From positions 1-64,000 of the forward strand of contig JAFYYG010000050.1 of assembly GCA_017557625.1 (NCBI GenBank): a DNA stretch of 64,000 bases, read 5' to 3'. Position numbers and translations under genes: made by a program. Positions 1 to 64,000 of this stretch are shown here, piece by piece (positions within the stretch are counted from its first letter, which is position 1; each line of letters starts with the position of its first letter). Source of the DNA: Muribaculaceae bacterium. GTDB taxonomy: Bacteria > Bacteroidota > Bacteroidia > Bacteroidales > Muribaculaceae. Under the pieces are notes generated by a model. That model saw only the letters and a program-made list of their open reading frames with translations, ran no database searches and was not told the origin of the DNA.

Positions 1-5
1 AGACA

Positions 6-116
<111 letters not shown>

Positions 117-118
117 AG

Positions 119-153
119 AGAGACTCAGGAATTCGTTCTTGGGTCTCTTTTTT
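119..153 (+). terminator. Rho-independent terminator after 5S rRNA
   Basis: AGAGACTCAGGA and TCTTGGGTCTCT form an imperfect 12-bp stem with G-U pairs and a short loop, followed by a run of T at 146-153. It ends the rRNA transcript. The same hairpin recurs in degenerate form in the downstream copies. Confidence 0.85.
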
Positions 154-168
154 TGCTTCACGAAGAAT

Positions 169-540
169 CTTCCCACCGCCGCACAGAGCCCTAAGCCGCG
201 CCACGCCAATGGTCAGCGACACGGGAAGGCGCAGGTAATCGCCCCTAAGGAGACTCGGGAATTCGTTCCTGGGGCTCTTTTTTTGTTTTTTCCCATAATA
301 ATCTTCCCACCGCCGCATAGAGCCCTAAGCCCCGCCCCGCCAATGGTCAGCGACACGGGAAGGCGCAGGTAATCGCCCCCTAAGGAGATTCAGGAATTCG
401 TTCCTGGGTCTCTTTTTTTGTTTTGTTTCCCATAATAATCTTCCCACCGCCGCACAGAGCCCTAAGCCCCGCCATGACAATGGTCAGCGACACGGGAAGG
501 CGCAAGTAATCGTCCATAAGGATATTCATGAATAGAGTAA
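169..540 (+). repeat. Tandem degenerate copies of the 5S 3' part plus terminator
   Basis: Three head-to-tail copies start at about 169, 303 and 440 (spacing about 134-137 bases). Each begins CTTCCCACCGCCGCA(C/T)AGAG, matching the 5S core CTTCCCATTCCGAACAGAG, and continues through counterparts of the 5S 3' end (GGTAATCGCCCC) and the terminator (ATTCGTTCCTGGGTCTC with a T run). All lack roughly the first 35 bases of 5S. The first two keep a terminator-like hairpin; the last ends in a decayed one near 515-540. The copies carry compensating and non-compensating changes, so they are 5S-derived pseudogene units and not functional 5S genes. An open frame across them has no protein character. Confidence 0.8.
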
Positions 541-611
541 ACACTTACCAGCTGTAATATCGATGAAGTAAAAAATAATCACACCAGTTTTCCAAATTAT
601 TGTTAATTTCT

Positions 612-641
612 TTTGTTTTGTTAATATATTGTGTAATTTTG
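612..641 (+). promoter_or_regulatory. Bacteroidota promoter for the structured RNA
   Basis: TTTG at 612-615 and TAATTTTG at 634-641 are 18 bases apart, matching the phylum's -33/-7 consensus. Transcription would start near 648, just before the long hairpin RNA. CotH at 962 has no promoter of this type nearer to it and might depend on read-through. Confidence 0.6.
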
Positions 642-647
642 CGACAA

Positions 648-905
648 TTCAAGTGCGCAACAGAGGTTGCAGCAAAGTACTTGATGACATAAGAATGCGT
701 TTTTTGCTTATCCTTTATAGGGAATTCGCCAAAATTTTAAACTCGAAGGAAAAGCAGTCAAAGGACGCCTTCGCTTGCATATATCCACCTCGTGTGAGAG
801 GTTCGATATATGTGCACAGCGTGGGGTTGACTGTTTATTTCGAGTTGGGCGTTTGGCGATGCCTCCTATAAAATAAACAGGACCAATTACCCACGCTTTC
901 TTTTT
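648..905 (+). ncRNA. Long-hairpin RNA, candidate 6S RNA
   Basis: A nested series of helices runs through 691-902: AAGAATGCG 691-699 with CGCTTTCTT 894-902 (one mismatch), TTTATAGG 714-721 with CCTATAAA 865-872, CGCCAAA 727-733 with TTTGGCG 852-858, AACTCGAA 740-747 with TTCGAGTT 839-846, CAGTCAA 755-761 with TTGACTG 827-833, CATATAT 778-784 with ATATATG 806-812, and ACCTC 787-791 with GAGGT 798-802. Asymmetric internal loops separate them and a T-rich tract follows. A single rod about 210 bases long with internal bubbles is the known form of 6S RNA, which binds RNA polymerase. Short open frames on both strands here have no protein features. The 6S identity is inferred from shape only; the 5' end is set by the promoter at 612-641. 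Confidence 0.55.
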
Positions 906-961
906 ATACCCAAGCATATACAGAAAATCATCAATAAATTATCATTTTTATTAGTGTTATT

Positions 962-2800
962 ATGAATTTGCTGAAAATCATTTTCCCATGTTTGCTGTTA
1001 TGTTCTTGGAACTTGATGTATGCAGACGAAGAAGTAGATACAGTTACACATTATCCTTCTGTGTATCTGTCCAACACGCTGCCGGTATTATATATTAATA
1101 CTGTCGATGAGACACCAATCACAAGTAAGGAGGTTTATGTTGAGGGATACTACTATCTTGATGCCAATGGATGTGGTGATTATGAGTCTGTCGGTTCGGC
1201 GGATGCCCCTCTTCCATTATTGATAAAGGGGCGTGGTAATGCCACATGGAGATTTCCTAAAAAACCTTACAGGTTAAAACTTGACTCAAAAGCTAGCCTG
1301 CTTGGAATGCCCAAAAACAAGCATTGGGTTCTATTGGCTGCCTACAGTGATTGGCTGGCGCACGGCAGAAACTATCTTGCATTTAAGCTCAGTGAGAAAA
1401 TGGAGATGCCATATACCACCCGTTGTGTGCCATGTGAGGTTGTTCTCAACGGCGATTACATAGGCATGTATTTTCTAACCGAGCATATCAGAATAGATAA
1501 AAACCGTGTGAATATTAAAGAGCAGGAGGACGGAGAGATTGATTCCACTATGGTTACCGGGGGCTGGCTTCTTGAGATTGACAATTATAATGACGAAAAC
1601 CAGATACGTTTTATTGACCCCAAAAAGCCCGCCAAGAACATGAGAGTGACATACCATAGCCCTGAAGACCTCTCAGGTGTTCAGGTGAATTATTTGACAG
1701 AGCTCATCAACAATGTCAACGTGTCGGTCAATACCGACGACAAATCAAGTAGAGAATGGGAAAAATATATTGACATAGACGCGTTGGCAAGATTTTACAT
1801 GGTATCAGAAGCGCTTGATAATTTAGAGGCTTTTAGCGGAAGCTCATGGTTCTATAAAGACCGTGGAGAGAACTCAAAGTTGATTTGGGGTCCTGTATGG
1901 GACGCCGGTTCCACCCTAGGAAACAGGAACCAGGATTCCAATACAACTAATTTCATATATAAAGATGAGGTTAGTTATGCCTATAATCATTGGATAGAAG
2001 AAATAGCTAAATTTCCCCGCTTTCAGATTGCAATAAAGAAATGGTGGAAGAAGTATAGTGAAGATGTTTATCCAACCATGCAAGCCGAAGTTGATGCTTA
2101 TGGTGAATTGACCGAGGCTGCACTGGCTGCTGATTATCTGAGATGGGGAGACAATTCGGCAACACAGCTTTCTTATTACAGAAGGAAATACATGAGAATG
2201 TTGAGCAACAAACGAGATTTCCTGGTTTCCAAATGGGATGTCCCTGATGACTCCATCAAATGGGTCACTTATTATGGTGAGACAGATTATGCTTTGCCAA
2301 AAGGAGTTCAAGCCTATGTGGTTAATGCTATTAATAATGAGGGCGTTGTGATTTCTTCGGTGTGTTATATTCCAGCCAATGTGGGAGTGCTCTTATTCGG
2401 GACAAACAATTTTGACGAACTTACCGCCACCCCCTATGAAGGTGAAGCAATAGATGCAAACAGCATCCTGGTGGGAAGTGTTGACGCTCAAGTGGTGAAT
2501 GACGGCTATGTCCTTCACAACAACAGGTTTGTCCTTGCGCCAGCTGACACACCTATTGAAGCACATCAATGCTATATACCTGTCACAAGTGATGATAGCA
2601 CTCCTACACTCATTGAGATAAACTTCCTTGTAGGCGATGTGAATTGCGACGGCGCAGTCACAAGCGCTGATATAACAGTGCTTTATAATTATCTGCTCAC
2701 TGGTGACGATAACTATGTGGCTACAAGTGATGTGGATGGCGATGGAAATATCACAAGTGCCGATGTCACAGCCGTCTACAACATCCTTTTAAGTAACTAA
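962..2800 (+). CDS. Secreted CotH-like protein with C-terminal dockerin module
   Basis: A signal peptide (about 1-21, ending NLMYA) is followed by a CotH-type domain: IKGRGNATW at 88-96, KKPYRLKL at 100-107, KHWVLLAAYSD at 120-130 and GPVWDAGSTLG at 310-320. CotH-family proteins are atypical kinases; some phosphorylate spore-coat or cellulosome proteins. Residues 557-612 hold two Ca-binding dockerin-like repeats (GDVNCDGAVTSADIT and SDVDGDGNITSADVT) with conserved DxDxDG-type loops, a module that docks to cohesins or marks surface proteins. The middle-to-C-terminal region (about 400-550) is unrecognised. The product should act outside the cell or on the surface. The gene stands alone between the 6S-like RNA and a remnant of the 5S-derived repeat. 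The family call is firm; kinase activity is not shown. Confidence 0.85.
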   Translation: MNLLKIIFPCLLLCSWNLMYADEEVDTVTHYPSVYLSNTLPVLYINTVDETPITSKEVYVEGYYYLDANGCGDYESVGSADAPLPLLIKGRGNATWRFPKKPYRLKLDSKASLLGMPKNKHWVLLAAYSDWLAHGRNYLAFKLSEKMEMPYTTRCVPCEVVLNGDYIGMYFLTEHIRIDKNRVNIKEQEDGEIDSTMVTGGWLLEIDNYNDENQIRFIDPKKPAKNMRVTYHSPEDLSGVQVNYLTELINNVNVSVNTDDKSSREWEKYIDIDALARFYMVSEALDNLEAFSGSSWFYKDRGENSKLIWGPVWDAGSTLGNRNQDSNTTNFIYKDEVSYAYNHWIEEIAKFPRFQIAIKKWWKKYSEDVYPTMQAEVDAYGELTEAALAADYLRWGDNSATQLSYYRRKYMRMLSNKRDFLVSKWDVPDDSIKWVTYYGETDYALPKGVQAYVVNAINNEGVVISSVCYIPANVGVLLFGTNNFDELTATPYEGEAIDANSILVGSVDAQVVNDGYVLHNNRFVLAPADTPIEAHQCYIPVTSDDSTPTLIEINFLVGDVNCDGAVTSADITVLYNYLLTGDDNYVATSDVDGDGNITSADVTAVYNILLSN

Positions 2801-2897
2801 TTCAGTTGCATCACACCGATAGTCAGCGACACTGGAAGGCGCAGGTAATCGCCCCATAAGGAGACTCGGGAATTAAATCTTGGGTCTCTTTTTTCTT
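2801..2897 (+). repeat. Fifth 5S-derived repeat unit with terminator
   Basis: From about 2813 the sequence ACACCGATAGTCAGCGACAC, then GGAAGGCGCAGGTAATCGCCCC and GGAGACTCGGGAATT, repeats the last two thirds of the units at 169-540, and ends in a hairpin plus T run (2864-2895). Just downstream of the CotH stop, it probably serves as that gene's terminator. The remaining bases to 3085 hold no recognisable gene. Confidence 0.75.
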
Positions 2898-3085
2898 CTG
2901 GGCTCTTGAACGCCGTGCTGACGGCGCAATAATTCAACTATGCCTACGCTTCTCCTTTTATCTGAACTTGCCTCCAGTAAATATCTTGGGCTTAGTATTG
3001 AACCATGTGGTTTCACCATGGCTGCGTCTTTGATAAGATGTAATCGTTTTTTATAGACTTTTAATGAAAAAACTGGCTTTAGATA

Positions 3086-3116
3086 TTGACAAACGCTTTT
3101 TCAGGTTGTAATTTTG
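3086..3116 (+). promoter_or_regulatory. Promoter for the DUF3098-uppP-truB-queA run
   Basis: TTGAC at 3086-3090 and TAATTTTG at 3109-3116 are 18 bases apart, a good match to the phylum consensus, about 60 bases upstream of the first start codon. Confidence 0.6.
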
Positions 3117-3178
3117 CACCGAATTTGATTTCATGGAAAAAAATCGTAAAATAAGGTAATAAAAGAACAAGAAAGAAG

Positions 3179-3601
3179 ATGGCAATTACAAAGAAACAGA
3201 CCAATCAAAAGATGTCTCCACGTGCCGCTAATACTGTAGCGCCGACAAAGTCACAATCTCCACTCAACCAATCTCAAAAACCTCAAAAGTCTAAAATAGA
3301 GAAGGAACCTATGCCAATGGGCAAGATGAACTATATATTGATGGGGGTGAGCCTGTTGCTGATAGTTCTGGGATTCATCTTGATGAGTGGCAGCAGCAAC
3401 GAGGGAGCAACGTTCAACAATGACGTTTTCAGCTCCAGGCGCATTGTGGTAGCTCCACTGATCACATTCTTGGGTTTCTTGTGCATGATACCCGCTATTC
3501 TTTACAAGGGTCGCAAAGACACAGCTCCCGCCGTCGCTACTGCAACTAAGGATGAAGAGCCTCAGGCTCCAACAAGCAATATTATTGTAAAGAGCAAATA
3601 G
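3179..3601 (+). CDS. DUF3098 family inner-membrane protein
   Basis: The core (about 48-110) has two predicted membrane helices, MNYILMGVSLLLIVLGFILM and a second around IVVAPLITFLGFLCMIPAIL, joined by a loop with FNNDVFSSRRI. This is the DUF3098 pattern. The family is usually about 75-90 aa; here there is an extra polar, Gln/Ser/Lys-rich N-terminus of about 45 residues and a polar C-terminal tail. No function is established. It lies directly upstream of uppP, an order seen widely in Bacteroidota, which suggests an envelope role. Confidence 0.8.
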   Translation: MAITKKQTNQKMSPRAANTVAPTKSQSPLNQSQKPQKSKIEKEPMPMGKMNYILMGVSLLLIVLGFILMSGSSNEGATFNNDVFSSRRIVVAPLITFLGFLCMIPAILYKGRKDTAPAVATATKDEEPQAPTSNIIVKSK

Positions 3602-3755
3602 TGTTGCAAATCAAGTTTCTGATGTGCCAAGCACTTAAGAACTTTAAGGTTAGAGTTTAGTAGAGAGAAGTATATTTCTCCATTTGTCGATGCAGGCAGT
3701 TCTTTCCTACTGAGGGTGAGTTTACCTGCGAAGCTTGAAATAATACAATCATATA

Positions 3756-4601
3756 ATGGACTGGCTACAATCAATCATCATTGCGATAGTTGAGGGATTG
3801 ACTGAGTTTCTCCCTGTGTCATCTACCGGGCACATGATTATCACCGAGAATATGCTCGGTGTGGACATCAATGACAAGTTTGTGAACGCTTTCACGGTAA
3901 TTATTCAATTTGGCGCCATATTGTCGGTGGTGTGCCTTTACTGGAAACGCTTTTTTGTGCTGAAGAAGGTAGAGGACGGCGCAACGGGTTGGAAAGCTTT
4001 CCTTCAGAAGTATGACTTCTACTGGAAGCTCCTTGTGGCGTTCATCCCGGCTGCAGTCATCGGTCTTGCTTTGGGCGACTTCATTGAAGGGCTCATGGGC
4101 AACGTGTGGGTAGTGGCCGTGATGCTTGTGGCAGTGGGTGTGTTGCTGCTTTTTGTTGACAAGTGGTTTGACCGCAAGGATGACAAGCCTCTCACCGAGC
4201 GCCGTGCGTTCACCATAGGTCTTTATCAGTGCATATCAATGATTCCTGGCACATCGCGTTCGTTTGCCACTATTGCTGGCGGTATGCAGCAGGGCTTGAC
4301 CCGCAAGACCGCCGCCGAGTTCTCGTTTTTCCTGGCAGTGCCCACCATGGCCGCCGCTACTGGTTATGAGTTGCTGAAGATGCTTATGAAAGAGGAGTAT
4401 CGCGCTGCGCTTTCCGAGAATTTGAGTGTACTGCTCATAGGTTGCGTTGTGGCATTCATCGTCGCCATTCTTGCCATCAAGTTTTTCATTTCGTTTCTCA
4501 CCAAATATGGTTTCAAGGCCTTTGGCTGGTACCGCATTATCGTGGGCGGGCTGATTTTGGTGTTATTGCTTACGGGTCACTCATTACAGATGGTTGACTA
4601 A
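3756..4601 (+). CDS. uppP: Undecaprenyl-diphosphatase (BacA/UppP type)
   Basis: This integral membrane enzyme dephosphorylates undecaprenyl diphosphate so the lipid carrier can be reused for peptidoglycan and O-antigen synthesis. Both signatures are present: [14 protein letters not shown] at 13-26 and PGTSRS at 164-169. About eight hydrophobic segments span the 281 residues, the usual size. It lies between DUF3098 and truB with a 12-base gap to truB, so probably one transcript. Confidence 0.96.
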
Positions 4602-4613
4602 CCTACTTGTTTT

Positions 4614-5447
4614 ATGCTTAATCCTATAGAAGGCGAAATATTTTACATCGACAAGCCACTGGGGTGGACTTCATTTGAAGTGGTAAAGAAGGTGCGTGCG
4701 CGTCTTCGCAAGCGGCTTGATGTGAAGAGTCTGCGTGTGGGGCATGCTGGCACCCTCGACCCTCTCGCCACCGGAGTGCTCACCGTGTGTACCGGCCGCG
4801 CCACCAAACGCATCGAGGAGTTGCAGGCTGGTGTGAAAGAATATATTGCCCACCTGCGCTTGGGCGAGACCACGCCCTCCTATGATCTCGAGACCGAGGT
4901 CGATGCCACCTATCCCTGGCAGCATATCACTCGTGAGCAGGTGGTAAAAACTCTTCAGGAGCAGTTCACTGGCACTATTAAGCAGGTTCCCCCCGCTTTC
5001 TCGGCATGCAAGATTGATGGCAAGCCCGCCTATAAGCTTGCGCGCAAGGGCAAAGAGGTGGAGATACGTGCCAAGACTCTAGTAATAGATGAGATAGAAC
5101 TGCTGGAATGCGGACTTCCTGAATCGCCCACCATGGCCATACGTGTTGTGTGCAGCAAGGGTACCTATATACGTGCTTTGGCTCGCGACATCGGTGTGGC
5201 ACTGGACAGTGGTGCGCATCTCACAGCGTTGCGCCGCACTCGCATTGGTGACATAGCAGTTGAAGACTGCGAGAGTGTAGAACACCTTATTGCCAGGCTT
5301 GAGACCGAGGAGATGGTGTCGCCCGATCGTGCTGAGCAAGAAAGGCTGGAACAGGAGCGTGAGAAGAACCGTGCCATGGCCCGCCAGCGCAAAGCCGATC
5401 AGGCATTAAAGCGCGAGAGGCGAAAATCTCGCCAGTCGCAAATTTAG
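4614..5447 (+). CDS. truB: tRNA pseudouridine-55 synthase
   Basis: TruB converts U55 of the tRNA T-loop to pseudouridine. The catalytic motif GHAGTLDPLATG lies at 43-54 with nucleophile Asp49; KGTYIRALARDIG further on is the conserved RNA-binding motif. The C-terminus (about 235-277) is an Arg/Glu/Lys-rich, probably helical extension beyond the catalytic fold. It follows uppP by 12 bases and precedes queA, another tRNA-modifying gene. Confidence 0.96.
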   Translation: MLNPIEGEIFYIDKPLGWTSFEVVKKVRARLRKRLDVKSLRVGHAGTLDPLATGVLTVCTGRATKRIEELQAGVKEYIAHLRLGETTPSYDLETEVDATYPWQHITREQVVKTLQEQFTGTIKQVPPAFSACKIDGKPAYKLARKGKEVEIRAKTLVIDEIELLECGLPESPTMAIRVVCSKGTYIRALARDIGVALDSGAHLTALRRTRIGDIAVEDCESVEHLIARLETEEMVSPDRAEQERLEQEREKNRAMARQRKADQALKRERRKSRQSQI

Positions 5448-5512
5448 TGAAATTTCACTCTAAACTTTTTCAATGTTTATTAGTCTAACCACATATTAAA
5501 ATCATTTCACTG

Positions 5513-6565
5513 ATGAAATTATCGGAATTTAATATTGCAATGCCAAGCGATTTTGTCGCTTTACACCCAGCAGAGAATCGTGATGAGGCAAGATTGATGG
5601 TTCTGCATCGCAAGACAGGTGAGATAGAACACCGCATTTTTAAGGATATTATCCATTATTTCGATGATCAGGACACTTTTGTCTTTAATGACACGCGTGT
5701 TTTTCCCGCCAAACTTTACGGCAACAAGGAGAAGACCGGTGCTAAGATTGAGGTGTTTTTGCTACGTGAGCTTAATCAGGATAACAAACTCTGGGATGTG
5801 CTGGTTGAACCAGCAAGAAAGATCCGCATTGGCAATAAATTGTATTTCGGTCTTGATGAGGGAATGGTTGCCGAGGTAATCGACAACACCACATCGCGCG
5901 GACGCACGCTGAGATTCCTCTACGACGGTCCTCACGATGAGTTCAAGGCCAATCTCTATGCCTTGGGAAGCACACCATTGCCCTATTATATAGGTCGAGA
6001 AGTAGAACCCGAAGATGAGGAGAACTACCAAACCATCTTCGCAGCCAACGAGGGCGCTGTTGTGGCTCCTGCTGCTGGAATGCACTTCAGCCGCGAGTTG
6101 CTCAAGCGAATGGAAATCAAGGGTATTCAAGATGAGTATATCACCGTTCACATTGGTTTGGGAAGCTTCAGGAACATTGATGTTGAAGACCTCACCAAGC
6201 ATCGCATGGACAGTGAGCAGATACGCATACCTGAAGATGTAGCCAATCGTATAAACGAGCGTCGCGACCAGGAACATAAGGTATGTGCCGTTGGTGTCTC
6301 CACGTTGCGTGCTATGGAGAGTTCGGTGAGCATGAATGGCCACATTAAGGCCTATGACGGATGGACCAACAAGTTCATCTTCCCTCCCCACGACTTCACT
6401 ACCGCTGAAGCTCTTGTTACCAACTTCCACATGCCTTACTCTGTTATGCTGATGATGACTTGCGCCTTTGGCGGTTATGATCAGGTGATGGATGCCTACA
6501 AGGTGGCCATTGAAGAAGGCTACAAGTTTGGAGCCTACGGCGACGCTATGCTGATTTTAGATTAA
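5513..6565 (+). CDS. queA: S-adenosylmethionine:tRNA ribosyltransferase-isomerase
   Basis: QueA transfers the ribosyl part of SAM to preQ1 in tRNA to make epoxyqueuosine. [12 protein letters not shown] (59-70) and the later [21 protein letters not shown] region are family hallmarks, and 350 aa is the usual length. It is the fourth gene of the conserved DUF3098-uppP-truB-queA string. Confidence 0.96.
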
Positions 6566-6615
6566 GGCATTCAATACCATAGGCTTAAGATAAAAGCCCT
6601 AAATTCTCTCTACTT

Positions 6616-7149
6616 ATGCCAGTTGTCAAGAAAATATGGCAATCCACTATTGGCGGAACAATTAATGTCGCCATTGTGATGATTGCCATTTTTTGTGTAC
6701 ATAATGCTCATGCACAGAATTTTGCCATTAATCAGAAAAGCGATAGTCTGTGGGTGCTCTCGCTGAGTGACGATAGTGGCTCCATCACTGGTAGTTGGCA
6801 GTTGCCCTATCCCGTTTATCGTTTTGCCACTGCCGACATCGATGGTGATGGCTCAACCGATGCCGTGGTGGGAGTGTTCAAGGCATCGCGCTATTTCACC
6901 ACTCCCAGCCGCCGTGTGTTCATCTTCAAGAATTTCGGCGGCAAAGTGCGCCCGTTGTGGCTCGGCAGCCGTCTTGGAGGGGATTTGGTTGATTTTGTCG
7001 TTGTAGGCAGAACGATACGTGCCATAGAGAAGACTGATCAAGGCTATGCTGTGAGCGACTACATATGGAAAGGCTTTGGCATGGGATTTCACTCACTTGT
7101 CGCCACCTGCGACACACTTGACGAAAGTTTTAGTTTACTCGAACAATAA
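6616..7149 (+). CDS. Exported protein with one VCBS/FG-GAP-like motif
   Basis: An N-terminal signal segment (about 1-34, ending HNAHA) precedes a short beta-rich domain containing TADIDGDGSTDAVVGVFK, the DxDGDGxxD Ca-binding loop seen in VCBS/FG-GAP blades. At 177 aa it is too short for a full propeller. Function unknown. It sits 18 bases before the DUF3160 gene and is followed by a CapA-like gene, so the three are probably co-transcribed exported proteins. Confidence 0.7.
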   Translation: MPVVKKIWQSTIGGTINVAIVMIAIFCVHNAHAQNFAINQKSDSLWVLSLSDDSGSITGSWQLPYPVYRFATADIDGDGSTDAVVGVFKASRYFTTPSRRVFIFKNFGGKVRPLWLGSRLGGDLVDFVVVGRTIRAIEKTDQGYAVSDYIWKGFGMGFHSLVATCDTLDESFSLLEQ

Positions 7150-7167
7150 CTCCCTTTAAAAGACAAA

Positions 7168-9603
7168 ATGATGAAAAAGTTTATTTTATTACTGGTGGTT
7201 TCGCTGCTGGCGATGGGTAGCCTTTGGGCTCAAGATGATGAGCAGCGACCTGTCAACTTGGTGTTGCCAGGCAACGGCAATATCGATGTTGAGAAACTCA
7301 ATGGCGACATCGACTTCAACATGGACGTGTCGAAACTTAATCTTTATGAGATTAGGGTACTCAAGGCTGCCCTCGGCGCACGGCAGGGTGAGCTTATCAT
7401 GACATCGGAGCTAAGACGGCTCTTTGATGCTACTTCGTGGTATACTGAGCTCGCTGAGAAGCGTGCTGGGCTCTATTGGAATGAGCAGAAAGATGACTTT
7501 GACGATGCCATTTCCACTCCAATTACTTTCACTCCCAGGGAGCAGGCGTTTCTCAAAAAACTCGACCAAGCCGAGAAAGACCTTGTTGCCAGGAATCTGA
7601 TGATTACAGGCACTAAGAGTCATCCCCAAAAAGGTCCGAACCTAGACAACCTTGCCAATCCGCTGCAAATGACCGATATGCCTCGAGAACTGTCTACTAA
7701 GCTAGCAAATAACGGTTTTGCCATTGTCCCCGACGAGAAGGAGCAGCTGTTCCACATATATGAGAACAACGACTACCATGAGTTCCCGAGTTTTGTGACT
7801 ACCGACCTTTACCTCCAAACCTATCACATGTATTTCGACTACATGCTCCGCAAGATGGAGGAGGGTAATATGCTGGATGTGATGACCGATTACACCAAAG
7901 AGCTCTACACCACCATGATGCAGAAGGCGAAGAGCAGCAAGGGCAATATGCGTGATGCAGCTGAGCGCGACGCCACCTATTTCGCCATCGCCCACGCTCT
8001 GTTTACCGGCAAGCAGTCGCTCACTGTGCCAAAGAAATACGCAGCCATGGCGCAAAAGGAGATTGAAAACGTGAATGCTGCCACAAGCGCATATTCCGAC
8101 TTCCTAGACTATAAGGAAACGAAATTCATCTACAATATCTACCGTCCGCGTGGCCATTACACCCGCAGTGAGGCCCTGAAGCGCTATTTCAAGGGAATGA
8201 TGTGGATTCAGAATGCGCCATTTGGCAGCGACAAGCCCGACCAACTGCGTGCCGCCCTGTTCATCGCCAACGAGATAGGGTCGAGCGCAAAATTTACCAA
8301 GACCTACAAGAGCATTGACGAGCCAATAGCCTACCTGATGGGCAACCCCGACAATCTGAGTATGTTGCAGGTTTATGAAATCATGAAAGAGGATGGCGCC
8401 ACCATAGCGAAGCTCATGACAAGCGCCAAAGACTTGGATAGGGTGAAAAAGAAAATCGAGGCTAAAGATGAGGAACAGACCCGCATCCGCCCAAAATATG
8501 AGCGCAGCAGCCACTGCAAAATCAACTTCATGCCTCAGCGCTACCAACCCGATGGTGAGGTGCTGCAAGAGATGGTTGACTATGACAGCGAATCCACTTT
8601 GCGTGATGTTCCTAAGGGCCTTGACGTGATGGCCGCTATGGGTGCTAACGGCGCTTATCGCATCCTCACCGAGGAGCTTAATGAGGACACTAGATGGAGC
8701 AAATATAACGAGAACATGAACCGTATGCAGGCTCGCATGGGCGAGATTGACTGGTCATCATCGGTTTCCAACATGTGGTTGCAGACTCTTAAAGACCTCA
8801 CCGTAAAGGATCTCAGAATGCCTTACTTCATGAAGAATCAGCCTTGGGAGAAGAAGAACCTTAACACTGCCTTGGCATCGTGGGCAGAACTCAAGCACGA
8901 CGCCATCCTCTATGCGAAGCAGCCTATGGGCGCTGAGTGTGGTGGCGGTGGACTTCCAGAGCCTTATGTGGTGGGATATGTGGAGCCTAACGTGGCCTAT
9001 TGGACAAAGGCCATTGAGCTGCTCGACGCCACTAGCAAGGTGCTGACCAATAACAGCATGATGACCGATGAAATGGAGGCAATCACCACCCAGATGCGCG
9101 AACAGGCTCAGTTCCTGCTCAATGTAAGCAACAAGGAACTTAACGGCACGCCGCTAGCCGAAGAGGAATATTACAAAATCGAGAACATAGGCTCGGAGTT
9201 TGAGTACCTTACCCTTCAGATTATGGAGGCAGAGCCAGGCACAAGTTGGGATTTGGGTGTGACTGGAGCCGACCGAAACATCGCCGTTGTTGCCGACGTT
9301 TATACTGCCAATGCCGACAACAATCCCGCGAAGAGTGTGCTGTATGAGGCTGTTGGTCCTGCTCACAGCATCTATGTGGTAGTAGAGGTGGGAGGATACC
9401 TATATCTTACTCGCGGTGCAGTGTTCTCTTATCGTGAGTTCCAGGAGGATATCGCAGCTCCCCGCAAGACCGACGAGGAATGGCAAGAGGAACTCAAGAC
9501 CCACCCCAACAAGGGTATCCCCGAATGGATGAAAGAGGTTATTGTTCCTCTTGAGAACAAAGTGCTTGACAATGAATACATCTTCTATAGTTCAGGTTGC
9601 TAA
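7168..9603 (+). CDS. DUF3160 family exported protein
   Basis: A signal peptide (MMKKFILLLVVSLLAMGSLWA) leads into a large domain. Residues with NNGFAIVPDE, then YPSF-like EFPSFVTTDLYLQTYHMYFD near 210, match the DUF3160 hallmark in which a run of aromatic and His residues follows a TTD motif. A Gly-rich ECGGGGLPEPYVVGYVEP patch lies near 590-610. Function is not established for the family; the size (811 aa) is typical. Its stop codon is one base before the ATG chosen for the CapA-like gene. Confidence 0.8.
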   Translation: MMKKFILLLVVSLLAMGSLWAQDDEQRPVNLVLPGNGNIDVEKLNGDIDFNMDVSKLNLYEIRVLKAALGARQGELIMTSELRRLFDATSWYTELAEKRAGLYWNEQKDDFDDAISTPITFTPREQAFLKKLDQAEKDLVARNLMITGTKSHPQKGPNLDNLANPLQMTDMPRELSTKLANNGFAIVPDEKEQLFHIYENNDYHEFPSFVTTDLYLQTYHMYFDYMLRKMEEGNMLDVMTDYTKELYTTMMQKAKSSKGNMRDAAERDATYFAIAHALFTGKQSLTVPKKYAAMAQKEIENVNAATSAYSDFLDYKETKFIYNIYRPRGHYTRSEALKRYFKGMMWIQNAPFGSDKPDQLRAALFIANEIGSSAKFTKTYKSIDEPIAYLMGNPDNLSMLQVYEIMKEDGATIAKLMTSAKDLDRVKKKIEAKDEEQTRIRPKYERSSHCKINFMPQRYQPDGEVLQEMVDYDSESTLRDVPKGLDVMAAMGANGAYRILTEELNEDTRWSKYNENMNRMQARMGEIDWSSSVSNMWLQTLKDLTVKDLRMPYFMKNQPWEKKNLNTALASWAELKHDAILYAKQPMGAECGGGGLPEPYVVGYVEPNVAYWTKAIELLDATSKVLTNNSMMTDEMEAITTQMREQAQFLLNVSNKELNGTPLAEEEYYKIENIGSEFEYLTLQIMEAEPGTSWDLGVTGADRNIAVVADVYTANADNNPAKSVLYEAVGPAHSIYVVVEVGGYLYLTRGAVFSYREFQEDIAAPRKTDEEWQEELKTHPNKGIPEWMKEVIVPLENKVLDNEYIFYSSGC

Positions 9604-9604
9604 A

Positions 9605-10519
9605 ATGATAATGATAGCAGTGGCGGCTTCGGTCGCCACTGCCATTCATGCCGGCGACACGCTCACGGTGACCTTCACTGGCGACGTGCTGCTCGACCGT
9701 GGCGTGAGGCGCACCATAGAGCAGCATCATGGCGACGCCAACTGTTTGTTCTCGCCGTCGGTAGATTCGGTGTTTACCGCTTCACAGCTTGTCATTGCCA
9801 ATCTTGAGTGTCCAGCCACTGCCATCAAGAGCCCAGCGCTAAAGAATTTCGTCTTTCGCGGAGAGCCTGAGTGGCTGCAAGTACTAAAAGAACATGGTAT
9901 TACACATCTTAATCTCGCAAACAATCACAGTATTGATCAAGGCAGAAAAGGTATGCTCGACACCCGTGCCAACATCCTCAAAGCAGGGATGGTGCCGATA
10001 GGGGCGGGCAATTGCATGGACGAGGCTGTACAACCGGTGCTCATCGCCACTTGTCCCCGCAATGTCTATGTGGTGGCATCGCTCAGACTCTCGTTGGAGA
10101 ATTTTGCCTACTTGCCCGATCAGCCTTGTGTGAGCCAGGAGAGTTTTGAGAAACTTGAGGAGAGGGTGCGGCTGCTGCGTGAGCGTGAGCCAGAATGTTG
10201 CATCGTGGTGTGTCTGCATTGGGGCGCGGAGCATGTGTTGCGGCCCGCTATTCAGCAGATGTCGCAGGCGCATCGTCTCATCGACGCCGGTGCCGACTGC
10301 CTGATTTGCCACCACACCCACACCATGCAGACCGTGGAGCAATACAAAGGCGTGCCAATCTATTACAGCATAGGGAATTTCATCTTCGACCAGAAACGCG
10401 AGATCAACTCCCGCGCCTGCATGGTGAAGCTCACAATAACAGCAACCACATTAGAGGCCGAGACCATACCTGTGGTCATAAAGAATTGTGTGCCAGATGT
10501 GGAAATGGCAATTGATTAA
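9605..10519 (+). CDS. CapA family (PGA_cap) exported protein
   Basis: CapA-type proteins have a metallophosphoesterase-like fold; the best known takes part in poly-gamma-glutamate capsule formation. Visible family motifs are TFTGDVLLDRG, IANLECPAT, LNLANNHSIDQG, VCLHWGAEH and the later HHTHTMQ and YYSIGNFIFDQ. I place the start at 9605 because it gives a clean signal peptide (MIMIAVAASVATAIHA) and begins right after the previous stop; the frame is open to 9542, but that would overlap the DUF3160 gene and spoil the signal peptide. No other capsule gene is nearby, so the actual role is open. Confidence 0.85.
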   Translation: MIMIAVAASVATAIHAGDTLTVTFTGDVLLDRGVRRTIEQHHGDANCLFSPSVDSVFTASQLVIANLECPATAIKSPALKNFVFRGEPEWLQVLKEHGITHLNLANNHSIDQGRKGMLDTRANILKAGMVPIGAGNCMDEAVQPVLIATCPRNVYVVASLRLSLENFAYLPDQPCVSQESFEKLEERVRLLREREPECCIVVCLHWGAEHVLRPAIQQMSQAHRLIDAGADCLICHHTHTMQTVEQYKGVPIYYSIGNFIFDQKREINSRACMVKLTITATTLEAETIPVVIKNCVPDVEMAID

Positions 10520-10596
10520 TGCACAATTCAAAATGCACTTTTTTTAGACACATGTTCTATTCAGAAAAACTAGAGGTCATTTTTTTTGGCTATTAA

Positions 10597-10629
10597 TTGT
10601 CTAAACCCCACAAAAAAGTGTTATCTTTG
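10597..10629 (+). promoter_or_regulatory. Promoter of the OmpH/Skp-like gene
   Basis: TTG at 10597-10599 and TATCTTTG at 10622-10629 fit the phylum consensus, placing the transcript start about 12 bases before the ATG at 10648. Confidence 0.55.
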
Positions 10630-10647
10630 CCAACAAAGTAATAATTG

Positions 10648-11154
10648 ATGAATATGAAACGGATAATAATGCTTGCAGTGGTGATACTGCCGCTGATGGT
10701 GGTTGGGCAGATGAGAATTGCCACGGTCGATGTGCAGAGTGTGTTTAACGCTTTGCCCGAGAGTAAGAGGGCAAGCGAGCAGCTCGACAAGGCATCGCAG
10801 CAGTTTAAGGCTGAATATGAGATGATGCAGAAGGAGTTTAACGACAAGTATGCAGCCTATCAAGGTCTTACTGACGACACCCCAGCAACGATTCGTGACC
10901 GCCGTGTTCGGGAGATACAAGACAGTAACAGCGAGATAGAAGCATTCCTAGCCCGAAGCCAGGCCTCGTTGGCAGCTTTAAAGCAGGAACTTGAGACTCC
11001 TATATATGCCAAGATAGATGTCGCCATCAAGGAAGTGGGTGATGCTGGCCAATACACCTATATAATAGATGTATCAAAGGCCCCAGTGGTCTATGCTGGA
11101 GTAGGAGCCATCGACCTGACAGGACAGGTAAAAAGGGCGTTGGGAGTAGAATGA
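10648..11154 (+). CDS. OmpH/Skp family periplasmic chaperone
   Basis: A signal peptide (to about residue 21) is followed by the OmpH pattern: MRIATVDVQSVFNALPE, then a long charged coiled-coil (about 45-125), then the closing YTYIIDVSKAPVVYAG strand region. Skp-like proteins hold unfolded outer-membrane proteins in the periplasm. A TTG at 10645 precedes the ATG at 10648 in frame; the ATG is preferred. It is a single gene with its own promoter, not next to bamA as in many Bacteroidota, so it is probably a second paralogue. Confidence 0.85.
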   Translation: MNMKRIIMLAVVILPLMVVGQMRIATVDVQSVFNALPESKRASEQLDKASQQFKAEYEMMQKEFNDKYAAYQGLTDDTPATIRDRRVREIQDSNSEIEAFLARSQASLAALKQELETPIYAKIDVAIKEVGDAGQYTYIIDVSKAPVVYAGVGAIDLTGQVKRALGVE

Positions 11155-11178
11155 AAAACTTGGAGTAGATAGTTAGTT

Positions 11179-11225
11179 ATTCTTAGTCATTCCTAGTCAT
11201 TCCTAGTCATTCCTAGTTGCTCCTA
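11179..11225. repeat. Tandem 10-bp repeat ATTCCTAGTC
   Basis: Four to five imperfect head-to-tail copies (ATTCTTAGTC, ATTCCTAGTC twice, ATTCCTAGTT) end just before the vsr start. The same unit occurs at 19353-19386, next to trmD. Confidence 0.8.
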
Positions 11226-11229
11226 TCCT

Positions 11230-11739
11230 ATGGCCGACAAGATGACTCCTGAGCAGCGGCATCGATGCATGAGCCACATCCGCAGTCGCGACACCAAGCC
11301 CGAGATGATAGTTCGACGCTGGCTGTGGCGACAAGGTTGCCGCTACCGTATAAATGTCAAGCAGTTGCCTGGTCGTCCCGATATTGTGCTGACAAAGTTT
11401 AGTACTGTGATATTTGTCAATGGCTGCTTTTGGCATGCTCATGAGGGTTGCGATAAGTATCGTGTGCCAATGACCAATGTTGACTTTTGGACCGCTAAGT
11501 TCCGCCGCAACCGTGAGCGCGATGAGCGCAATTACCGATTACTGCACAAGATGGGGTGGTATGTGCTAGTGGTGTGGGAATGCCAGCTCACTAAGGAGAA
11601 TCGCACTGACACGCTGCTTGCACTGAGTCGCCGACTGAGTCAGATTTTCCTAGAGACTAATGGAGCGAAATTATATAGTGAGGAAGAAGAGGAACCACTC
11701 CATATTGCCGCCGAACCACAATTAGAATATAGTAGGTGA
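11230..11739 (+). CDS. vsr: Very short patch repair endonuclease (Vsr)
   Basis: Vsr nicks T:G mismatches that arise by deamination of 5-methylcytosine. Motifs are in place: MSHIRSRDTKPE near 14-25, LPGRPDIV with catalytic Asp51, and GCFWHAHEGC with His69. The position of E. coli His64 is Asn here (VNGC), a variant I believe also occurs in homologues. Length 169 aa, slightly longer than usual because of an acidic C-terminal tail. No cytosine methyltransferase gene lies next to it in this window. Confidence 0.92.
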   Translation: MADKMTPEQRHRCMSHIRSRDTKPEMIVRRWLWRQGCRYRINVKQLPGRPDIVLTKFSTVIFVNGCFWHAHEGCDKYRVPMTNVDFWTAKFRRNRERDERNYRLLHKMGWYVLVVWECQLTKENRTDTLLALSRRLSQIFLETNGAKLYSEEEEEPLHIAAEPQLEYSR

Positions 11740-11848
11740 TTCTAGTGATGTCCTTAAAGGGATGATTCTTTCGAGGACACGGAATATATCCCTGCCCCAC
11801 AGCTTACAAGGCATGCCTTGTTACAAAACTTGAGATTAATCACAGTTA

Positions 11849-12184
11849 TTAGATTTCCTCAAATTCGGCGTCGCTCACTATTTCGTCCTGATATTTCGAA
11901 CTGCTGCCAGTTGTTGTCTGTTGCTCGGAGTCTTGTGTGATTGTTTCGGGACGCCCTTCCATTTCCTCAAAGTTGACATACTCTCCAGTCTCATCAGAAT
12001 ACCGGCGGTAACGTGCTTTGAGGTCGTTTTTCTCGTCATCTTCCTGTGTTGTTTCACCTTGGTTTTTGCGGGCTTGGTCCATAGTGCGGTTGTATTCGTT
12101 CTGGAATTTGCGCACAGCTCGCCACACCTTGATGACAGGTGAGAGCAAGAATAGCAATAGGATTAATATGATAATGAACCACAT
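11849..12184 (-). CDS. DUF4834 family small membrane protein
   Basis: One N-terminal membrane helix (MWFIIILILLLFLLSPVIKV) is followed by a polar, charged tail with RYRRYSDETGEYVNFEEM, which matches the DUF4834 pattern. Function unknown. It lies just downstream of pssA and psd, a grouping seen in related genomes, suggesting a link with phospholipid synthesis or the envelope. Confidence 0.75.
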   Translation of the reverse strand: MWFIIILILLLFLLSPVIKVWRAVRKFQNEYNRTMDQARKNQGETTQEDDEKNDLKARYRRYSDETGEYVNFEEMEGRPETITQDSEQQTTTGSSSKYQDEIVSDAEFEEI

Positions 12185-12238
12185 GTCTAAATTGTTTTAA
12201 TCATCAATAAGCAATATTCATGCCAATTATTGCAATGA

Positions 12239-12949
12239 TTATTCTTCAGGGAATAGTGCCGATATAATCACATAGAAAATTATAACGCATGCCAATCCTG
12301 AGATGCCACCCACTACTAAGAATGCTATGGTGGCAATGATTAGAGCATATTGCCTAAAGGCCTCTTTCAGCCCAAAGCTGTGAAGCTTGAGCGAGAACAT
12401 GCGCAAATTGCACACCATGAGCAGTGACAGAGCCACGATGAACGCAAGCACTATCCACGGGCTGATGGTGTGATGGTCGGCATAATAATTGATAAACCCA
12501 ATCCAGAAGATGGCGTTGGCAGGGATGGGTAGGCCGGTGAATGTGGTCGCCTGGTTGGTGTCGATATTGAAGCGCGCCAACCGCAGGGCACCGAATATGG
12601 GAATCAGCATTGCAGCGTAGCACATCCATTGCGGGTAGTCAGCAGGAACCATCACGTTGAAAAGAATCATAGCCGGTGCTAGTCCAAAGGTCACGCAGTC
12701 GCTCAATGAGTCAAGCTCCTTGCCAAGTGGGGACACGGCATGGAGCAGCCTCGCTACAAGACCGTCGCAAAAGTCGGCAACAGCTCCCAGCGCTATGAAC
12801 GCAAACGCCAGTTGATAGCCTTGCAATTCAAAAACTGACGTGGTTGCAAATGGGTCGAACGACATCGCTATTGCCAGTGCTCCACAGAGCAAGTTTAGGC
12901 AGGTGATGCTGTTTGGAATGTTGTTTTTTATGGATTGTAGAATTTTCAT
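12239..12949 (-). CDS. pssA: CDP-diacylglycerol-serine O-phosphatidyltransferase
   Basis: The enzyme joins CDP-diacylglycerol and serine to make phosphatidylserine. The full CDP-alcohol phosphotransferase signature DGx2ARx8Gx3Dx3D runs from Asp62 to Asp84. Several membrane helices fill the 236 residues. psd lies upstream on the same strand and acts on the product, so the two make phosphatidylethanolamine. Confidence 0.95.
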   Translation of the reverse strand: MKILQSIKNNIPNSITCLNLLCGALAIAMSFDPFATTSVFELQGYQLAFAFIALGAVADFCDGLVARLLHAVSPLGKELDSLSDCVTFGLAPAMILFNVMVPADYPQWMCYAAMLIPIFGALRLARFNIDTNQATTFTGLPIPANAIFWIGFINYYADHHTISPWIVLAFIVALSLLMVCNLRMFSLKLHSFGLKEAFRQYALIIATIAFLVVGGISGLACVIIFYVIISALFPEE

Positions 12950-12961
12950 TTGAATTTTTTT

Positions 12962-13033
12962 AGAAGTCAGAGATCAGAAATCAGAAGTCAGAGATCAGAA
13001 GTCAGAGATCAGAAGTCAGAACTCAGATTTCAG
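12962..13033. repeat. Degenerate short repeat spacer (AGAAGTCAGAGATC)
   Basis: About five imperfect units built from AGAAGTCAG and AGATCAG fill the gap between psd and pssA. They are one of several locus-specific repeat spacers in this window. Confidence 0.75.
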
Positions 13034-13055
13034 CTTGATTATGACATCTGATTTT

Positions 13056-13724
13056 TTATTTCAGCCTTGCTATCGGCGTGATGCCGCCTGTGGTCTTGTC
13101 GCCGAGCTTTACCAGAATCTCGCTGTTGAGAGGCAGATAGATATCTACTCTAGAGCCAAACTTAATGAAACCAATGAAGTCGCTGATGTCAACCTCGTCA
13201 TCGGCCTCCACATAAGTGACGATGCGGCGGGCTATGGCACCAGCAATTTGGCGTACCAGTACTTCCTCGCCATTCTTCTCGCTCTTAATCACTATTGCCG
13301 AGCGCTCGTTGTCGGTGCTTGACTTGGGGAGGTAGGCGGCAAGGAATCTCCCGGCATGGTGCTTGACATATCTCACCTTGCCTTTCAGCGGCACCCAATT
13401 GGCATGAACGTTAAACACCGACATGAATACCGAGAGCTGGATGCAGTTGCGATGGAGGTATTCTCCTTCGTACACCTCCTCAAGCGCCACCACCTTGCCA
13501 TCTACGCTGGAGACGACGACACCGTCGCTATCGCCCTTGAAGTGGCGTTGTGGTAGCCTGAAGAAGTTCAGCACCAGCGCAAACATGATGATGCTTATCA
13601 CCATCAGTGTGATGGGTATGGCCTTCGGCTCGATGAATAGAAAGGCAAGAACGTTGATTGCCAGCAGTATAAACAGCAAAACAAAGATAATGTTCTGTCC
13701 TTCTTGATGTATTTTGACTTTCAT
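13056..13724 (-). CDS. psd: Phosphatidylserine decarboxylase proenzyme, short type
   Basis: The enzyme decarboxylates phosphatidylserine to phosphatidylethanolamine and uses a pyruvoyl group made by self-cleavage. The cleavage site is seen as the Gly-Ser of IKFGSRVDIYLP, about 35 residues from the C-terminus. Two N-terminal membrane segments precede VVVSSVDGKVV and VFNVHANWVPLKG, both family motifs. The frame is open to 13754, but that codon overlaps the -7 box at 13752-13759, so I use the ATG at 13724 (222 aa). Confidence 0.93.
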   Translation of the reverse strand: MKVKIHQEGQNIIFVLLFILLAINVLAFLFIEPKAIPITLMVISIIMFALVLNFFRLPQRHFKGDSDGVVVSSVDGKVVALEEVYEGEYLHRNCIQLSVFMSVFNVHANWVPLKGKVRYVKHHAGRFLAAYLPKSSTDNERSAIVIKSEKNGEEVLVRQIAGAIARRIVTYVEADDEVDISDFIGFIKFGSRVDIYLPLNSEILVKLGDKTTGGITPIARLK

Positions 13725-13751
13725 TTTGTGAAAAATCTTTATTTTAAACTG

Positions 13752-13759
13752 CAAAGATA
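13752..13759 (-). promoter_or_regulatory. -7 box of the psd-pssA promoter
   Basis: Read on the minus strand this is TATCTTTG. A transcript start near 13745 would leave a leader of about 20 bases before the psd ATG at 13724. Confidence 0.55.
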
Positions 13760-13910
13760 GTAAAAAGATTACAGATTTCAGTCATCAGATGCCAGATTTC
13801 TATAATAATTCAAGTTTTGAGGTGATGGTTTAACGTGTGTTTGATGAATATAGGTTGTTGGTAATCATGTGTCTCTCTAAGTTGGGAAATTAAAGCTATA
13901 AAGCAATGAT

Positions 13911-14990
13911 TTACATAAACTTATCTCCGAAGTGCGTTTTTGCTTCGTTGACATAGTTTTTGATTTTCTGCTCGTCGTTGATGGGAACTATCATCAGAGC
14001 GTCGGGAGTGTCGGCGATAATATATCCGTTGATGCCCGAGACCACCACGAGTTTGTCGCCCTTGGCAGCAATGACGTTATTGTGGCTGTCAAAGGCAAGA
14101 ACTTTACTGTTTGGGGTGACGTTGGCGTCGCGGTTCTTAGGAGCGTTGTCATAGATTGAGCCCCAGGTGCCGAGATCGCTCCACCCGAAATCCACCTTCT
14201 CGACAAATACGTTGGAGGACTTCTCCATAATTGCGTAGTCAATGGAAACGTTAGGGCATGTGCCATAAAGTTTGTTTATAATTTCTTGCTCATTGTCGGT
14301 GGTGAAGATGTCGCCGGCATGGTCAAAGACCTCTGCAATCTCGGGCGCGTGGGTGCGCATCGAGTTGATGATGGTGTCAACGCCCCAGAAGAACATACCC
14401 GAGTTCCAAAAGAACTCTCCGCTTTCGAGAAATACGTTGGCGAGTTCCTTGTTTGGCTTCTCGGTGAACGTTTTGACCTTAGAAAACGCCTTGTCGATAT
14501 GTTCACCTTCCTGTATGTAGCCATATCCAGTCTCTGGGCGGTTGGGCTTTACGCCAAATGTCACAATGGCATCGTGTTGCTCGATGAAGTCAAACGCTTT
14601 GACTACGCAGTCGTTGAAAATGTTTTGTCTGAGAATCAAGTGGTCGCTTGGGGCAACCATAATCTTGGCATTAGGGTTTAATGCCTTGATATGCCAAGCC
14701 GCCCAGGCATTGCATGGCGCGGTGTTGCGCATAACCGGTTCGAGCAATATCTGATTCTCCTTGATTTCGGGGAGTTGCTCCTTAATGATGTCTGCGTATC
14801 GCTCGTTGGTGAGAAGGATGATATTCTCTGTGGGGATTATGTCGACGAGACGGTCGTAGGTGAGTTGCAGCAGGCTGCGTCCTGTTCCCAGGAAGTCGAT
14901 GAACTGCTTGGGCATAGCTGTGCGGCTATAGGGCCAGAAGCGGGTACCTACGCCGCCACACATGATTACGCAAAATCGGTCTTGTTTCAT
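13911..14990 (-). CDS. manC: Mannose-1-phosphate guanylyltransferase
   Basis: The enzyme makes GDP-mannose for polysaccharide and glycoprotein synthesis. The nucleotidyltransferase signature CGGVGTRFWPYSR and PKQFIDF lie at about 11-33; later VAPSDHLI, ETGYGYIQ and FTEKP are family motifs. At 359 aa it is the single-domain form without the phosphomannose isomerase cupin. It lies upstream of psd on the same strand after a spacer of about 150 bases with nothing evident. Confidence 0.92.
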   Translation of the reverse strand: MKQDRFCVIMCGGVGTRFWPYSRTAMPKQFIDFLGTGRSLLQLTYDRLVDIIPTENIILLTNERYADIIKEQLPEIKENQILLEPVMRNTAPCNAWAAWHIKALNPNAKIMVAPSDHLILRQNIFNDCVVKAFDFIEQHDAIVTFGVKPNRPETGYGYIQEGEHIDKAFSKVKTFTEKPNKELANVFLESGEFFWNSGMFFWGVDTIINSMRTHAPEIAEVFDHAGDIFTTDNEQEIINKLYGTCPNVSIDYAIMEKSSNVFVEKVDFGWSDLGTWGSIYDNAPKNRDANVTPNSKVLAFDSHNNVIAAKGDKLVVVSGINGYIIADTPDALMIVPINDEQKIKNYVNEAKTHFGDKFM

Positions 14991-15017
14991 ATCTGTTTTA
15001 TTGTTGTGGAGAATTAA

Positions 15018-16313
15018 TTAGTTGTTGTCGCTGTTTGTAGGGTTCACGGTGAGAGTGACAAGCTCAAGGCGTGCTCCGCTCTTTTTGGTGATGTTTATGG
15101 TGAATTGGTCTATGGTGTGCTCCTCGCCTTGGTTGGGGATTACTTCAAGGCGGTTGACTATGTAACCGGCGATGGTCTGGTAGTCGTCGCTCTCTGGGAG
15201 GTCGAGGTCAAACATCTCGTTGATGCGCTCAATCTCCATGCGCCCCGAGAGTTCGTAGGTGTTCTCTCCAGTCTTGCGGGCGATGAGCTTATGGCGGTCG
15301 TGCTCGTCCTCAATGTCGCCAAATATCTCTTCCACTAGGTCTTCGAGAGTGACCATGCCGGCAGTGCCTCCAAACTCATCAACTACAATCGCCATGCTTT
15401 TCTTCTCTTTTAGCAGGTTTTGCATCATCTTCTTGGCTAGCATGGTCTCGGGAGCGATAATCACAGGCTTTATTTGGTCTTTCCAGTTCACGTCGGGCTT
15501 GAACAGCTCGCTCACCTGGATGAATCCGAGCACGTTGTCGATGTCGTCATGATACACCACAAGTTTCGACAGTCCCGACTTGGTGAATAATTGGCTCAGT
15601 TCCTCGCGGCTGGTCTCGGCGATATCCACGCCTACTATCTCGTTGCGTGGTATCATGCAGTCGCGCAGGCGAGTATCGCTGAAGTCGAGTGCGTTCTCAA
15701 ATATTTTCACCTCACGCTCCACCTCTTTGTTCTCGTCCTCGCTCTTGTCAATGTTTTCTTGTAGATAGTCATCGAGTTCGCCCACCGAGATGAGCCTTAT
15801 CTCTTTTTTCTCGTTTTTGATGCCAAAGAGATGCATTAGCACCGATGAAAGCCAGGTAGTGAATTGAGAGATAGGGTAGAGCAGCAAGTATAGGAATAGC
15901 AGTGGCACGGCAAAGATGCGCAGCGAACGGTTGGGGTTGATGCGGAATATGTTCTTAGGCAGGAACTCGCTCATCACCACCACGATGGCGGTGGAGATAA
16001 GGGTTTGCACGAGTAATATCAGAGCTTCATTGTCAGCACCGAGCCACCCCTCAAGCGGTGTCTTTAGCAGCCAAGCGATGCCAATACCATATATCACATG
16101 CACAATGTTGTTGCCCACGAGCATGGTAGAGATAAACGTCTCGCGGTGGGCATAGAATATGTTGAGGATTTGGCTCACCAGGCCTCCCTTCTTGATGTCG
16201 ATTTCGGTTTTCACTTTGTTGGATGATACAAAAGCGATTTCCATTCCCGAGAAGAATCCCGCGAGTACAAGTGCCGAGACGGTGAGTATGAGATAAGGGG
16301 TGAACTGTTCCAC
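15018..16313 (-). CDS. CNNM/CBS-domain membrane protein (CorC/HlyC, GldE-like)
   Basis: Domains in order: an N-terminal CNNM membrane region (about 1-195, four hydrophobic segments, [15 protein letters not shown] near the start), a CBS pair (about 215-330, with [14 protein letters not shown] and [19 protein letters not shown]), and a C-terminal CorC_HlyC domain (about 350-425). The family is linked to magnesium/cobalt transport, and in Bacteroidota to the GldE gliding protein. Next to lptC, with which it forms a conserved pair. Often annotated as hemolysin without evidence. Confidence 0.88.
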
Positions 16314-16323
16314 AATTCTTGAA

Positions 16324-16992
16324 CTAATTAAAAGTAGGGAACTTTGTGTCGTTGACGGGAACTATAGCCTGCACCTTGTTGACTCTGTAGGTGGTGAGCT
16401 TCTCGTTCGACTCGTAGCCATATCCTTCAAGCACCTTCTCTTGTGCCTGCATTCTGATGAACGAGTCGCTGTAGTATTTGTTGGCCTTGCGGTCCCAGTA
16501 CATTTGGTTGGTCTCTATCTTGCTGCCGTCTTTGCTGGTGATGGTGACCATGCTGTTGAGGCTCCACAGTGCTTTCTCTTCATCGTAGTAGGCTGAGTCG
16601 CAAGTGATTTCCCCTCCGTCTTTGTCGTGGATGGTGATGTTGCCGGTAATGTTGAGCATGCGTGTGGTGCGGTCGTAGTGCGCCGAGTCGCATTGCATCG
16701 ACATCTTGACATCAAAGTTCTGTTTGTCTAATTCCTCGGCGATAAGACCGTCGGGGAACACCCAGTGCGGATGTTCCTGCTCCTCATAGGCGAGCCATGT
16801 CTTAGTGGTGATGCGGTATTTTGTCATTCCCGAGTCACTTAGCAAGGTCTGCACATTGTGTGAGACCATTGTGGGAAGATTTGATGCATCGATTTGTTTA
16901 TTGGTGGCGATTCCACCATCATCTTTGCAGCCCGAAGCTATCAAGATGATAATTAAAATTGCAATAATAAAATAGTACCTACTTTGCTTCAT
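16324..16992 (-). CDS. lptC: LPS export protein LptC
   Basis: LptC is the bitopic inner-membrane part of the LPS transport bridge. An N-terminal hydrophobic segment ends in IASGCK, which looks like a lipobox with Cys22; in Bacteroidota LptC is often predicted as a lipoprotein. The rest has the repeating beta-strand pattern of the OstA-like fold (CDSAHYDRTTRMLNITGNI, then ITCDSAYYDEEKALW). The stop is 10 bases before the CNNM gene. Confidence 0.88.
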   Translation of the reverse strand: MKQSRYYFIIAILIIILIASGCKDDGGIATNKQIDASNLPTMVSHNVQTLLSDSGMTKYRITTKTWLAYEEQEHPHWVFPDGLIAEELDKQNFDVKMSMQCDSAHYDRTTRMLNITGNITIHDKDGGEITCDSAYYDEEKALWSLNSMVTITSKDGSKIETNQMYWDRKANKYYSDSFIRMQAQEKVLEGYGYESNEKLTTYRVNKVQAIVPVNDTKFPTFN

Positions 16993-17074
16993 TATTTATT
17001 CTCAACAAAGTTGAGCTATTATTCTTTTTAGTTTCTATCTAGAATCACTTAAAAACTTAACACTTGGTTACTTG

Positions 17075-18319
17075 CTACCTGATTTTGTTCTTCCAGAACC
17101 ACATCTCGTTGAAGTTTACACTCACAGTGATGTTGAGGTAGTCTTCCTTGATGAGACTGGTGGGGGTGGTGTAGCGGTGTCTCCATTCCACTCCCAGGTT
17201 GACGAGAGTCTTGTTTCCGGCCAGTGCCGGAAACGAGCATCCCAATCCTACGCCATAATCCTTCACATCGTTACCATACACGTTCATGTAGTCGTTGTTG
17301 TAGAACGCTCCCAAGCGGTAAGTCATGCGGTTGAGGTAGTTGCCGCGTGGGTTGGGGATGTAAGACATTCCAGCCGATACTTTCCAGCGGTCGTTCCACT
17401 TGGTTTGTGGCGACTCAAAGTAATCGATAGGAGTGTATTTAGCTTTCGACCATTGCTGATAGGTGTAGTCTAGCTCCAGGTTCAGACGGTTGTCGTAGGT
17501 GTAGCTCACACCAGCGCCAAAAGTGTTAGGCAGCTCGTAGTTGCCCTTCATCGACATGGAGTTGACAGTGTCGAGCTTGGTGTCTTGAGACACGTCGGCC
17601 ATAGTGCCCCAGGCATTGCCGTGCAGCGATTTCTTGGGCGAGTAGGTGAGACCTATTACCACCTTGTTCTTGCGCGAGATGTTGAAGGCATACTGCAATC
17701 CTGCGCGCATATTCCAGTCTCTTACCTCTAGGTTGCGGGTGAACTGAGTGGAGGAAGTTCCTTCCACGCTTGTAGTGTTGTTTGTAGTGCCAAAGAGATA
17801 GGAGAAGTTGGCACCTATCGAGAGGCCTTTTATGGGCTGATAGCCCACACCAGCAAAGAGCTCAGATAGACCACCTGAGCCAATGCGTGAGTCTTGGCCA
17901 TTAGTGATATCGCCGCCAAAGCTGTAGCCTACACTTGAGAACGGCACTACGCCAATTGCTGCGCCAATGTTCTTGCCGAGCCTGAATTCCATGGTGATGT
18001 AGTCAAGTCCGCCTCCCAAGCTGTATCCGCTATTGGAGCCTTCCTTGGACCAGCAGTTGGTGATGTCAATGCCCATGTCCCATAAGAAGGTCAGGGAATC
18101 GACCTGCGAGTAGCTGGCAGGGTTCATCACGTTGATTTGTCGCCCGTTTTGCATGGCGATGCCCACGCCGCCCATCGAGCGCTGAATGCCTGTGGCGTTA
18201 TCGCTCAGGATGCCATATCCCAGTTTTGAGTAGGGTGAAACCGAAGTTTGTGCCATTGCTGGCATGTAGCACGCCGCAACAAGCACAAATGTTGATATGA
18301 TGTGTTTAAAGATTTTCAT
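17075..18319 (-). CDS. Outer-membrane beta-barrel protein (OmpP1/FadL-like)
   Basis: A signal peptide (to about 23, PAMA-Q) precedes SPYSKLGYGILSDNATGIQRSMGGVGIA, then many amphipathic strands and a terminal ...MWFWKNKIR. The opening matches the Bacteroidota outer-membrane protein-transport (FadL/TodX-like) group found upstream of lptC. The carried substrate is unknown. A -7 box (TAACTTTG on the minus strand) is at 18351-18358. Confidence 0.75.
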   Translation of the reverse strand: MKIFKHIISTFVLVAACYMPAMAQTSVSPYSKLGYGILSDNATGIQRSMGGVGIAMQNGRQINVMNPASYSQVDSLTFLWDMGIDITNCWSKEGSNSGYSLGGGLDYITMEFRLGKNIGAAIGVVPFSSVGYSFGGDITNGQDSRIGSGGLSELFAGVGYQPIKGLSIGANFSYLFGTTNNTTSVEGTSSTQFTRNLEVRDWNMRAGLQYAFNISRKNKVVIGLTYSPKKSLHGNAWGTMADVSQDTKLDTVNSMSMKGNYELPNTFGAGVSYTYDNRLNLELDYTYQQWSKAKYTPIDYFESPQTKWNDRWKVSAGMSYIPNPRGNYLNRMTYRLGAFYNNDYMNVYGNDVKDYGVGLGCSFPALAGNKTLVNLGVEWRHRYTTPTSLIKEDYLNITVSVNFNEMWFWKNKIR

Positions 18320-18403
18320 TGCTTGAAAAATTGATTTTTCTACTAAAGTGCAAAGTTACTAAATACTATTCAATAGAACGTGGTTTTCTACATTTTTTAG
18401 CAT

Positions 18404-18811
18404 TTATTCTTTGTCCTTTACCTCCTTTATCTGTTTTTCTCTCTTTTTGCTGTTGGTAAGCCTTGAGAGCATAAAGGTGGCATATATTTGCAGCACTGCG
18501 CCGGCAAGCAGGAAGGCTATCCAGCTTCGATGCATGTCGGGGTTTGAAGAAAATAGACAGTAAGCTCCAACGCAATACACGATGCCTGCCCAAACGTTCA
18601 TCCTTGATAGCCGTCTAATCCTGAAATCATCGCTCGGGCTGGGGATGAAAAATTGTGCCACCAGAGTGCCTGCGGCACCAGCGGCAAGCATGTAGCGTTG
18701 CCATGATGGCATGGGAGTGATGAAGAGAGGGATAGCGGCGGCTGCCATCAATGCCGTCATCGAGATGCACAGCAAGATGTTGCCTATGAGTTGTTTGGTT
18801 TTGTCGTTCAT
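18404..18811 (-). CDS. Small four-helix membrane protein, unknown
   Basis: Four hydrophobic segments are visible in 135 aa (IGNILLCISMTALMAAAAIP; YMLAAGAAGTLVAQFF; VWAGIVYCVGAYCLF; WIAFLLAGAVLQIYATFML), ending in a Lys/Glu-rich tail. I do not recognise the family. It lies four bases after the DivIC/FtsB gene stop on the same strand, so it is probably co-expressed with it. Confidence 0.65.
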   Translation of the reverse strand: MNDKTKQLIGNILLCISMTALMAAAAIPLFITPMPSWQRYMLAAGAAGTLVAQFFIPSPSDDFRIRRLSRMNVWAGIVYCVGAYCLFSSNPDMHRSWIAFLLAGAVLQIYATFMLSRLTNSKKREKQIKEVKDKE

Positions 18812-18814
18812 TTT

Positions 18815-19120
18815 TTATTTAATATCAGTCACATACACGTCCTCGTTGGTGCGTTTCATGCGGTATTGCTCGCGAGCCAGTTTCTCGAGGTTCTCAGGGT
18901 CGGTGTCGAGCTCACGGTATTTGCGCTCGTAGAACTGCGCCGAGTCTTCGGTGTTCTTGATTTGAGCGTTAAGTTTGTTGATTTCGGACTTCTGCTTAGA
19001 GATTTCCATATAGTTGTACTCGCCAAAGAATAGCAACATCAGGATGAACCCCAGAAAAACTAGAAATGGTAAATTCAGCCACAGAGGTAGCCACTTGGGA
19101 CGCTTGATTTTTAAATTCAT
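18815..19120 (-). CDS. Septum formation initiator, DivIC/FtsB family
   Basis: A 101-aa bitopic protein: a short basic N-terminus, one membrane helix (about 14-33), a coiled-coil (about 38-70, EISKQKSEINKLNAQIKN) and the end motif LEKLAREQYRMKRTNEDVY. These match DivIC/FtsB, which form the divisome complex with FtsL and FtsQ in the periplasm. Confidence 0.85.
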   Translation of the reverse strand: MNLKIKRPKWLPLWLNLPFLVFLGFILMLLFFGEYNYMEISKQKSEINKLNAQIKNTEDSAQFYERKYRELDTDPENLEKLAREQYRMKRTNEDVYVTDIK

Positions 19121-19223
19121 TTCGTTCTCGTTTTTACTCGTAAATTAGACTGCGAAATTAATAATAATTCCTGATATCCACAATAATATTTTCTCCTTTA
19201 ACTATAATTAGTAAACAAAGTGC

Positions 19224-19351
19224 TCGAGCAGTCGAGCAATCGAGCAGTCGAGCAATCGAGTTGTCGAGCAATCGAGCTGTCGAGCAATCGAGCAATCGAG
19301 CAATCGAGCTGTCGAGCAATCGAGCTGTCGAGCAATCGAGCTGTCGAGTTG
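19224..19351. repeat. 8-bp minisatellite, 16 units of TCGAGNNN
   Basis: Sixteen units follow without a break. Each begins TCGAG, and the last three bases vary among CAA, CAG, CTG and TTG. The block fills the gap between trmD and the DivIC gene. Confidence 0.9.
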
Positions 19352-19352
19352 T

Positions 19353-19386
19353 TCCTAGTCATTCCTAGTCATTCCTAGTCATTCCT
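19353..19386. repeat. 10-bp repeat overlapping the trmD stop
   Basis: Three to four ATTCCTAGTC units directly follow the TCGAG array. The last unit overlaps the end of trmD: on the minus strand the Glu-Glu-stop codons read GAGGAATGA, so the repeat could derive from the gene's own 3' end. The same unit is found before vsr. Confidence 0.75.
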
Positions 19387-20062
19387 CTTCCAGCAGTCCA
19401 GGCCTGAGTTTCTTGGTGCGCGCCATGGCTTGCTCCATCTTCCACTCCTCGATTTTGGCGAAGTTGCCGCTGAGCAGAATCTCGGGCACTTGCCAGCCGT
19501 TGAACTCGGCGGGACGGGTATAGACGGGTGCTTCTAAAAGGTTGTCTTGGAAAGAGTCGTTCAGTGCGCTCTGCTCGTCGCCAATGGCACCTGGTATAAG
19601 CCGTACTATAGCGTCGGCAATCACTGCGGCAGGAAGTTCGCCGCCGGTAAGCACATAGTTGCCGATGGATATTTCTCGGGTAACAAGGTGCTCGCGGATG
19701 CGGTAATCCACGCCCTTGTAATGCCCGCACAGGATAATGATGTTTTGCGCCAGCGACAGTTGGTTGGCGAGTGGCTGGCTAAACATCTCTCCGTCGGGCG
19801 AGGTGAAAATCACCTCATCATAGTCTCGCTCGCTTTTAAGGTGCTCTATGCAGCGAAATACTGGCTCGATTTGCATCACCATGCCTGCCTCGCCGCCAAA
19901 GGGGTAGTCGTCAACCTTGCGGTGCTTGCGGAGCGACCAGTCGCGCAGGTTATGGATGTGGATTTCTACCAACCCCTTGTCTTGCGCACGCTGCACGATG
20001 CTGCAGTGCAGAGGCGATTCCAGCGCCTCGGGCATCACGGTGAGTATGTCGATTCGCATCAT
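19379..20062 (-). CDS. trmD: tRNA (guanine-37-N1)-methyltransferase
   Basis: TrmD methylates G37 next to the anticodon and prevents +1 frameshifting. The SPOUT knot motifs [15 protein letters not shown] and [16 protein letters not shown] are present, as is [12 protein letters not shown]. Two successive ATG codons (20062 and 20059) can start it. Length 227 aa is usual. It is not in the typical rpsP-rimM-rplS operon here. Confidence 0.95.
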
Positions 20063-20064
20063 GA

Positions 20065-21891
20065 TTATTTCTTTCCTTTATTAATCACTTCATCGTAGTC
20101 ATATTTGTCATAGACAATCCTCTTTTTGGGCTTATATTCGGGACTGGATATGTCGCGGGTGGCATCGTAATATTGGGTTTTGATGCCAGCGAGACGCAGC
20201 AGCATGATGCTCACGTCTAGGCTGATGCCCTTGCGGTCAACTGCGGCGCGCATCTGATTCACCAGTTCGGGGTGCTTTTCGATGAAGGTGTCGCTGCACC
20301 ACACCACAAACGGCACGTCATTGTCGCAGTGGAAGTAGTTGGGGTCGGCACGTGTGCCGCCTTGACGGCCGCAGTGGTCACGGAAGTCGTAAGCCTCGTC
20401 ACCGTGGTCGGGCAGGTATATCACTACGGTGTTCTTGTCGCGCCAGATATCGAAGATAGCCTCCATCACGGCGTCATTATAGAGTGTGGCGTTGTCATAG
20501 TGAGCTATGTGTTGTTTCATCTTATTGGTGAGCCAGGGCTCGTTGCGATGAATAGAATCGGCGGTAAATACACTGAACCCCTTGCCCTTGGGATAGCGGT
20601 ACTGAGGATTCACATGCTGCCCCTTGAGATGGAAAATGTAGAGATTGTGCTTGCCAGGAGGCACCTTAGAGTTATCTTTGAAGTCAGCAATCATCTGACC
20701 GTCATATTTGAACGGTATCGACGACATCTCGTCATAGCTAAGTCTGGCTATGGTGTCGTTGTAGAGGAAAGCGTTGACTGAGATGGTGTAGAGTTCGGTC
20801 TTCTGATACTCGCGCTGCATATCCCAAATATACACCTTGTAGCCAGCATGGCGGAACACAGTGGGAAACATTGGTTTCTCATACCAGTACTCATTCTTCG
20901 ACATGTCGTTGAGAGAGAAGAAATTTTTCTGTACAGTAGATGTGGCATTGTAAGGGCTCACCATGTCATTAAACACGATTAGGTTGCCACGGTCGCGCTC
21001 CTTGATCATGTATGGTGTGGTGTTATGCTCATAGCCGTAAAGCGACGCATGGCTCTTGATGTAGCTCTCCCCAAACACCATCACCACGTTCAGCGAGTCG
21101 GGCTCGGTGATTTCGATAGGGGTATTATACACCTCACGAGCCACCTCAATGGCTTGTGCCACATCGGCTTTGCTGGTGCTTAGATAGCTGAAGGAGTAAA
21201 ACACGCTGCTCACATTGTCAAGAGCGGTAGTGCCGAAATCAGAAACCCAGTTGCTCAAGTCCTTGGAGTGCTTGCATATAGCCATCCTAACATAGTTGTG
21301 ACTGTAATATGTTCCAAAAAGAATTAAAGGTAACAGCATCACAGTCAGCACTATCTTTACCACTTTGTTGTGGGCTGCCTTTTTGAACCATTTCTTAAAA
21401 AACTCGGCTAGCGCCACCACGATGATGATAGCCACCACTATGCCGTAGGTCACAAGACTCGGCTTGGCAAAGGCGTATGTGCCTATGAACTCGCTCGCCT
21501 CGCTCTCGTTGGTCTCGGCGAGCAGAGTGAACAACCGTGCGCCTATGCCCATCTCAAAGTTCAGATTCACAAAGATATAGGTCGCCTCAAGCAGAATCAC
21601 GAGGAAGTAGATTATGCTCTTATATATAATCCTGATGGGGCGCTTGCGGCACAAGTGAAGCCCCAATGTCAAGATGTAGCACACAAAAGTGCCCAATGCC
21701 AAGCATCTCAGACCATGGTCCAAATGGTTATCAAGATAGAAAACTCCAGCCAGATATCCAAATGTCACTCCGCAGTTGATGAACCACATAGCAAGGAAGA
21801 AATTGAAATCCTCGATGATGGGCTTCATCAGCCACTTCACAGCCTTCACCAACCACTTCCAACATGCCTTTATTTTCTCTTTATATTTCAT
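20065..21891 (-). CDS. Phosphoethanolamine transferase (sulfatase fold)
   Basis: Five N-terminal membrane helices (to about 195) precede a periplasmic alkaline-phosphatase-like domain. [20 protein letters not shown] includes the metal ligand Glu275, the nucleophile Thr lies in HNTTPYM (291-292), and [18 protein letters not shown] carries further metal ligands. These are EptA/OpgE-type features: transfer of phosphoethanolamine from phosphatidylethanolamine to lipid A or glycans. psd and pssA, which make the donor, are 7 kb away on the same strand. The true acceptor is unknown. It ends two bases before trmD. Confidence 0.88.
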
Positions 21892-21921
21892 TGATTATTT
21901 ACCATTTTTCAAAAAATCGTG

Positions 21922-21929
21922 CAAAATTA
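21922..21929 (-). promoter_or_regulatory. -7 box of the eptA-like/trmD promoter
   Basis: On the minus strand this reads TAATTTTG, about 30 bases upstream of the phosphoethanolamine transferase ATG. Confidence 0.5.
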
Positions 21930-21973
21930 CAAAATAAAATGTTCAGCAAAAAAATTTCGTATTGAAAAGTTCA

Positions 21974-22001
21974 TTTGTTTCGTCAAAAATTACTAACTTT
22001 G
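21974..22001 (+). promoter_or_regulatory. Promoter of the topoisomerase A-subunit gene
   Basis: TTTG at 21974-21977 and TAACTTTG at 21994-22001 (16-base gap) lie 35 bases before the ATG at 22036, divergent from the preceding promoter. Confidence 0.55.
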
Positions 22002-22035
22002 TCGATTAATTGCTAATTTGCTACAACTATCAATA

Positions 22036-24792
22036 ATGAGTAACGATAATCACACCCCCGAAGAGCTGAATGAGTCGATGGAGTTGAATGATGATTCTGC
22101 TGCTTCATCTGCGACAAATGATTCTGATGTTGTAGAGTCAGGTGAGCCAGAGAACCATGAACCCCAATCAACTATTCCTCAATCTAAGTCGCAAAAAGAC
22201 AAGAAGTTGCGCCTGTCGGGAATGTATGAGAACTGGTTTATCGACTATGCCAGTTATGTGATTCTTGAGCGTGCCATCCCGCACATCGAGGATGGCCTTA
22301 AGCCTGTGCAGCGCCGCATTCTCCATGTGATGAAGGAGAGCGATGACGGTCATTACACCAAGGTTGCCGGTATTGTGGGAGATACCATGCACTATCACCC
22401 TCACGGTGATGCTTCTATTGGCGACGCACTCGTGCAACTTGGTCAGAAAGAGTTGCTTATCGACACTCAAGGAAACTGGGGCAACATCCTCACTGGCGAT
22501 GGTGCTGCTGCCCCTCGTTACATAGAGGCAAGGCTTAGCGAGTTTGCCCTCGAGGTAGCGTTTGACAATAAGGTTACCGACTGGACTATGAGCTACGACG
22601 GCCGCAACCGCGAGCCCATCACCCTGCCGGTGAAGTTCCCGTTGCTGCTGGCGCAGGGTGCCGAGGGTATCGCCGTGGGACTGTCGTGCAAGATTCTGCC
22701 TCACAATTTCAACGAGATACTCGATGCCGCTGTAGCCTACCTCAAAGGCGAGGAATTTCAACTCTATCCCGACTTCCCCACTGGCGGATATGTTGACGTG
22801 AACAACTACCGCGACGGCGAGCGTGGCGGCAGTGTGAGAGTGCGCACCAAAATTGAGAAACTTGACAACAAGACTCTGCTCATCAAGGATTTGCCCTACG
22901 GCAAGACCACCAGTACGCTTATCGACTCAATCTTGCGTGCCGCCGAGAAGGGAAAGATAAAAATCAAGAAGGTGGAGGACAACACCTCCTCTACAGCTGA
23001 GATTATCGTCACCCTACAGCCCGGCACCTCAAGCGACAAGGCCATCGACGCGCTCTACGCCTTCAGCGACTGCGAGACCAGTATATCGCCCAACATCTGC
23101 GTAATCAAGGACGAGAAGCCGCAGTTCCTTACCGCAACACACTTGTTGCAGTTCAGCGTGGACCACACCAAAGACATTCTGCGTCGCGAGCTCGAGATAC
23201 AGCGTCTCGACACTATGGAGTCGCTGTTCTTTGCCTCGCTCGAGAAAATCTTTATTGAGGAGCGCATCTATAAAGATAGAGGCTATGAGCAGGCCAAAGA
23301 CGAGGATGCTGCTGTCAATCACATCGACAAGCGCTTGGAGCCGTTTAAGCCGCAGTTCTACCGCGCCATTACCCGCGACGATATCTTGCGATTGATGGAA
23401 ATCAAAATGAAGCGCATCGTAAAGTTCAACAGCGACAAGGCCGACAACTATATCGCCATGCTCAACGAGCGGCTTGCCGACATTGACTACAAACTCGCGC
23501 ACCTCGTGGAGCACACTATCAACTGGTATGAGAACTTGAAGAAGAAATATGGCCATCTGCATCCCCGCAAGACCACTATCCGCGATTTCGACACCATCGT
23601 AGCCAGCAAAGTGGCCGAAGCCAACGAGAAACTATATATCAACCGTCAGGAAGGCTTCATAGGCACCTCGCTCAAGAAGGACGAATTTGTGTGCAATTGC
23701 AGCGACATCGACGACATCATCATCTTTTACAAAGATGGCAAGTACAAGGTCATCAAAGTCGCCGAGAAGATTTATGTGGGCAAGAACGTGATGTATCTCG
23801 CTGTGTATAAGCGCAACGACACACGCACGATCTTCAATGCTCTCTACACTGATGGTCGAGGTGGCACCACCTATATGAAGCGATTTGCCGTTACAGGTGT
23901 CACCCGCGACAGGGAATATGACATCACACAAGGCAAACCCGGGTCAAAGGTGGTGTGGTTCACTGTGAACCCCAACGGTGAGGCTGAGGTGTTGCGCATA
24001 ACTCTCAAGCCCAAGAAACACCTGCGAACAGTGCAGTTTGACGTTGACCTCGCCGACCTTGCCATCAAGGGCCGCACGGCACGTGGCAACATGGTGACAA
24101 AGAACGAGATACACCGCATCTCGCTCAAGGAGCAGGGACGCTCCACATTGGGAGACCGTGAGGTGTGGTTCGATCAGGACATTCTGCGCCTCAACTACGA
24201 GGGCCACGGCATCTCGTTAGGCAAGTTTGCCGGCGACGACCGTGTGCTTGTAATCACGAAGAACGGCGACTTCTACACCACCACCAGCGAGGCTACCAAC
24301 CACTACGAGGAGGGCATCCTCCACATTATGAAATATGATGCCGGCATGGTGTGGACCGCCATCCTCAATGATGCCGACCAGGGATATGTATATCTCAAGC
24401 GCTTCACGCTCGACGACAGCAACAAGAAGCAGCGCTTGATAGGCGACAACCCCGAATCCTCGCTTATCCTTCTCACCAACGAGAAATATCCCCGTTTTGA
24501 GGTGAAGTTTGGCGGTGACGACAGTTTCCGCGAGAATATGATTGTTGACGGCGAAGAGTTTATCGCTGTCAAGAGCTTCCATGCCAAGGGCAAGCGACTC
24601 ACCAACTATAATGTGGAGACAGTCACCGAACTGGAACCTCGCATCGTGGAGGAAGCGACTGCGCAAGAAGGCGAGGACCCCGACATTGAGAATGTAGAGG
24701 CACTCAGCGACGACATCAGCCAGCAGGAAGTGCTCGACAAACTCACAGGACAAACACGGCTCTTTGACGACGAAGAACAACCAACGCAATAG
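22036..24792 (+). CDS. Type IIA topoisomerase subunit A (ParC/GyrA-like)
   Basis: The subunit cuts and rejoins DNA through a tyrosine. Visible motifs are ERAIPHIEDGLKPVQRRIL (79-97), VGDTMHYHPHGDASIGDALV, and AAAPRYIEARL with catalytic Arg161-Tyr162. The C-terminal half (about 520-850) is a beta-pinwheel DNA-wrapping domain, and the last 60 residues are acidic. The lack of a GyrA-box (QRRGGKG) in what I can read and the 918-aa length favour a ParC-like topoisomerase IV subunit over GyrA. No parE is adjacent. An in-frame TTG at 22018 is less likely than the ATG at 22036. Confidence 0.88.
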   Translation: MSNDNHTPEELNESMELNDDSAASSATNDSDVVESGEPENHEPQSTIPQSKSQKDKKLRLSGMYENWFIDYASYVILERAIPHIEDGLKPVQRRILHVMKESDDGHYTKVAGIVGDTMHYHPHGDASIGDALVQLGQKELLIDTQGNWGNILTGDGAAAPRYIEARLSEFALEVAFDNKVTDWTMSYDGRNREPITLPVKFPLLLAQGAEGIAVGLSCKILPHNFNEILDAAVAYLKGEEFQLYPDFPTGGYVDVNNYRDGERGGSVRVRTKIEKLDNKTLLIKDLPYGKTTSTLIDSILRAAEKGKIKIKKVEDNTSSTAEIIVTLQPGTSSDKAIDALYAFSDCETSISPNICVIKDEKPQFLTATHLLQFSVDHTKDILRRELEIQRLDTMESLFFASLEKIFIEERIYKDRGYEQAKDEDAAVNHIDKRLEPFKPQFYRAITRDDILRLMEIKMKRIVKFNSDKADNYIAMLNERLADIDYKLAHLVEHTINWYENLKKKYGHLHPRKTTIRDFDTIVASKVAEANEKLYINRQEGFIGTSLKKDEFVCNCSDIDDIIIFYKDGKYKVIKVAEKIYVGKNVMYLAVYKRNDTRTIFNALYTDGRGGTTYMKRFAVTGVTRDREYDITQGKPGSKVVWFTVNPNGEAEVLRITLKPKKHLRTVQFDVDLADLAIKGRTARGNMVTKNEIHRISLKEQGRSTLGDREVWFDQDILRLNYEGHGISLGKFAGDDRVLVITKNGDFYTTTSEATNHYEEGILHIMKYDAGMVWTAILNDADQGYVYLKRFTLDDSNKKQRLIGDNPESSLILLTNEKYPRFEVKFGGDDSFRENMIVDGEEFIAVKSFHAKGKRLTNYNVETVTELEPRIVEEATAQEGEDPDIENVEALSDDISQQEVLDKLTGQTRLFDDEEQPTQ

Positions 24793-24857
24793 GGGAGAGT
24801 TTACAAGAGCGTTAATCCTCTAAACACTAAACTCTAACCTCTAAACTTGAAAAAAAA

Positions 24858-25733
24858 ATGATACGCAAGGTTGACATACGGCTTCTTCTTCTCATGCTCT
24901 TAGGGGCATGGTGCTGGCAGTGCGCGTTGGCGCAGGACAGCGACGAGGAACCTTTGCGACCTGTGGCTACTGTCATTTCGGCTCAATATGGCCATGCCTC
25001 CACCCTCGACACCTATCTCTCGCCAGTGAGATATGGAGGTCACGCCATTTCGCTTTACTACGAGGGGCAGCAGGCAACTGGCTTTGCGCCTGAGAATTGG
25101 ACAAGGCAGCTGAGCATCGGTGTGGACTATGACTACACCCACAATCCTGCCGGCAACCACACCATGCACTCGCTGATGGTGGATGGCAGGTGGGGAATGA
25201 TGCATCGGTGGAACGATGTGCTGACTCCCGGACTCCAATTCCAGCTCGGTGGTGCCACCCAACTGCGTGGCGGAATGATGTATAACGCCCACAACAGCAA
25301 CAATGTGGTCTCGACGCGCATCCACTGGAACGTGGGGTTGCTCGGTCAGGCTATCTACAACACCCACATTAAGAAGTTGCCCATCACCCTGCGTTATCAG
25401 GCCTCTGTGCCGGTTGTTGGCGTGTTTTTCTCGCCCGAATACGATGAGGCTTACTACGAGATTTACCTGGGCAACCACAGCAATCTCGCCCATTTTGGAT
25501 ATTGGGGCAATCGCTTTGACCTCGACCACATGCTTTCGGCCGACCTCCATTTGGGAAACACCATTCTCAGGATTGGCTACCGCAACCGCGTCTCCACGTC
25601 GTGGATCAACAATATCAGCACCCGCGACATGAATCACTACATCGTGTTAGGTCTCGGCGGCGAGTTCCTGAATATCGGGGCTAAGAATAGAAACAAGTTG
25701 AACAACAAGGTGATATCGTCAATATATCAATGA
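24858..25733 (+). CDS. DUF3316 family exported protein
   Basis: A signal peptide (to about 25, ALA-Q) precedes ASTLDTYLSPVRYGGHAISLYYEG, the DUF3316 signature, and alternating aromatic strands consistent with a small outer-membrane barrel. Function unknown. It overlaps the S41 peptidase gene by four bases (ATGA), so the two are translationally coupled. The spacer before it (24810-24855) is a repetitive CTCTAAAC/CTAACCTC stretch. Confidence 0.78.
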   Translation: MIRKVDIRLLLLMLLGAWCWQCALAQDSDEEPLRPVATVISAQYGHASTLDTYLSPVRYGGHAISLYYEGQQATGFAPENWTRQLSIGVDYDYTHNPAGNHTMHSLMVDGRWGMMHRWNDVLTPGLQFQLGGATQLRGGMMYNAHNSNNVVSTRIHWNVGLLGQAIYNTHIKKLPITLRYQASVPVVGVFFSPEYDEAYYEIYLGNHSNLAHFGYWGNRFDLDHMLSADLHLGNTILRIGYRNRVSTSWINNISTRDMNHYIVLGLGGEFLNIGAKNRNKLNNKVISSIYQ

Positions 25734-26749
25734 AACGCCTGCTTAACATATTGTTGCTGATTCTGGCATTGCTGCCTCTCGCGGCTTGCCACGAGGAAGT
25801 TGAGTGGAAGGATGATCCCTACGGCAATTTTGATGCACTGTGGACCATTCTCGATGAGCACTACTGCTTCTTCGCCTACAAGAATGTGGACTGGCAGGAG
25901 GTGCGCGCTCGCTACCGCGGCAGGATTTCAAAAGATATCACCAGCCGCGAACTCTACGACCTGTGCAGTGAGATGCTCAAAGAGTTGCAGGACGGACATG
26001 TGAATCTGGTGTCTTCGTTTGATGTGTCGAGAGACTGGATTTGGGAGCAATATCCCGAAAACTATAACGAGCGGCTCATTGATGAGCATTACCTGAACTT
26101 CAACTATCGCCGTGCCTCGGGCATTAAATACTCAATTCTAACTAACAATTACGCCTATATGTATTATGGCGATTTCTCAAGCGGCATTGGCGACGGCAAC
26201 CTTGATATTGTGCTTAACGACCTGGCACCGAGCGACGGACTGATTATCGACGTGCGCAACAATGGCGGTGGTTATCTAACCAATGTTGAGACGTTGGTGG
26301 GGCGCTTCATCGATGAGCGTATCTACGCCGGCTCCATCCAGCACAAGACCGGCAAGGGGCATAACGAGTTCTCTGAACCGTTTGAATACTATTTCGAGCC
26401 GGCGCGTGGTCGAGTGCACTACAACAAACCCATTGTGGTGCTTGCCAACCGAGGCTCGTTCAGCGCCACTAACAATTTTGTATCTATCATGAAGTCGCTG
26501 CCCAACGTCACCATCGTAGGCGACACCACGGGAGGCGGATGCGGACTGCCTTTCACCAGTGAGCTGCCAAATGGATGGAGCATACGCTTCTCGGCAGCTC
26601 CAATCACCGGCCCCGACGGAAAGCTCACGGAGTTTGGTGTGGAGCCCGATGTCAAGGTCGATATGACCGAAGCTGACATCGCACAAGGCCGTGACACAAT
26701 CCTTGAGAAAGCCTTTGAGATATTACAAAAACAACGCATAAATAGCTGA
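25730..26749 (+). CDS. S41 family peptidase lipoprotein
   Basis: The lipobox LPLAAC ends at Cys20, predicting a lipid anchor. An N-terminal tricorn/S41-type helical domain (25-130) is followed by the peptidase core: DGLIIDVRNNGGGYLTN (169-185), VVLANRGSFSATNN with the probable nucleophile Ser243/245, and GDTTGGGCGLPF. No PDZ domain is evident. C-terminal processing proteases of this family trim periplasmic proteins; the substrate here is unknown. Coupled to the DUF3316 gene and followed five bases later by trmO. Confidence 0.88.
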   Translation: MKRLLNILLLILALLPLAACHEEVEWKDDPYGNFDALWTILDEHYCFFAYKNVDWQEVRARYRGRISKDITSRELYDLCSEMLKELQDGHVNLVSSFDVSRDWIWEQYPENYNERLIDEHYLNFNYRRASGIKYSILTNNYAYMYYGDFSSGIGDGNLDIVLNDLAPSDGLIIDVRNNGGGYLTNVETLVGRFIDERIYAGSIQHKTGKGHNEFSEPFEYYFEPARGRVHYNKPIVVLANRGSFSATNNFVSIMKSLPNVTIVGDTTGGGCGLPFTSELPNGWSIRFSAAPITGPDGKLTEFGVEPDVKVDMTEADIAQGRDTILEKAFEILQKQRINS

Positions 26750-26754
26750 GCATT

Positions 26755-27423
26755 ATGGAAATCACCCCCATCGCCACATTCCATTCGCCGTTTAAGGAGA
26801 AGTTTGGCATTCCGCGTCAAAGTGGGATTGTGAGCGCTCTTGAGGGGACTATTGTACTTGAGCCACAGTTCCGCAATCCTGACAGCGTGAGGGGGCTTGA
26901 CGAGTTTGACTACATCTGGCTCATTTGGGAATTTTCGGCTAACAAGCACGCTGCCACATCACCTACGGTGCGGCCGCCACGACTGGGCGGCAACACCCGC
27001 ATTGGTGTCTTTGCCACACGCTCGCCTTATCGCCATAACCGCTTGGGACTATCGGCAGTAAAACTTGAGCGAGTGGAACTTAACACCCCACAAGGTCCTG
27101 TGATTCATGTCAGTGGTGCCGACTTGATGGACGGCACGCCAATTTATGATATAAAACCCTACGTTGCCTACGCCGACGCTTATCCCGAAGCCCGCAGCGG
27201 ATTTGTCGATAGCAATGACTGGCAACTGCTCGATGTGGAGATTCCCGATAATGTTGCGCAACAGTTCTCGACAAAGCAGCTCGAAGCTTTGCGACAGACT
27301 CTTGCCTTAGACCCCCGACCGCATTACCACGACGACGCTGCTAAGGTCTATGGAATGCAGTTCGCCAACCGCGACATCCATTTCACTGTTGATGGAAAGA
27401 ATTTGAAAGTAATTGAAATATAA
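26755..27423 (+). CDS. trmO: tRNA (t6A37) N6-methyltransferase TrmO
   Basis: TrmO methylates N6-threonylcarbamoyladenosine at position 37 of tRNA-Thr. PFKEKFGIPRQSG near the start, RPPRLGGNTRIGVFATRSPYR HNRLGLS in mid-protein and DGTPIYDIKPYVAYAD are the family motifs (the older name is TsaA/YaeB). 222 aa is close to the usual length. Confidence 0.92.
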   Translation: MEITPIATFHSPFKEKFGIPRQSGIVSALEGTIVLEPQFRNPDSVRGLDEFDYIWLIWEFSANKHAATSPTVRPPRLGGNTRIGVFATRSPYRHNRLGLSAVKLERVELNTPQGPVIHVSGADLMDGTPIYDIKPYVAYADAYPEARSGFVDSNDWQLLDVEIPDNVAQQFSTKQLEALRQTLALDPRPHYHDDAAKVYGMQFANRDIHFTVDGKNLKVIEI

Positions 27424-27443
27424 CTCTATAAAAATCATTCCCA

Positions 27444-29129
27444 ATGTTACAAATTAGATGCAAAAACAACAATGTGACAAGAGAGTTTCCGGAGGGAACG
27501 TCACTTCTTGAAGTTTACAATGCATTTGCCGATGAGCTGCAGTTCAAGTACCCTGTAGTCTCGGCTAAAGTGAACAATGCCTCTCAGGGTCTGAAGTTCA
27601 GGCTCTTCCAGAACCGCGATGTAGAGTTTATGGACGCACGTCGTGGCTCGGGCTTTAGGGTATATGTGCGCTCGCTGTGTTTTGTGCTCTACAAAGCCAC
27701 CAGCGACACCTGCCTAGGCAGCAAACTCTTCATTGAGCACCCCATTTCGGGCGGTTACTATTGCAACTTGAGGAAAAAGAACGGCGAGCCGGTAACCGAT
27801 GAGGATGTTGAGCACATCAAGGCTCGCATGCAAGAGATTATTGACAACGACACAGTGTTCCACCGTCATGAAGCGACAACCGAACAAGCTATCAAGGTCT
27901 TCGCCGAGCGTGGTTTTGCCGACAAAGTGAAATTGCTGGAGTCGAGTGGACAAATCTACAGTGACTACTTCACTCTTGAAGATACGGCAGATTATTTCTA
28001 CGGTCCACTCTTGCCCTCGGCAGGGTATATTAAAGTGTGGGATGTGATAAAGTACAAAGATGGTTTGTTGCTGCGTGTTCACGACTGGGAGAACCCCACG
28101 CAGTTGTCGCCCATGCATGACATGCCTCACACCTTCGAGATGTTTGCCGAGAAAGTGCATTGGGATGTGATTATGCGGCAGTCTAATGCAGGTGACGTGA
28201 ACAAGGCGATACTCAATGGCTATGCCTCCGAGCTTATCCAGGTGAGTGAGGCTCTGCAGGAGAAGAAGATAGTGCAGATTGCCGAGGAGATAGACCGTCG
28301 TTTCCGTGATAAGGAGAATCCCATCCGCCTTGTGCTTATCACTGGGCCCTCGAGTTCGGGTAAGACCACGTTCTGCAAACGTCTGTCAATCCAGCTGCTG
28401 GCTTGTGGACTGCGCCCGTTGTCATTCTCTACCGACGACTACTTCGTCAACCGCGAGGACACCCCGCTGCTGCCAAATGGTGAATATGACTTTGACAATA
28501 TCAAGGCAGTGGATTGCGACCTGCTCGAAGACCACCTAATGAAGCTGATGAATGGCGAGCGCGTAGAGATTCCAGAGTTTAACTTCGTCACCGGAAAGAG
28601 GGAGTATAACGGCAAGAAGCTCAAACTCAAGAACGACACAGTGCTTATTATCGAGGGTATTCACGCCCTCAACCCCATGCTCACCGAGCGCATCCCCGAC
28701 AGCAAGAAGTTCAAGGTGTTCATTTCCACGCTTACCAGCATCTCGCTCGATGACCACAACTGGGTGCCTACCAGCGATAACCGCTTGCTGCGGCGCATCA
28801 TCCGCGACTACAACAAGGGAGCATTCAGCGCTACCGAGACCATCAGTCATTGGAAGAACGTGTGTGTGTCGGAGGAGAAGTGGATCACGCCCTACCAGGA
28901 AAATGCCGACATGATGTTCAACTCGGCGCTCAACATCGAGTTTGCCGTGCTGCGACCTTATGCCGAGCTCATTCTCTCTACAGTGCCAAAGAATTGTCCC
29001 GAATATTCCGAGGCGCACCGCCTGCTCAAGTTCATCCACTACTTTATCCCCGTCGATGACAAAGAAATACCGCCCACAAGCATCATGCGGGAGTTCCTCG
29101 GCGGCTCAAGCTTCAAGTACAATAGGTAA
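27444..29129 (+). CDS. Nucleoside (uridine) kinase with TGS-like N-terminus
   Basis: The C-terminal part is a uridine kinase-like P-loop domain: GPSSSGKTT at 301-309, then STDDYFVNRED and an IIEGIHALNP Walker-B-like strand. The N-terminal 60 residues look like a TGS/ubiquitin-like fold, and FHRHEAT (139-145) resembles the threonyl/alanyl-tRNA synthetase second additional domain. This architecture is common in Bacteroidota and Clostridia as a phosphoribulokinase/uridine kinase family protein; the true substrate is not fixed. About 20 bases after trmO, so probably in the same unit. Confidence 0.85.
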   Translation: MLQIRCKNNNVTREFPEGTSLLEVYNAFADELQFKYPVVSAKVNNASQGLKFRLFQNRDVEFMDARRGSGFRVYVRSLCFVLYKATSDTCLGSKLFIEHPISGGYYCNLRKKNGEPVTDEDVEHIKARMQEIIDNDTVFHRHEATTEQAIKVFAERGFADKVKLLESSGQIYSDYFTLEDTADYFYGPLLPSAGYIKVWDVIKYKDGLLLRVHDWENPTQLSPMHDMPHTFEMFAEKVHWDVIMRQSNAGDVNKAILNGYASELIQVSEALQEKKIVQIAEEIDRRFRDKENPIRLVLITGPSSSGKTTFCKRLSIQLLACGLRPLSFSTDDYFVNREDTPLLPNGEYDFDNIKAVDCDLLEDHLMKLMNGERVEIPEFNFVTGKREYNGKKLKLKNDTVLIIEGIHALNPMLTERIPDSKKFKVFISTLTSISLDDHNWVPTSDNRLLRRIIRDYNKGAFSATETISHWKNVCVSEEKWITPYQENADMMFNSALNIEFAVLRPYAELILSTVPKNCPEYSEAHRLLKFIHYFIPVDDKEIPPTSIMREFLGGSSFKYNR

Positions 29130-29176
29130 ACTGCAAAAATTATTAGTTCACCTTGCAAATTACCTATTTTTGGCTA

Positions 29177-29207
29177 TTGACATTAGTTTCAGAAAGCAAT
29201 AATTTTG
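29177..29207 (+). promoter_or_regulatory. Promoter of the secreted SusE/F-like gene
   Basis: TTGAC at 29177-29181 and TAATTTTG at 29200-29207 are separated by 18 bases. The leader to the ATG at 29255 is about 40 bases and AT-rich. Confidence 0.6.
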
Positions 29208-29254
29208 CATCGTGATTATCTTAATAATTTATTAACCATTTAATAATTAGTATT

Positions 29255-30457
29255 ATGAAGAAATTTTACATGATTCTCGCAGCTATTGCTGCTTTGACAT
29301 TTAGCGCTCAGGCCCAGATTGAAGGCACTATCAACGTGGGCAATTGGGACGATGCCTCAACCTATAATGGTTCCTACTTCGACATGGCTCCTACCAATTT
29401 CTATATTGCCCACACTGGAGCTCAGATGATTTACACCCCCGACCTGCTCACCGACATGGAAGGCAAGGAGAACGTGTCAATCGCAAATCTGAAGTTCAAA
29501 TTCTATTGTGAGTCATTTGAAGAAATTACTCGCAATGTGAAGCTTTATCTTCAAGAAACCGATGCTACAGAGTTCCCCAAAAATGAACAAGGAGTAAAGC
29601 AGTTCATCGAGTTTGACGAGCAGGTGGCAGAGGCGCAGTTAGACATTAACCTGCTGGAATATTATGGCGAAGACTATGTTATGGAATTCCCGGTAGATTT
29701 CGCCTTCACTCCTGGCAAGAGCCTGCTTGTGACCATCGTCTTCGACGCACAGGATGATGACAACTGCACCATGGGCAGCGACTATGCTCCATTCTACACC
29801 TCGGGCATTACTGACAAGGCAATGACTTACACCGACAATTGGAGCAGCTTCCTTGCCTTTGCTAATGGTAATGATTGGCCTAATGCTACCGCCACACTCG
29901 GCTGCGGCACTAACGTAGAACTCCCCCTTACTGAGATTACTTACACCTATGAGGAAGAGGCACCCGAAGAGGGCGGTTTCTATCTGGTGGGTACATTCAA
30001 TGACTGGAACCAAGAGGCCGAAGGTGGCCGCATTGCATTCGACGAGTATGATATAGCAGAAGCCGAACTTGAGGCTGGTGCTGAATTCAAGGTTATCACT
30101 TTCGACAATAACGGCGAGATTTGCTGGTTTGGTGGTCAAGACGAAAACAATGTGGGCTACTTCCTTATCAATGAGGATCTGCTTGGACAAGGCATCATGA
30201 CCGTGCAAGGTGATAATGGCGCAAACTTCCGCGTTGAGGAGGCTGGCACTTACGAGATTGGCTTGGCTGTATTGAGAAGCTACAATGGCGCAGTATTTAT
30301 GACCGTCACAAAGAAGCAACCTGAGGCTATCAGCACAGTTGGCATTGACACCAAGGCCGACAACGCTTACTACAACCTCATGGGCGTGAAATTCAACACC
30401 ATGCCCACCGTTCCTGGCATCTACATCCACAACGGAAAGAAAATTATCGTGAAGTAA
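29255..30457 (+). CDS. Secreted protein with SusE/F-like carbohydrate-binding motif
   Basis: A signal peptide (to residue 20, AQA-Q) precedes an acidic beta-rich domain (about 25-225), then GGFYLVGTFNDWN (240-252), which resembles the starch-binding modules of SusE/SusF, and a second beta domain. The C-terminus, YYNLMGVKFNTMPTVPGIYI followed by a KKIIVK end, has the Y-x-L-x-G-x...PGIYI pattern of T9SS-type sorting tails. No SusC/D pair is next to it, so it is an orphan. Strong promoter and terminator suggest a single-gene unit. Confidence 0.65.
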   Translation: MKKFYMILAAIAALTFSAQAQIEGTINVGNWDDASTYNGSYFDMAPTNFYIAHTGAQMIYTPDLLTDMEGKENVSIANLKFKFYCESFEEITRNVKLYLQETDATEFPKNEQGVKQFIEFDEQVAEAQLDINLLEYYGEDYVMEFPVDFAFTPGKSLLVTIVFDAQDDDNCTMGSDYAPFYTSGITDKAMTYTDNWSSFLAFANGNDWPNATATLGCGTNVELPLTEITYTYEEEAPEEGGFYLVGTFNDWNQEAEGGRIAFDEYDIAEAELEAGAEFKVITFDNNGEICWFGGQDENNVGYFLINEDLLGQGIMTVQGDNGANFRVEEAGTYEIGLAVLRSYNGAVFMTVTKKQPEAISTVGIDTKADNAYYNLMGVKFNTMPTVPGIYIHNGKKIIVK

Positions 30458-30477
30458 AAGTCTTATCCTAATAATCT

Positions 30478-30517
30478 AAAATCGCAAGCGGTAGAAGACT
30501 AATCGCTTGCGATTTTT
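30478..30517 (+). terminator. Rho-independent terminator
   Basis: AAAATCGCAAGCG (30478-30490) and CGCTTGCGATTTT (from 30504) form a perfect stem of about 13 bp, followed by a T run. It ends the preceding secreted-protein gene. Confidence 0.9.
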
Positions 30518-30660
30518 TGTTGTGGGGTAAGCCTTATAACTTTCAAGTCATAATCTTGATTTATACCGTGTTCCCACTAAATTGCAACTGATCCAAGACA
30601 AGGCAATGAGCACACTCACCACCTTGTCTCCTGTCCACTGATTTTCGTTTCTATAGAAAA

Positions 30661-30709
30661 ACAAAAATCGGTTAACTTGCTTGCCTTAAGCTCGTTAACC
30701 GATTTTTGT
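30661..30709 (-). terminator. Terminator of the tRNA-Lys gene
   Basis: ACAAAAATCGGTTAAC (30661-30676) and GTTAACCGATTTTTGT (30694-30709) are perfect 16-bp arms. On the minus strand the hairpin ends in a T run and begins one base after the tRNA. Confidence 0.85.
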
Positions 30710-30710
30710 G

Positions 30711-30783
30711 TGACCCCGGAGGGGCTCGAACCCTCGACCCACTGATTAAGAGTCAGTTGCTCTACCAACTGAGCCACGGAGTC
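30711..30783 (-). tRNA. tRNA-Lys (anticodon CTT)
   Basis: On the minus strand the 73-base gene starts GACTCCGTGGCTCAG and ends CGGGGTCA. The acceptor stem pairs with one G-U; the D-arm has GGCTCAGTTGGTAGAGC; the anticodon loop is CTCTTAA with anticodon CTT; the T-arm has GGGTTCGAGCCC. The 3' CCA is not encoded. It stands alone. Confidence 0.95.
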
Positions 30784-30935
30784 AAAAAAGGGAAACCCTT
30801 GATGATTTCCGACTGCAAAGGTACAACTAATTTTTGAACTGGCAAGCGTTTTTGCGATATTTTTTCGAAAAAAGCGAAAAAAATGTCTTCTGCTTGTTTT
30901 TTTACTGTTTTTGGCGTGATTTTTTGTTATAGAAA

Positions 30936-30974
30936 TTGTTGTTTTTTAAAAAAATAACTACTTTTGTACTTTTG
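30936..30974 (+). promoter_or_regulatory. Promoter with two overlapping -7 boxes before the zinc protease
   Basis: TACTTTTG occurs at 30959-30966 and again at 30967-30974, with TTGTT about 18 bases upstream of the first. The start codon is at 31007. Confidence 0.5.
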
Positions 30975-31006
30975 TATGAAAAATGTAACCAATAAAACAA
31001 AATGAT

Positions 31007-31951
31007 ATGAAATTAGAAGGACGCAGAGAAAGCGAAAATGTAGAAGATCGCCGAGGTATGAGCAGCGGCGCTAAGGCCGGTGTTGGCGGCGGTTTATTTG
31101 GTATTATTATCGCTGTTGTTTTAGGGCTTCTCACTCAAGGTAATAACTGTAGTGGTATAGGCACTGGTGCCGGCGGTGGCGGTGGTATTGACTTAGGCGA
31201 TGTCTTAGGCGGTATGCTCGGTGGTGGCGGTGGACTCACCGACAACCAGATTCAAGCCAAGGATCCTTCAGAATATTCTGCCGAGGAGCAGGAACTTTAC
31301 AAGTTCTCAAGCCAGATTCTTGCTGGTACCGAGGATATTTGGTCTCAGATTTTCCGTGAACAGAGGCTTGGAAAGTATAAAGATCCAAAGATGGTAATCT
31401 ATTCAGGCCTTACCAGTACAGCCTGCGGTCAAGGTCAGGCGGCCATGGGTCCATTCTATTGTAGTGGCGACCAGTGCCTTTATATCGACTTGTCATTCTT
31501 CACTACAATGAAGTCTCAGCTTGGAGCCGACGGAGACTTCGCCTACGCCTACGTGATAGCCCACGAGGTGGGCCACCATGTGGAGTACCTTACTGGCATT
31601 CTCGACAAAATTCACGCCAAGATGCGTCAGTATGGTCAAGGCAGTGCGCAGGCCAACAAAGAAAGCGTGCGCATAGAGCTACTCGCCGACTATCTAGCCG
31701 GATGCTGGGCTCATTATGACAACGAGCAGTTTGCCTCGCTCGATGACGGTGACTTAAAGGAGGCTATCGACTGTGCCTTGAAGATTGGTGACGACTACCT
31801 GCAAAAGCGTGGACAAGGCTATGCCGTGCCCGAGAGTTTTACTCACGGCACCAGTGAGCAGCGCATGCGCTGGTTCAAGGCAGGCTTCGAGACTGGCGAC
31901 GTGAAAAAGGGTATGGAAGCTGCCATGAATCTAAGCTACAACCAGTTGTAA
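31007..31951 (+). CDS. Neutral zinc metallopeptidase, YpfJ family
   Basis: One membrane helix (about 27-42) is followed by a Gly-rich linker (50-77) and a peptidase domain with HEVGHHVEYLTG: the HExxH zinc site is at 186-190. Downstream, RIELLADYLAGCWAH supplies the third ligand region and THGTSEQRMRWF closes the family pattern. Substrate unknown. The family (KPN_02809/YpfJ) is widespread; 314 aa is normal. It has its own promoter and terminator. Confidence 0.9.
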   Translation: MKLEGRRESENVEDRRGMSSGAKAGVGGGLFGIIIAVVLGLLTQGNNCSGIGTGAGGGGGIDLGDVLGGMLGGGGGLTDNQIQAKDPSEYSAEEQELYKFSSQILAGTEDIWSQIFREQRLGKYKDPKMVIYSGLTSTACGQGQAAMGPFYCSGDQCLYIDLSFFTTMKSQLGADGDFAYAYVIAHEVGHHVEYLTGILDKIHAKMRQYGQGSAQANKESVRIELLADYLAGCWAHYDNEQFASLDDGDLKEAIDCALKIGDDYLQKRGQGYAVPESFTHGTSEQRMRWFKAGFETGDVKKGMEAAMNLSYNQL

Positions 31952-31977
31952 ATATTGGTTTGATTTTAAGTCTTAGA

Positions 31978-32016
31978 AGATTGCAGTGAGAGAAATTTCA
32001 CTGCAATCTTTTTTTG
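31978..32016 (+). terminator. Rho-independent terminator of the zinc protease gene
   Basis: AGATTGCAGTGA (31978-31989) and TCACTGCAATCT (31998-32009) form a perfect 12-bp stem, then a T run. Confidence 0.92.
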
Positions 32017-32080
32017 TGAGTGGGTGTTTTTCGCAGTAGAGAGTGCGTCAAAGAGTATTATAGCACTAAGAAAATGCAAC

Positions 32081-32112
32081 AACCCCCTTGAACACGCTTG
32101 CTCAAGGGGGTT
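32081..32112 (-). terminator. Terminator hairpin downstream of secA
   Basis: AACCCCCTTGA (32081-32091) and TCAAGGGGGTT (32102-32112) are 11-bp arms. Read from the secA side the hairpin is followed by GTTGTTGCATTTT. A closely similar hairpin lies at 37970-38000 on the other strand. Confidence 0.7.
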
Positions 32113-32174
32113 AATTATGCATTGTGAATTACAGATTACGCATATTTCATTTTGAATTGTGCATTCTGCATTGA

Positions 32175-35100
32175 TTAAAGCCGTCCGTGGCAGTTTTTGT
32201 ATTTTTTGCCACTGCCGCAGGGGCATGGATCGTTGCGTCCAATCTTGGGACCCTCGTTGCGGATGGGGGCCACTGGACCGCGTCCTGCTTGGCTGGCGCT
32301 CATGCCAGCTTGGCGTTGAGCTGCTGCCGCTGCAGCCACAGCGTCTTGTCCACGTCCTTCGTTATAGCGCTGTCGCTGACGACGCTCCTCTTGCGCCCGT
32401 GTCACTTCGGGATTGCCTTCCTGCTGAGGTATCTGTCCACGCATAAGTGATGAGATTGCCTTATTGTTCATGTCGGCAAGCATATCCTTGAAGAGGTTGA
32501 ACGACTCGAGTTTGTAGATTACCAATGGGTCCTTCTGCTCGTAGCTGGCGTTCTGCACGCTCTGTCGCAGTTGGTCGAGGTCACGCAGGTGCATTTTCCA
32601 TTTCTCGTCGATGGAGAGAAGCAAAATCGCCTTCTGCCAAGCCTTTGCGATGCACTTGCTTTGTGTCTCATAGGCTTCCTTCAGGTCGATGACGATGCCG
32701 TAAGTGCGCTTGCCATCGGTGATGGGCACACGCATCTTGCCGTGAGGCTCTGGAGAGCCTTCGTTCATTTGCCTCTGGCAAACACTCTGTATCACAGGGT
32801 TGGCGACCTCTGAGAGGCGTTCTGTCTTGCGCTTGAAGGCTTCCATCACAGCTTCAAAGAGTTGGTCGATGCTCTTTTGTGAGTCTTGTTTGCGGAATTG
32901 CTCCTCGTTGAAAGGTGGCTCAATAGCATAATTTGAGAGCACTTGCATCTTCAAGTCTTCGTAGGCTGATGGGTCAAACTTGTTAACAGTTTCTTCAACA
33001 CTGTCGAAGATGGTGTTTATGATATCGATGCCGATGCGCTCACCCTGGAGAGCGTGGTGACGGCGGGTGTAGATAGCATTACGCTGATAGTTCATCACGT
33101 CGTCATACTCGAGAGTGTGCTTACGGATACCGAAGTTGTTCTCCTCCACGCGCTTCTGTGCGTTCTCGATGCTCTTTGTCACCATTGGCGACTCAATCAT
33201 CTCACCGTCGTGCAAGCCTAAGCGGTCGAGCAGTCGAACTACTCGTTCGCTGGCAAACAGACGCATAACCTTGTCTTCAAACGAGACAAAGAATACTGAA
33301 CTTCCAGGGTCACCTTGACGTCCGGCACGACCACGCAGCTGGTTATCTACGCGTCGTGACTCGTGGCGCTCGGTACCTATGATGGCGAGACCGCCAGCTT
33401 CTTTAACCTCGGGAGTGAGCTTGATGTCGGTACCACGACCTGCCATGTTGGTAGCGATAGTAACCACACCCTTGCCGTTGACCTGACGTCCGGCTTGCGC
33501 CACGATATCGGCCTCCTTTTGGTGCAGCTTGGCGTTGAGCACGTTATGCTCGATGTGTCGCAGGCTCAACTGACGGCTCAGTCGCTCAGAGATTTCTACT
33601 GAGGTGGTACCCACCAGAGTAGGTCGTCCAATCTCGCGCATCTTCACGATTTCTTCGATTACGGCATTGAATTTCTCCTTCTCGGTCTTGAACACGCGGT
33701 CGGGTTGGTCGTTGCGGATTACAGGGCGGTTGGTGGGGATGTTCACTACGTCGAGTTTATAGATTTCCCAGAATTCACCAGCTTCGGTCATAGCGGTACC
33801 TGTCATACCTGCCAACTTGTGATACATGCGGAAGTAGTTCTGAAGGGTAATGGTGGCGAAGGTCTGTGTGGCAGCCTCCACTTTCACGCCTTCCTTAGCC
33901 TCGATAGCCTGGTGGAGACCGTCGCTGTAACGGCGGCCCTCCATGATACGGCCCGTCTGCTCATCCACGATTTTCACCTTTCCTTCTTCGTCAACGATAT
34001 ACTCATCGTCGCGGTTGAAGAGGGTATAGGCCTTAAGAAGCTGGGTGACGGTGTGCACTCGCTCGGCCTTAACGGAGTAGTTCTGCAGCAATTCGTCTTT
34101 CTTGGCTATCTTTTCTTCTTCGCTGAGTGGCTCGTTGGTCACCTGTGAGAGTTCGGTAGCTATATCGGGCAAGACGAAGAATTTGGGATCGTCGGTGCCT
34201 CGTGTGAGGACGTCGATACCGTTATCAGTGAGTTCCACGGTATTGTTCTGCTCCTCGATGATGAAATATAATGGGTCGGTGACCACGTGCATCTCACGGC
34301 TGTTGTCTTGCATATAGAACGCTTCGGTCTTGAGCATCATCTGCTTCACACCCTCTTGTGAGAGATACTTGATGAGAGGCTTGTATTTGGGAAGTCCCTT
34401 GAATGCACGGTACAGCAACAGAGTGCCTTCTTTCACCTCATCTTTGTTTTCGCTTGCCATGAGACGACGCGCGTCGCTCAACAGTTGTGTCACAAGGCGA
34501 CGTTGTGCCTCGTAAACACGCTCCACATTGGGTTTGTATTCGTCAAACATCTGATCCTCTCCACGAGGCACAGGACCTGAGATGATCAATGGGGTTCGGG
34601 CATCATCGATAAGCACTGAGTCGACCTCATCGACGATGGCGTAGTGGTGAGGACGCTGCACTAGGTCTTCGGGGGTCATCGACATGTTGTCGCGCAGGTA
34701 GTCAAAACCAAACTCGCTGTTGGTGCCGAAGGTGATGTCGCAGTTGTAGGCATCGCGGCGCTCCTCGCTGTTAGGTTCGGTTTTGTCGATACATGCCACG
34801 CTAAGGCCGTGGAACATGTAGAGCGGTCCCATCCACTCCGAGTCACGTTTGGCAAGGTAGTCGTTGACGGTAACCACATGAACACCGCATCCCGCCAGGG
34901 CATTGAGGAACACAGGCAGTGTGGCGACGAGGGTTTTACCCTCACCAGTTGCCATCTCTGCAATCTTGCCTTGGTGGAGCACCGAACCGCCAATCAACTG
35001 CACATCGTAGTGAATCATGTTCCAGGTCATCTCGTTGCCACCAGCTTCCCAGGTGTTGAAATAGATGGCTGTGTCGCCGTCAACCTCAAGGAAGTCGTGA

Positions 35101-35525
35101 CCGTCGGCGGCCAATTTGCGGTCGAAGTCGGTGGCTGTCACCTCTATTTGCTTGTACTCGGTGAAGCGTCGTGCGGTGTCTTTAACAATGGCGAATACCA
35201 CAGGCAGCACTTCGTTGAGTTTCTCCTCAATGCGGTCGAGTACTTCTTTTTCCAGTTTGTCAACTTTAGCCCACATTGGCTCTCTTTCCTCATACTCTAA
35301 CGTTTCGATTTCGGCTTTAGTAGCTGCAATCTCGTCACGCTGAGGCTTCACATAATCTTGAATCTCCTGTCGGATTGCCGCGCTTCGAGCGCGCAACTCA
35401 TCGTTCGACAACTTTTCAATTTCGGGATAAACAGCCTGAATTTCACGCACTATAGGCATGAGTTTTTTCAGGTCTCGCTCGCTCTTGTTGCCGAAGATGG
35501 ATTTCAAAAAACTATTTAATGACAT
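32175..35525 (-). CDS. secA: Protein translocase ATPase SecA
   Basis: SecA drives proteins through SecYEG. Walker A is ATGEGKT (192-198) and the DEAD-like motif is [31 protein letters not shown] is motif VI. The C-terminus carries the zinc-binding [13 protein letters not shown] that binds SecB or ribosomes. At 1116 aa it is longer than the E. coli protein, as is normal for Bacteroidota; the extra length lies partly in an insert near 60-110 and in a Gln/Arg-rich linker before the zinc tail. Confidence 0.97.
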
Positions 35526-35601
35526 ATTTTATATTATTGTTTTTATTTACAACATAGGTGACAAAATGTGGCAAAAACCATGCCAATTTCATAACAAGCT
35601 G

Positions 35602-35632
35602 CAAAGATAGTGCAAGTCGAGAGAAATACAAA
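35602..35632 (-). promoter_or_regulatory. secA promoter
   Basis: On the minus strand TTTG (35632-35629) and TATCTTTG (35609-35602) lie 19 bases apart, about 75 bases before the secA start. The rest of the gap to 35702 includes a CTAGAATCT-type short repeat with internal dyads (about 35667-35709). Confidence 0.6.
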
Positions 35633-35702
35633 ATCAAAAACACATTTTTTGTTTTTTATCTCCGCTCTAGAATCTCTATGTAGAGTCTAGTACTTCTAGA
35701 AT

Positions 35703-36917
35703 CTAGAAATTCTTTAGTCCATTAACGTTCACTGTCGAACGCAGCAAGGTGGAAGCCACAAGCGGATAGAAGGCGGCATTAGCCACTTGCAGGCCAGTAA
35801 TCCACACTACCGCCATTGTGGCGATGAGTGCGATGTTGATAAGGTGAGCCCATCGCAGCGGTTTAGCGGCTTTCTTAAACCATGGCATGATGGCGAGTCC
35901 TAACAGCAGCGGGTGCAACCACAAGATGTTGTAGTTGGGGAGCACCGCTTCGTGTGTGGAGATGAACTCTACAAAGAAGATGATGCATCCTGCCAGTCCG
36001 GCGATGCTGAAGAGGAGGGTGTCGAACCATTGCGACACTTTGCGGCTACGCCAGTCTTTAATGGAGATTAATGCCGTGATAATCAGCAGCACAATAGCTA
36101 TAGTGAGGGGGTGCAGATACCATGGGGTAGGGGGCAGCACCAGTCCGTTGTCGTCGCCCTCCATTATCACTTCACTGCTTTTCACGAGTTTCTCGGGGCC
36201 GTTGCCGTGGTCAACCTCAACGTTGTTGAGGGCGTTCATCATGAACATCGGCACGAAGGTCTGTGTGCGCGCGTCAACAACGGTGTCGCACGCCGCTCCC
36301 AGCACGAGGTCGATGCCAAATTGCTCCCAGGGATAATTGCGTGTGTAGTGTGTCATGATCTGTCGCAGCGTCTTGCCCACCACATAGTCGCATTTGGTGT
36401 AGTCAATCTCGTGTCCAAGCGCTTTTTCGATAATGTCGCGCGGGCGGGTGGAGCAATTGTCGCTGAAGTGGCGATAACGATACACTCTGTTCTCGGGCAG
36501 AGTGTTGGTTATCAGCATGGCAAGTACTTGTCTTGCCTGCTCTTGGGTGAGATTGAGTTCCTGTTTTACCATCTTGCGGCCAGATTTCATGCCTCCGTCA
36601 AACTCTGGTATCACGTTTGCACACATGTAGTCGGTCTCCCCCTTGATGTATCGCGCAATGAAATTTGGGGAGTTGAAGTCGAAGACACCATAATTAAAAT
36701 AATATGGCCTTTTGTTCCTGTCATATTCCACCATTATCTCGGAATGCCCAAAGATCTCAAAAACCTCGTCACCTGGATAGAAGGTAATAATGCTCACCTT
36801 GATACTGTCGGAGGTGGCAGTGCTGTCGGAGGTGGTATTATCCTGCGCCCAAGCCGCAGAGCAAAAGGCTCCCAACATAGTGATAAGGATGGTGATATTT
36901 CTGAAAAACTGTGTCAT
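35703..36917 (-). CDS. DUF4105 membrane protein
   Basis: A signal peptide (to about 24) leads to ITFYPGDEVFEIFGHSEIMV and YYFNYGVFDFNSPNFIARYIKGETDY, the DUF4105 pattern (an NlpC/P60-like permuted domain is suspected for this family), with a conserved His (GHS) and DNCSTRPRDI further on. Four C-terminal membrane segments (from about 270) follow. The biochemical role is not established. It is monocistronic, with a -7 box at 36946-36953. Confidence 0.82.
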   Translation of the reverse strand: MTQFFRNITILITMLGAFCSAAWAQDNTTSDSTATSDSIKVSIITFYPGDEVFEIFGHSEIMVEYDRNKRPYYFNYGVFDFNSPNFIARYIKGETDYMCANVIPEFDGGMKSGRKMVKQELNLTQEQARQVLAMLITNTLPENRVYRYRHFSDNCSTRPRDIIEKALGHEIDYTKCDYVVGKTLRQIMTHYTRNYPWEQFGIDLVLGAACDTVVDARTQTFVPMFMMNALNNVEVDHGNGPEKLVKSSEVIMEGDDNGLVLPPTPWYLHPLTIAIVLLIITALISIKDWRSRKVSQWFDTLLFSIAGLAGCIIFFVEFISTHEAVLPNYNILWLHPLLLGLAIMPWFKKAAKPLRWAHLINIALIATMAVVWITGLQVANAAFYPLVASTLLRSTVNVNGLKNF

Positions 36918-37294
36918 AACAATGTGTCATTTTCACTTTCGGCTGCAAAGGTAGTAAAAAGTTTTTAGTTGCTTAGATTTTAGTTGTCAGTTTTTAGTAT
37001 TTAGTTCTCGGTGAAAGTTTTTGTCAGTTTTTGGTTGGAGTTGTGTAGCGCTGCTAAGTTGGTTTGTGCGGGTGTAAAGCTTGATGCCTATGACTTTTTC
37101 TGGTGAATATTTATGAAACAATTACCTATTTTTAATTATTTTATTATTTTTATATAAAAATTCACTATTAAAAATGGTCGTTTATCAAAAAAAGTAGTAA
37201 TTTTGCAGCCGTTTTAAGATAACTAAATCCAAGAGAATGCCGAATCGCTTAAAAGGACGTAGGCTTAAAGTGCTATAAAAGAAATAATTACGCG
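36918..37294. other. Divergent intergenic region with two promoters
   Basis: A minus-strand -7 box (TACCTTTG, 36946-36953) serves the DUF4105 gene. A degenerate TTTTAGTTGTCAG / TTTTTAGTATTTAG repeat spacer runs through about 36962-37035. A plus-strand TAATTTTG at 37198-37205 precedes the next gene by about 90 bases. No coding or RNA gene is evident. Confidence 0.6.
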
Positions 37295-37933
37295 ATGAAG
37301 AAATTAAGGAACACTATTTTGGTTGTAATGATGAGTTTGTGCTCAATGCTGAGTTATGCCAGTGAATATGATACGGATTATATTACAATTCCAGAGTCAT
37401 ATATCAATAATGGAAATTCGCAGCTTCTTGAGAAGGCGGCAAGGATTTTTGGTGAGACTTATCGCCTGACATTAAGAAATATTTATTTGAGTGATCATTG
37501 GTTCTATTGCGACATTGTGATAGAGCATTTTGAGGAGGATTTTGATGTCACACAAGAATGTGATAATGAATATCCACAAGAACAGAGTGTTGGTGCTGAA
37601 ACACAATCATCTATAAGTATTGGAAAGGGTGCTTATGATATTGTTGTTCATTCAGAGGTGAGACTTTATCGCGACGATGATGAGCAAAATATAACCGTGA
37701 CATATCATTTCACAGAGCAAGTCCCAGCCAGTGGAAACTATAATCAAGATGACTATTATCTTGTAATTACGTTCCCTTATAACAAGAAGACTTGGACTGC
37801 TATCGACAATGTTGAATGTGCGCCATCTTCAATTGAGTATTTTGACCTCCAGGGTCGTAAACTTGATGGTCCTCAGCCTGGTATTATCATTGAGAAGCAA
37901 GGCAACATCACCCGCAAGAAACTCTATCGATAA
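37295..37933 (+). CDS. Secreted protein, unknown, with T9SS-like C-terminal tail
   Basis: A signal peptide (about 1-22, SYA-S) precedes a domain of about 165 residues without a recognised fold. The end, IEYFDLQGRKLDGPQPGIII followed by basic residues, resembles the short Bacteroidales sorting or anchoring tail (YDLxGRKV...PGIYI). The base composition is more AT-rich than its neighbours. Function unknown. Confidence 0.6.
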   Translation: MKKLRNTILVVMMSLCSMLSYASEYDTDYITIPESYINNGNSQLLEKAARIFGETYRLTLRNIYLSDHWFYCDIVIEHFEEDFDVTQECDNEYPQEQSVGAETQSSISIGKGAYDIVVHSEVRLYRDDDEQNITVTYHFTEQVPASGNYNQDDYYLVITFPYNKKTWTAIDNVECAPSSIEYFDLQGRKLDGPQPGIIIEKQGNITRKKLYR

Positions 37934-37969
37934 AAGAAGTTGCAACAACGCCCTTTAAGGCATTATTAG

Positions 37970-38000
37970 CCCCCCTTGAGTGCACCACGCTCAAGGGGGG
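37970..38000 (+). terminator. Terminator hairpin, secA-terminator family
   Basis: CCCCCCTTGAG and CTCAAGGGGGG are perfect 11-bp arms with a 9-base loop, followed by TGTTGTTG. It is nearly the same as the hairpin downstream of secA in the opposite orientation. Confidence 0.7.
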
Positions 38001-38148
38001 TGTTGTTGATGTCAGAGGATGACTATTGCGCATCTATCGAAGTGCAGCATTAGATGCAGTCGCCTGTCACACAGTACCACCCACCGCTTTGCAGCGTGCG
38101 GCACAATGTGTTTCGCACATGTCGAGGCTGTTGTAAAACATAAAAAAA

Positions 38149-38236
38149 CAACTGATTTTTCTGGAAAATCTGAAATCAAGAAAAATAAAATCTTGAAAAA
38201 TCAATTATATATAAAATCAGAAAATTCAGTTGTTTA
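38149..38236. other. Imperfect inverted-repeat element in an AT-rich gap
   Basis: AACAACTGATTTTTCTG near 38149-38165 is matched by CAGAAAATTCAGTTGTTT near 38218-38236, with a nested TCAAGA/TCTTGA hairpin inside. It lies in a 440-base gap (37934-38374) that otherwise contains only the terminator above and the promoter at 38306-38336. A short frame at 38019-38276 has no protein features. It could be a small RNA or a decayed mobile fragment; I cannot tell which. Confidence 0.35.
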
Positions 38237-38305
38237 TATTAAATTCAGCATTTTGACACAGCCTCTTGTTTTTTAGCGGGTTTTGTGTTGTTTTGGTTTT
38301 TTTGT

Positions 38306-38336
38306 TTTGCAGAATTAGAGAAAATTATTAAATTTG
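38306..38336 (+). promoter_or_regulatory. Promoter of the first lipoprotein paralogue
   Basis: TTTG at 38306-38309 and TAAATTTG at 38329-38336 have a 19-base gap; the ATG is 38 bases downstream. Confidence 0.6.
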
Positions 38337-38374
38337 CAAGTCAAATGTTTTTATAACTCTATTTTTTCAAAATC

Positions 38375-39037
38375 ATGAAACGAAACGTTTTTTTATGGAT
38401 TTTAATGCTGGCAATTATTGTTCCTGCGCTGGCGTTGAGTGGCTGCAAGGAGAAGAAAAGCAGTCGCGACAAGGATGATGATAGTAGCTCAAGCAGTTCC
38501 GAAAGTGTTGAGGAAGAGAAAAAAACCGATATTTCGGGCAAATATATGCTTGATGAGGAAAGTGTTAGAATGCTATTTGCTAATGATGCCGAATCAGATA
38601 ATAGTGAAATGAATTTTAGCTGTGAGATGACTTTATATGACGACAATGAGCTTCAACTTACTTTTATGATTGATGCTTCTGAATATATTGAAGATATTGA
38701 AAACACTATGAATTATTATTTTGAAGTGTCGGGAAAGGGAATTTGGGAATATGACAAGAAAGATAGAATACTTACCACAGATATAAGGACTGCTGATATT
38801 TCTGATTTTACAGTCTCTTTTTTAGAAGATAATGAGCTGACCGATGCTTTTATTGCAGAATGTGGCGGTATGGATGGAGTGGAGAAAACTATGAAAGAAG
38901 CTGTCAATGAGGGCTTTCCTCCCAATGAGATTTGCGTAGAACAAGAGTTCAGAATCACTGAATTAACCGACGATGGCTTCTATGCCAAGACAACATCTGG
39001 AAAGATACAGAAGGTGAGATTCGTCAAGGTTGATTAG
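38375..39037 (+). CDS. Lipoprotein, paralogue of the 39140-39850 gene
   Basis: The lipobox LALSGC ends at Cys24, followed by a Lys/Asp/Ser-rich linker (about 25-52) and a domain starting DISGKYMLDEESVRMLF. The order of motifs (ISGxYxLDxES, then a strand set with SxYIxDIxNT, then FKxTxLxxDGF-xxK) matches the convergent neighbour, though identity is modest. Family not recognised. It probably sits on the outer or inner membrane. The two genes point at each other around a shared terminator. Confidence 0.65.
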   Translation: MKRNVFLWILMLAIIVPALALSGCKEKKSSRDKDDDSSSSSSESVEEEKKTDISGKYMLDEESVRMLFANDAESDNSEMNFSCEMTLYDDNELQLTFMIDASEYIEDIENTMNYYFEVSGKGIWEYDKKDRILTTDIRTADISDFTVSFLEDNELTDAFIAECGGMDGVEKTMKEAVNEGFPPNEICVEQEFRITELTDDGFYAKTTSGKIQKVRFVKVD

Positions 39038-39060
39038 CGTGCTAGGTGGTAATAAGCATA

Positions 39061-39101
39061 AATCACCCCAAGAGCATTGCAACAGGCACTTGGGGTGATT
39101 T
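39061..39101. terminator. Bidirectional terminator between the lipoprotein genes
   Basis: AATCACCCCAAG (39061-39072) and CTTGGGGTGATT (39089-39100) form a perfect 12-bp stem with A runs before and T runs after, so it can act in both directions. Confidence 0.88.
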
Positions 39102-39139
39102 TTATGAGCGATAACTTGTGTCTTATATCTTGGCTGATG

Positions 39140-39850
39140 CTAATAATTTACATTAACCTTCTCAAACTTAATTCTCTTTTCGCTGTCAAGAGGTTTGATT
39201 GTGAAACCGTCGGGCTGGAGTCGTGTCACTTTAAAAACTTGAGTGCCTTTAACTTTCTTCATTTCATTTTCAATATTCATCTCTTCCATAAGTTGCTGCT
39301 TCATAGCCTCTTCACCACCCAGTTGTCTTCTAATTTCTTTGGTTGTAGCATCTTCTTTGGCAAAACTGAAATTCATATCATTGATTTTTAGGTTGTCAAT
39401 AGAGACGGTGAGTTGCTTGTTGTCTTGGTCATGATACCATTTTCCATCAATGCCAATAATCATTTTCATTTTCAGTGTGTTACGAATATCTTTAATATAA
39501 AGAGAAGCATTATAAACCATTTGAATGTCAAGAGCATCGTCATCGTTGAAGTTGAAGCTTGTTAAAATGTCAACACTGCCTCCTTGGTCCTTAGCTGCCT
39601 TTTCAATGTCTTCTCCGAAAAATGCCTCGTAGCTCTCTTTGTCGAGATTGTATTCTCCCGAAATGAGTTTCTTCTTCTCTTTTTTACTGTCGGAGTCATC
39701 ATCACTTTCCACTTTTTCAGACTTCTTGCTGTCGGATGACTCATCGTCGTCATCATCACCGCCGCGGTGGTGTTTCTTTTCGCAGCTGATAGCTATCATC
39801 GGAACAATGAGAACTATCATCAAAATCCATAATAATCGATTTTTTTTCAT
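39140..39850 (-). CDS. Lipoprotein, paralogue of the 38375-39037 gene
   Basis: The N-terminus MKKNRLLWILMIVLIVPMIA then SCEKK gives a lipobox Cys at about 23. It is followed by a very acidic Asp/Ser/Lys linker (about 28-62) and a domain beginning LISGEYNLDKESYEAFFG, with SLYIKDIRNTLKMKM and FKVTRLQPDGFTIK matching the positions of SEYIEDIENTMNYYF and FRITELTDDGFYAK in its convergent partner. Function unknown. Confidence 0.65.
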   Translation of the reverse strand: MKKNRLLWILMIVLIVPMIAISCEKKHHRGGDDDDDESSDSKKSEKVESDDDSDSKKEKKKLISGEYNLDKESYEAFFGEDIEKAAKDQGGSVDILTSFNFNDDDALDIQMVYNASLYIKDIRNTLKMKMIIGIDGKWYHDQDNKQLTVSIDNLKINDMNFSFAKEDATTKEIRRQLGGEEAMKQQLMEEMNIENEMKKVKGTQVFKVTRLQPDGFTIKPLDSEKRIKFEKVNVNY

Positions 39851-39888
39851 GTTACCTGTAAATTTAGTATGTTAAACAATATATTATT

Positions 39889-41172
39889 CTATATTAAGTT
39901 GCAGGAATAAATCTTGGCAATGCCGTCGATGAAGGCATTCAGCTCATATTGGCAGAAGTCGCCGGTCCGCGCTATGTCGCCCGTCTCGTAGAAGCCTCTT
40001 GCCCTGCACGCGCCGCCGCAGATGTAGCGAATGGCGCACCGCCGGCATTTGCCTATGTTGTCAACCGAGAGGCTGGCGCATCGTTTCAGCGCCTCGCTGT
40101 TGCGGTAGATGTCTATAACACTTTTCTCATGCACATTGCCGGCGAAAAAATGCTCGTTGTGCAGCAACTGGCAGGGATACACGTCGCCTGTGGGTGAGAT
40201 GCTTATCTCGTTGTCACCGATGGCGCATTTCACGTTCTTGTGCTGCCGTGACATATCGAGCGACGACTCACAGTAGCTCAACGGATTAACGCCGAAGGCG
40301 TTTGTCAATGCCCAATAGTATTGCTCTCCGGTGATTGACAGCTCATCATTGGCGAGGTCGCTCACGGGGAACAGCGGGGCGAAGTTGAGTCGGGAACCGA
40401 ATTTTTTAGACATAGGTTCTACCTGGTCGATGTTCAGGCGCGTGACGGTCATCGACAGGGTGTAGTCAATCTCATTCTTGTCGAGCAGTTCAACTGCCCT
40501 CATCACTTTGTGGAAGTTGTCGCCACGCGTCAGGCTGTGGGTGGCGGGAGTGGGGCCGTCGATGCTCAGCGTCACCAGGTCGAAGTGCTGCTTTATGAAG
40601 TCGATGTTCTTGTCATTGATAAGCAGCCCGTTAGAGAGCAGGAACAACTCGCATTGCCGCTGCTTGATATGCTCGGCGATGTCTTTCCAGTGGGGATTGA
40701 GCAATGGTTCACCGCCAGTGATGGTGAAGGTGATGTTGCTGGAAAGGGAGCACAAATCATCTATAATATGTCGGTATTCATCAACGGTTAGCGGCGCATA
40801 CTTGTTCTCCACCCGCTCAGCGGCGTAGCAGTACTTGCAGTTAAGATTGCAGAGGCTTGACAGAGACAGATGCACGCTGTGCAGACTGTTGTCGCGCTGG
40901 TGCTCGGGTGGCTCTATGTTTCCCAGGACACCTGATTCCTCGACATGAGCGCAGAAATCGAGCACCTGCTGGCGCTTGTCTTCGCCGAGAACCTGGACCG
41001 CCGCGTCGGCGATGTCGTCAAACGTGTTGGTTCCGTCAAAAAGCGACATGATAAGATGCCCCAATTGGTTTGTCACCAGCCATGCCGGTATATTGGGGTT
41101 GATGTAGATGACCTTGTCGTCGCGTGTAAATACCTCTACATCGTGGGGCAATTTATATCGAGTGTCGCTCAT
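39889..41172 (-). CDS. Radical SAM/SPASM peptide-modifying enzyme with PqqD-like domain
   Basis: Residues 1-85 look like a PqqD-type peptide-recognition domain (LPHDVEVF...LFDGTNTFDDIADAAVQVL). The radical SAM domain has CNLNCKYC (Cys108, 112, 115 bind the SAM [4Fe-4S]) and GGEP at 153-156. The SPASM tail has Cys316, 334, 376, 379, 385, 389 and 407 in the usual spacing for two auxiliary clusters. Enzymes of this build make thioether or C-C crosslinks in RiPP precursors. The gene begins 30 bases after the Cys-rich repeat protein on the same strand, the obvious candidate substrate. Confidence 0.88.
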   Translation of the reverse strand: MSDTRYKLPHDVEVFTRDDKVIYINPNIPAWLVTNQLGHLIMSLFDGTNTFDDIADAAVQVLGEDKRQQVLDFCAHVEESGVLGNIEPPEHQRDNSLHSVHLSLSSLCNLNCKYCYAAERVENKYAPLTVDEYRHIIDDLCSLSSNITFTITGGEPLLNPHWKDIAEHIKQRQCELFLLSNGLLINDKNIDFIKQHFDLVTLSIDGPTPATHSLTRGDNFHKVMRAVELLDKNEIDYTLSMTVTRLNIDQVEPMSKKFGSRLNFAPLFPVSDLANDELSITGEQYYWALTNAFGVNPLSYCESSLDMSRQHKNVKCAIGDNEISISPTGDVYPCQLLHNEHFFAGNVHEKSVIDIYRNSEALKRCASLSVDNIGKCRRCAIRYICGGACRARGFYETGDIARTGDFCQYELNAFIDGIAKIYSCNLI

Positions 41173-41202
41173 CAGCTATATTCAGTTATATATCGCTTTT
41201 GG

Positions 41203-41880
41203 TTAGTTGCCGCTGCAGTTATAAGATGAGCCGCACTTGCCGCCACCACCTGCGCATTCGTATGACGATCCGCACTTGCCGTGACCGTCGGAACCTTGAC
41301 CAGCGCAGCTGTATGACGAGCCGCATTTGCCACCACCGCCAGCGCATTCGTATGACGAGCCGCACTTGCCGTGTCCGTTAGAACCTTGTCCGCTGCAGCT
41401 GTAAGAAGAACCGCATTTGCCACCACCGCCAGCGCATTCGTATGACGAGCCGCACTTGCTGCTGCCGCTACTGCTGCCTTGACCTGAACCTTGCCCGGCG
41501 CAGCTGTAGGAAGACCCGCACTTGCCGCCACCGCCCGAGCACTCGTAGGACGAGCCACACCTGCCTTGACCGCCGGCACCTTGTCCGCTGCAGCTATAGG
41601 ATGAGCCGCATTTGCCGCCACCGCCAGCACACTCGTATGATGAGCCACACTTGCCATTGCCGTTAACACCCTGGCCGCTGCAGCTGTATGACGAACCGCA
41701 TTTTCCGCTTCCTCCAGTGCAGCTATAAGATGATGAACATGCTCCCAGTCCAGAAGGTTCTGTAGCATTGGCGTTAAATGTTTCTTTGCCTCCAAAGAAT
41801 AACGATGGCGACACCACTCCCGCTGCAATAAGTGCCGCGAGTCGCTTGATGAAATCTCTGCGTGACGGGTTCTTGTTCAT
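41203..41880 (-). CDS. Tat-exported Cys-rich repeat peptide, candidate RiPP precursor
   Basis: The N-terminus SRRDFIKRLAALIAAG is a twin-arginine signal (Arg7-Arg8). From residue 47 to the end (225) are 12 modules of the type KCGSSYxCxGxG, each with two Cys spaced C-x5-C (24 Cys in all). Modules alternate KCGSSYSC plus a Gly/Gln/Asn-rich spacer (17 aa) with KCGSSYECAGGGG (13 aa), so the true unit is a 30-aa dimer; module 6 has a longer spacer. The open frame runs to 41970, but the promoter at 41909-41916 and the Tat motif fix the start at 41880. I know of no named family with this repeat. Modification by the adjacent radical SAM enzyme is inferred from position. Confidence 0.85.
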   Translation of the reverse strand: MNKNPSRRDFIKRLAALIAAGVVSPSLFFGGKETFNANATEPSGLGACSSSYSCTGGSGKCGSSYSCSGQGVNGNGKCGSSYECAGGGGKCGSSYSCSGQGAGGQGRCGSSYECSGGGGKCGSSYSCAGQGSGQGSSSGSSKCGSSYECAGGGGKCGSSYSCSGQGSNGHGKCGSSYECAGGGGKCGSSYSCAGQGSDGHGKCGSSYECAGGGGKCGSSYNCSGN

Positions 41881-41908
41881 AAATCCAATATTTAGTATAA
41901 TAATTTTG

Positions 41909-41947
41909 CAAATATAATAAGAACGATTGAAATTTTTACTATTTTTG
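41909..41947. promoter_or_regulatory. Divergent promoters: RiPP operon (-) and esterase (+)
   Basis: The minus strand reads TATATTTG at 41916-41909, giving a leader of about 23 bases for the Cys-rich peptide. The plus strand reads TATTTTTG at 41940-41947, about 22 bases before the esterase ATG. The two -7 boxes lie 23 bases apart, so the units may influence each other. Confidence 0.5.
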
Positions 41948-41968
41948 CAACAAAAAATATAAAAAGTC

Positions 41969-42892
41969 ATGAAAATTAATGCAATGTTGATAGTGTTGGC
42001 GATGATGTGCAGCTTTGTGCCAATATTGGCGCAGGAGCCAATCGAAGCACCGCAGCAGGTGAGAGCGGGACGTCTAGAATTTTTTCCGCAGTTTAAGTCA
42101 CAATTTGTTGAGGCGCGAAACGTAACGGTGTGGCTTCCTGATGGATATGTGGTTGGCGAGCCATGTGATGTGCTCTATATGCACGACGGCCAGATGCTCT
42201 TTGATGCCACCACCACGTGGAACAAGCAGGAGTGGAAGGTCGATGAGGTGATGGGACGGCTCATCACCGAGGACAAAGTGAGGCGATGCATAGTGGTAGG
42301 CGTTGATAACACCAAGAACCGTCTCAACGACTATTTCCCCACTAAATGCTATGAGTATGTGCCTGAGGAGCTGCGCAAGGACGTTGACGTGAGCGTCTAT
42401 AAGGGCGACGAGTATCTGCGCTTCCTCGTTGAGGAGGTGAAGCCCTTTATTGACAACCGCTACAAGCCGTTGACCACGCGCGAGCACACCTTCGTGATGG
42501 GATCGAGCATGGGCGGACTCATCTCGATGTATGCACTGTGCGAGTATCCGCAGGTGTTTGGCGGCGCGGTGTGCATGTCCACCCACCTGTCGATGAATTT
42601 CTTTAACCCAAAGTTCAACAGCGAGGCATGGGCGAAAGGCTTCCGCGACTATGTTAAAGCCAAACTACCGGCAGCCAATACACGCCTCATTTATATGGAC
42701 CGCGGTGATGTGGAGCTTGATGGCACCTATGGCACATATCAATACTCTATGGACAAGATGCTACAAGGGTTGGGATGGGATAGCGACCACTTTGAGAGCC
42801 TTATCTTTGAGGGGCATCAGCACATGGAAATATACTGGGCACAGCGACTCAATTACCCGCTGATGTTTATCTTGTCAGCTAAGAACAAATAA
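41969..42892 (+). CDS. Exported alpha/beta-hydrolase (esterase D family)
   Basis: A signal peptide (to about 21, LA-Q) precedes an alpha/beta hydrolase domain: VTVWLPDGY, VLYMHDGQMLFD (oxyanion region, 69-79) and the nucleophile elbow GSSMGG (178-183, Ser180). A His in EGHQHMEIYW near the C-terminus is the likely triad base. Related to Fes/IroE and feruloyl-type esterases; substrate unknown. Divergent from the Cys-rich peptide gene. Confidence 0.85.
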   Translation: MKINAMLIVLAMMCSFVPILAQEPIEAPQQVRAGRLEFFPQFKSQFVEARNVTVWLPDGYVVGEPCDVLYMHDGQMLFDATTTWNKQEWKVDEVMGRLITEDKVRRCIVVGVDNTKNRLNDYFPTKCYEYVPEELRKDVDVSVYKGDEYLRFLVEEVKPFIDNRYKPLTTREHTFVMGSSMGGLISMYALCEYPQVFGGAVCMSTHLSMNFFNPKFNSEAWAKGFRDYVKAKLPAANTRLIYMDRGDVELDGTYGTYQYSMDKMLQGLGWDSDHFESLIFEGHQHMEIYWAQRLNYPLMFILSAKNK

Positions 42893-42916
42893 CTATTTAC
42901 TCTGAACTAACTAACC

Positions 42917-43675
42917 ATGCGTTATTTCCTGAAAATATCCTTTCAGGGTGCCGCCTATCACGGTTGGCAGATCCAACCCAATGATGTAAGTGTACAAGAG
43001 ACCATCGAGAAGGCTCTTGCGATGGTGCTTCGTCACGACACACCTATTACCGGAGCAGGGCGCACCGATGCCGGCGTGAACGCTGCAACCATGTATGCCC
43101 ACTTCGACACTGAGCAACCCATCGCCAACCCCTCGCTGCTGGTGCGCAGCCTTAACGGCATCTTGCCCCAAGACATCGCCATTCATGAGGTGATAGCGGT
43201 GCATGACACTGCTCATGCGCGTTTCGACGCCACAAGCCGCACCTACAAGTATTTCGCCCATACTGGCAAGTCACCGCTGCTGTGCTCACAGAGCTGGCAG
43301 TGTCGTCCAAGCCTTGACTTCGAGCTGATGAACGAGGCGGCGCAGCACCTTATGGACTATGAGGACTTCACTTCGTTCAGTAAACTTCACACTGATGTCA
43401 AGACCAACATCTGCCACATTACCGAGGCGCAATGGTCGCGTTGCGGAGGCCTTGATGCTAATGTGGAGCAATGGGTGTTTACTATCACCGCCGACCGCTT
43501 CTTGCGCAACATGGTGCGAGCGATAGTGGGCACACTGGTTGATGTGGGCAACCACAAAATCACGGTTGAGGACTTCTGCCGCATCATTGAGAAAAAAGAC
43601 CGCTGCGCCGCCGGCACCTCTATGCCTGCCCACGCCCTGTTTCTGTGGGATGTGAAATATGACTGGATGGAATAA
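42917..43675 (+). CDS. truA: tRNA pseudouridine(38-40) synthase
   Basis: TruA modifies positions 38-40 in the anticodon arm. The catalytic motif GAGRTDAGVNA contains Asp51; YHGWQIQP near 14-21 and FLRNMVRAIVGTLVDVG are family motifs. Length 252 aa is normal. Confidence 0.95.
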   Translation: MRYFLKISFQGAAYHGWQIQPNDVSVQETIEKALAMVLRHDTPITGAGRTDAGVNAATMYAHFDTEQPIANPSLLVRSLNGILPQDIAIHEVIAVHDTAHARFDATSRTYKYFAHTGKSPLLCSQSWQCRPSLDFELMNEAAQHLMDYEDFTSFSKLHTDVKTNICHITEAQWSRCGGLDANVEQWVFTITADRFLRNMVRAIVGTLVDVGNHKITVEDFCRIIEKKDRCAAGTSMPAHALFLWDVKYDWME

Positions 43676-43727
43676 GATGCCCATTATTTGCGGTGATTGC
43701 CGTTGAATACTTTTTGTATAATAATTA

Positions 43728-43764
43728 AAAATGGACGGGCTCAGACCTGCCCATTTGTTTTTTT
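43728..43764 (+). terminator. Terminator of truA
   Basis: AAATGGACGGGC and GCCCATTT pair imperfectly around a TCAGACCT loop, followed by GTTTTTTT. The gap to the first FHA gene also contains a TAAATTTG -7-like box at 43801-43808. Confidence 0.7.
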
Positions 43765-43926
43765 AATATAATTTATTATTAATATTTAAATTATTATTAT
43801 TAAATTTGTGGAGTTTTTGCAAAAAATGGTGCATTGATGCTTTTATGACATTAACATTGTGCTAAAGGTTTTGCTTGAAATTAACCCATAACAGATTAAG
43901 CTAATTTAAAACAAAAATATCATATA

Positions 43927-44571
43927 ATGAAAACCATAACATTAGGAAAAGCAGGCGATCAGCCATTTAAAATCAAGGGTATTGGAGTTAGCAAATATCA
44001 TGCAACAGTAACCATTGATGACTATGGCCGTTGGATTCTTGCCGATAACAACTCGACAAACGGTACTTTTGTGCGTAATGAGTTATCTGGTGAATTTATG
44101 AGAGTGGGGCCGCAAGGAATGCAGATTTCAGAGATGTCGTTTATCGTCCTTGCTGCCGATAATTCGGCAGGTTGCTGCTTTTATGCCAAGCAACTCATCA
44201 ACCCTGGCGACTATGTTGACGAGCATCTTTACATGCGCAACAAAAAACTCGAGTTTGACCAGGAAGAAGAAAATGTTACCAAACGTGCCAAATTGGTGAG
44301 AGTAGGAATTTTCACCATTATGCTTATTTTTACAATTGGCACTATTTTTTGGCAGATAGCAGATCCTAAATCCACAGGAATGATGTTTACAATCTATCGT
44401 GCACTGTCACTCTTGACAATGGGTGCCAGCACATTCTATGATGCTCAAAGCAAGCGCGCAAAGATTATCAAGCGTCGCAAGAAATTCTGCCAGTGTCCAA
44501 ATCCCGAATGTGACTATAAGCTCACTCCCGATGCTATAGAAAACTTGAAGTGCCCTAAGTGTGGTAAATAG
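43927..44571 (+). CDS. FHA domain protein with membrane helices and zinc ribbon (1)
   Basis: An N-terminal FHA domain (about 1-100) shows GVSKYHATV (Ser22, His25) and NNSTNGTFVR (41-50), the phosphothreonine-binding loops; the first strands are shortened and the usual Arg before Ser-x-x-His is missing. Two membrane helices follow (about 124-145 and 152-172), then a C-terminal zinc ribbon with CPNPEC and CPKC. FHA domains bind phosphothreonine, so a partner of the Ser/Thr kinase at 54.6 kb is likely. The next gene is a tandem duplicate. Confidence 0.85.
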   Translation: MKTITLGKAGDQPFKIKGIGVSKYHATVTIDDYGRWILADNNSTNGTFVRNELSGEFMRVGPQGMQISEMSFIVLAADNSAGCCFYAKQLINPGDYVDEHLYMRNKKLEFDQEEENVTKRAKLVRVGIFTIMLIFTIGTIFWQIADPKSTGMMFTIYRALSLLTMGASTFYDAQSKRAKIIKRRKKFCQCPNPECDYKLTPDAIENLKCPKCGK

Positions 44572-44604
44572 AGTGGCTTTGCCAAGTTGTCACAGTACTG
44601 AAAA

Positions 44605-45258
44605 ATGAAGACTATAACATTAGGTAGAGACGGCGATCAGCCCTTTAAGATCAAGGGGATTGGAGTCAGTCACATTCATGCTACAGTCACCATCGACGAT
44701 TTTGGAAGATGGACACTCGCTGACAACAATTCAGCCAACGGCACTTATGTGCGTGACGAAGTTACTGGTGACCTCATTAGGGTTAGCGACAAAGGCCAAA
44801 CAATTTCCCAGATGTCGTTTGTCGTTCTGGGTTCTGATACAGCAGCAGGTTGCAGTTTCTATGCCAATCAACTCACCAATCCTGGTAACTTTGTTAATGA
44901 GTACTTATATATGCGCAACAAGAAGCTGGAGTTTGACAAAGAAGAAGAAAAAGTTGCTAGGAATGCTAAATGGGTGAGATTGAGCATTTTCATACTAATG
45001 CTACTTTTTACTGTTGGCAGTATTATTTATCAGATTTTTGATGATTCACATGAAAGTATGAACGTTATGTTATGGGGTTTTCGTGGTCTTTCACTCTTGA
45101 CAACGGGTGCGATGACTTTTTACGATGCTCAAGGCAAACGTTCGAAGATTATCAAGAAACGCAATAAGTTTAACCAGTGCCCCAATCCCGAATGTCACCG
45201 CAAGCTTAGTGGCGGCGAGATTGACAACTTGATATGTGGCAGATGCCAGAAGTTATAA
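44605..45258 (+). CDS. FHA domain protein with membrane helices and zinc ribbon (2)
   Basis: Tandem paralogue of the preceding gene: same order of FHA (GVSHIHATV; NNSANGTYVR in place of NNSTNGTFVR), two membrane helices and a zinc ribbon (CPNPEC, CGRC). The first 30 residues are nearly identical (MKTITLG..GDQPFKIKGIGVS), the middle less so. STNG to SANG removes a residue commonly found in FHA loops, so ligand preference may differ. Gap to the preceding gene: 33 bases. Confidence 0.85.
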   Translation: MKTITLGRDGDQPFKIKGIGVSHIHATVTIDDFGRWTLADNNSANGTYVRDEVTGDLIRVSDKGQTISQMSFVVLGSDTAAGCSFYANQLTNPGNFVNEYLYMRNKKLEFDKEEEKVARNAKWVRLSIFILMLLFTVGSIIYQIFDDSHESMNVMLWGFRGLSLLTTGAMTFYDAQGKRSKIIKKRNKFNQCPNPECHRKLSGGEIDNLICGRCQKL

Positions 45259-45313
45259 CAAACGATATGATTATTAACCTAGCTTACACTAAGTGGAGCA
45301 AAAAACAAAAAAT

Positions 45314-45700
45314 ATGGAAACAGAGAAAAAAGATTTATCTCAACTTTCAGAAGCTGACCGTAAGAAATTGGCAGGATTGACAATTAGTGTTGGTGTTGGC
45401 ACCGTTGCGGCTACAGGGGCCACGGTTGGTGCCGTAGTGAGTAACGTCATGAGCTATGATGAAGACACCCAAAGCACCGCCCATGAAGAAGTCATCATCA
45501 CTGAAGACAAAATGGAGATTGATGACGACCCAGTCGTTATCAGTGAAGATGAAATTGGAGTTGACGAAGATGTTTTGGGGGATTCGCTTGATGTCCTTGA
45601 CCAAGATGTCGATATGTATCCAGAGCCTGATGACACCTATATCGACGATATGTCGTTTGATGATGATTTTCTTGATGACTCTATCGATATAGTGATGTGA
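45314..45700 (+). CDS. Acidic glycine-zipper protein (1, short)
   Basis: 128 aa. Residues 20-46 (AGLTISVGVGTVAATGATVG and on) are a small-residue, zipper-like hydrophobic segment, followed by an Asp/Glu-rich tail ending DDSIDIVM. It shares its METxK start, zipper and acidic tail ending in D-I-V-M with the products of 45881-47110 and 48718-49995. The start at 45314 is chosen over an in-frame GTG at 45293 because of the shared METxK start and the shared leader hairpin upstream. Function unknown; it lacks the middle domain of the longer relatives. Confidence 0.7.
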   Translation: METEKKDLSQLSEADRKKLAGLTISVGVGTVAATGATVGAVVSNVMSYDEDTQSTAHEEVIITEDKMEIDDDPVVISEDEIGVDEDVLGDSLDVLDQDVDMYPEPDDTYIDDMSFDDDFLDDSIDIVM

Positions 45701-45732
45701 GATAGTGAATCCACGAAAGACATAAAAATCAT

Positions 45733-45786
45733 TTCGTCATCAAGACCCTGGTATTCGTCACGAAATCCATAGGGTTTCGTCACGAA
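45733..45786 (+). promoter_or_regulatory. Helically phased palindromes, candidate operator
   Basis: TTCGTCACGAA, a perfect palindrome around C, occurs at 45754-45764 and 45776-45786, 22 bases apart, with a half-match TTCGTCA at 45733-45739, 21 bases before. The spacing of about two helical turns and the position 37-70 bases upstream of the -7 box at 45823-45830 suggest a transcription-factor site for the long acidic-protein gene. Confidence 0.45.
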
Positions 45787-45822
45787 AGAGGCAAAAAAAT
45801 TGTATCGGCTTTACCAAAGCAT

Positions 45823-45830
45823 TAATTTTG
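45823..45830 (+). promoter_or_regulatory. -7 box of the acidic protein (2) gene
   Basis: TAATTTTG, 50 bases before the ATG. The leader between them contains ATTAACC and the hairpin GCCTC-ACGAC-GAGGC (45850s), a layout shared by the other acidic-protein genes. Confidence 0.55.
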
Positions 45831-45880
45831 CGATGTAAATATTAACCAAGCCTCACGACGAGGCTATAAATAAATATAAT

Positions 45881-47110
45881 ATGGAAACTAAAAAAGCAAA
45901 TTTTATCCCAGTTTCAAATGAAATTGGTAAGAGTAAGAGATTGAGTGGATTAGCAATAGGTCTTGGCGTGGCCGGCGCAACAGGAGTTGGCGCTACTGCT
46001 GGTGTTGTGTTAAACAATATGTTAGGGAAGAAGCACTATGACCTTGACGACGATGACGACGACACCGATGCTGAGAATAATGAAGACCTTAACGATGAGA
46101 ACACACGTGAAAAGTCAAACACTCGTCATGATGATGACAATCACAATCATCCTCACGAGCCTAGACACACTCACGTTAGAGAACCTGAAGATATCAGCGA
46201 CGACACCACCGATATCCCCACTGATGACATAATTGGACAGCCCGAAGATGTGCCTGAGGTTCCCGAATTGGTGCCCCTAGGCTGGTATTCCGAGATTGAT
46301 GAGGATGGCAATGAAGTTTATTTCTTCCTCATTGGCGATGAGGAATCGGGTGGCGCTATGATTGCATTGGCCGAGAGCATTCCTGGTTCTGGAATTTATG
46401 ACACTGTCATCGACTTGACTACCGAACCTTTCACTGTGGAGCACATCGATGAGTTTTATACCCGTGAGGAACTGGAGACTGTAATTCCCAATCCAGAACG
46501 TGAGTATGAAACCGAGGACGACATCAATTATGATGACATTGTTGATGACGATGGCGACGACGATGATAACGATGATGATGTTGATGGCGACGATGATTTG
46601 ATTGACAATGGTGATGTGATTGACAACGAAAATGATGACGTAATTGTTGACGACGATGTAATCATTGACGGCGACGATGTAATCATTGACGGCGACGATG
46701 TAATCATTGACGGCGACGATGTGATTATTGACGATGACGATGTGGTTATTGACGATGACGATGTGATCATTGACGATGACGATGTGATCATTGATGACGA
46801 TGATGTGATTATTGACGACGACGATGTAATCATTGATGACGATGAAGAAATCGTTAACGAAGACGATGTGATCGTTAATGAAGACGATGTGATCGTTAAT
46901 GAAGACGATGTGATCGTTAATGAAGACGATGTGATTATTAACGAAGACGAGATAGTTATTGATGGAGACAATATCAATGTTGATGAAGAAGTCTATGGCG
47001 GTCCTGTAGAAGGGCTTGATCCTGAAATCGAGGATCCTTATATCGAAGAGGATCTCTACCCCGACGAGGATGTGCTTAATGAGCCAATGGACGATGACAT
47101 TGTTATGTAA
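45881..47110 (+). CDS. Acidic glycine-zipper protein (2) with heptad DDVIIDx repeats
   Basis: 409 aa: METKK start; Gly/Ala/Val zipper (22-47); KKHYDLDDDDD (50-60); acidic/His linker; a folded-looking block (133-200, LGWYSEIDEDGNEV ... PGSGIYD ... FYTREELE) shared with the 48718 product; then about 17 seven-residue repeats of the type DDVIIDG/DDVIIDD/DDVIVNE (about 244-366); and a tail ending MDDDIVM. The zipper may insert in a membrane or self-assemble; the repeats could bind divalent cations such as Ca. Both ideas are inference. No characterised relative is known to me. Confidence 0.75.
   Translation: METKKANFIPVSNEIGKSKRLSGLAIGLGVAGATGVGATAGVVLNNMLGKKHYDLDDDDDDTDAENNEDLNDENTREKSNTRHDDDNHNHPHEPRHTHVREPEDISDDTTDIPTDDIIGQPEDVPEVPELVPLGWYSEIDEDGNEVYFFLIGDEESGGAMIALAESIPGSGIYDTVIDLTTEPFTVEHIDEFYTREELETVIPNPEREYETEDDINYDDIVDDDGDDDDNDDDVDGDDDLIDNGDVIDNENDDVIVDDDVIIDGDDVIIDGDDVIIDGDDVIIDDDDVVIDDDDVIIDDDDVIIDDDDVIIDDDDVIIDDDEEIVNEDDVIVNEDDVIVNEDDVIVNEDDVIINEDEIVIDGDNINVDEEVYGGPVEGLDPEIEDPYIEEDLYPDEDVLNEPMDDDIVM
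46613..46980 (+). repeat. 21-bp coding repeat (heptad DDVIIDx)
   Basis: Units such as GACGATGTAATCATTGACGG and GAAGATGTGATCGTTAATGA-like versions run in frame with period 21. Adjacent units are most alike, so local duplication is recent. The length is likely to vary between strains by slippage. An open frame on the opposite strand through the same bases is only a mirror of the repeat. Confidence 0.85.
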
Positions 47111-47120
47111 AAGCAACGAC

Positions 47121-47183
47121 GGGTGTTCTATGAATTGCATTGGCCTTGCTCATGATGCGGTAGATGCGATTTGTGGAACACCC
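47121..47183 (+). terminator. Hairpin after acidic protein (2)
   Basis: GGGTGTTC (47121-47128) and GAACACCC (47176-47183) pair across a loop with internal dyads. There is no strong T run, so termination may be partial and the zinc-ribbon gene may be read through. Confidence 0.45.
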
Positions 47184-47227
47184 TAATTGATATTGTGGTT
47201 TTATTAATTCCAAAAAAGATAATAAAA

Positions 47228-47620
47228 ATGAACAGAAGTAATGTTAAAGTTCTAAAGAGACAGTGTGACTCTTGTGAGAAGACTTTTAAAGTGAAAGTGG
47301 TGATGCCTGGACGCTATAGGGTGCGTTGCCCGCACTGCAATAACATGGTGAGGTTTGTGGTTACTAAAGAAGAGGCTCCCGCCAAGACCGTGATTGCTCC
47401 TCGCCTTATTGTGCCTGAACTGGGACATGCCGAGAAAGTGAAAGACAAGTTCTATGTTATCAAGAAGCGCGGCATTGTTGGACACCCCTATAGGGCCATA
47501 TGCCCCGATTGCCACACCTCAATGTCGATTATCCCTGCCGAAGCTCGCAAGGTTCTGAGGACAAAATGTGAGAAATGCGGCACCACCATTGCCTATAAAG
47601 CTGTGGAGCCCAAGGGATAA
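47228..47620 (+). CDS. Double zinc-ribbon protein
   Basis: 130 aa with two zinc ribbons: Cys13/16 with Cys34/37 (CDSC, CPHC) and Cys92/95 with Cys114/117 (CPDC, CEKC). Both align with the two ribbons at the N-terminus of the FHA protein at 50119-51318 (PGRYxxxCPxC; CPxCHxxxxIxP), so this gene is that protein without its FHA domain. The frame is open from 47171, but the ATG at 47228 has the same preceding context (GATAATAAA) as that of the paralogue. Function unknown. Confidence 0.8.
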   Translation: MNRSNVKVLKRQCDSCEKTFKVKVVMPGRYRVRCPHCNNMVRFVVTKEEAPAKTVIAPRLIVPELGHAEKVKDKFYVIKKRGIVGHPYRAICPDCHTSMSIIPAEARKVLRTKCEKCGTTIAYKAVEPKG

Positions 47621-47758
47621 GATTAACGAGAAGTATCTGTTCAGTGATGTCCTCCTTATCAAACTGAGAATGTTTGGTTGTAATGCGGAGAAAAACAAGA
47701 TAGCTGAATAGTTATAACGAAAAAACAATAAGTTATTAACATTTAAATCTTTGTAGAT

Positions 47759-48541
47759 ATGAAAAGAATATCAGCGATACTATTTATGGCGTTTGCCATT
47801 TTTGTGATGTGTGGCAATGCCGCCGCCAAGAACTATTGCTTCTGTGTGGGGTTGTCGAAGTGTAACTCACCTAACCTGGCGGATATCTCCTCGGCACAGT
47901 ATGATGCCATTGATTTCAAGAAGGCGCTATCCAAGCAGGGCTATAAAGGTAGTGTGATTGTTAACCAATATGCTACCCGCGAAAATATACTCAAGCGCGT
48001 AAAAAACGTGGTGAAAGCTGCTAAGAATCCCGATGACAAGATTGTCCTCTTCTTCGCAACTCACGGAGATCCCGATGGTTTTCTTTACACCTACGGCGGT
48101 GGAGGTGTTTATTACAGGGAGATTATTGACATCCTTGCCCAGAGCAGGACTAAGCACGTCTATGTCTTTGTGATGGCATGCTTCTCGGGCACTACTGCCA
48201 GCAAGGGCTTGGATTCGGATCCTAACTGGAGTGACAACGCTATCAAGCGAGGCATCACCTTCGTCGTGTCGTGCCGGCCTAACGAGACTTCCAAGAGCAT
48301 CAATAACTCTAACAAAAACATTACCCCTACCCGCCACTCAGTGTTTGGCAACGCACTTATTAAAGGTTTCCGCGGACAGTCCGACCGCAATGGCGACCGC
48401 AAGATCACCATCATGGAGCTCTTTAAGTATATTTACAATGAGGTTACTACGCGCATGGACTTTGACGATCCCGATATGGCTCAGCATCCACAGCTCATAG
48501 GTCCCTCAAGTGAGCATGACACCATTGTCGCCAAGTGGTGA
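47759..48541 (+). CDS. Exported caspase-like protease (peptidase C14)
   Basis: A signal peptide (MKRISAILFMAFAIFVMCGN then AAA) indicates export. The caspase-fold p20-like core has the catalytic His102 in FFATHGDPDG and Cys141 in VFVMACFSG, each after a hydrophobic strand as in metacaspases/caspases. QYDAIDFKKALSKQGY near 47-62 matches the usual N-terminal helix. No extra domain follows; an Asp-rich DRNGDRKIT loop lies near 213-221. Substrate preference cannot be read from the sequence; bacterial relatives often cut after basic residues. It lies between two acidic-protein/zinc-ribbon gene pairs. Confidence 0.88.
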   Translation: MKRISAILFMAFAIFVMCGNAAAKNYCFCVGLSKCNSPNLADISSAQYDAIDFKKALSKQGYKGSVIVNQYATRENILKRVKNVVKAAKNPDDKIVLFFATHGDPDGFLYTYGGGGVYYREIIDILAQSRTKHVYVFVMACFSGTTASKGLDSDPNWSDNAIKRGITFVVSCRPNETSKSINNSNKNITPTRHSVFGNALIKGFRGQSDRNGDRKITIMELFKYIYNEVTTRMDFDDPDMAQHPQLIGPSSEHDTIVAKW

Positions 48542-48648
48542 TGGGCACTAGAAGCATTTTTGTAATCAATTCCCGATAGTTGGTCACAAAAAGCCCATAT
48601 TTCATCCAAAAAGGTCAAAATTATTTGATTTCGGGATGAACGTCATAT

Positions 48649-48656
48649 TATTTTTG
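48649..48656 (+). promoter_or_regulatory. -7 box of the acidic protein (3) gene
   Basis: TATTTTTG, with the leader again holding ATTAACC and a hairpin (TGCCCAC / GTGTGGCA) before an AT-rich stretch and ATGGAAAC. Confidence 0.5.
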
Positions 48657-48717
48657 TCATGAAATTATTAACCCTGCCCACCTTAGTTGTGTGGCAATAA
48701 ACAATAAAATCAAAATT

Positions 48718-49995
48718 ATGGAAACTACAAAAAGAAACGTTACCCCAGCGATTCCGGGTATGAATCAGGGCGATGAGGAAAAAGGTAAGGTATCTAAAGG
48801 TGCTGCAATAGGTACTGCTGTTGGAGTGGGCGTGGCTGCCGCCGCTGGTGGCACTGCTGCTGGTGCCACTGTAATCAGCGATGCGCTTAACAAGAAGCAC
48901 TACGACTTGGATGACGATGATGATGAAGAATTGAACGATGATACCCAAGGAGACGATAACGAAGACGATGGTTACTATGATGACGACAAAGACCTCGATA
49001 GAGACGACAAAATGCCTCCCGAGAGGCGTGGCCGTGAGCAAAGAGATGACGTAAATCGTCGCGAAACCGAGAACCGTCGCAACGATGAAGAGCGTAATGT
49101 TCCCCCCAGGAACAATAACAACGATAATAATGATGGCAACGACATCGATGATAGAACCGACACTATCATAGAGAATGACCAGATTGATGTTGATGTCAAG
49201 GAAGATGAGTGGTCTCCTGTGGGGTGGCGCACTATCGCCGACCAAGATGGCAACGAGGTGACAGGAATGCTCTTCGAGGATGGCAACGGCGGCTATGTGC
49301 TTATCACCGAGGGTGAGCCAGGCTCAGGTATTTATGACTTGGCAATGAACCCCGATACTGGTGAGTCACTGCCTATTAACGAGCAGTTTGCTTACACACG
49401 CGGCGACCTAGAGGCAATGGTAGATACCGAGGGTGGATACATCGCTCCTGGAGCTGAGGACAGAATGTTTGCCGAGAATGACGACATCAACCAAGACATC
49501 ATCGTTACTGACGATGGCGAACTCGTTGCACAGAGTGACCGCAATGGTGGTGATGATGTGTACAGCGCTAATAATGAGGGTATTATCTATGAAGATGACC
49601 TTATTGATGGTCCAGTCGATGAGGATATAATCATCACAGATGACCAGATTGCTATGACCGACGATGAAATCATCATGGAAGACCAGACCGACATTATCAT
49701 CGAAGATGATCAGATTGCTATGACCGATGATGACATAATCATGGATGACGATAGCGACATAATTGTCGACGATGAGCAGCTTGCTATGGTTGACGAGGAG
49801 GTGATTGTCAATGACGAAGAGCTTGAACCCTATCTTGGCGACGATGATGTTGCTGAGGTTAATGAGGAGCCAGTAGAGTTTGTTGACGACAGCCAGGAGA
49901 TGGTTGCCGAGAACTCAGCCTACGTTCCTGATGAGGCCTATGATGACCCGATGGATGCCGATATCTATGACGACCCTGGCGTTGACATGGTGTGA
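48718..49995 (+). CDS. Acidic glycine-zipper protein (3)
   Basis: 425 aa: METTK start, zipper (28-52), KKHYDLDDDDD (59-69), a charged Asn/Arg/Asp linker, a block (165-235: WSPVGWRTIADQDGNEV ... PGSGIYD ... YTRGDLEAM) homologous to that of the 45881 product, then acidic repeats with recurring DDxIIxDDQIAMTDDEIIM elements, and a tail ending DPGVDMV. Its repeats are longer and less regular than the heptads of its relative. The ATG at 48718 is preferred over an in-frame upstream codon at 48691 because of the shared METxK start and leader. Function unknown. Confidence 0.75.
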   Translation: METTKRNVTPAIPGMNQGDEEKGKVSKGAAIGTAVGVGVAAAAGGTAAGATVISDALNKKHYDLDDDDDEELNDDTQGDDNEDDGYYDDDKDLDRDDKMPPERRGREQRDDVNRRETENRRNDEERNVPPRNNNNDNNDGNDIDDRTDTIIENDQIDVDVKEDEWSPVGWRTIADQDGNEVTGMLFEDGNGGYVLITEGEPGSGIYDLAMNPDTGESLPINEQFAYTRGDLEAMVDTEGGYIAPGAEDRMFAENDDINQDIIVTDDGELVAQSDRNGGDDVYSANNEGIIYEDDLIDGPVDEDIIITDDQIAMTDDEIIMEDQTDIIIEDDQIAMTDDDIIMDDDSDIIVDDEQLAMVDEEVIVNDEELEPYLGDDDVAEVNEEPVEFVDDSQEMVAENSAYVPDEAYDDPMDADIYDDPGVDMV

Positions 49996-50011
49996 ATGTT
50001 TAACTAAACAG

Positions 50012-50058
50012 GTGGGTTCTATGAGCACAGAATCTTTTGTAGAACCCGCCCTTTTCTC
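50012..50058 (+). terminator. Terminator after acidic protein (3)
   Basis: GTGGGTTCT (50012-50020) and AGAACCCGC (50041-50049) form a 9-bp stem with one G-U type pair, followed by CCTTTTCTC. Confidence 0.65.
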
Positions 50059-50118
50059 AATATTGTGATAATGAAAGTTCGCTTAGGCGAATATGTCACA
50101 TGATAAATGATAATAAAG

Positions 50119-51318
50119 ATGGATCAAGAAAGCATGAATAATTCTGCACCGCCAAAACTGAAGACCGTGGTTTGTGAACACTGTGGCAAGAATTTGACCG
50201 TTAGTGTGCCGTCAAAGCCTGGAAGATACAAAATAACCTGCCCGCAATGCTCAAACAAGGTGCCGTTTGAGGTGCAAGGCGAGCGCAAAGTGCTGAAGTC
50301 CGACATCCTTGACAATAGAGTGATTTCACATAGCAAGCCTAAAGGACTTAAACCTGCCATGCCTCCCATTGATGCCGCTAAACAGCCAAAAGGTAACGCT
50401 ATCACGCCTCCCACTCCTGGCAATATTAAAAACGATAAGGTCAACATACCAGTGTTGGGCACTCCCGTGATGACTCCTGGCAAGAACTATTACCAGATAA
50501 TGAATCTTGCGCAGGCAAACAAACAATACCGTTTTGAATGTCCTGGGTGTCATAAGGATATCGTGATTATGCCTCGTTTTGCCAATAAGCTAATGAAAGT
50601 TAAATGCTCGGTATGCGGTACCGAGGTGCTATATAGGTCGGCCGTTGATGCATCGGTGGCAAAGGTGGGGTCGCAGCAACTCCCACCAGAGGTGAATAAC
50701 AAACCGGTACAACAGTCGGCATCACAGCCCGATGATTCAGGGCCGCACACTGTCTTTCTTAATTCTGGTGGAATGGGTGGCTATAGCAAATCAGGCAAAG
50801 GTGGCAACGCTGGTTACATAGGTGGATATCCAGGACAATATCCGGCAGGTTCTCTTGCTCATCCTCCCGTTTCAGCTGTTGGTGGTCCTCAAAGTATGGT
50901 TAAGGTTCCTCTGCCAGGTCCCACTCCTTCTGGTAATGGTATAGTGGTAACCCACACCGAACCCAAGGGCATGCTCTGCTGGAAGACTGGAACTGTGGTG
51001 CGCCGCACCAAGACTTATCGTCTCCTGCGTGGTCGCACCACCGTTGGCCGTTACGACACTGACCCTGAGAAGAGATCCGACGTGATGATACGTGGCGATG
51101 ATGAGATGAGCCGTAGGTCGGTGGAAATCAATGTTGTCCAAAAGCCTGGTGTTCATGATTACATCTATGAGTTTAGGTTGCTTCGCGCCACCAACACAGT
51201 GTATGTCAATGGCCGACCTGTGGACAACGGCTTAACCATACAGCTCAATTATGGCGACACAATACGCATGGGCAAGACGAATATTACTTTTGTTAAAGTT
51301 AACGACGACTGGAAATGA
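50119..51318 (+). CDS. Zinc-ribbon protein with C-terminal FHA domain
   Basis: 399 aa: ribbon one with Cys19/22/41/44, ribbon two with Cys141/144/163/166, a Gly/Pro/Ser-rich linker (about 180-280), and an FHA-like domain (about 295-395) with RTTVGRYD, DDEMSRRSVEIN (MSRRS in place of the more usual SRxH) and NTVYVNGRPV. The N-terminal part is a paralogue of the 47228 product. An ATG at 50107 is also in frame. It overlaps the PP2C gene by four bases, so the two are translationally coupled, which supports a direct functional link between phosphothreonine binding and dephosphorylation. Confidence 0.85.
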   Translation: MDQESMNNSAPPKLKTVVCEHCGKNLTVSVPSKPGRYKITCPQCSNKVPFEVQGERKVLKSDILDNRVISHSKPKGLKPAMPPIDAAKQPKGNAITPPTPGNIKNDKVNIPVLGTPVMTPGKNYYQIMNLAQANKQYRFECPGCHKDIVIMPRFANKLMKVKCSVCGTEVLYRSAVDASVAKVGSQQLPPEVNNKPVQQSASQPDDSGPHTVFLNSGGMGGYSKSGKGGNAGYIGGYPGQYPAGSLAHPPVSAVGGPQSMVKVPLPGPTPSGNGIVVTHTEPKGMLCWKTGTVVRRTKTYRLLRGRTTVGRYDTDPEKRSDVMIRGDDEMSRRSVEINVVQKPGVHDYIYEFRLLRATNTVYVNGRPVDNGLTIQLNYGDTIRMGKTNITFVKVNDDWK

Positions 51319-52229
51319 AGATAACAACAGCAACAGGATATTCCTTCCATCAGTTGGGTCACAGAGAGAACCAGGAGGACTCGCGATTCCCCGATGTGGA
51401 TGAGTGCCGCATGGGACAGATGTTCTTTATGGTGTGCGACGGAGTGGGAGGCAGCGAGAAAGGTGAACAGGCAAGCGGCATCGTGGCATCACATTTTGGC
51501 AAGAAACTCTCGAAGATGGACCTCAACGAGGAGTTTACCGACGAAAAGATGCTCGAGGTGCTTGACGATGCCTACATCGCACTTGATGATGCCGCCGACG
51601 ACAGCAACCGCGACATGGGCACCACGCTCACAATGCTGTGCTTCCACAAGGGCGGATGTGTGATGGCACACATTGGCGACAGCCGCATTTATCAAATCAG
51701 GCCTCTCAAAGGCATTATTTATCGCAGCGACGACCATTCTCTTGTCAATCAACTAGTGCGTGCTGGACAAATCACTCCCGAGGAGGCCATCAATCATCCG
51801 CAAAGCAATATCATAACGCGCTGTATGGGACCTACCAATCCCGACCAGCGCCGAAGTATGGCAACGGTGTGCTACTCCTCCAACGTTAAGGAGGGCGACT
51901 ACTTTGTGCTTTGTAGCGATGGCGTGCTGGGTTGCATCACCGATGACGAACTGGTTGATCTGCTCGACTCACCGCTCACCGATGAGGAGAAGGTGGCTCA
52001 GTTGGCTGATATTTGCGCCGAGAGTAGTGACAACAACACTGCGTGGGTAGTGCGCATCGAGGATGTGGAGCTAACTCCCGAGGAACAGGAGTACGCACAG
52101 AATGATGTAGAGTTCAGTCCTGGCAGCACCCACCCATGCAGCAACGTGATAATGTCGATTCGCGACCTTGAGTCGGTGACCCGTGGCAAATCCACCTTTA
52201 TGAGCCGTTTCCGCAAACTGTTTTCTTGA
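51315..52229 (+). CDS. PP2C-type Ser/Thr protein phosphatase
   Basis: The metal-binding motifs are all visible: RENQEDS (Asp22), VCDGVGG (Asp42-Gly43), GTTLTML, HIGDSRIY (121-124), SDGVLGCITDDEL and DNNTAWVVR. It is a cytoplasmic phosphatase of the PrpC/Stp type, expected to reverse the kinase at 54604. A 40-residue C-terminal extension is polar. Coupled to the preceding FHA gene by ATGA overlap. Confidence 0.93.
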   Translation: MKITTATGYSFHQLGHRENQEDSRFPDVDECRMGQMFFMVCDGVGGSEKGEQASGIVASHFGKKLSKMDLNEEFTDEKMLEVLDDAYIALDDAADDSNRDMGTTLTMLCFHKGGCVMAHIGDSRIYQIRPLKGIIYRSDDHSLVNQLVRAGQITPEEAINHPQSNIITRCMGPTNPDQRRSMATVCYSSNVKEGDYFVLCSDGVLGCITDDELVDLLDSPLTDEEKVAQLADICAESSDNNTAWVVRIEDVELTPEEQEYAQNDVEFSPGSTHPCSNVIMSIRDLESVTRGKSTFMSRFRKLFS

Positions 52230-52372
52230 TGACACACATTATTATATAGATAAGATTTAAGAGGGCAAGATAACAAGAGACTTGTTTAAGTGTTAGCTGG
52301 TTTTCAGTCTTAATTGCTTTATTGCCCAATTATTATACTACTTTACTGTTATACTACTTTAAAATTTTTGTT

Positions 52373-53962
52373 ATGAGACGATATACTTTATTAATTTTGA
52401 CCTTAGCTCTGGCAGTGACTTTCACTACCGCCAGTGCGCAGAAAAACAACTCTAAGACCAACAAGAAATCTGAGAAGGTGGCCGAGAAGAGTAAGCTTGA
52501 GCAACTGCGTGATCGTGCTGCAAATGGCGATGCCGAGGCGATGCTGATGCTCGGCAAGGCCTATTACGGTGGCACCGACGGTGCTAAGCAGGACTATAAA
52601 ACTGCCGCTAAGTGGTTTGCCGATGCCGCCCAGGCAGAGGTGGAGCCTTACAGTGCAGAGGCTAAAGGGTGGCTAGGGCTGCTCTACTACAACGGAGAGG
52701 GAGTGACACAAGACCTCGAGCGTGCCAAGAAACTCTTTCTCATAGCCACAAAGGGCGGTTTTGAAGGTCTCGTCGAGACGTTTGACGAGATGGCACAAAA
52801 TGGCGATGTCTTTGCTTGCAAATTTATGCAGGAGTGCTATAATAAGGGTGTGGGAGTGAAACGCAATACCAATAAGGCGGCTGAATATCAACAACTTGCT
52901 GCCGATGCTGGCGACAAGGAGAGTTACATGCCCACAGCACTTTACCTTTACAACAACGACAAGCATGGAGAGGCCTTCAAGTATTTTGAGAAGGCTGCTA
53001 AACTCGGTAACATCAAGGCTGCCTATTTCTGTGGACTCATGCTTTATGATGGCGATGTTGACGTGGAGCAAGACAAGGCTAAGGGCTTGAAATACTTGCT
53101 TAGCGCCGCCGAGGAAGGCCATGTGGCGGCAAACCTCAAGCTAGGAGAGAGTTACCTCTATGGCAACGGTCTGAAGATGGACAAGGAAAAAGGCGCCAAG
53201 ATGATCAAGGTCGCAGCCGAGAATGGAAACAACAAGGCGATGTGGATCCTTGCCAACTGCTACCGCCTGGGCGAAGGCACGCCTAAGAACTATGCCCTTG
53301 CGGCGCAGTGGATGGCGCTCGTTGCCTCAGGAAACAGAGCCGATGATTATAAGAGCCTCATTGCCGACCTCAAGTCGAGGAACGATCCGTTCTACAGCTA
53401 TCTCAAAGGCCTTTATGAATATAACATCACTGGCAACTACGACGCTGCCATGGACCTTTTCAAGACCGTGGAGAAGGCTAAGGTGGCCGACGGTGTTACC
53501 ATGCAGGGCGTAGTGTTCACTAACAAAAACTACAAGAAGCGCGACATGAAGAAGGCCGCTAAGATGTTTGACAAAGCGTCGAAAGACAGTCCGCTCGCCT
53601 GCTATTACCTCTCTTACCTTATGGAGAGTGGAGAAGGCGTGAAGAAGGATGAGAAAGGCGCGCTCGAGATGCTCGCCAAGGCTGCCGACGGCGGATGCGC
53701 AGCAGCACAGTGCCGCCTCGCCGACAAGTATATCAGGGGTACGGGAGTTGGCATGGATATTGAGGAAGCTGCCAAGTATTACCTCCTGGCCGAGGCACAG
53801 CATGCCCTCACGCCCGAGGCAGCAAAGCAACTCGCCAAGCTATATGAGAACGGCACCGCCAAGCTCCCCGAGGGCGAAGACCTCCAAAAACACATCGACA
53901 ACCTCAAAAAGACTAAAGAAAATAACTCCCTGATTAAAATGCTCGCTGGCACCAAATTTTGA
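52373..53962 (+). CDS. Sel1-repeat exported protein
   Basis: A signal peptide (MRRYTLLILTLALAVTFTTA-SA) is followed by about ten Sel1-like helical repeats (AEAMLMLGKAYYGGTDGAKQ; GWLGLLYYNGEGVTQDLERA; LKLGESYLYGNGLKMDKEKG and others), a scaffold fold for protein-protein contacts. The frame is open from 52322, but the signal peptide fixes the start at 52373 (529 aa). The last codons and stop lie inside a perfect hairpin. Exported, so it could work with the exported caspase-like protein or the outer part of the kinase. Confidence 0.88.
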   Translation: MRRYTLLILTLALAVTFTTASAQKNNSKTNKKSEKVAEKSKLEQLRDRAANGDAEAMLMLGKAYYGGTDGAKQDYKTAAKWFADAAQAEVEPYSAEAKGWLGLLYYNGEGVTQDLERAKKLFLIATKGGFEGLVETFDEMAQNGDVFACKFMQECYNKGVGVKRNTNKAAEYQQLAADAGDKESYMPTALYLYNNDKHGEAFKYFEKAAKLGNIKAAYFCGLMLYDGDVDVEQDKAKGLKYLLSAAEEGHVAANLKLGESYLYGNGLKMDKEKGAKMIKVAAENGNNKAMWILANCYRLGEGTPKNYALAAQWMALVASGNRADDYKSLIADLKSRNDPFYSYLKGLYEYNITGNYDAAMDLFKTVEKAKVADGVTMQGVVFTNKNYKKRDMKKAAKMFDKASKDSPLACYYLSYLMESGEGVKKDEKGALEMLAKAADGGCAAAQCRLADKYIRGTGVGMDIEEAAKYYLLAEAQHALTPEAAKQLAKLYENGTAKLPEGEDLQKHIDNLKKTKENNSLIKMLAGTKF

Positions 53963-53986
53963 AGTGGAATCCACTTCAAAATTTGG
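53952..53986. terminator. Perfect 16-bp hairpin over the Sel1 stop codon
   Basis: CCAAATTTTGAAGTGG and CCACTTCAAAATTTGG flank a three-base loop, with the TGA stop (53960-53962) in the left arm. No T run follows, so it may be an RNA-stability element or a Rho-assisted end instead of a classic terminator. Confidence 0.6.
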
Positions 53987-54603
53987 AAGATAGAGGAACT
54001 CTGTAGGGACAAGGTCAATGCCTTGTCCTACAGAGAGAATCACTATGCTAGCACGGCTTTGATTTTGAATCTCCTTTCTCGCAAGGTGCCTTGCGAACTG
54101 ATGACGGATTGTTAGGGAACTTGCTGCCTACGGCAGGATGGTGAGCACAATCCGTTGGCAGGTCGTGAGGTCACATCACTAGAACGATTATTCTCGCGCT
54201 TCATTTTTCACTATCATGTTTCTATGCTTCGCGCATTCTTTCTATCTTTCATTCTTTGGCAATCGAAAAAAATGTGCCATTTTGTGAGTGTTGTTTCAGA
54301 AAAATGTCGTAAATTTGTCATTTAAATGCGAGATTGGGCTCTAAACGTAATTTATGGTAGAGAAATTTGAATGAGCGTTGCCCATTGGGACGATATTAGA
54401 AGGCGGCAGCTTCCCCTTCGAGGTAGTGGAATACCTGTGACAGGAGAGGGCTTGGCATCCCTATAAGGTTAAGGCTCTAATATAGATCAATAACATAGGT
54501 TATGACCCCTACAATGGCACTTGGTGCAAGAAATCAGATAACTCTTTCGACCATAAGCAGGTAAATGGAAAAGATCAATAATGTTTTAAATATAAAATAA
54601 ACC
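53963..54603. other. 640-base gap with dyads and the kinase promoter and leader
   Basis: After the hairpin at 53952-53986 come a second stem of about 16 bp with one bulge (53999-54036, CTCTGTAGGGACAAGG paired with CCTTGTCCTACAGAG) and a palindrome TCGCAAGG-TG-CCTTGCGA near 54079-54096. A promoter (TTG at 54291, TAAATTTG at 54310-54317) then gives the kinase gene a leader of about 280 bases. I see no protein gene. The leader is long enough to hold a regulatory structure but I recognise no known riboswitch. Confidence 0.55.
54291..54317 (+). promoter_or_regulatory. Promoter of the Ser/Thr kinase gene
   Basis: TTG at 54291-54293 and TAAATTTG at 54310-54317 fit the consensus. The start codon is 287 bases downstream. 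Confidence 0.5.
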
Positions 54604-56457
54604 ATGGCAGAAGGAAAGAAATATGAACAGGCGTTGCCTGTGGGCTTTAAGCTCACTGGCGGGTCGCATGTATATACCATTGAACAGGTGCTGGGTCAGG
54701 GAGGCTTTGGCATCACCTACAAGGTGAAGGCACGCATCAAGGCGGGAAATATCACCGTCACCACCCATTTTGCCGTCAAGGAATTTTTCCCGTCGAGTTG
54801 CTGGCGCGACGAGGGCTCTACCAATATGCTCTACTCGCCCACAACCAAAGAGGAGATGCAGGCCTGCCTCAAGGACTTCATTGCTGAGGGCCAGCGCTTG
54901 CAGCGCATCTGCAGCATCAACAGCAACATTGTGAGCGTGAACGAGGTGTTTGAAGCCAACAGCACCGCCTATTTCGTGATGGAATATCTCTCGGGTGGCG
55001 ACTTGCGCAAGATGGTTAAGGACAATGGAGGTGGTCTCAGCGAGGCAACGATGCTCAGCATCCTCACACCTGTTGCAGGTGCCATACAGTGCTTGCACGA
55101 CAACCACATGCTGCACCTTGACATCAAACCTGAGAACATTGTCATGCGACAGAGCGATGATGGCGGGCCTGATGTGCCAGTGCTCATAGACTTTGGTATC
55201 TCAGTGCATTTCTCCAGCGATGGCGCCCCGACCACCACACGACCCTCTAAGGGTGTCACGCAAGGCTACTCACCGGTAGAGCAGTTTGCAGGAGTCTCTT
55301 ATTTTGACCCAAGAATTGACATCTATGCCCTGAGTGCCACCTGCTATTTCCTGCTCACTGGTAAAGATCCAAAGAGTGCTTTTGCGATTAACGCCGCTAC
55401 TATCTCTGCCGACCTTAGTGGCAAAGCGAGCCAGGTGACTATTGACAATATCGTGCGCGGCATGAGCAAGGAGTTCTCTGAGCGTCCTGCCACAATCAAG
55501 CAGTTCATGAGTGGCTTCGAGGCCAGTGTGTCATTGAACCCAGGTGCTGTGGTGAAGGGCATGTATCAGTCATATATCATTACGGCTGTCATCGATGGAG
55601 GCAGCGACTATGTCCTCTACAAAGCATTGCTGTCTTCTAATTCTTCTAACGAATATGCCACCCGACGCATAGGTGGTGGCAACGCCTCGAGTATGACACC
55701 TTTCATGCTGTGGGAACGACTTAACAATGGTGCTCGTATCAACCCAGCTGCGGCATCGCAGATGGCACCATGGAGCGTGCCGCTCGAGAGAGGATATAAC
55801 AGCCAGGCATTTGGCGGCCAAGCTGATGAGAACAAGGCGGTGGTGAGCGAGTATTTCGTTGATGACGGTGTGGAGTATGTGGCAGTGCGGCAAGATTATG
55901 TTGAGCCTCAAGAAGCCGAAACTTCAACCGAGACTCGCATGTCTCCAGGAGTTTATGCGCAGCAAGATTACAGTTATTCCGACAATTTACATCAAGGAAA
56001 GCCCAAGCGCAAGTCAAACCGTGGCCTCATCATTGCTCTTAGCGCTGTGGCAACTATATTGGTGGTGGGTCTGGCGACATGGGGATTTCTCGCATTGACA
56101 GGAAATGGAAGCCGTGGCAGCAAAGGTGGCAAAGGCGGTAAGGGCGATGGCGAAAAATCTCTGCAATATGCTATCGACCATGAAGACATGAATCTCCTTC
56201 AGGAGTATGCCGAGATGGATTCGGCACGCGCATACTATCCGTTGGCTATTCTCTATGATGATAAAGAAGATTATGTAAACGCTTTGAAGTGGGCTCAGGA
56301 AGCTCTTTATAGCAATGAACTTAGCGAAAGCGAGAGACGCTCTGCTAACAAGCTTGTGGAAAGGCTCAACAATTACATTGAAGCAGAAAATAATTATTAT
56401 CCTAGCATGGATACTGATGAAGTATATTCTGATGATGAGGTTGAGCCAGTAGGATAA
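54604..56457 (+). CDS. Transmembrane Ser/Thr protein kinase
   Basis: 617 aa. Eukaryote-like kinase domain (about 20-300): GQGGFG loop (31-36), Lys59 in FAVKEFF, catalytic HLDIKPEN (171-178, Asp173) and DFG (Asp196-Gly198). The residue before Asp173 is Leu in place of Arg, so it is a non-RD kinase, not expected to need activation-loop phosphorylation. A juxtamembrane region follows, then a membrane helix (about 475-500), a Gly/Lys/Ser linker and a short, TPR-like periplasmic domain (about 517-600) with an acidic end. It is likely the sensor/effector of the FHA/PP2C/caspase cluster. Confidence 0.92.
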   Translation: MAEGKKYEQALPVGFKLTGGSHVYTIEQVLGQGGFGITYKVKARIKAGNITVTTHFAVKEFFPSSCWRDEGSTNMLYSPTTKEEMQACLKDFIAEGQRLQRICSINSNIVSVNEVFEANSTAYFVMEYLSGGDLRKMVKDNGGGLSEATMLSILTPVAGAIQCLHDNHMLHLDIKPENIVMRQSDDGGPDVPVLIDFGISVHFSSDGAPTTTRPSKGVTQGYSPVEQFAGVSYFDPRIDIYALSATCYFLLTGKDPKSAFAINAATISADLSGKASQVTIDNIVRGMSKEFSERPATIKQFMSGFEASVSLNPGAVVKGMYQSYIITAVIDGGSDYVLYKALLSSNSSNEYATRRIGGGNASSMTPFMLWERLNNGARINPAAASQMAPWSVPLERGYNSQAFGGQADENKAVVSEYFVDDGVEYVAVRQDYVEPQEAETSTETRMSPGVYAQQDYSYSDNLHQGKPKRKSNRGLIIALSAVATILVVGLATWGFLALTGNGSRGSKGGKGGKGDGEKSLQYAIDHEDMNLLQEYAEMDSARAYYPLAILYDDKEDYVNALKWAQEALYSNELSESERRSANKLVERLNNYIEAENNYYPSMDTDEVYSDDEVEPVG

Positions 56458-56468
56458 GCAAATAGAAA

Positions 56469-57590
56469 ATGAAGTTCACCGATATTATAGGCAATGCGAA
56501 GGCGATAGAGCAGGTGCGGCGTATGGTTGACAGCGACAAAATGCCGCATGCTCTGCTCTTTCATGGCGAGCCAGGAGTTCCAAAGCTCGCTCTGGCAATG
56601 GCCACAGCACAGTATATCCACTGCACTAACCGCACGGGAGGCGACTCATGCGGGATGTGTCCCGCGTGTCTCCAGCACCAGTCGATGAACCATGCCGACA
56701 CGTTCTTCTCCTATCCCATCACCAAGAAGGGTGAGAAACCTGTGAGCGAGGACTTCGGCAGCGAGTGGAAAGAGTTTGTGGAGAGTGATGTTATAGCCGA
56801 GGACTATGAACGCTGGCTCTCGATAATCGGCAACGAGAACGCCCAGCCCATCATCTATGCCAGCGAGAGTGACAACATAGTGCGCAAGATGAGCCTCAGC
56901 GCTTACACTGCAAAATATAAGGTCCTCATCATGTGGCAGGCCGATAAGATGAACGCTGGATGCTCCAACAAGCTCCTCAAGCTCATCGAGGAACCTGAAC
57001 CCGACAGCATTTTCCTGCTCACTACCGACAATGTGAAGGGCATATTGCCTACCATCTACTCCCGCACCCAGCGCATTGAGCTGCGCAAACCCTCGACACA
57101 GCAAATCGCTGAGCACCTGGCGCGCACTCACGGCATCGACATCACCGAGGCGCTCGCCCTCGCCGCACCAGCCGACGGCAACGTGGTGCTGGCTATGCGC
57201 AACATGGACCACAGCAGCGAGATTCACGACTTCCACCAGCAATTTGTCGCCCTCATGCGCCTGGCCTATATGCGCGACATGACGGGTCTGAAAGAGTGGA
57301 GCGAAGGCATCGCCGACTACAAGCGCGAGAAGTCGCAACGCTTTCTCAACTATGCTGCCCGCATGGTGCGCGAGAACTATATCTATAACCTGCACATCAG
57401 CTCTCTCAACTACGAGACGCAGGAGGAGTCGCAGTTCAGCAAGAACTTCGCCCGCTTCATCACCGAGGACAACGTGGAGCGCATGCTGTCCCTTTTCAGC
57501 GATGCCGCCCGCGACATCCGCGGCAACGCCAACGCCAAAATCGTCCTTTTCGATGTCGCAATAAGAATAACGATACTTATAAAGAAGTAA
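56469..57590 (+). CDS. holB: DNA polymerase III subunit delta prime
   Basis: A clamp-loader AAA+ protein: MPHALLFHGEPG near the start and a zinc module with Cys52, Cys61, Cys64 and Cys67 (CGMCPACLQHQSMNHAD), followed by KLLKLIEEPEPDSIFLLTT and the SRTQRIEL sensor region. The P-loop is degraded (GEPGVPKL in place of GxxGxGKT), as usual for delta prime, so it should not hydrolyse ATP. Length 373 aa. It starts 12 bases after the kinase gene. Confidence 0.92.
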   Translation: MKFTDIIGNAKAIEQVRRMVDSDKMPHALLFHGEPGVPKLALAMATAQYIHCTNRTGGDSCGMCPACLQHQSMNHADTFFSYPITKKGEKPVSEDFGSEWKEFVESDVIAEDYERWLSIIGNENAQPIIYASESDNIVRKMSLSAYTAKYKVLIMWQADKMNAGCSNKLLKLIEEPEPDSIFLLTTDNVKGILPTIYSRTQRIELRKPSTQQIAEHLARTHGIDITEALALAAPADGNVVLAMRNMDHSSEIHDFHQQFVALMRLAYMRDMTGLKEWSEGIADYKREKSQRFLNYAARMVRENYIYNLHISSLNYETQEESQFSKNFARFITEDNVERMLSLFSDAARDIRGNANAKIVLFDVAIRITILIKK

Positions 57591-57600
57591 TTGTAAAAAA

Positions 57601-57629
57601 GGTTATTGGTTATGGGTTATTGGTTATGG
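57601..57629. repeat. Left 29-bp inverted repeat around the S23 gene
   Basis: Two tandem units GGTTATTGGTTAT(G/GG). It matches the reverse complement of 58055-58083 at 27 of 29 positions. Confidence 0.8.
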
Positions 57630-57668
57630 AGGCCAACGAAATCCAAAGTAATTAAGAATTTTTTTAAT

Positions 57669-58043
57669 ATGAATAAAAGCTATCCTTTTGAGGGACTTGA
57701 AGCTTGGAAAAAAGCTAAAGAATTATCTATATTAGTTTATAGACTAGTTGAAAAATTTCCTAGTTACGAACGATACGACCTTTGTAGTCAAGTGAGAAGG
57801 AGTGTGATTTCTGTTCCATCTAATATCGCAGAAGGATCTGGACGGATATCATATAAGGAGAAAATTCATTTTCTTGAAATCGCATATGGATCACTGATGG
57901 AAGTTTACTGCCAATTAATAATTTCTGTAGAGTTAAACTATATTACAAATGATGATTTAGAACAACTTAAGCCAATCATATTTGAAACATCTGGACTTAT
58001 CAGTGGCTTGCGCCGAAGTTTTGAAGCAAAAATAATCCGATAA
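57669..58043 (+). CDS. Four-helix-bundle protein (S23/IVS family)
   Basis: 124 aa with the family motifs FEGLEAWKKAKELSILVYRL, SQVRRSVISVPSNIAEGSGR and a long helical end. S23-type proteins are known mainly from intervening sequences in 23S rRNA genes and are related to the Avd proteins of diversity-generating retroelements; their role is obscure. The frame is open upstream to 57606, but the ATG at 57669 starts the conserved part. The gene is AT-rich relative to its neighbours and sits between 29-bp inverted repeats, inside what would otherwise be a holB-addB junction. Confidence 0.85.
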   Translation: MNKSYPFEGLEAWKKAKELSILVYRLVEKFPSYERYDLCSQVRRSVISVPSNIAEGSGRISYKEKIHFLEIAYGSLMEVYCQLIISVELNYITNDDLEQLKPIIFETSGLISGLRRSFEAKIIR

Positions 58044-58054
58044 CCAACAACACT

Positions 58055-58083
58055 CGATAACCAATAACCGATAACCAATAACC
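58055..58083. repeat. Right 29-bp inverted repeat around the S23 gene
   Basis: CGATAACCAATAACC twice, ending six bases before the addB-like ATG. A further degenerate copy (CGATAACCAACAACACT) precedes it at 58038-58054. Confidence 0.8.
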
Positions 58084-58089
58084 TCACAA

Positions 58090-61077
58090 ATGAAAAAGTC
58101 TTTCCTTCGCCAGGTGGCGCAATATTTTCAGGCGAAACCCGCTATTCACGACTATTGCTTCGTGATGCCTAATCACCGCAGCTGCAAGTTCCTTGAGCGC
58201 GAGCTCGACTTGGCGAGCAACGGTGTGTATCTCATGCCACAAGTAATGACCATCACCGATTTCCTGTCATCGCTCACCGACCGTGTGCCGGTAAAGCCCG
58301 TAGATGCGCTTTTCCTGCTATATCAGTGCTACACGAGCATAGCTGGAAACGAGAATTATGAGTTTGACAAATTCATCTATTGGGGAAATGTTGTGCTCAA
58401 CGACTTCAACGATGTAGATATGTATCTCGTTGATCCAGAAATGCTTTTCAAGAATGTGAAAGAGCATCGCGAGATACAGTCCAACTATCTCGACGGCGAC
58501 ATTCAGGAGATTGTCTCCCACTATTTCAACCTAAGTGTGGAGGGAGTAGCCGCCGACAACGAAGACTTCTGGCGCAATTACAATAGCGACGGTGCCGATG
58601 AGGACGGGGTGAAAGCCAAGTATCTGAAACTTTGGCAGAGCCTCTATCAACTCTACGAGAAATATAACAGGGCCCTTGAGGAACGAGGCCTCTGCACAAT
58701 AGGAAGGATGTATCGCGACGCTGTTGACACCGTGAAGGAAAGGGACTTCAAAAGTAACGAGAAGTTTGTGTTTGTGGGCTTCAATATGCTCACCACCTGC
58801 GAGCTGGCAATCTTCAAACGCTTGAAGCAGCAGGGTAGGGCACAGTTCTTTTGGGACTTGGCCTCGGCGGCGTTTGCCAATGATGAAGGCATCAATAACG
58901 GCTCCCGATTTGTGAAATTCTTCAGACAGGAGTTCCCTGAGCCTTCCGACTTCAGCATAGAGACTGTCACCGGATTCCCCGAGATAGAAGTGGTGGGTGT
59001 GCCATCTAATGTGGGGCAGGCGAAGTATTGCTATCAACTTCTTAATGAGCTTATTGACAACGGAGTACTAAATAGTACCGATGCCATCAATACTGCACTA
59101 GTCCTCCCCGATGACGGTTTGCTGGTTCCGCTGCTCAACTCATTGCCCCCCGAGATAAAGAAGAATGTGACAATGGGCTACCCGCATAGTTCCAGCGATA
59201 TAGCATCGCTGATGAGAGTTGTCGCCAAGATGCACCATCAGGCGCGCCGCAATGCCGAGGGCGAATGGACCTTCTACCGCGGCGACGTGAAGATTGTACT
59301 CTCGCACACCATCATCAAGAACTACTTTGGCGACGAGGCTCTGGAACTGCGACGTGTCATCGCCGAAAAGGGCCTGTTCGCCGTGCCGCAATCCATATTC
59401 ACCGGCACTAAACTGGAGTTGCTGTTCACCACCGTTGACCATACCGATGATACCGACAGTGTGAATAAACAGTTGAAGCAGTATGTCGATTTCTGCCAAA
59501 TGGTGATAGACTCCATGAAGTCCTCACAAGGAGAAAATATTGGAGATGAAGACAACGACTATGCCGACAGCGGACAGCCTGTCATGACTCTGCAAGAGGC
59601 TTTCCTCAACCAGCATATCGAGGTGCTCAACCAGCTTATGGATGCTTTGTCGAGATATCAGGTGCCCCCGTGTGAGTCGTCTGTGTTCTATCTCATCGAC
59701 CGTCTGGCTGCGGCGTTCTCCATACCATTTGAGGGCGAGCCGTTGCAGGGGCTGCAGATTATGGGAATGCTCGAGACCCGCTGCCTCGATTTTGAGAATA
59801 TCATCATCCTCTCGGCCAACGAGGGCATGATGCCCGGCAAGACACGCCGCAATTCCTTTATCAGCGATTTCATGCGCAGCAACTATGCCATGTCTACAGC
59901 TGCCGACCAGGAAATGATGTGGAACTATAATTTCTATCGACTCATCGGTCGTGCCAAACGCTTGATTATGATTTATGACACCAGCGACCAGGCTATGGGC
60001 AGCGGTGAGGCGACACGTTATGTGTCGCAACTCGAATTGGTATATGGCTGTGATGTGAAACGCCGCATGTTCACAATCTCAAGCGCCACGATCGACCCCA
60101 TCACCATTGAGGTGCCTAAGCGTGACTATGCGCTCAAGCAGCTTGAGAAATTCCTTAGCGGCAAGGGTGATAAAACACTTTCGGCAAGCTCTATCAAGGA
60201 GTATATAAACTGTCCGTTGATGTTCTATTTCAACAAGATAGAGCGTCTGCGCGCCAGCGATGACGATGTCGATTTTATGGATGCCGGCACCTTCGGAAGC
60301 ATTGTTCACGACACGTTGCAGCACCTCTATTACCCATTGGTGGGCGATAAGCCGCGCACTGGGGACTATTATGTGACAAGTGCCGACATCACGCGGTTCA
60401 TCAAGGAGAAGCTCGACAGTGTGATTGAGACGCTTGTCAATGAGACGTATTTGCGCAACAGCGGCAGCGGTATGCTCGTCGGCGAGGCGTCGATAGTGAG
60501 TGTGGCGATTAAGAATTATGTCATGGCGGCTCTGAACTATGACATCGCTTTGCTTGACAAAATAGGTCCTGATGCCTCATTCACCGTCTTGGAGTGTGAA
60601 TGCAAGCACAACATCTCGCTCAACTATGGCGGAGTGGATTTCAATTTCACCTACATAGCCGACCGCATCGACCGTCTTCCCGACGGCACTCTGAGAATAG
60701 TCGATTATAAAACCGGTAGAGACGACACCAGCTTCACGAGCGTAGAAGACCTTTTTGCCGTCACCACCAAAGACAAGAACCTACGTGGCGTCCTTCAGCT
60801 TATGCTCTATTGTAACGCCTATGCCCTTGAGAAGAATACCGACGCTCCCATCATGCCGGTAATCTACAAACTCCGCAACATGGACGAGACAGGAGTTATT
60901 AACAACAATACCCAACTAGAAGATTACCACACCATTAACGACAAGTTCAAGGAAAAGATGGACGAGAGGATAGGCACGCTTTTCGACACCGCAACGCCTT
61001 TCAAACCCTCACCCGACAACAACTCCTGCCGATTCTGCCGATACATCGACTTCTGCCGAAGAAACACGCAGGGGTGA
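58090..61077 (+). CDS. AddB-like PD-(D/E)XK nuclease with Fe-S cluster
   Basis: 995 aa. The C-terminal nuclease has the catalytic IVDYKTGRDD (Asp872, Lys874), and four Cys in the AddB pattern: Cys708 (NCPLMFYF) and Cys980, 983, 989 (CRFCRYIDFC), which staple a [4Fe-4S] cluster around the domain. The N-terminal part has a degenerate helicase fold (LPxxxSxKxLE-like VMPNHRSCKFLEREL); no intact Walker A is seen. This fits AddB of the AddAB double-strand-break resection complex. addA is not adjacent on the downstream side. Confidence 0.85.
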   Translation: MKKSFLRQVAQYFQAKPAIHDYCFVMPNHRSCKFLERELDLASNGVYLMPQVMTITDFLSSLTDRVPVKPVDALFLLYQCYTSIAGNENYEFDKFIYWGNVVLNDFNDVDMYLVDPEMLFKNVKEHREIQSNYLDGDIQEIVSHYFNLSVEGVAADNEDFWRNYNSDGADEDGVKAKYLKLWQSLYQLYEKYNRALEERGLCTIGRMYRDAVDTVKERDFKSNEKFVFVGFNMLTTCELAIFKRLKQQGRAQFFWDLASAAFANDEGINNGSRFVKFFRQEFPEPSDFSIETVTGFPEIEVVGVPSNVGQAKYCYQLLNELIDNGVLNSTDAINTALVLPDDGLLVPLLNSLPPEIKKNVTMGYPHSSSDIASLMRVVAKMHHQARRNAEGEWTFYRGDVKIVLSHTIIKNYFGDEALELRRVIAEKGLFAVPQSIFTGTKLELLFTTVDHTDDTDSVNKQLKQYVDFCQMVIDSMKSSQGENIGDEDNDYADSGQPVMTLQEAFLNQHIEVLNQLMDALSRYQVPPCESSVFYLIDRLAAAFSIPFEGEPLQGLQIMGMLETRCLDFENIIILSANEGMMPGKTRRNSFISDFMRSNYAMSTAADQEMMWNYNFYRLIGRAKRLIMIYDTSDQAMGSGEATRYVSQLELVYGCDVKRRMFTISSATIDPITIEVPKRDYALKQLEKFLSGKGDKTLSASSIKEYINCPLMFYFNKIERLRASDDDVDFMDAGTFGSIVHDTLQHLYYPLVGDKPRTGDYYVTSADITRFIKEKLDSVIETLVNETYLRNSGSGMLVGEASIVSVAIKNYVMAALNYDIALLDKIGPDASFTVLECECKHNISLNYGGVDFNFTYIADRIDRLPDGTLRIVDYKTGRDDTSFTSVEDLFAVTTKDKNLRGVLQLMLYCNAYALEKNTDAPIMPVIYKLRNMDETGVINNNTQLEDYHTINDKFKEKMDERIGTLFDTATPFKPSPDNNSCRFCRYIDFCRRNTQG

Positions 61078-61085
61078 GTCGTGTA

Positions 61086-61141
61086 TGTTGCGATGCCCAT
61101 CGCAACACACTGGACGCAACTCGGTGCCGTTGTTTTTTTTA
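61086..61141 (+). terminator. Hairpin and T run after the nuclease gene
   Basis: TGTTGCGATG (61086-61095) and CATCGCAACA (61098-61107) form a perfect stem with a tiny loop; a second small stem, CAAC/GTTG, precedes the T8 run at about 61133-61140. Confidence 0.6.
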
Positions 61142-61163
61142 TTTCATGTGAAGTGAAAAAATA

Positions 61164-61195
61164 TTTGTGTATTAGAAAATTATGTTGTACCTTTG
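61164..61195 (+). promoter_or_regulatory. rplY promoter
   Basis: TTTG at 61164-61167 and TACCTTTG at 61188-61195, 20 bases apart, with a 70-base leader to the ATG. Confidence 0.65.
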
Positions 61196-61222
61196 CACCG
61201 CTTTAAGCTCCCGTGTGATGGG

Positions 61223-61248
61223 AAATTAAGGTTTATAACTTAATTTTT
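61223..61248 (+). promoter_or_regulatory. Leader hairpin before rplY
   Basis: AAATTAAG and CTTAATTT form a perfect 8-bp stem with an 8-base loop, followed by a short T stretch, 20 bases before the start codon. It could be an attenuator or a translation control site. Evidence is the dyad only. Confidence 0.35.
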
Positions 61249-61268
61249 AGTAACACAAATCATTAAAA

Positions 61269-61955
61269 ATGAAGACATTCCAATTAAACGCTGAGCCAAG
61301 AACTGACCTTGGCAAGAAGGCTGCAAAGGCGCTCCGCGCCAGCCAGAAAATTCCTTGCGTCCTTAATGGCGGCAAGGTAGTAGAGTTGAAAGACGGTAAG
61401 TATGAAGGCACTCTCGCCGAGGGCGAGAAGGTTGTAGAGATTGGCCGCGACGGCAAGGCTGTACTTACTACCGATTTTACCGTAAACTTCAGCGACATTC
61501 GCAAGCTCGTTTACACTCCCGACGTGTATGTTGTAGCTCTTAACCTCAATGGTGTTGAGAAGATGGCTGTTTTGAAAGACATCCAGTGGCATCCCACTAA
61601 CGACAGCATCCTTCACCTTGACTTCCTTGAGGTAACAAAGGAGAAACCAGTAGTGGTAGCTATTCCTGTTAAGATAGAGGGACACGCTGCCGGTGTTAAG
61701 GCTGGTGGTAAGCTCTACCTGAGCATGAAGAAGGTGAAGGTTAAAGGCATCTACACCGACCTTCCCGAGCGCATTGTGGTTAACGTTGACGACATCGCCA
61801 TTGGCCACTCCATCAAGGTGGGTGACCTCAAGTTCGACAACTATGAGCTCGCAAGCTCTAAGGACCTCGTGATCACTGGTGTTCGTGCTACCCGTGCTGC
61901 CGCAGCTGCTGCAGCCGCTGCCGAGGAGGGCGAAGAGGGTGAAGCTGCTGAGTAA
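61269..61955 (+). CDS. rplY: 50S ribosomal protein L25 (Ctc/TL5 type)
   Basis: L25 binds 5S rRNA. The N-terminal L25 domain starts [20 protein letters not shown] and includes [16 protein letters not shown]; an inserted segment near 35-70 ([18 protein letters not shown]) makes the domain longer than in Bacteroides. The C-terminal TL5 beta-domain (about 120-205) and an Ala/Glu-rich tail complete 228 aa. It precedes pth, the common arrangement. Confidence 0.92.
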
Positions 61956-62025
61956 TCTGCTCAAGCGCATTTTCTCACGACACTCCAGCGGTGAAACAAC
62001 CGAATCTCAAGATACTGAACAAGCT

Positions 62026-62589
62026 ATGAAGTTCTTGATTGTTGGACTGGGAAACATTGGTGCAGAGTATCAAGATACCCGTCACAACATAGGTTTTACA
62101 ATATTGGATGCCTTTGCCGAGGCGTCCAATGTTGTTTTTGCCTCGGCACGTTATGGTGCTGTGGCGCAGATGCGCCTCAAGAACCAGCAACTGGTGCTCT
62201 TGAAACCATCGACCTACATGAACCGTAGCGGAGAGGCGGTGCGTTACTGGTTGCAGAAGGAGAAAATCGCGCTCGACCACCTGTTGGTGGTCGTTGATGA
62301 CCTGGCGTTGCCGTTCGGCACTATCAGGCTGCGTGGCAAGGGCGCCGATGGCGGCCACAACGGACTGAAGAACATCAATGAGTTGGTGGGTTCGCAGAAC
62401 TATGCACGCCTGCGTTTTGGCATAGGCAACGACTTCCCTGAAGGCGCGCAGGTCGATTATGTGCTCGGCCCTCTCACCGCCGAGGAGCGACAAATGCTCC
62501 CTGAGCGGGTGGACAAAGCCTCCCAAGCCATAAAGGCCTTCTGCCTGAGCGGACTGAGCTTTGCAATGACGAACTTTAATAATAAATAG
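62026..62589 (+). CDS. pth: Peptidyl-tRNA hydrolase
   Basis: Pth frees tRNA from peptidyl-tRNA that drops off the ribosome. Motifs: [19 protein letters not shown] with catalytic His20, [20 protein letters not shown] with the conserved Asp and [12 protein letters not shown]. The frame is open upstream into rplY, but the ATG at 62026 begins the conserved strand directly; an upstream in-frame GTG at 61938 would give an unusual basic extension. 187 aa is the usual length. Confidence 0.94.
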
Positions 62590-62679
62590 TTATCAGTTTT
62601 GAGTTGTCAGTTATGAGTTTCTTACACTGACAACTGAAAACTAAAAACTGACAACTGATAACTGACAACTGACAATTAT
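62589..62679. repeat. Inverted short-repeat spacer (CAGTTGTCAGTT / AACTGACAACTG)
   Basis: The left arm (62589-62620) is made of GTTATCAGTTTTGAG and GTTGTCAGTTATGAG units; the right arm (62625-62679) of AACTGACAACTGA and AAAACTGACAACTG units, near reverse complements of the left. They are separated by only a few bases. The layout is the same as the repeat pair around the S23 gene but without a gene between. Confidence 0.75.
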
Positions 62680-62680
62680 C

Positions 62681-63136
62681 ATGACTGAGATGCGAATTGA
62701 CAAGTGGCTGTGGGCGACGCGTGTGTTTAAGACGCGGTCGCTGGCTACTGACCAATGTAAATTAGGGCGCGTGACCATTAAGGGCATGAACGTGAAGCCG
62801 TCGCACAATATCAAGGTGGGTGACGTGATAGAGGTGCGCAAGCCGCCTATCACATTCACCTTTGAGGTTGTGGGACTGCTTAACAATCGCGTTGGAGCCA
62901 AGCTAGTGCCTAATTACCTGAAAAACCTCACTCCCGACGACCAGTACAAGATTCTTGAAATGGCTCGCATTGGTGGCTTCGTGCGCCGCCAGAAGGGTAT
63001 GGGCCGTCCCACTAAAAAGGAGGGCCGAGAGATGGCGGCATTTGCCGACGAGGCATTCCTTGATTTCGATGATTTCGATGACGAGAATCCCCTTTGGACC
63101 GAGGAAGACGAGGCCCAGCTCGAGTCTCAGCGATAG
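62681..63136 (+). CDS. S4-domain RNA-binding protein (Hsp15/HslR family)
   Basis: The S4 domain is at about 3-60: MRIDKWLWATRVFKTRSLATDQC then GRVTIKGMNVKPSHNIKVGD. Hsp15 recycles 50S subunits carrying stalled nascent chains in E. coli. A basic middle (RRQKGMGRPTKKEGRE) and an acidic end (DFDDFDDENPLWTEEDEA) extend it to 151 aa. The neighbouring rplY and pth also concern ribosome function. Confidence 0.88.
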   Translation: MTEMRIDKWLWATRVFKTRSLATDQCKLGRVTIKGMNVKPSHNIKVGDVIEVRKPPITFTFEVVGLLNNRVGAKLVPNYLKNLTPDDQYKILEMARIGGFVRRQKGMGRPTKKEGREMAAFADEAFLDFDDFDDENPLWTEEDEAQLESQR

Positions 63137-63242
63137 ATTGGCGTTTGGCTAGTTTATATTGTTTCGCTAAGCATGACATTACCATTTTTAGGTGTTGTCA
63201 TGTTTTTTTCTATTATTTTTTTTCTCTTTTTAAAATAATGTG

Positions 63243-63250
63243 TAATTTTG
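63243..63250 (+). promoter_or_regulatory. -7 box of the last gene
   Basis: TAATTTTG, 53 bases before the ATG at 63304. Confidence 0.5.
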
Positions 63251-63303
63251 TGAGTTGAAATTCAATAATTCATTCATTTTTATTAACCATAAAACTTAAC
63301 GCA

Positions 63304-64000
63304 ATGAAGAAAATTTTACTTTTAGTTGCTATGATGGCAACATTCATTGGACTAAGTGCCCAAAACCCTTACGCTTACAAGTTGAGCGCAGGCAACCAAA
63401 ACGATGAGGGCATCACTATTCACTACACGCTGAATACTGCAGCCCAGGCAGTACAGCTTCAACTCCTTGATGGAGAGACTGTAGTAAAAGCTATCGACCT
63501 AGATGGCGACTTGCTTGCTGCAGGCGACCACGAGTATGTGCTTAACTTTGCCGAGAATCCTGAGATTCCCGCAGGAAAGCCTATCTCTTGGAATGTTGCC
63601 GTAACAGGTGCGGTAATTGAGACTCCAGTAGAGATCACCAACAAGGTGCTGAAGTTCTATTCACCTGCAGGTGTCGCTGTGGATGTTAATCCTGAAAGCG
63701 AAAACTTTGGTATGATGTATGTTACCGAGTCGTACGCAAGTGCCAGTTCCTCTTATTACACTGCTACAGCTAGTGGCTCTGTAGGTATTGGTCTTTATCA
63801 GTTCGACCCACAGTTCAACGGCATCAAGAACGCTGAAGGCAAGTACGGTTTCAGCTGCGGCATGCAGTCGGCAGGAACAACTCTTGTTGACTGGCGTCCA
63901 GCACGTATGCAGATTAGCGAGGACGGTCGCATGTTCATTCTCTCACAGCGTGTGAACACTGGTTATCCATTGTATGAAATTAACCGTGAGACTTTGCAGG
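63304..64000 (+). CDS. Secreted protein with FlgD-Ig-like domain, cut by window end
   Basis: The frame is open from 63304 to the window edge (232 codons). A signal peptide (MKKILLLVAMMATFIGLSA-Q) precedes a beta domain with VQLQLLDGETVVKAIDLDG and LLAAGDHEYVLNF, the pattern of FlgD-type immunoglobulin-like repeats, then a stretch (VGIGLYQFDPQFNGIKN, RMQISEDGRMFILSQRVN) that looks like the start of a beta-propeller. Large secreted proteins of this kind are frequent in Muribaculaceae-like genomes. Function unknown. Confidence 0.75.
   Translation, partial: MKKILLLVAMMATFIGLSAQNPYAYKLSAGNQNDEGITIHYTLNTAAQAVQLQLLDGETVVKAIDLDGDLLAAGDHEYVLNFAENPEIPAGKPISWNVAVTGAVIETPVEITNKVLKFYSPAGVAVDVNPESENFGMMYVTESYASASSSYYTATASGSVGIGLYQFDPQFNGIKNAEGKYGFSCGMQSAGTTLVDWRPARMQISEDGRMFILSQRVNTGYPLYEINRETLQ

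Follow-up and report, generated by a model that had tools for sequence, protein, structure and literature searches.

Reviews such as PMC8172795 describe sactipeptides as single small peptides that carry 1 to 4 thioether links and are made by Bacillus and a small number of other Gram-positive genera. One of them is streptosactin, given as NASCGPSHSCGGGR with a mass change of -4.03 Da in the available text of PMC12445099. Its bonds are listed as Cys25-Ser28 and Cys31-Gly34 in the accessible part of PMC8172795, where one passage prints Cys15 for Cys25, and the accessible portion of PMC13361665 describes two four-residue rings. Repeats appear in two further systems in the available sections of PMC9062424: TvgA/TvgB, with TVGG repeats and cyclopropylglycine, and the uncharacterised Cluster 59, with an Asp-Cys motif repeated up to six times.

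The DNA analysed here (the window, 64,000 nucleotides of a Muribaculaceae contig) carries a Tat-type repeat precursor followed by a radical SAM/SPASM enzyme. To the reading that we favour we give an even chance: a RiPP-type cassette whose product would be a string of streptosactin-like (type 2) sactipeptide units, formed in the cytoplasm and then carried out by the Tat system.

The repeat precursor and its neighbouring enzyme

The features of the locus are as follows.

41909..41916, minus strand: TATATTTG, candidate Bacteroidetes -7-like promoter box, from its likeness to TAnnTTTG
41203..41880, minus strand: repeat precursor, 225 aa, 12 C-X5-C modules, 24 Cys
41764..41880, minus strand: twin-arginine signal, SRRDFIK, residues 1-39 (TIGR01409; putative cleavage site)
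41206..41739, minus strand: repeat region, 12 modules, with predicted double-ring chemistry
41173..41202, no strand: intergenic gap of 30 bases, precursor stop to enzyme start
39889..41172, minus strand: radical SAM/SPASM enzyme, putative maturase, 427 aa (reading frame, NCBIfam, Pfam, Cys set)
40933..41172, minus strand: probable RRE/PqqD-like N-terminal domain, residues 1-80 (StsB alignment, sub-threshold Pfam, AlphaFold)
40828..40851, minus strand: CNLNCKYC, radical SAM cluster site, CxxxCxxC at residues 108-115
39952..40227, minus strand: SPASM domain, Cys set complete, residues 316-407 (Pfam and Cys positions)

The precursor frame runs from an ATG at 41880 to a stop codon ending at 41203, and the frame and the Cys count bear out the original prediction of 225 residues, 12 modules and 24 Cys. 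The predicted distance of 30 bases to the enzyme is exact, with the enzyme starting at 41172. The paired Cys are separated by five residues in all 12 modules; 11 of these read [KR]CGSSYxC and the first is ACSSSYSC. Synonymous codons differ from module to module with the residues unchanged and dN/dS is low in the repeats (0.03-0.08, six species pairs), so that their conservation is not due to chance. In the enzyme dN/dS was 0.07-0.15 in five of the six pairs, the sixth being saturated; repeats and enzyme are both under purifying selection between species.

The sequence TAnnTTTG, which we take to be the Bacteroidetes -7 promoter consensus and by which the candidate box was identified, lies 36-41 bases 5' of the ATG in five of seven loci examined and is absent from the other two (G1220 and MAG47). 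In two genus members, G011 (L047:8201-8204) and G010 (L048:9178-9181), the stop codon of the precursor and the start codon of the enzyme overlap within ATGA, which suggests translational coupling.

The Tat signal that had been predicted scores 24.6 bits against NCBIfam TIGR01409 (cut-off 16.7), in a scan that covered, of the genus precursors, the one in the window; this precursor gave no other NCBIfam match and no Pfam match above cut-off. The signal may end at a possible cleavage site between ANA and T. For the related Marinilabiliaceae precursor MAG47 there was no NCBIfam match at E<=1e-4, and its twin-arginine motif, SRREFLQ, was read by eye. Of 10 complete Tat-type precursors, 9 have an A-x-A downstream of residue 25 and before the first Cys; there is none in that of MAG47, so its chain may stay anchored. 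TatC was detected in 12 of 15 genomes examined, including that of the window. It was not found in G017 and G052 (82-83% complete genomes), nor in the genome of the spirochaete G1053, whose precursor has no Tat signal.

The enzyme has the predicted CxxxCxxC site and complete SPASM Cys set (Cys316, 334, 376, 379, 385, 389 and 407, plus Cys365), and both are present in 14/14 full-length family enzymes. The best NCBIfam family for all four enzymes scanned was StsB (NF045574, streptosactin maturase), aligned over nearly their whole length: 157.2 bits for the window enzyme, 171.7 for L056, 155.0 for L057 and 206.0 for L209. These scores of 155-206 are far short of the cut-off of 625, and by rule the enzyme therefore falls outside the StsB family. 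Among PDB sequences the family profile matches CteB best, a maturase that forms thioethers. A PqqD-like domain had also been predicted. Pfam lists PqqD at sub-threshold scores for the window enzyme (14.0 bits) and G007 (17.0 bits; cut-off 23.4), and does not list it for the other four of six enzymes scanned (G011, L056, L057 and L209). The N-terminal 80 residues form three strands and three helices in an AlphaFold model of weak to moderate quality (mean pLDDT 65.2, 7 sequences), as is expected of an RRE. The domain is thus probable from the near full-length StsB alignment and the modelled N-terminus, although its Pfam score is only sub-threshold.

Distribution and genomic settings of the cassette

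Fourteen full-length family enzymes were found, 11 in the genus, one in Marinilabiliaceae and two in spirochaetes. A repeat ORF lies directly upstream of 13 of them (10 genus members, MAG47 and both spirochaetes); the remaining enzyme, G1211, starts at a contig edge, and the repeat ORF of G052 was read from a contig edge. Among 101 genomes (that of the window, 60 of the same genus and 40 from other families), the precursor occurs in eight, seven with the enzyme and the eighth, G030, as a leader remnant. In another set of 101 genomes, all from the genus, the enzyme itself occurs in 12 at E<=1e-60 (11 full-length plus a C-terminal fragment in G1249).

A scan of one genome per species (84,980 species), with the best 80 of 471 relatives taken further, gave at least one Marinilabiliaceae MAG (L056, the MAG47 locus; 53% identity), whose Tat-type precursor has 12 modules, and at least one Spirochaetaceae MAG (L057, from G454; 32% identity). 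A survey of 296 Spirochaetota genomes at E<=1e-20 gave 10 matches, of which only G454 and a newly added genome, G1053 (L209), had a full-length enzyme with a repeat ORF. As the scan of species genomes followed the best 80 of 471 relatives, and its DNA patterns would miss an enzyme like that of G1053, members elsewhere may exist. The next spirochaete match, G882 (1.9e-30, over residues 50-404), was rejected as a member, and the motif is absent from its DNA examined.

Other searches returned little. An order-wide precursor profile matched 2 of 393 genomes, that of the window and G067 (leader only), and a class-wide enzyme search at E<=1e-30 matched 1 of 395, the window's own. Among relatives of G453 one in 81 matched, G453 itself; likewise, each of the two spirochaetes was the sole match among its own relatives (1 of 97 and 1 of 98). 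Viral contigs gave 69 loci with weak relatives, the motif being in none, and plasmids five distant matches. The cassette is rare in the genome samples surveyed.

All non-overlapping ORFs of at least 80 aa from six genomic settings were compared by BLAST (E<=1e-8, low-complexity filter on). The enzyme matched in every pair of settings. The precursor did so in the three pairs that can be formed from MAG47 and the two main genus settings, and two genes shared by the two spirochaete regions were the only further matches. No peptidase, protease, transporter, regulator or immunity gene common to the six settings was found in this comparison. Precursor and enzyme are a conserved two-gene cassette. 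In one genus setting (the window, G011 and G010) the cassette stands by truA and an esterase; in another its neighbours are a CorA transporter, DUF3332 and a transglycosylase. In two genomes, G030 and G1249, the esterase and truA-type genes stand in the corresponding position and the cassette has decayed. G030 retains a leader remnant alone, with no close enzyme, and G1249 reads as a leader start joined directly to the final third of the enzyme; both loci have lost both genes. Genomes with the repeat and without the enzyme were sought, as the original prediction had suggested, and among the 101 relatives and the 393 genomes of the order only the G030 relic was of this kind. Co-occurrence, joint loss and shared context all support the dedicated RiPP-type pair of enzyme and precursor that had been proposed.

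In a tree of 12 of the 14 family enzymes (all but G017 and G1231) and 30 others, L210 being left out, the 12 fell on one side of a branch with support 100/99. MAG47 was nested within the genus rows, with G1220 outside (support 97/96). This placement tentatively points to transfer between families; the composition of G1220 was flagged as unusual.

Several neighbouring genes were recorded. At both spirochaete loci an HTH_3 regulator lies upstream of the precursor on the opposite strand (L219:7179-7550 and L226:5189-5539). In G1053 it is the next gene to the precursor, and the two HTH_3 genes have no mutual BLAST match. In G1053, and there alone, the second gene downstream encodes an M48 peptidase. 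Near the G454 cassette, Pfam identified consecutive protein kinase, von Willebrand A and PP2C phosphatase genes (L226:11627-14732). In the window, two lipoprotein-like genes that look alike by eye lie beside the cassette on opposite strands (38375-39037 and 39140-39850); both have acidic Ser/Asp/Lys-rich stretches, and neither had a BLAST match in the other settings. A same-strand row at 43927-49995 contains two FHA-domain paralogues (PF00498), acidic proteins, a zinc-ribbon-like protein and a caspase-fold peptidase (PF00656, 47759-48541). The acidic proteins at 45881-47110, with DDVIIDGDD-type tandem repeats, and at 48691-49995 had no Pfam match. The row resembles a signalling or protease cluster that is as yet unstudied.

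Module composition and proposed chemistry

The pattern C-[GS]-x-[SAG]-x-x-C-x-G holds for each of the 134 modules read in 13 precursors, where the G030 and G1249 relics and G1211 are excluded and G052 contributes six modules at its contig edge. In every module the second residue is Gly or Ser, the fourth Ser, Ala or Gly and the ninth Gly; position 10 is Gly in 73, Gln in 51 and another residue in 10. The motif C[GAS].[SGA]..C.G[GQ] was confined to cassette precursors in a scan of 206 loci (2.09 Mb, excluding genus loci L001-L023 and L047-L056). The spacers between modules vary by lineage. In the window precursor, spacers of 10 and 6 residues alternate, with a single 15-residue spacer mid-chain, giving the 17- and 13-residue periods of the original prediction. 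The long spacers are 10 residues in most genus members and 12 in MAG47 and, mostly, in G1220, and all spacers are 6 residues in both spirochaete precursors. The alternation is lineage-specific.

The modules are found on three kinds of carrier. Beside the Tat-type precursors, four modules (TCGMGLGCSGGGG plus one variant) close a 225-aa protein in L057, which by eye has an N-terminal signal-like stretch and two hydrophobic stretches and is of a non-Tat, membrane type. The L209 precursor is a plain 89-aa peptide of four CGLGTGCSGGGG modules after a 40-residue leader, in which no export signal was seen. The spirochaete forms would be exported by another route or not at all, so Tat is no intrinsic part of the chemistry. 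No motif common to the three leader kinds was seen, so the module itself may be the recognition tag of the enzyme.

When streptosactin is placed Cys on Cys, its acceptors land on module positions 4 and 10, which are the ring positions we propose. Of the non-nested, streptosactin-like Cys-x-x-[Ser/Gly] spacings, the first ring fits 134/134 modules, and the residue three after the second Cys is Gly in only 73/134. Against the streptosactin core, 1152 of 40320 column permutations of the window modules score as well, so that the actual modules surpass about 97% of them, and the best window score (4 of 8) is equalled by about 11% of random octets of the mature composition. Beyond composition the likeness is modest, and it is suggestive rather than strong; independent support comes from the enzyme match. 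The original prediction that the system matches no named class was not supported: in Cys spacing and in acceptor positions the modules agree with streptosactin, and StsB is the best named family of the enzyme. Its suggestion of Ser, Tyr or Gly as acceptors agrees with position 4 and with the Gly-rich tail. Tyr is an unlikely general acceptor, because position 5, Tyr or Phe in Bacteroidales, is Leu or Thr in the eight spirochaete modules.

We propose that a cytoplasmic radical SAM/SPASM enzyme with a probable RRE-like domain would act on each C1-G-S-S4-Y-x-C7-[SA]-G-[GQ]10 module. A first thioether from sulfur to alpha-carbon would join Cys1 to residue 4 (Ser, Ala or Gly) and a second would join Cys7 to residue 10 (Gly or Gln), giving up to 24 four-residue rings per chain. 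As residue 10 varies and residue 9 is always Gly, the second acceptor could instead be residue 9. Each of the 12 modules of the window precursor would then probably be one streptosactin-like double-ring unit. The computed MH+ of CGSSYECAGGGGK is 1175.446 unmodified and 1171.414 modified. The modified chain would be exported by Tat and would stay in the periplasm or leave it. We infer the modification of the modules, the thioether type, the ring positions, the order of modification and export, and the biological role.

More tentatively, and with somewhat less than even confidence, we suggest a poly-sactipeptide, a pre-cross-linked chain that would be exported whole and serve as a polymer or as a store of twelve units, in a cassette that has been grafted onto three carriers in two phyla. 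Folded proteins are tolerated by Tat, and export of the whole chain by this route would follow because it would no longer be plain and unfolded.

The same modules could instead carry beta- or gamma-thioethers of the ranthipeptide type, for example from Cys1 to an acidic or polar residue 6, which we consider unlikely. CteB, a SCIFF ranthipeptide maturase, is the solved sequence closest to the family profile (5wgg, 6.9e-32), the window enzyme matches PapB at 89.5 bits and the SCIFF maturase family at 87.4, and position 6 is Glu or Asp in 70/126 Bacteroidales modules. However, StsB outscores both PapB and SCIFF for that enzyme, and position 6 is varied: it can also be Ser, Asn, Thr, Gln, Gly or Ala, and in 8/8 spirochaete modules it is Gly, which has no beta carbon.

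The exported product may act as a polymer, or as a polyprotein cut at Lys into single units. In a doubtful form of the latter, compatible with the sactipeptide reading, cuts after Lys or Arg following export would free twelve 13- or 17-residue sactipeptides acting on other bacteria. In 10 genus precursors Lys or Arg precedes Cys at 104/104 internal module boundaries and occurs nowhere within module positions 1-9, which would permit the release of single units. Streptosactin itself ends in Arg, and it is a narrow-spectrum growth inhibitor according to the accessible parts of PMC8172795 and PMC13361665. Against this, the boundary Lys is present at 7/11 positions in MAG47 and 0/6 in the two spirochaetes, whose forms would lack such release; the settings have no protease or immunity gene in common, the M48 peptidase being confined to G1053; and the constant copy number of 12, in 10/10 complete Bacteroidales precursors, suggests that the whole chain matters.

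It is improbable that the Cys pairs remain thiols or disulphides or bind metal, with the enzyme performing epimerisation or an anSME-like, formylglycine-type oxidation: many Tat cargoes carry metal cofactors and anSME is among the matches of the enzyme (TIGR03942, 101.9 bits; 4k36, second to CteB for the family profile at 4.9e-28 and slightly ahead of it in a single-sequence PDB search with L209), but StsB scores above TIGR03942, which is itself far under its cut-off of 349.45, the sulfatase motif [CS]-x-[AP]-x-R is in 0/13 precursors, and the Cys spacing and Gly-rich tails are constant on three different carriers.

Comparison with known systems

If the sactipeptide reading is true, tandem exported units in Gram-negatives would bring polymers of protein size within the reach of radical SAM RiPP chemistry and link it to Tat export, and the locus would be an easy test system, since each module reports the same reaction. 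The module occurs on three carriers, which suggests that it could serve as a transplantable tag for recognition, with which small thioether rings might be programmed. A search of the open-licence literature found nothing on a Tat-exported radical SAM repeat protein.

The TvgA/TvgB and Cluster 59 systems resemble the cassette in pairing a radical SAM enzyme with a tandem-repeat precursor, and Cluster 59 repeats also contain Cys. As given in the available sections of PMC9062424, however, the TVGG system is a five-gene cluster with transporters and has no Cys, Cluster 59 has its Asp-Cys motif and a recombinase rather than C-X5-C, and no Tat carrier is mentioned for either. The SCIFF/CteB ranthipeptide systems share the radical SAM and SPASM domains and, probably, an RRE-like N-terminus, and provide the best solved match. 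They differ in that TIGR03974 gives 87.4 bits against a cut-off of 425 and that the acceptor-like position 6 is not conserved here.

Streptosactin (GGG; maturase GggB/StsB) shares the C-X5-C spacing, a Ser or Gly three residues after each Cys, the Gly after the first Cys, the Gly-rich tail and an enzyme that aligns over nearly its whole length to StsB. Its clusters have a protease and an Rgg/SHP regulator, neither of which is common to the six settings here; the HTH_3 genes at the two spirochaete loci and the M48 gene of G1053 are not Rgg/SHP as far as Pfam shows. Instead of one unit there are 12 (or 4) in tandem, on a Tat or other carrier, in Bacteroidales and spirochaetes. If the proposed chemistry is right, it belongs to the known type 2 sactipeptides; as far as our searches tell, the tandem format of protein size, the Tat export, the swapping of carriers and the phyla are new.
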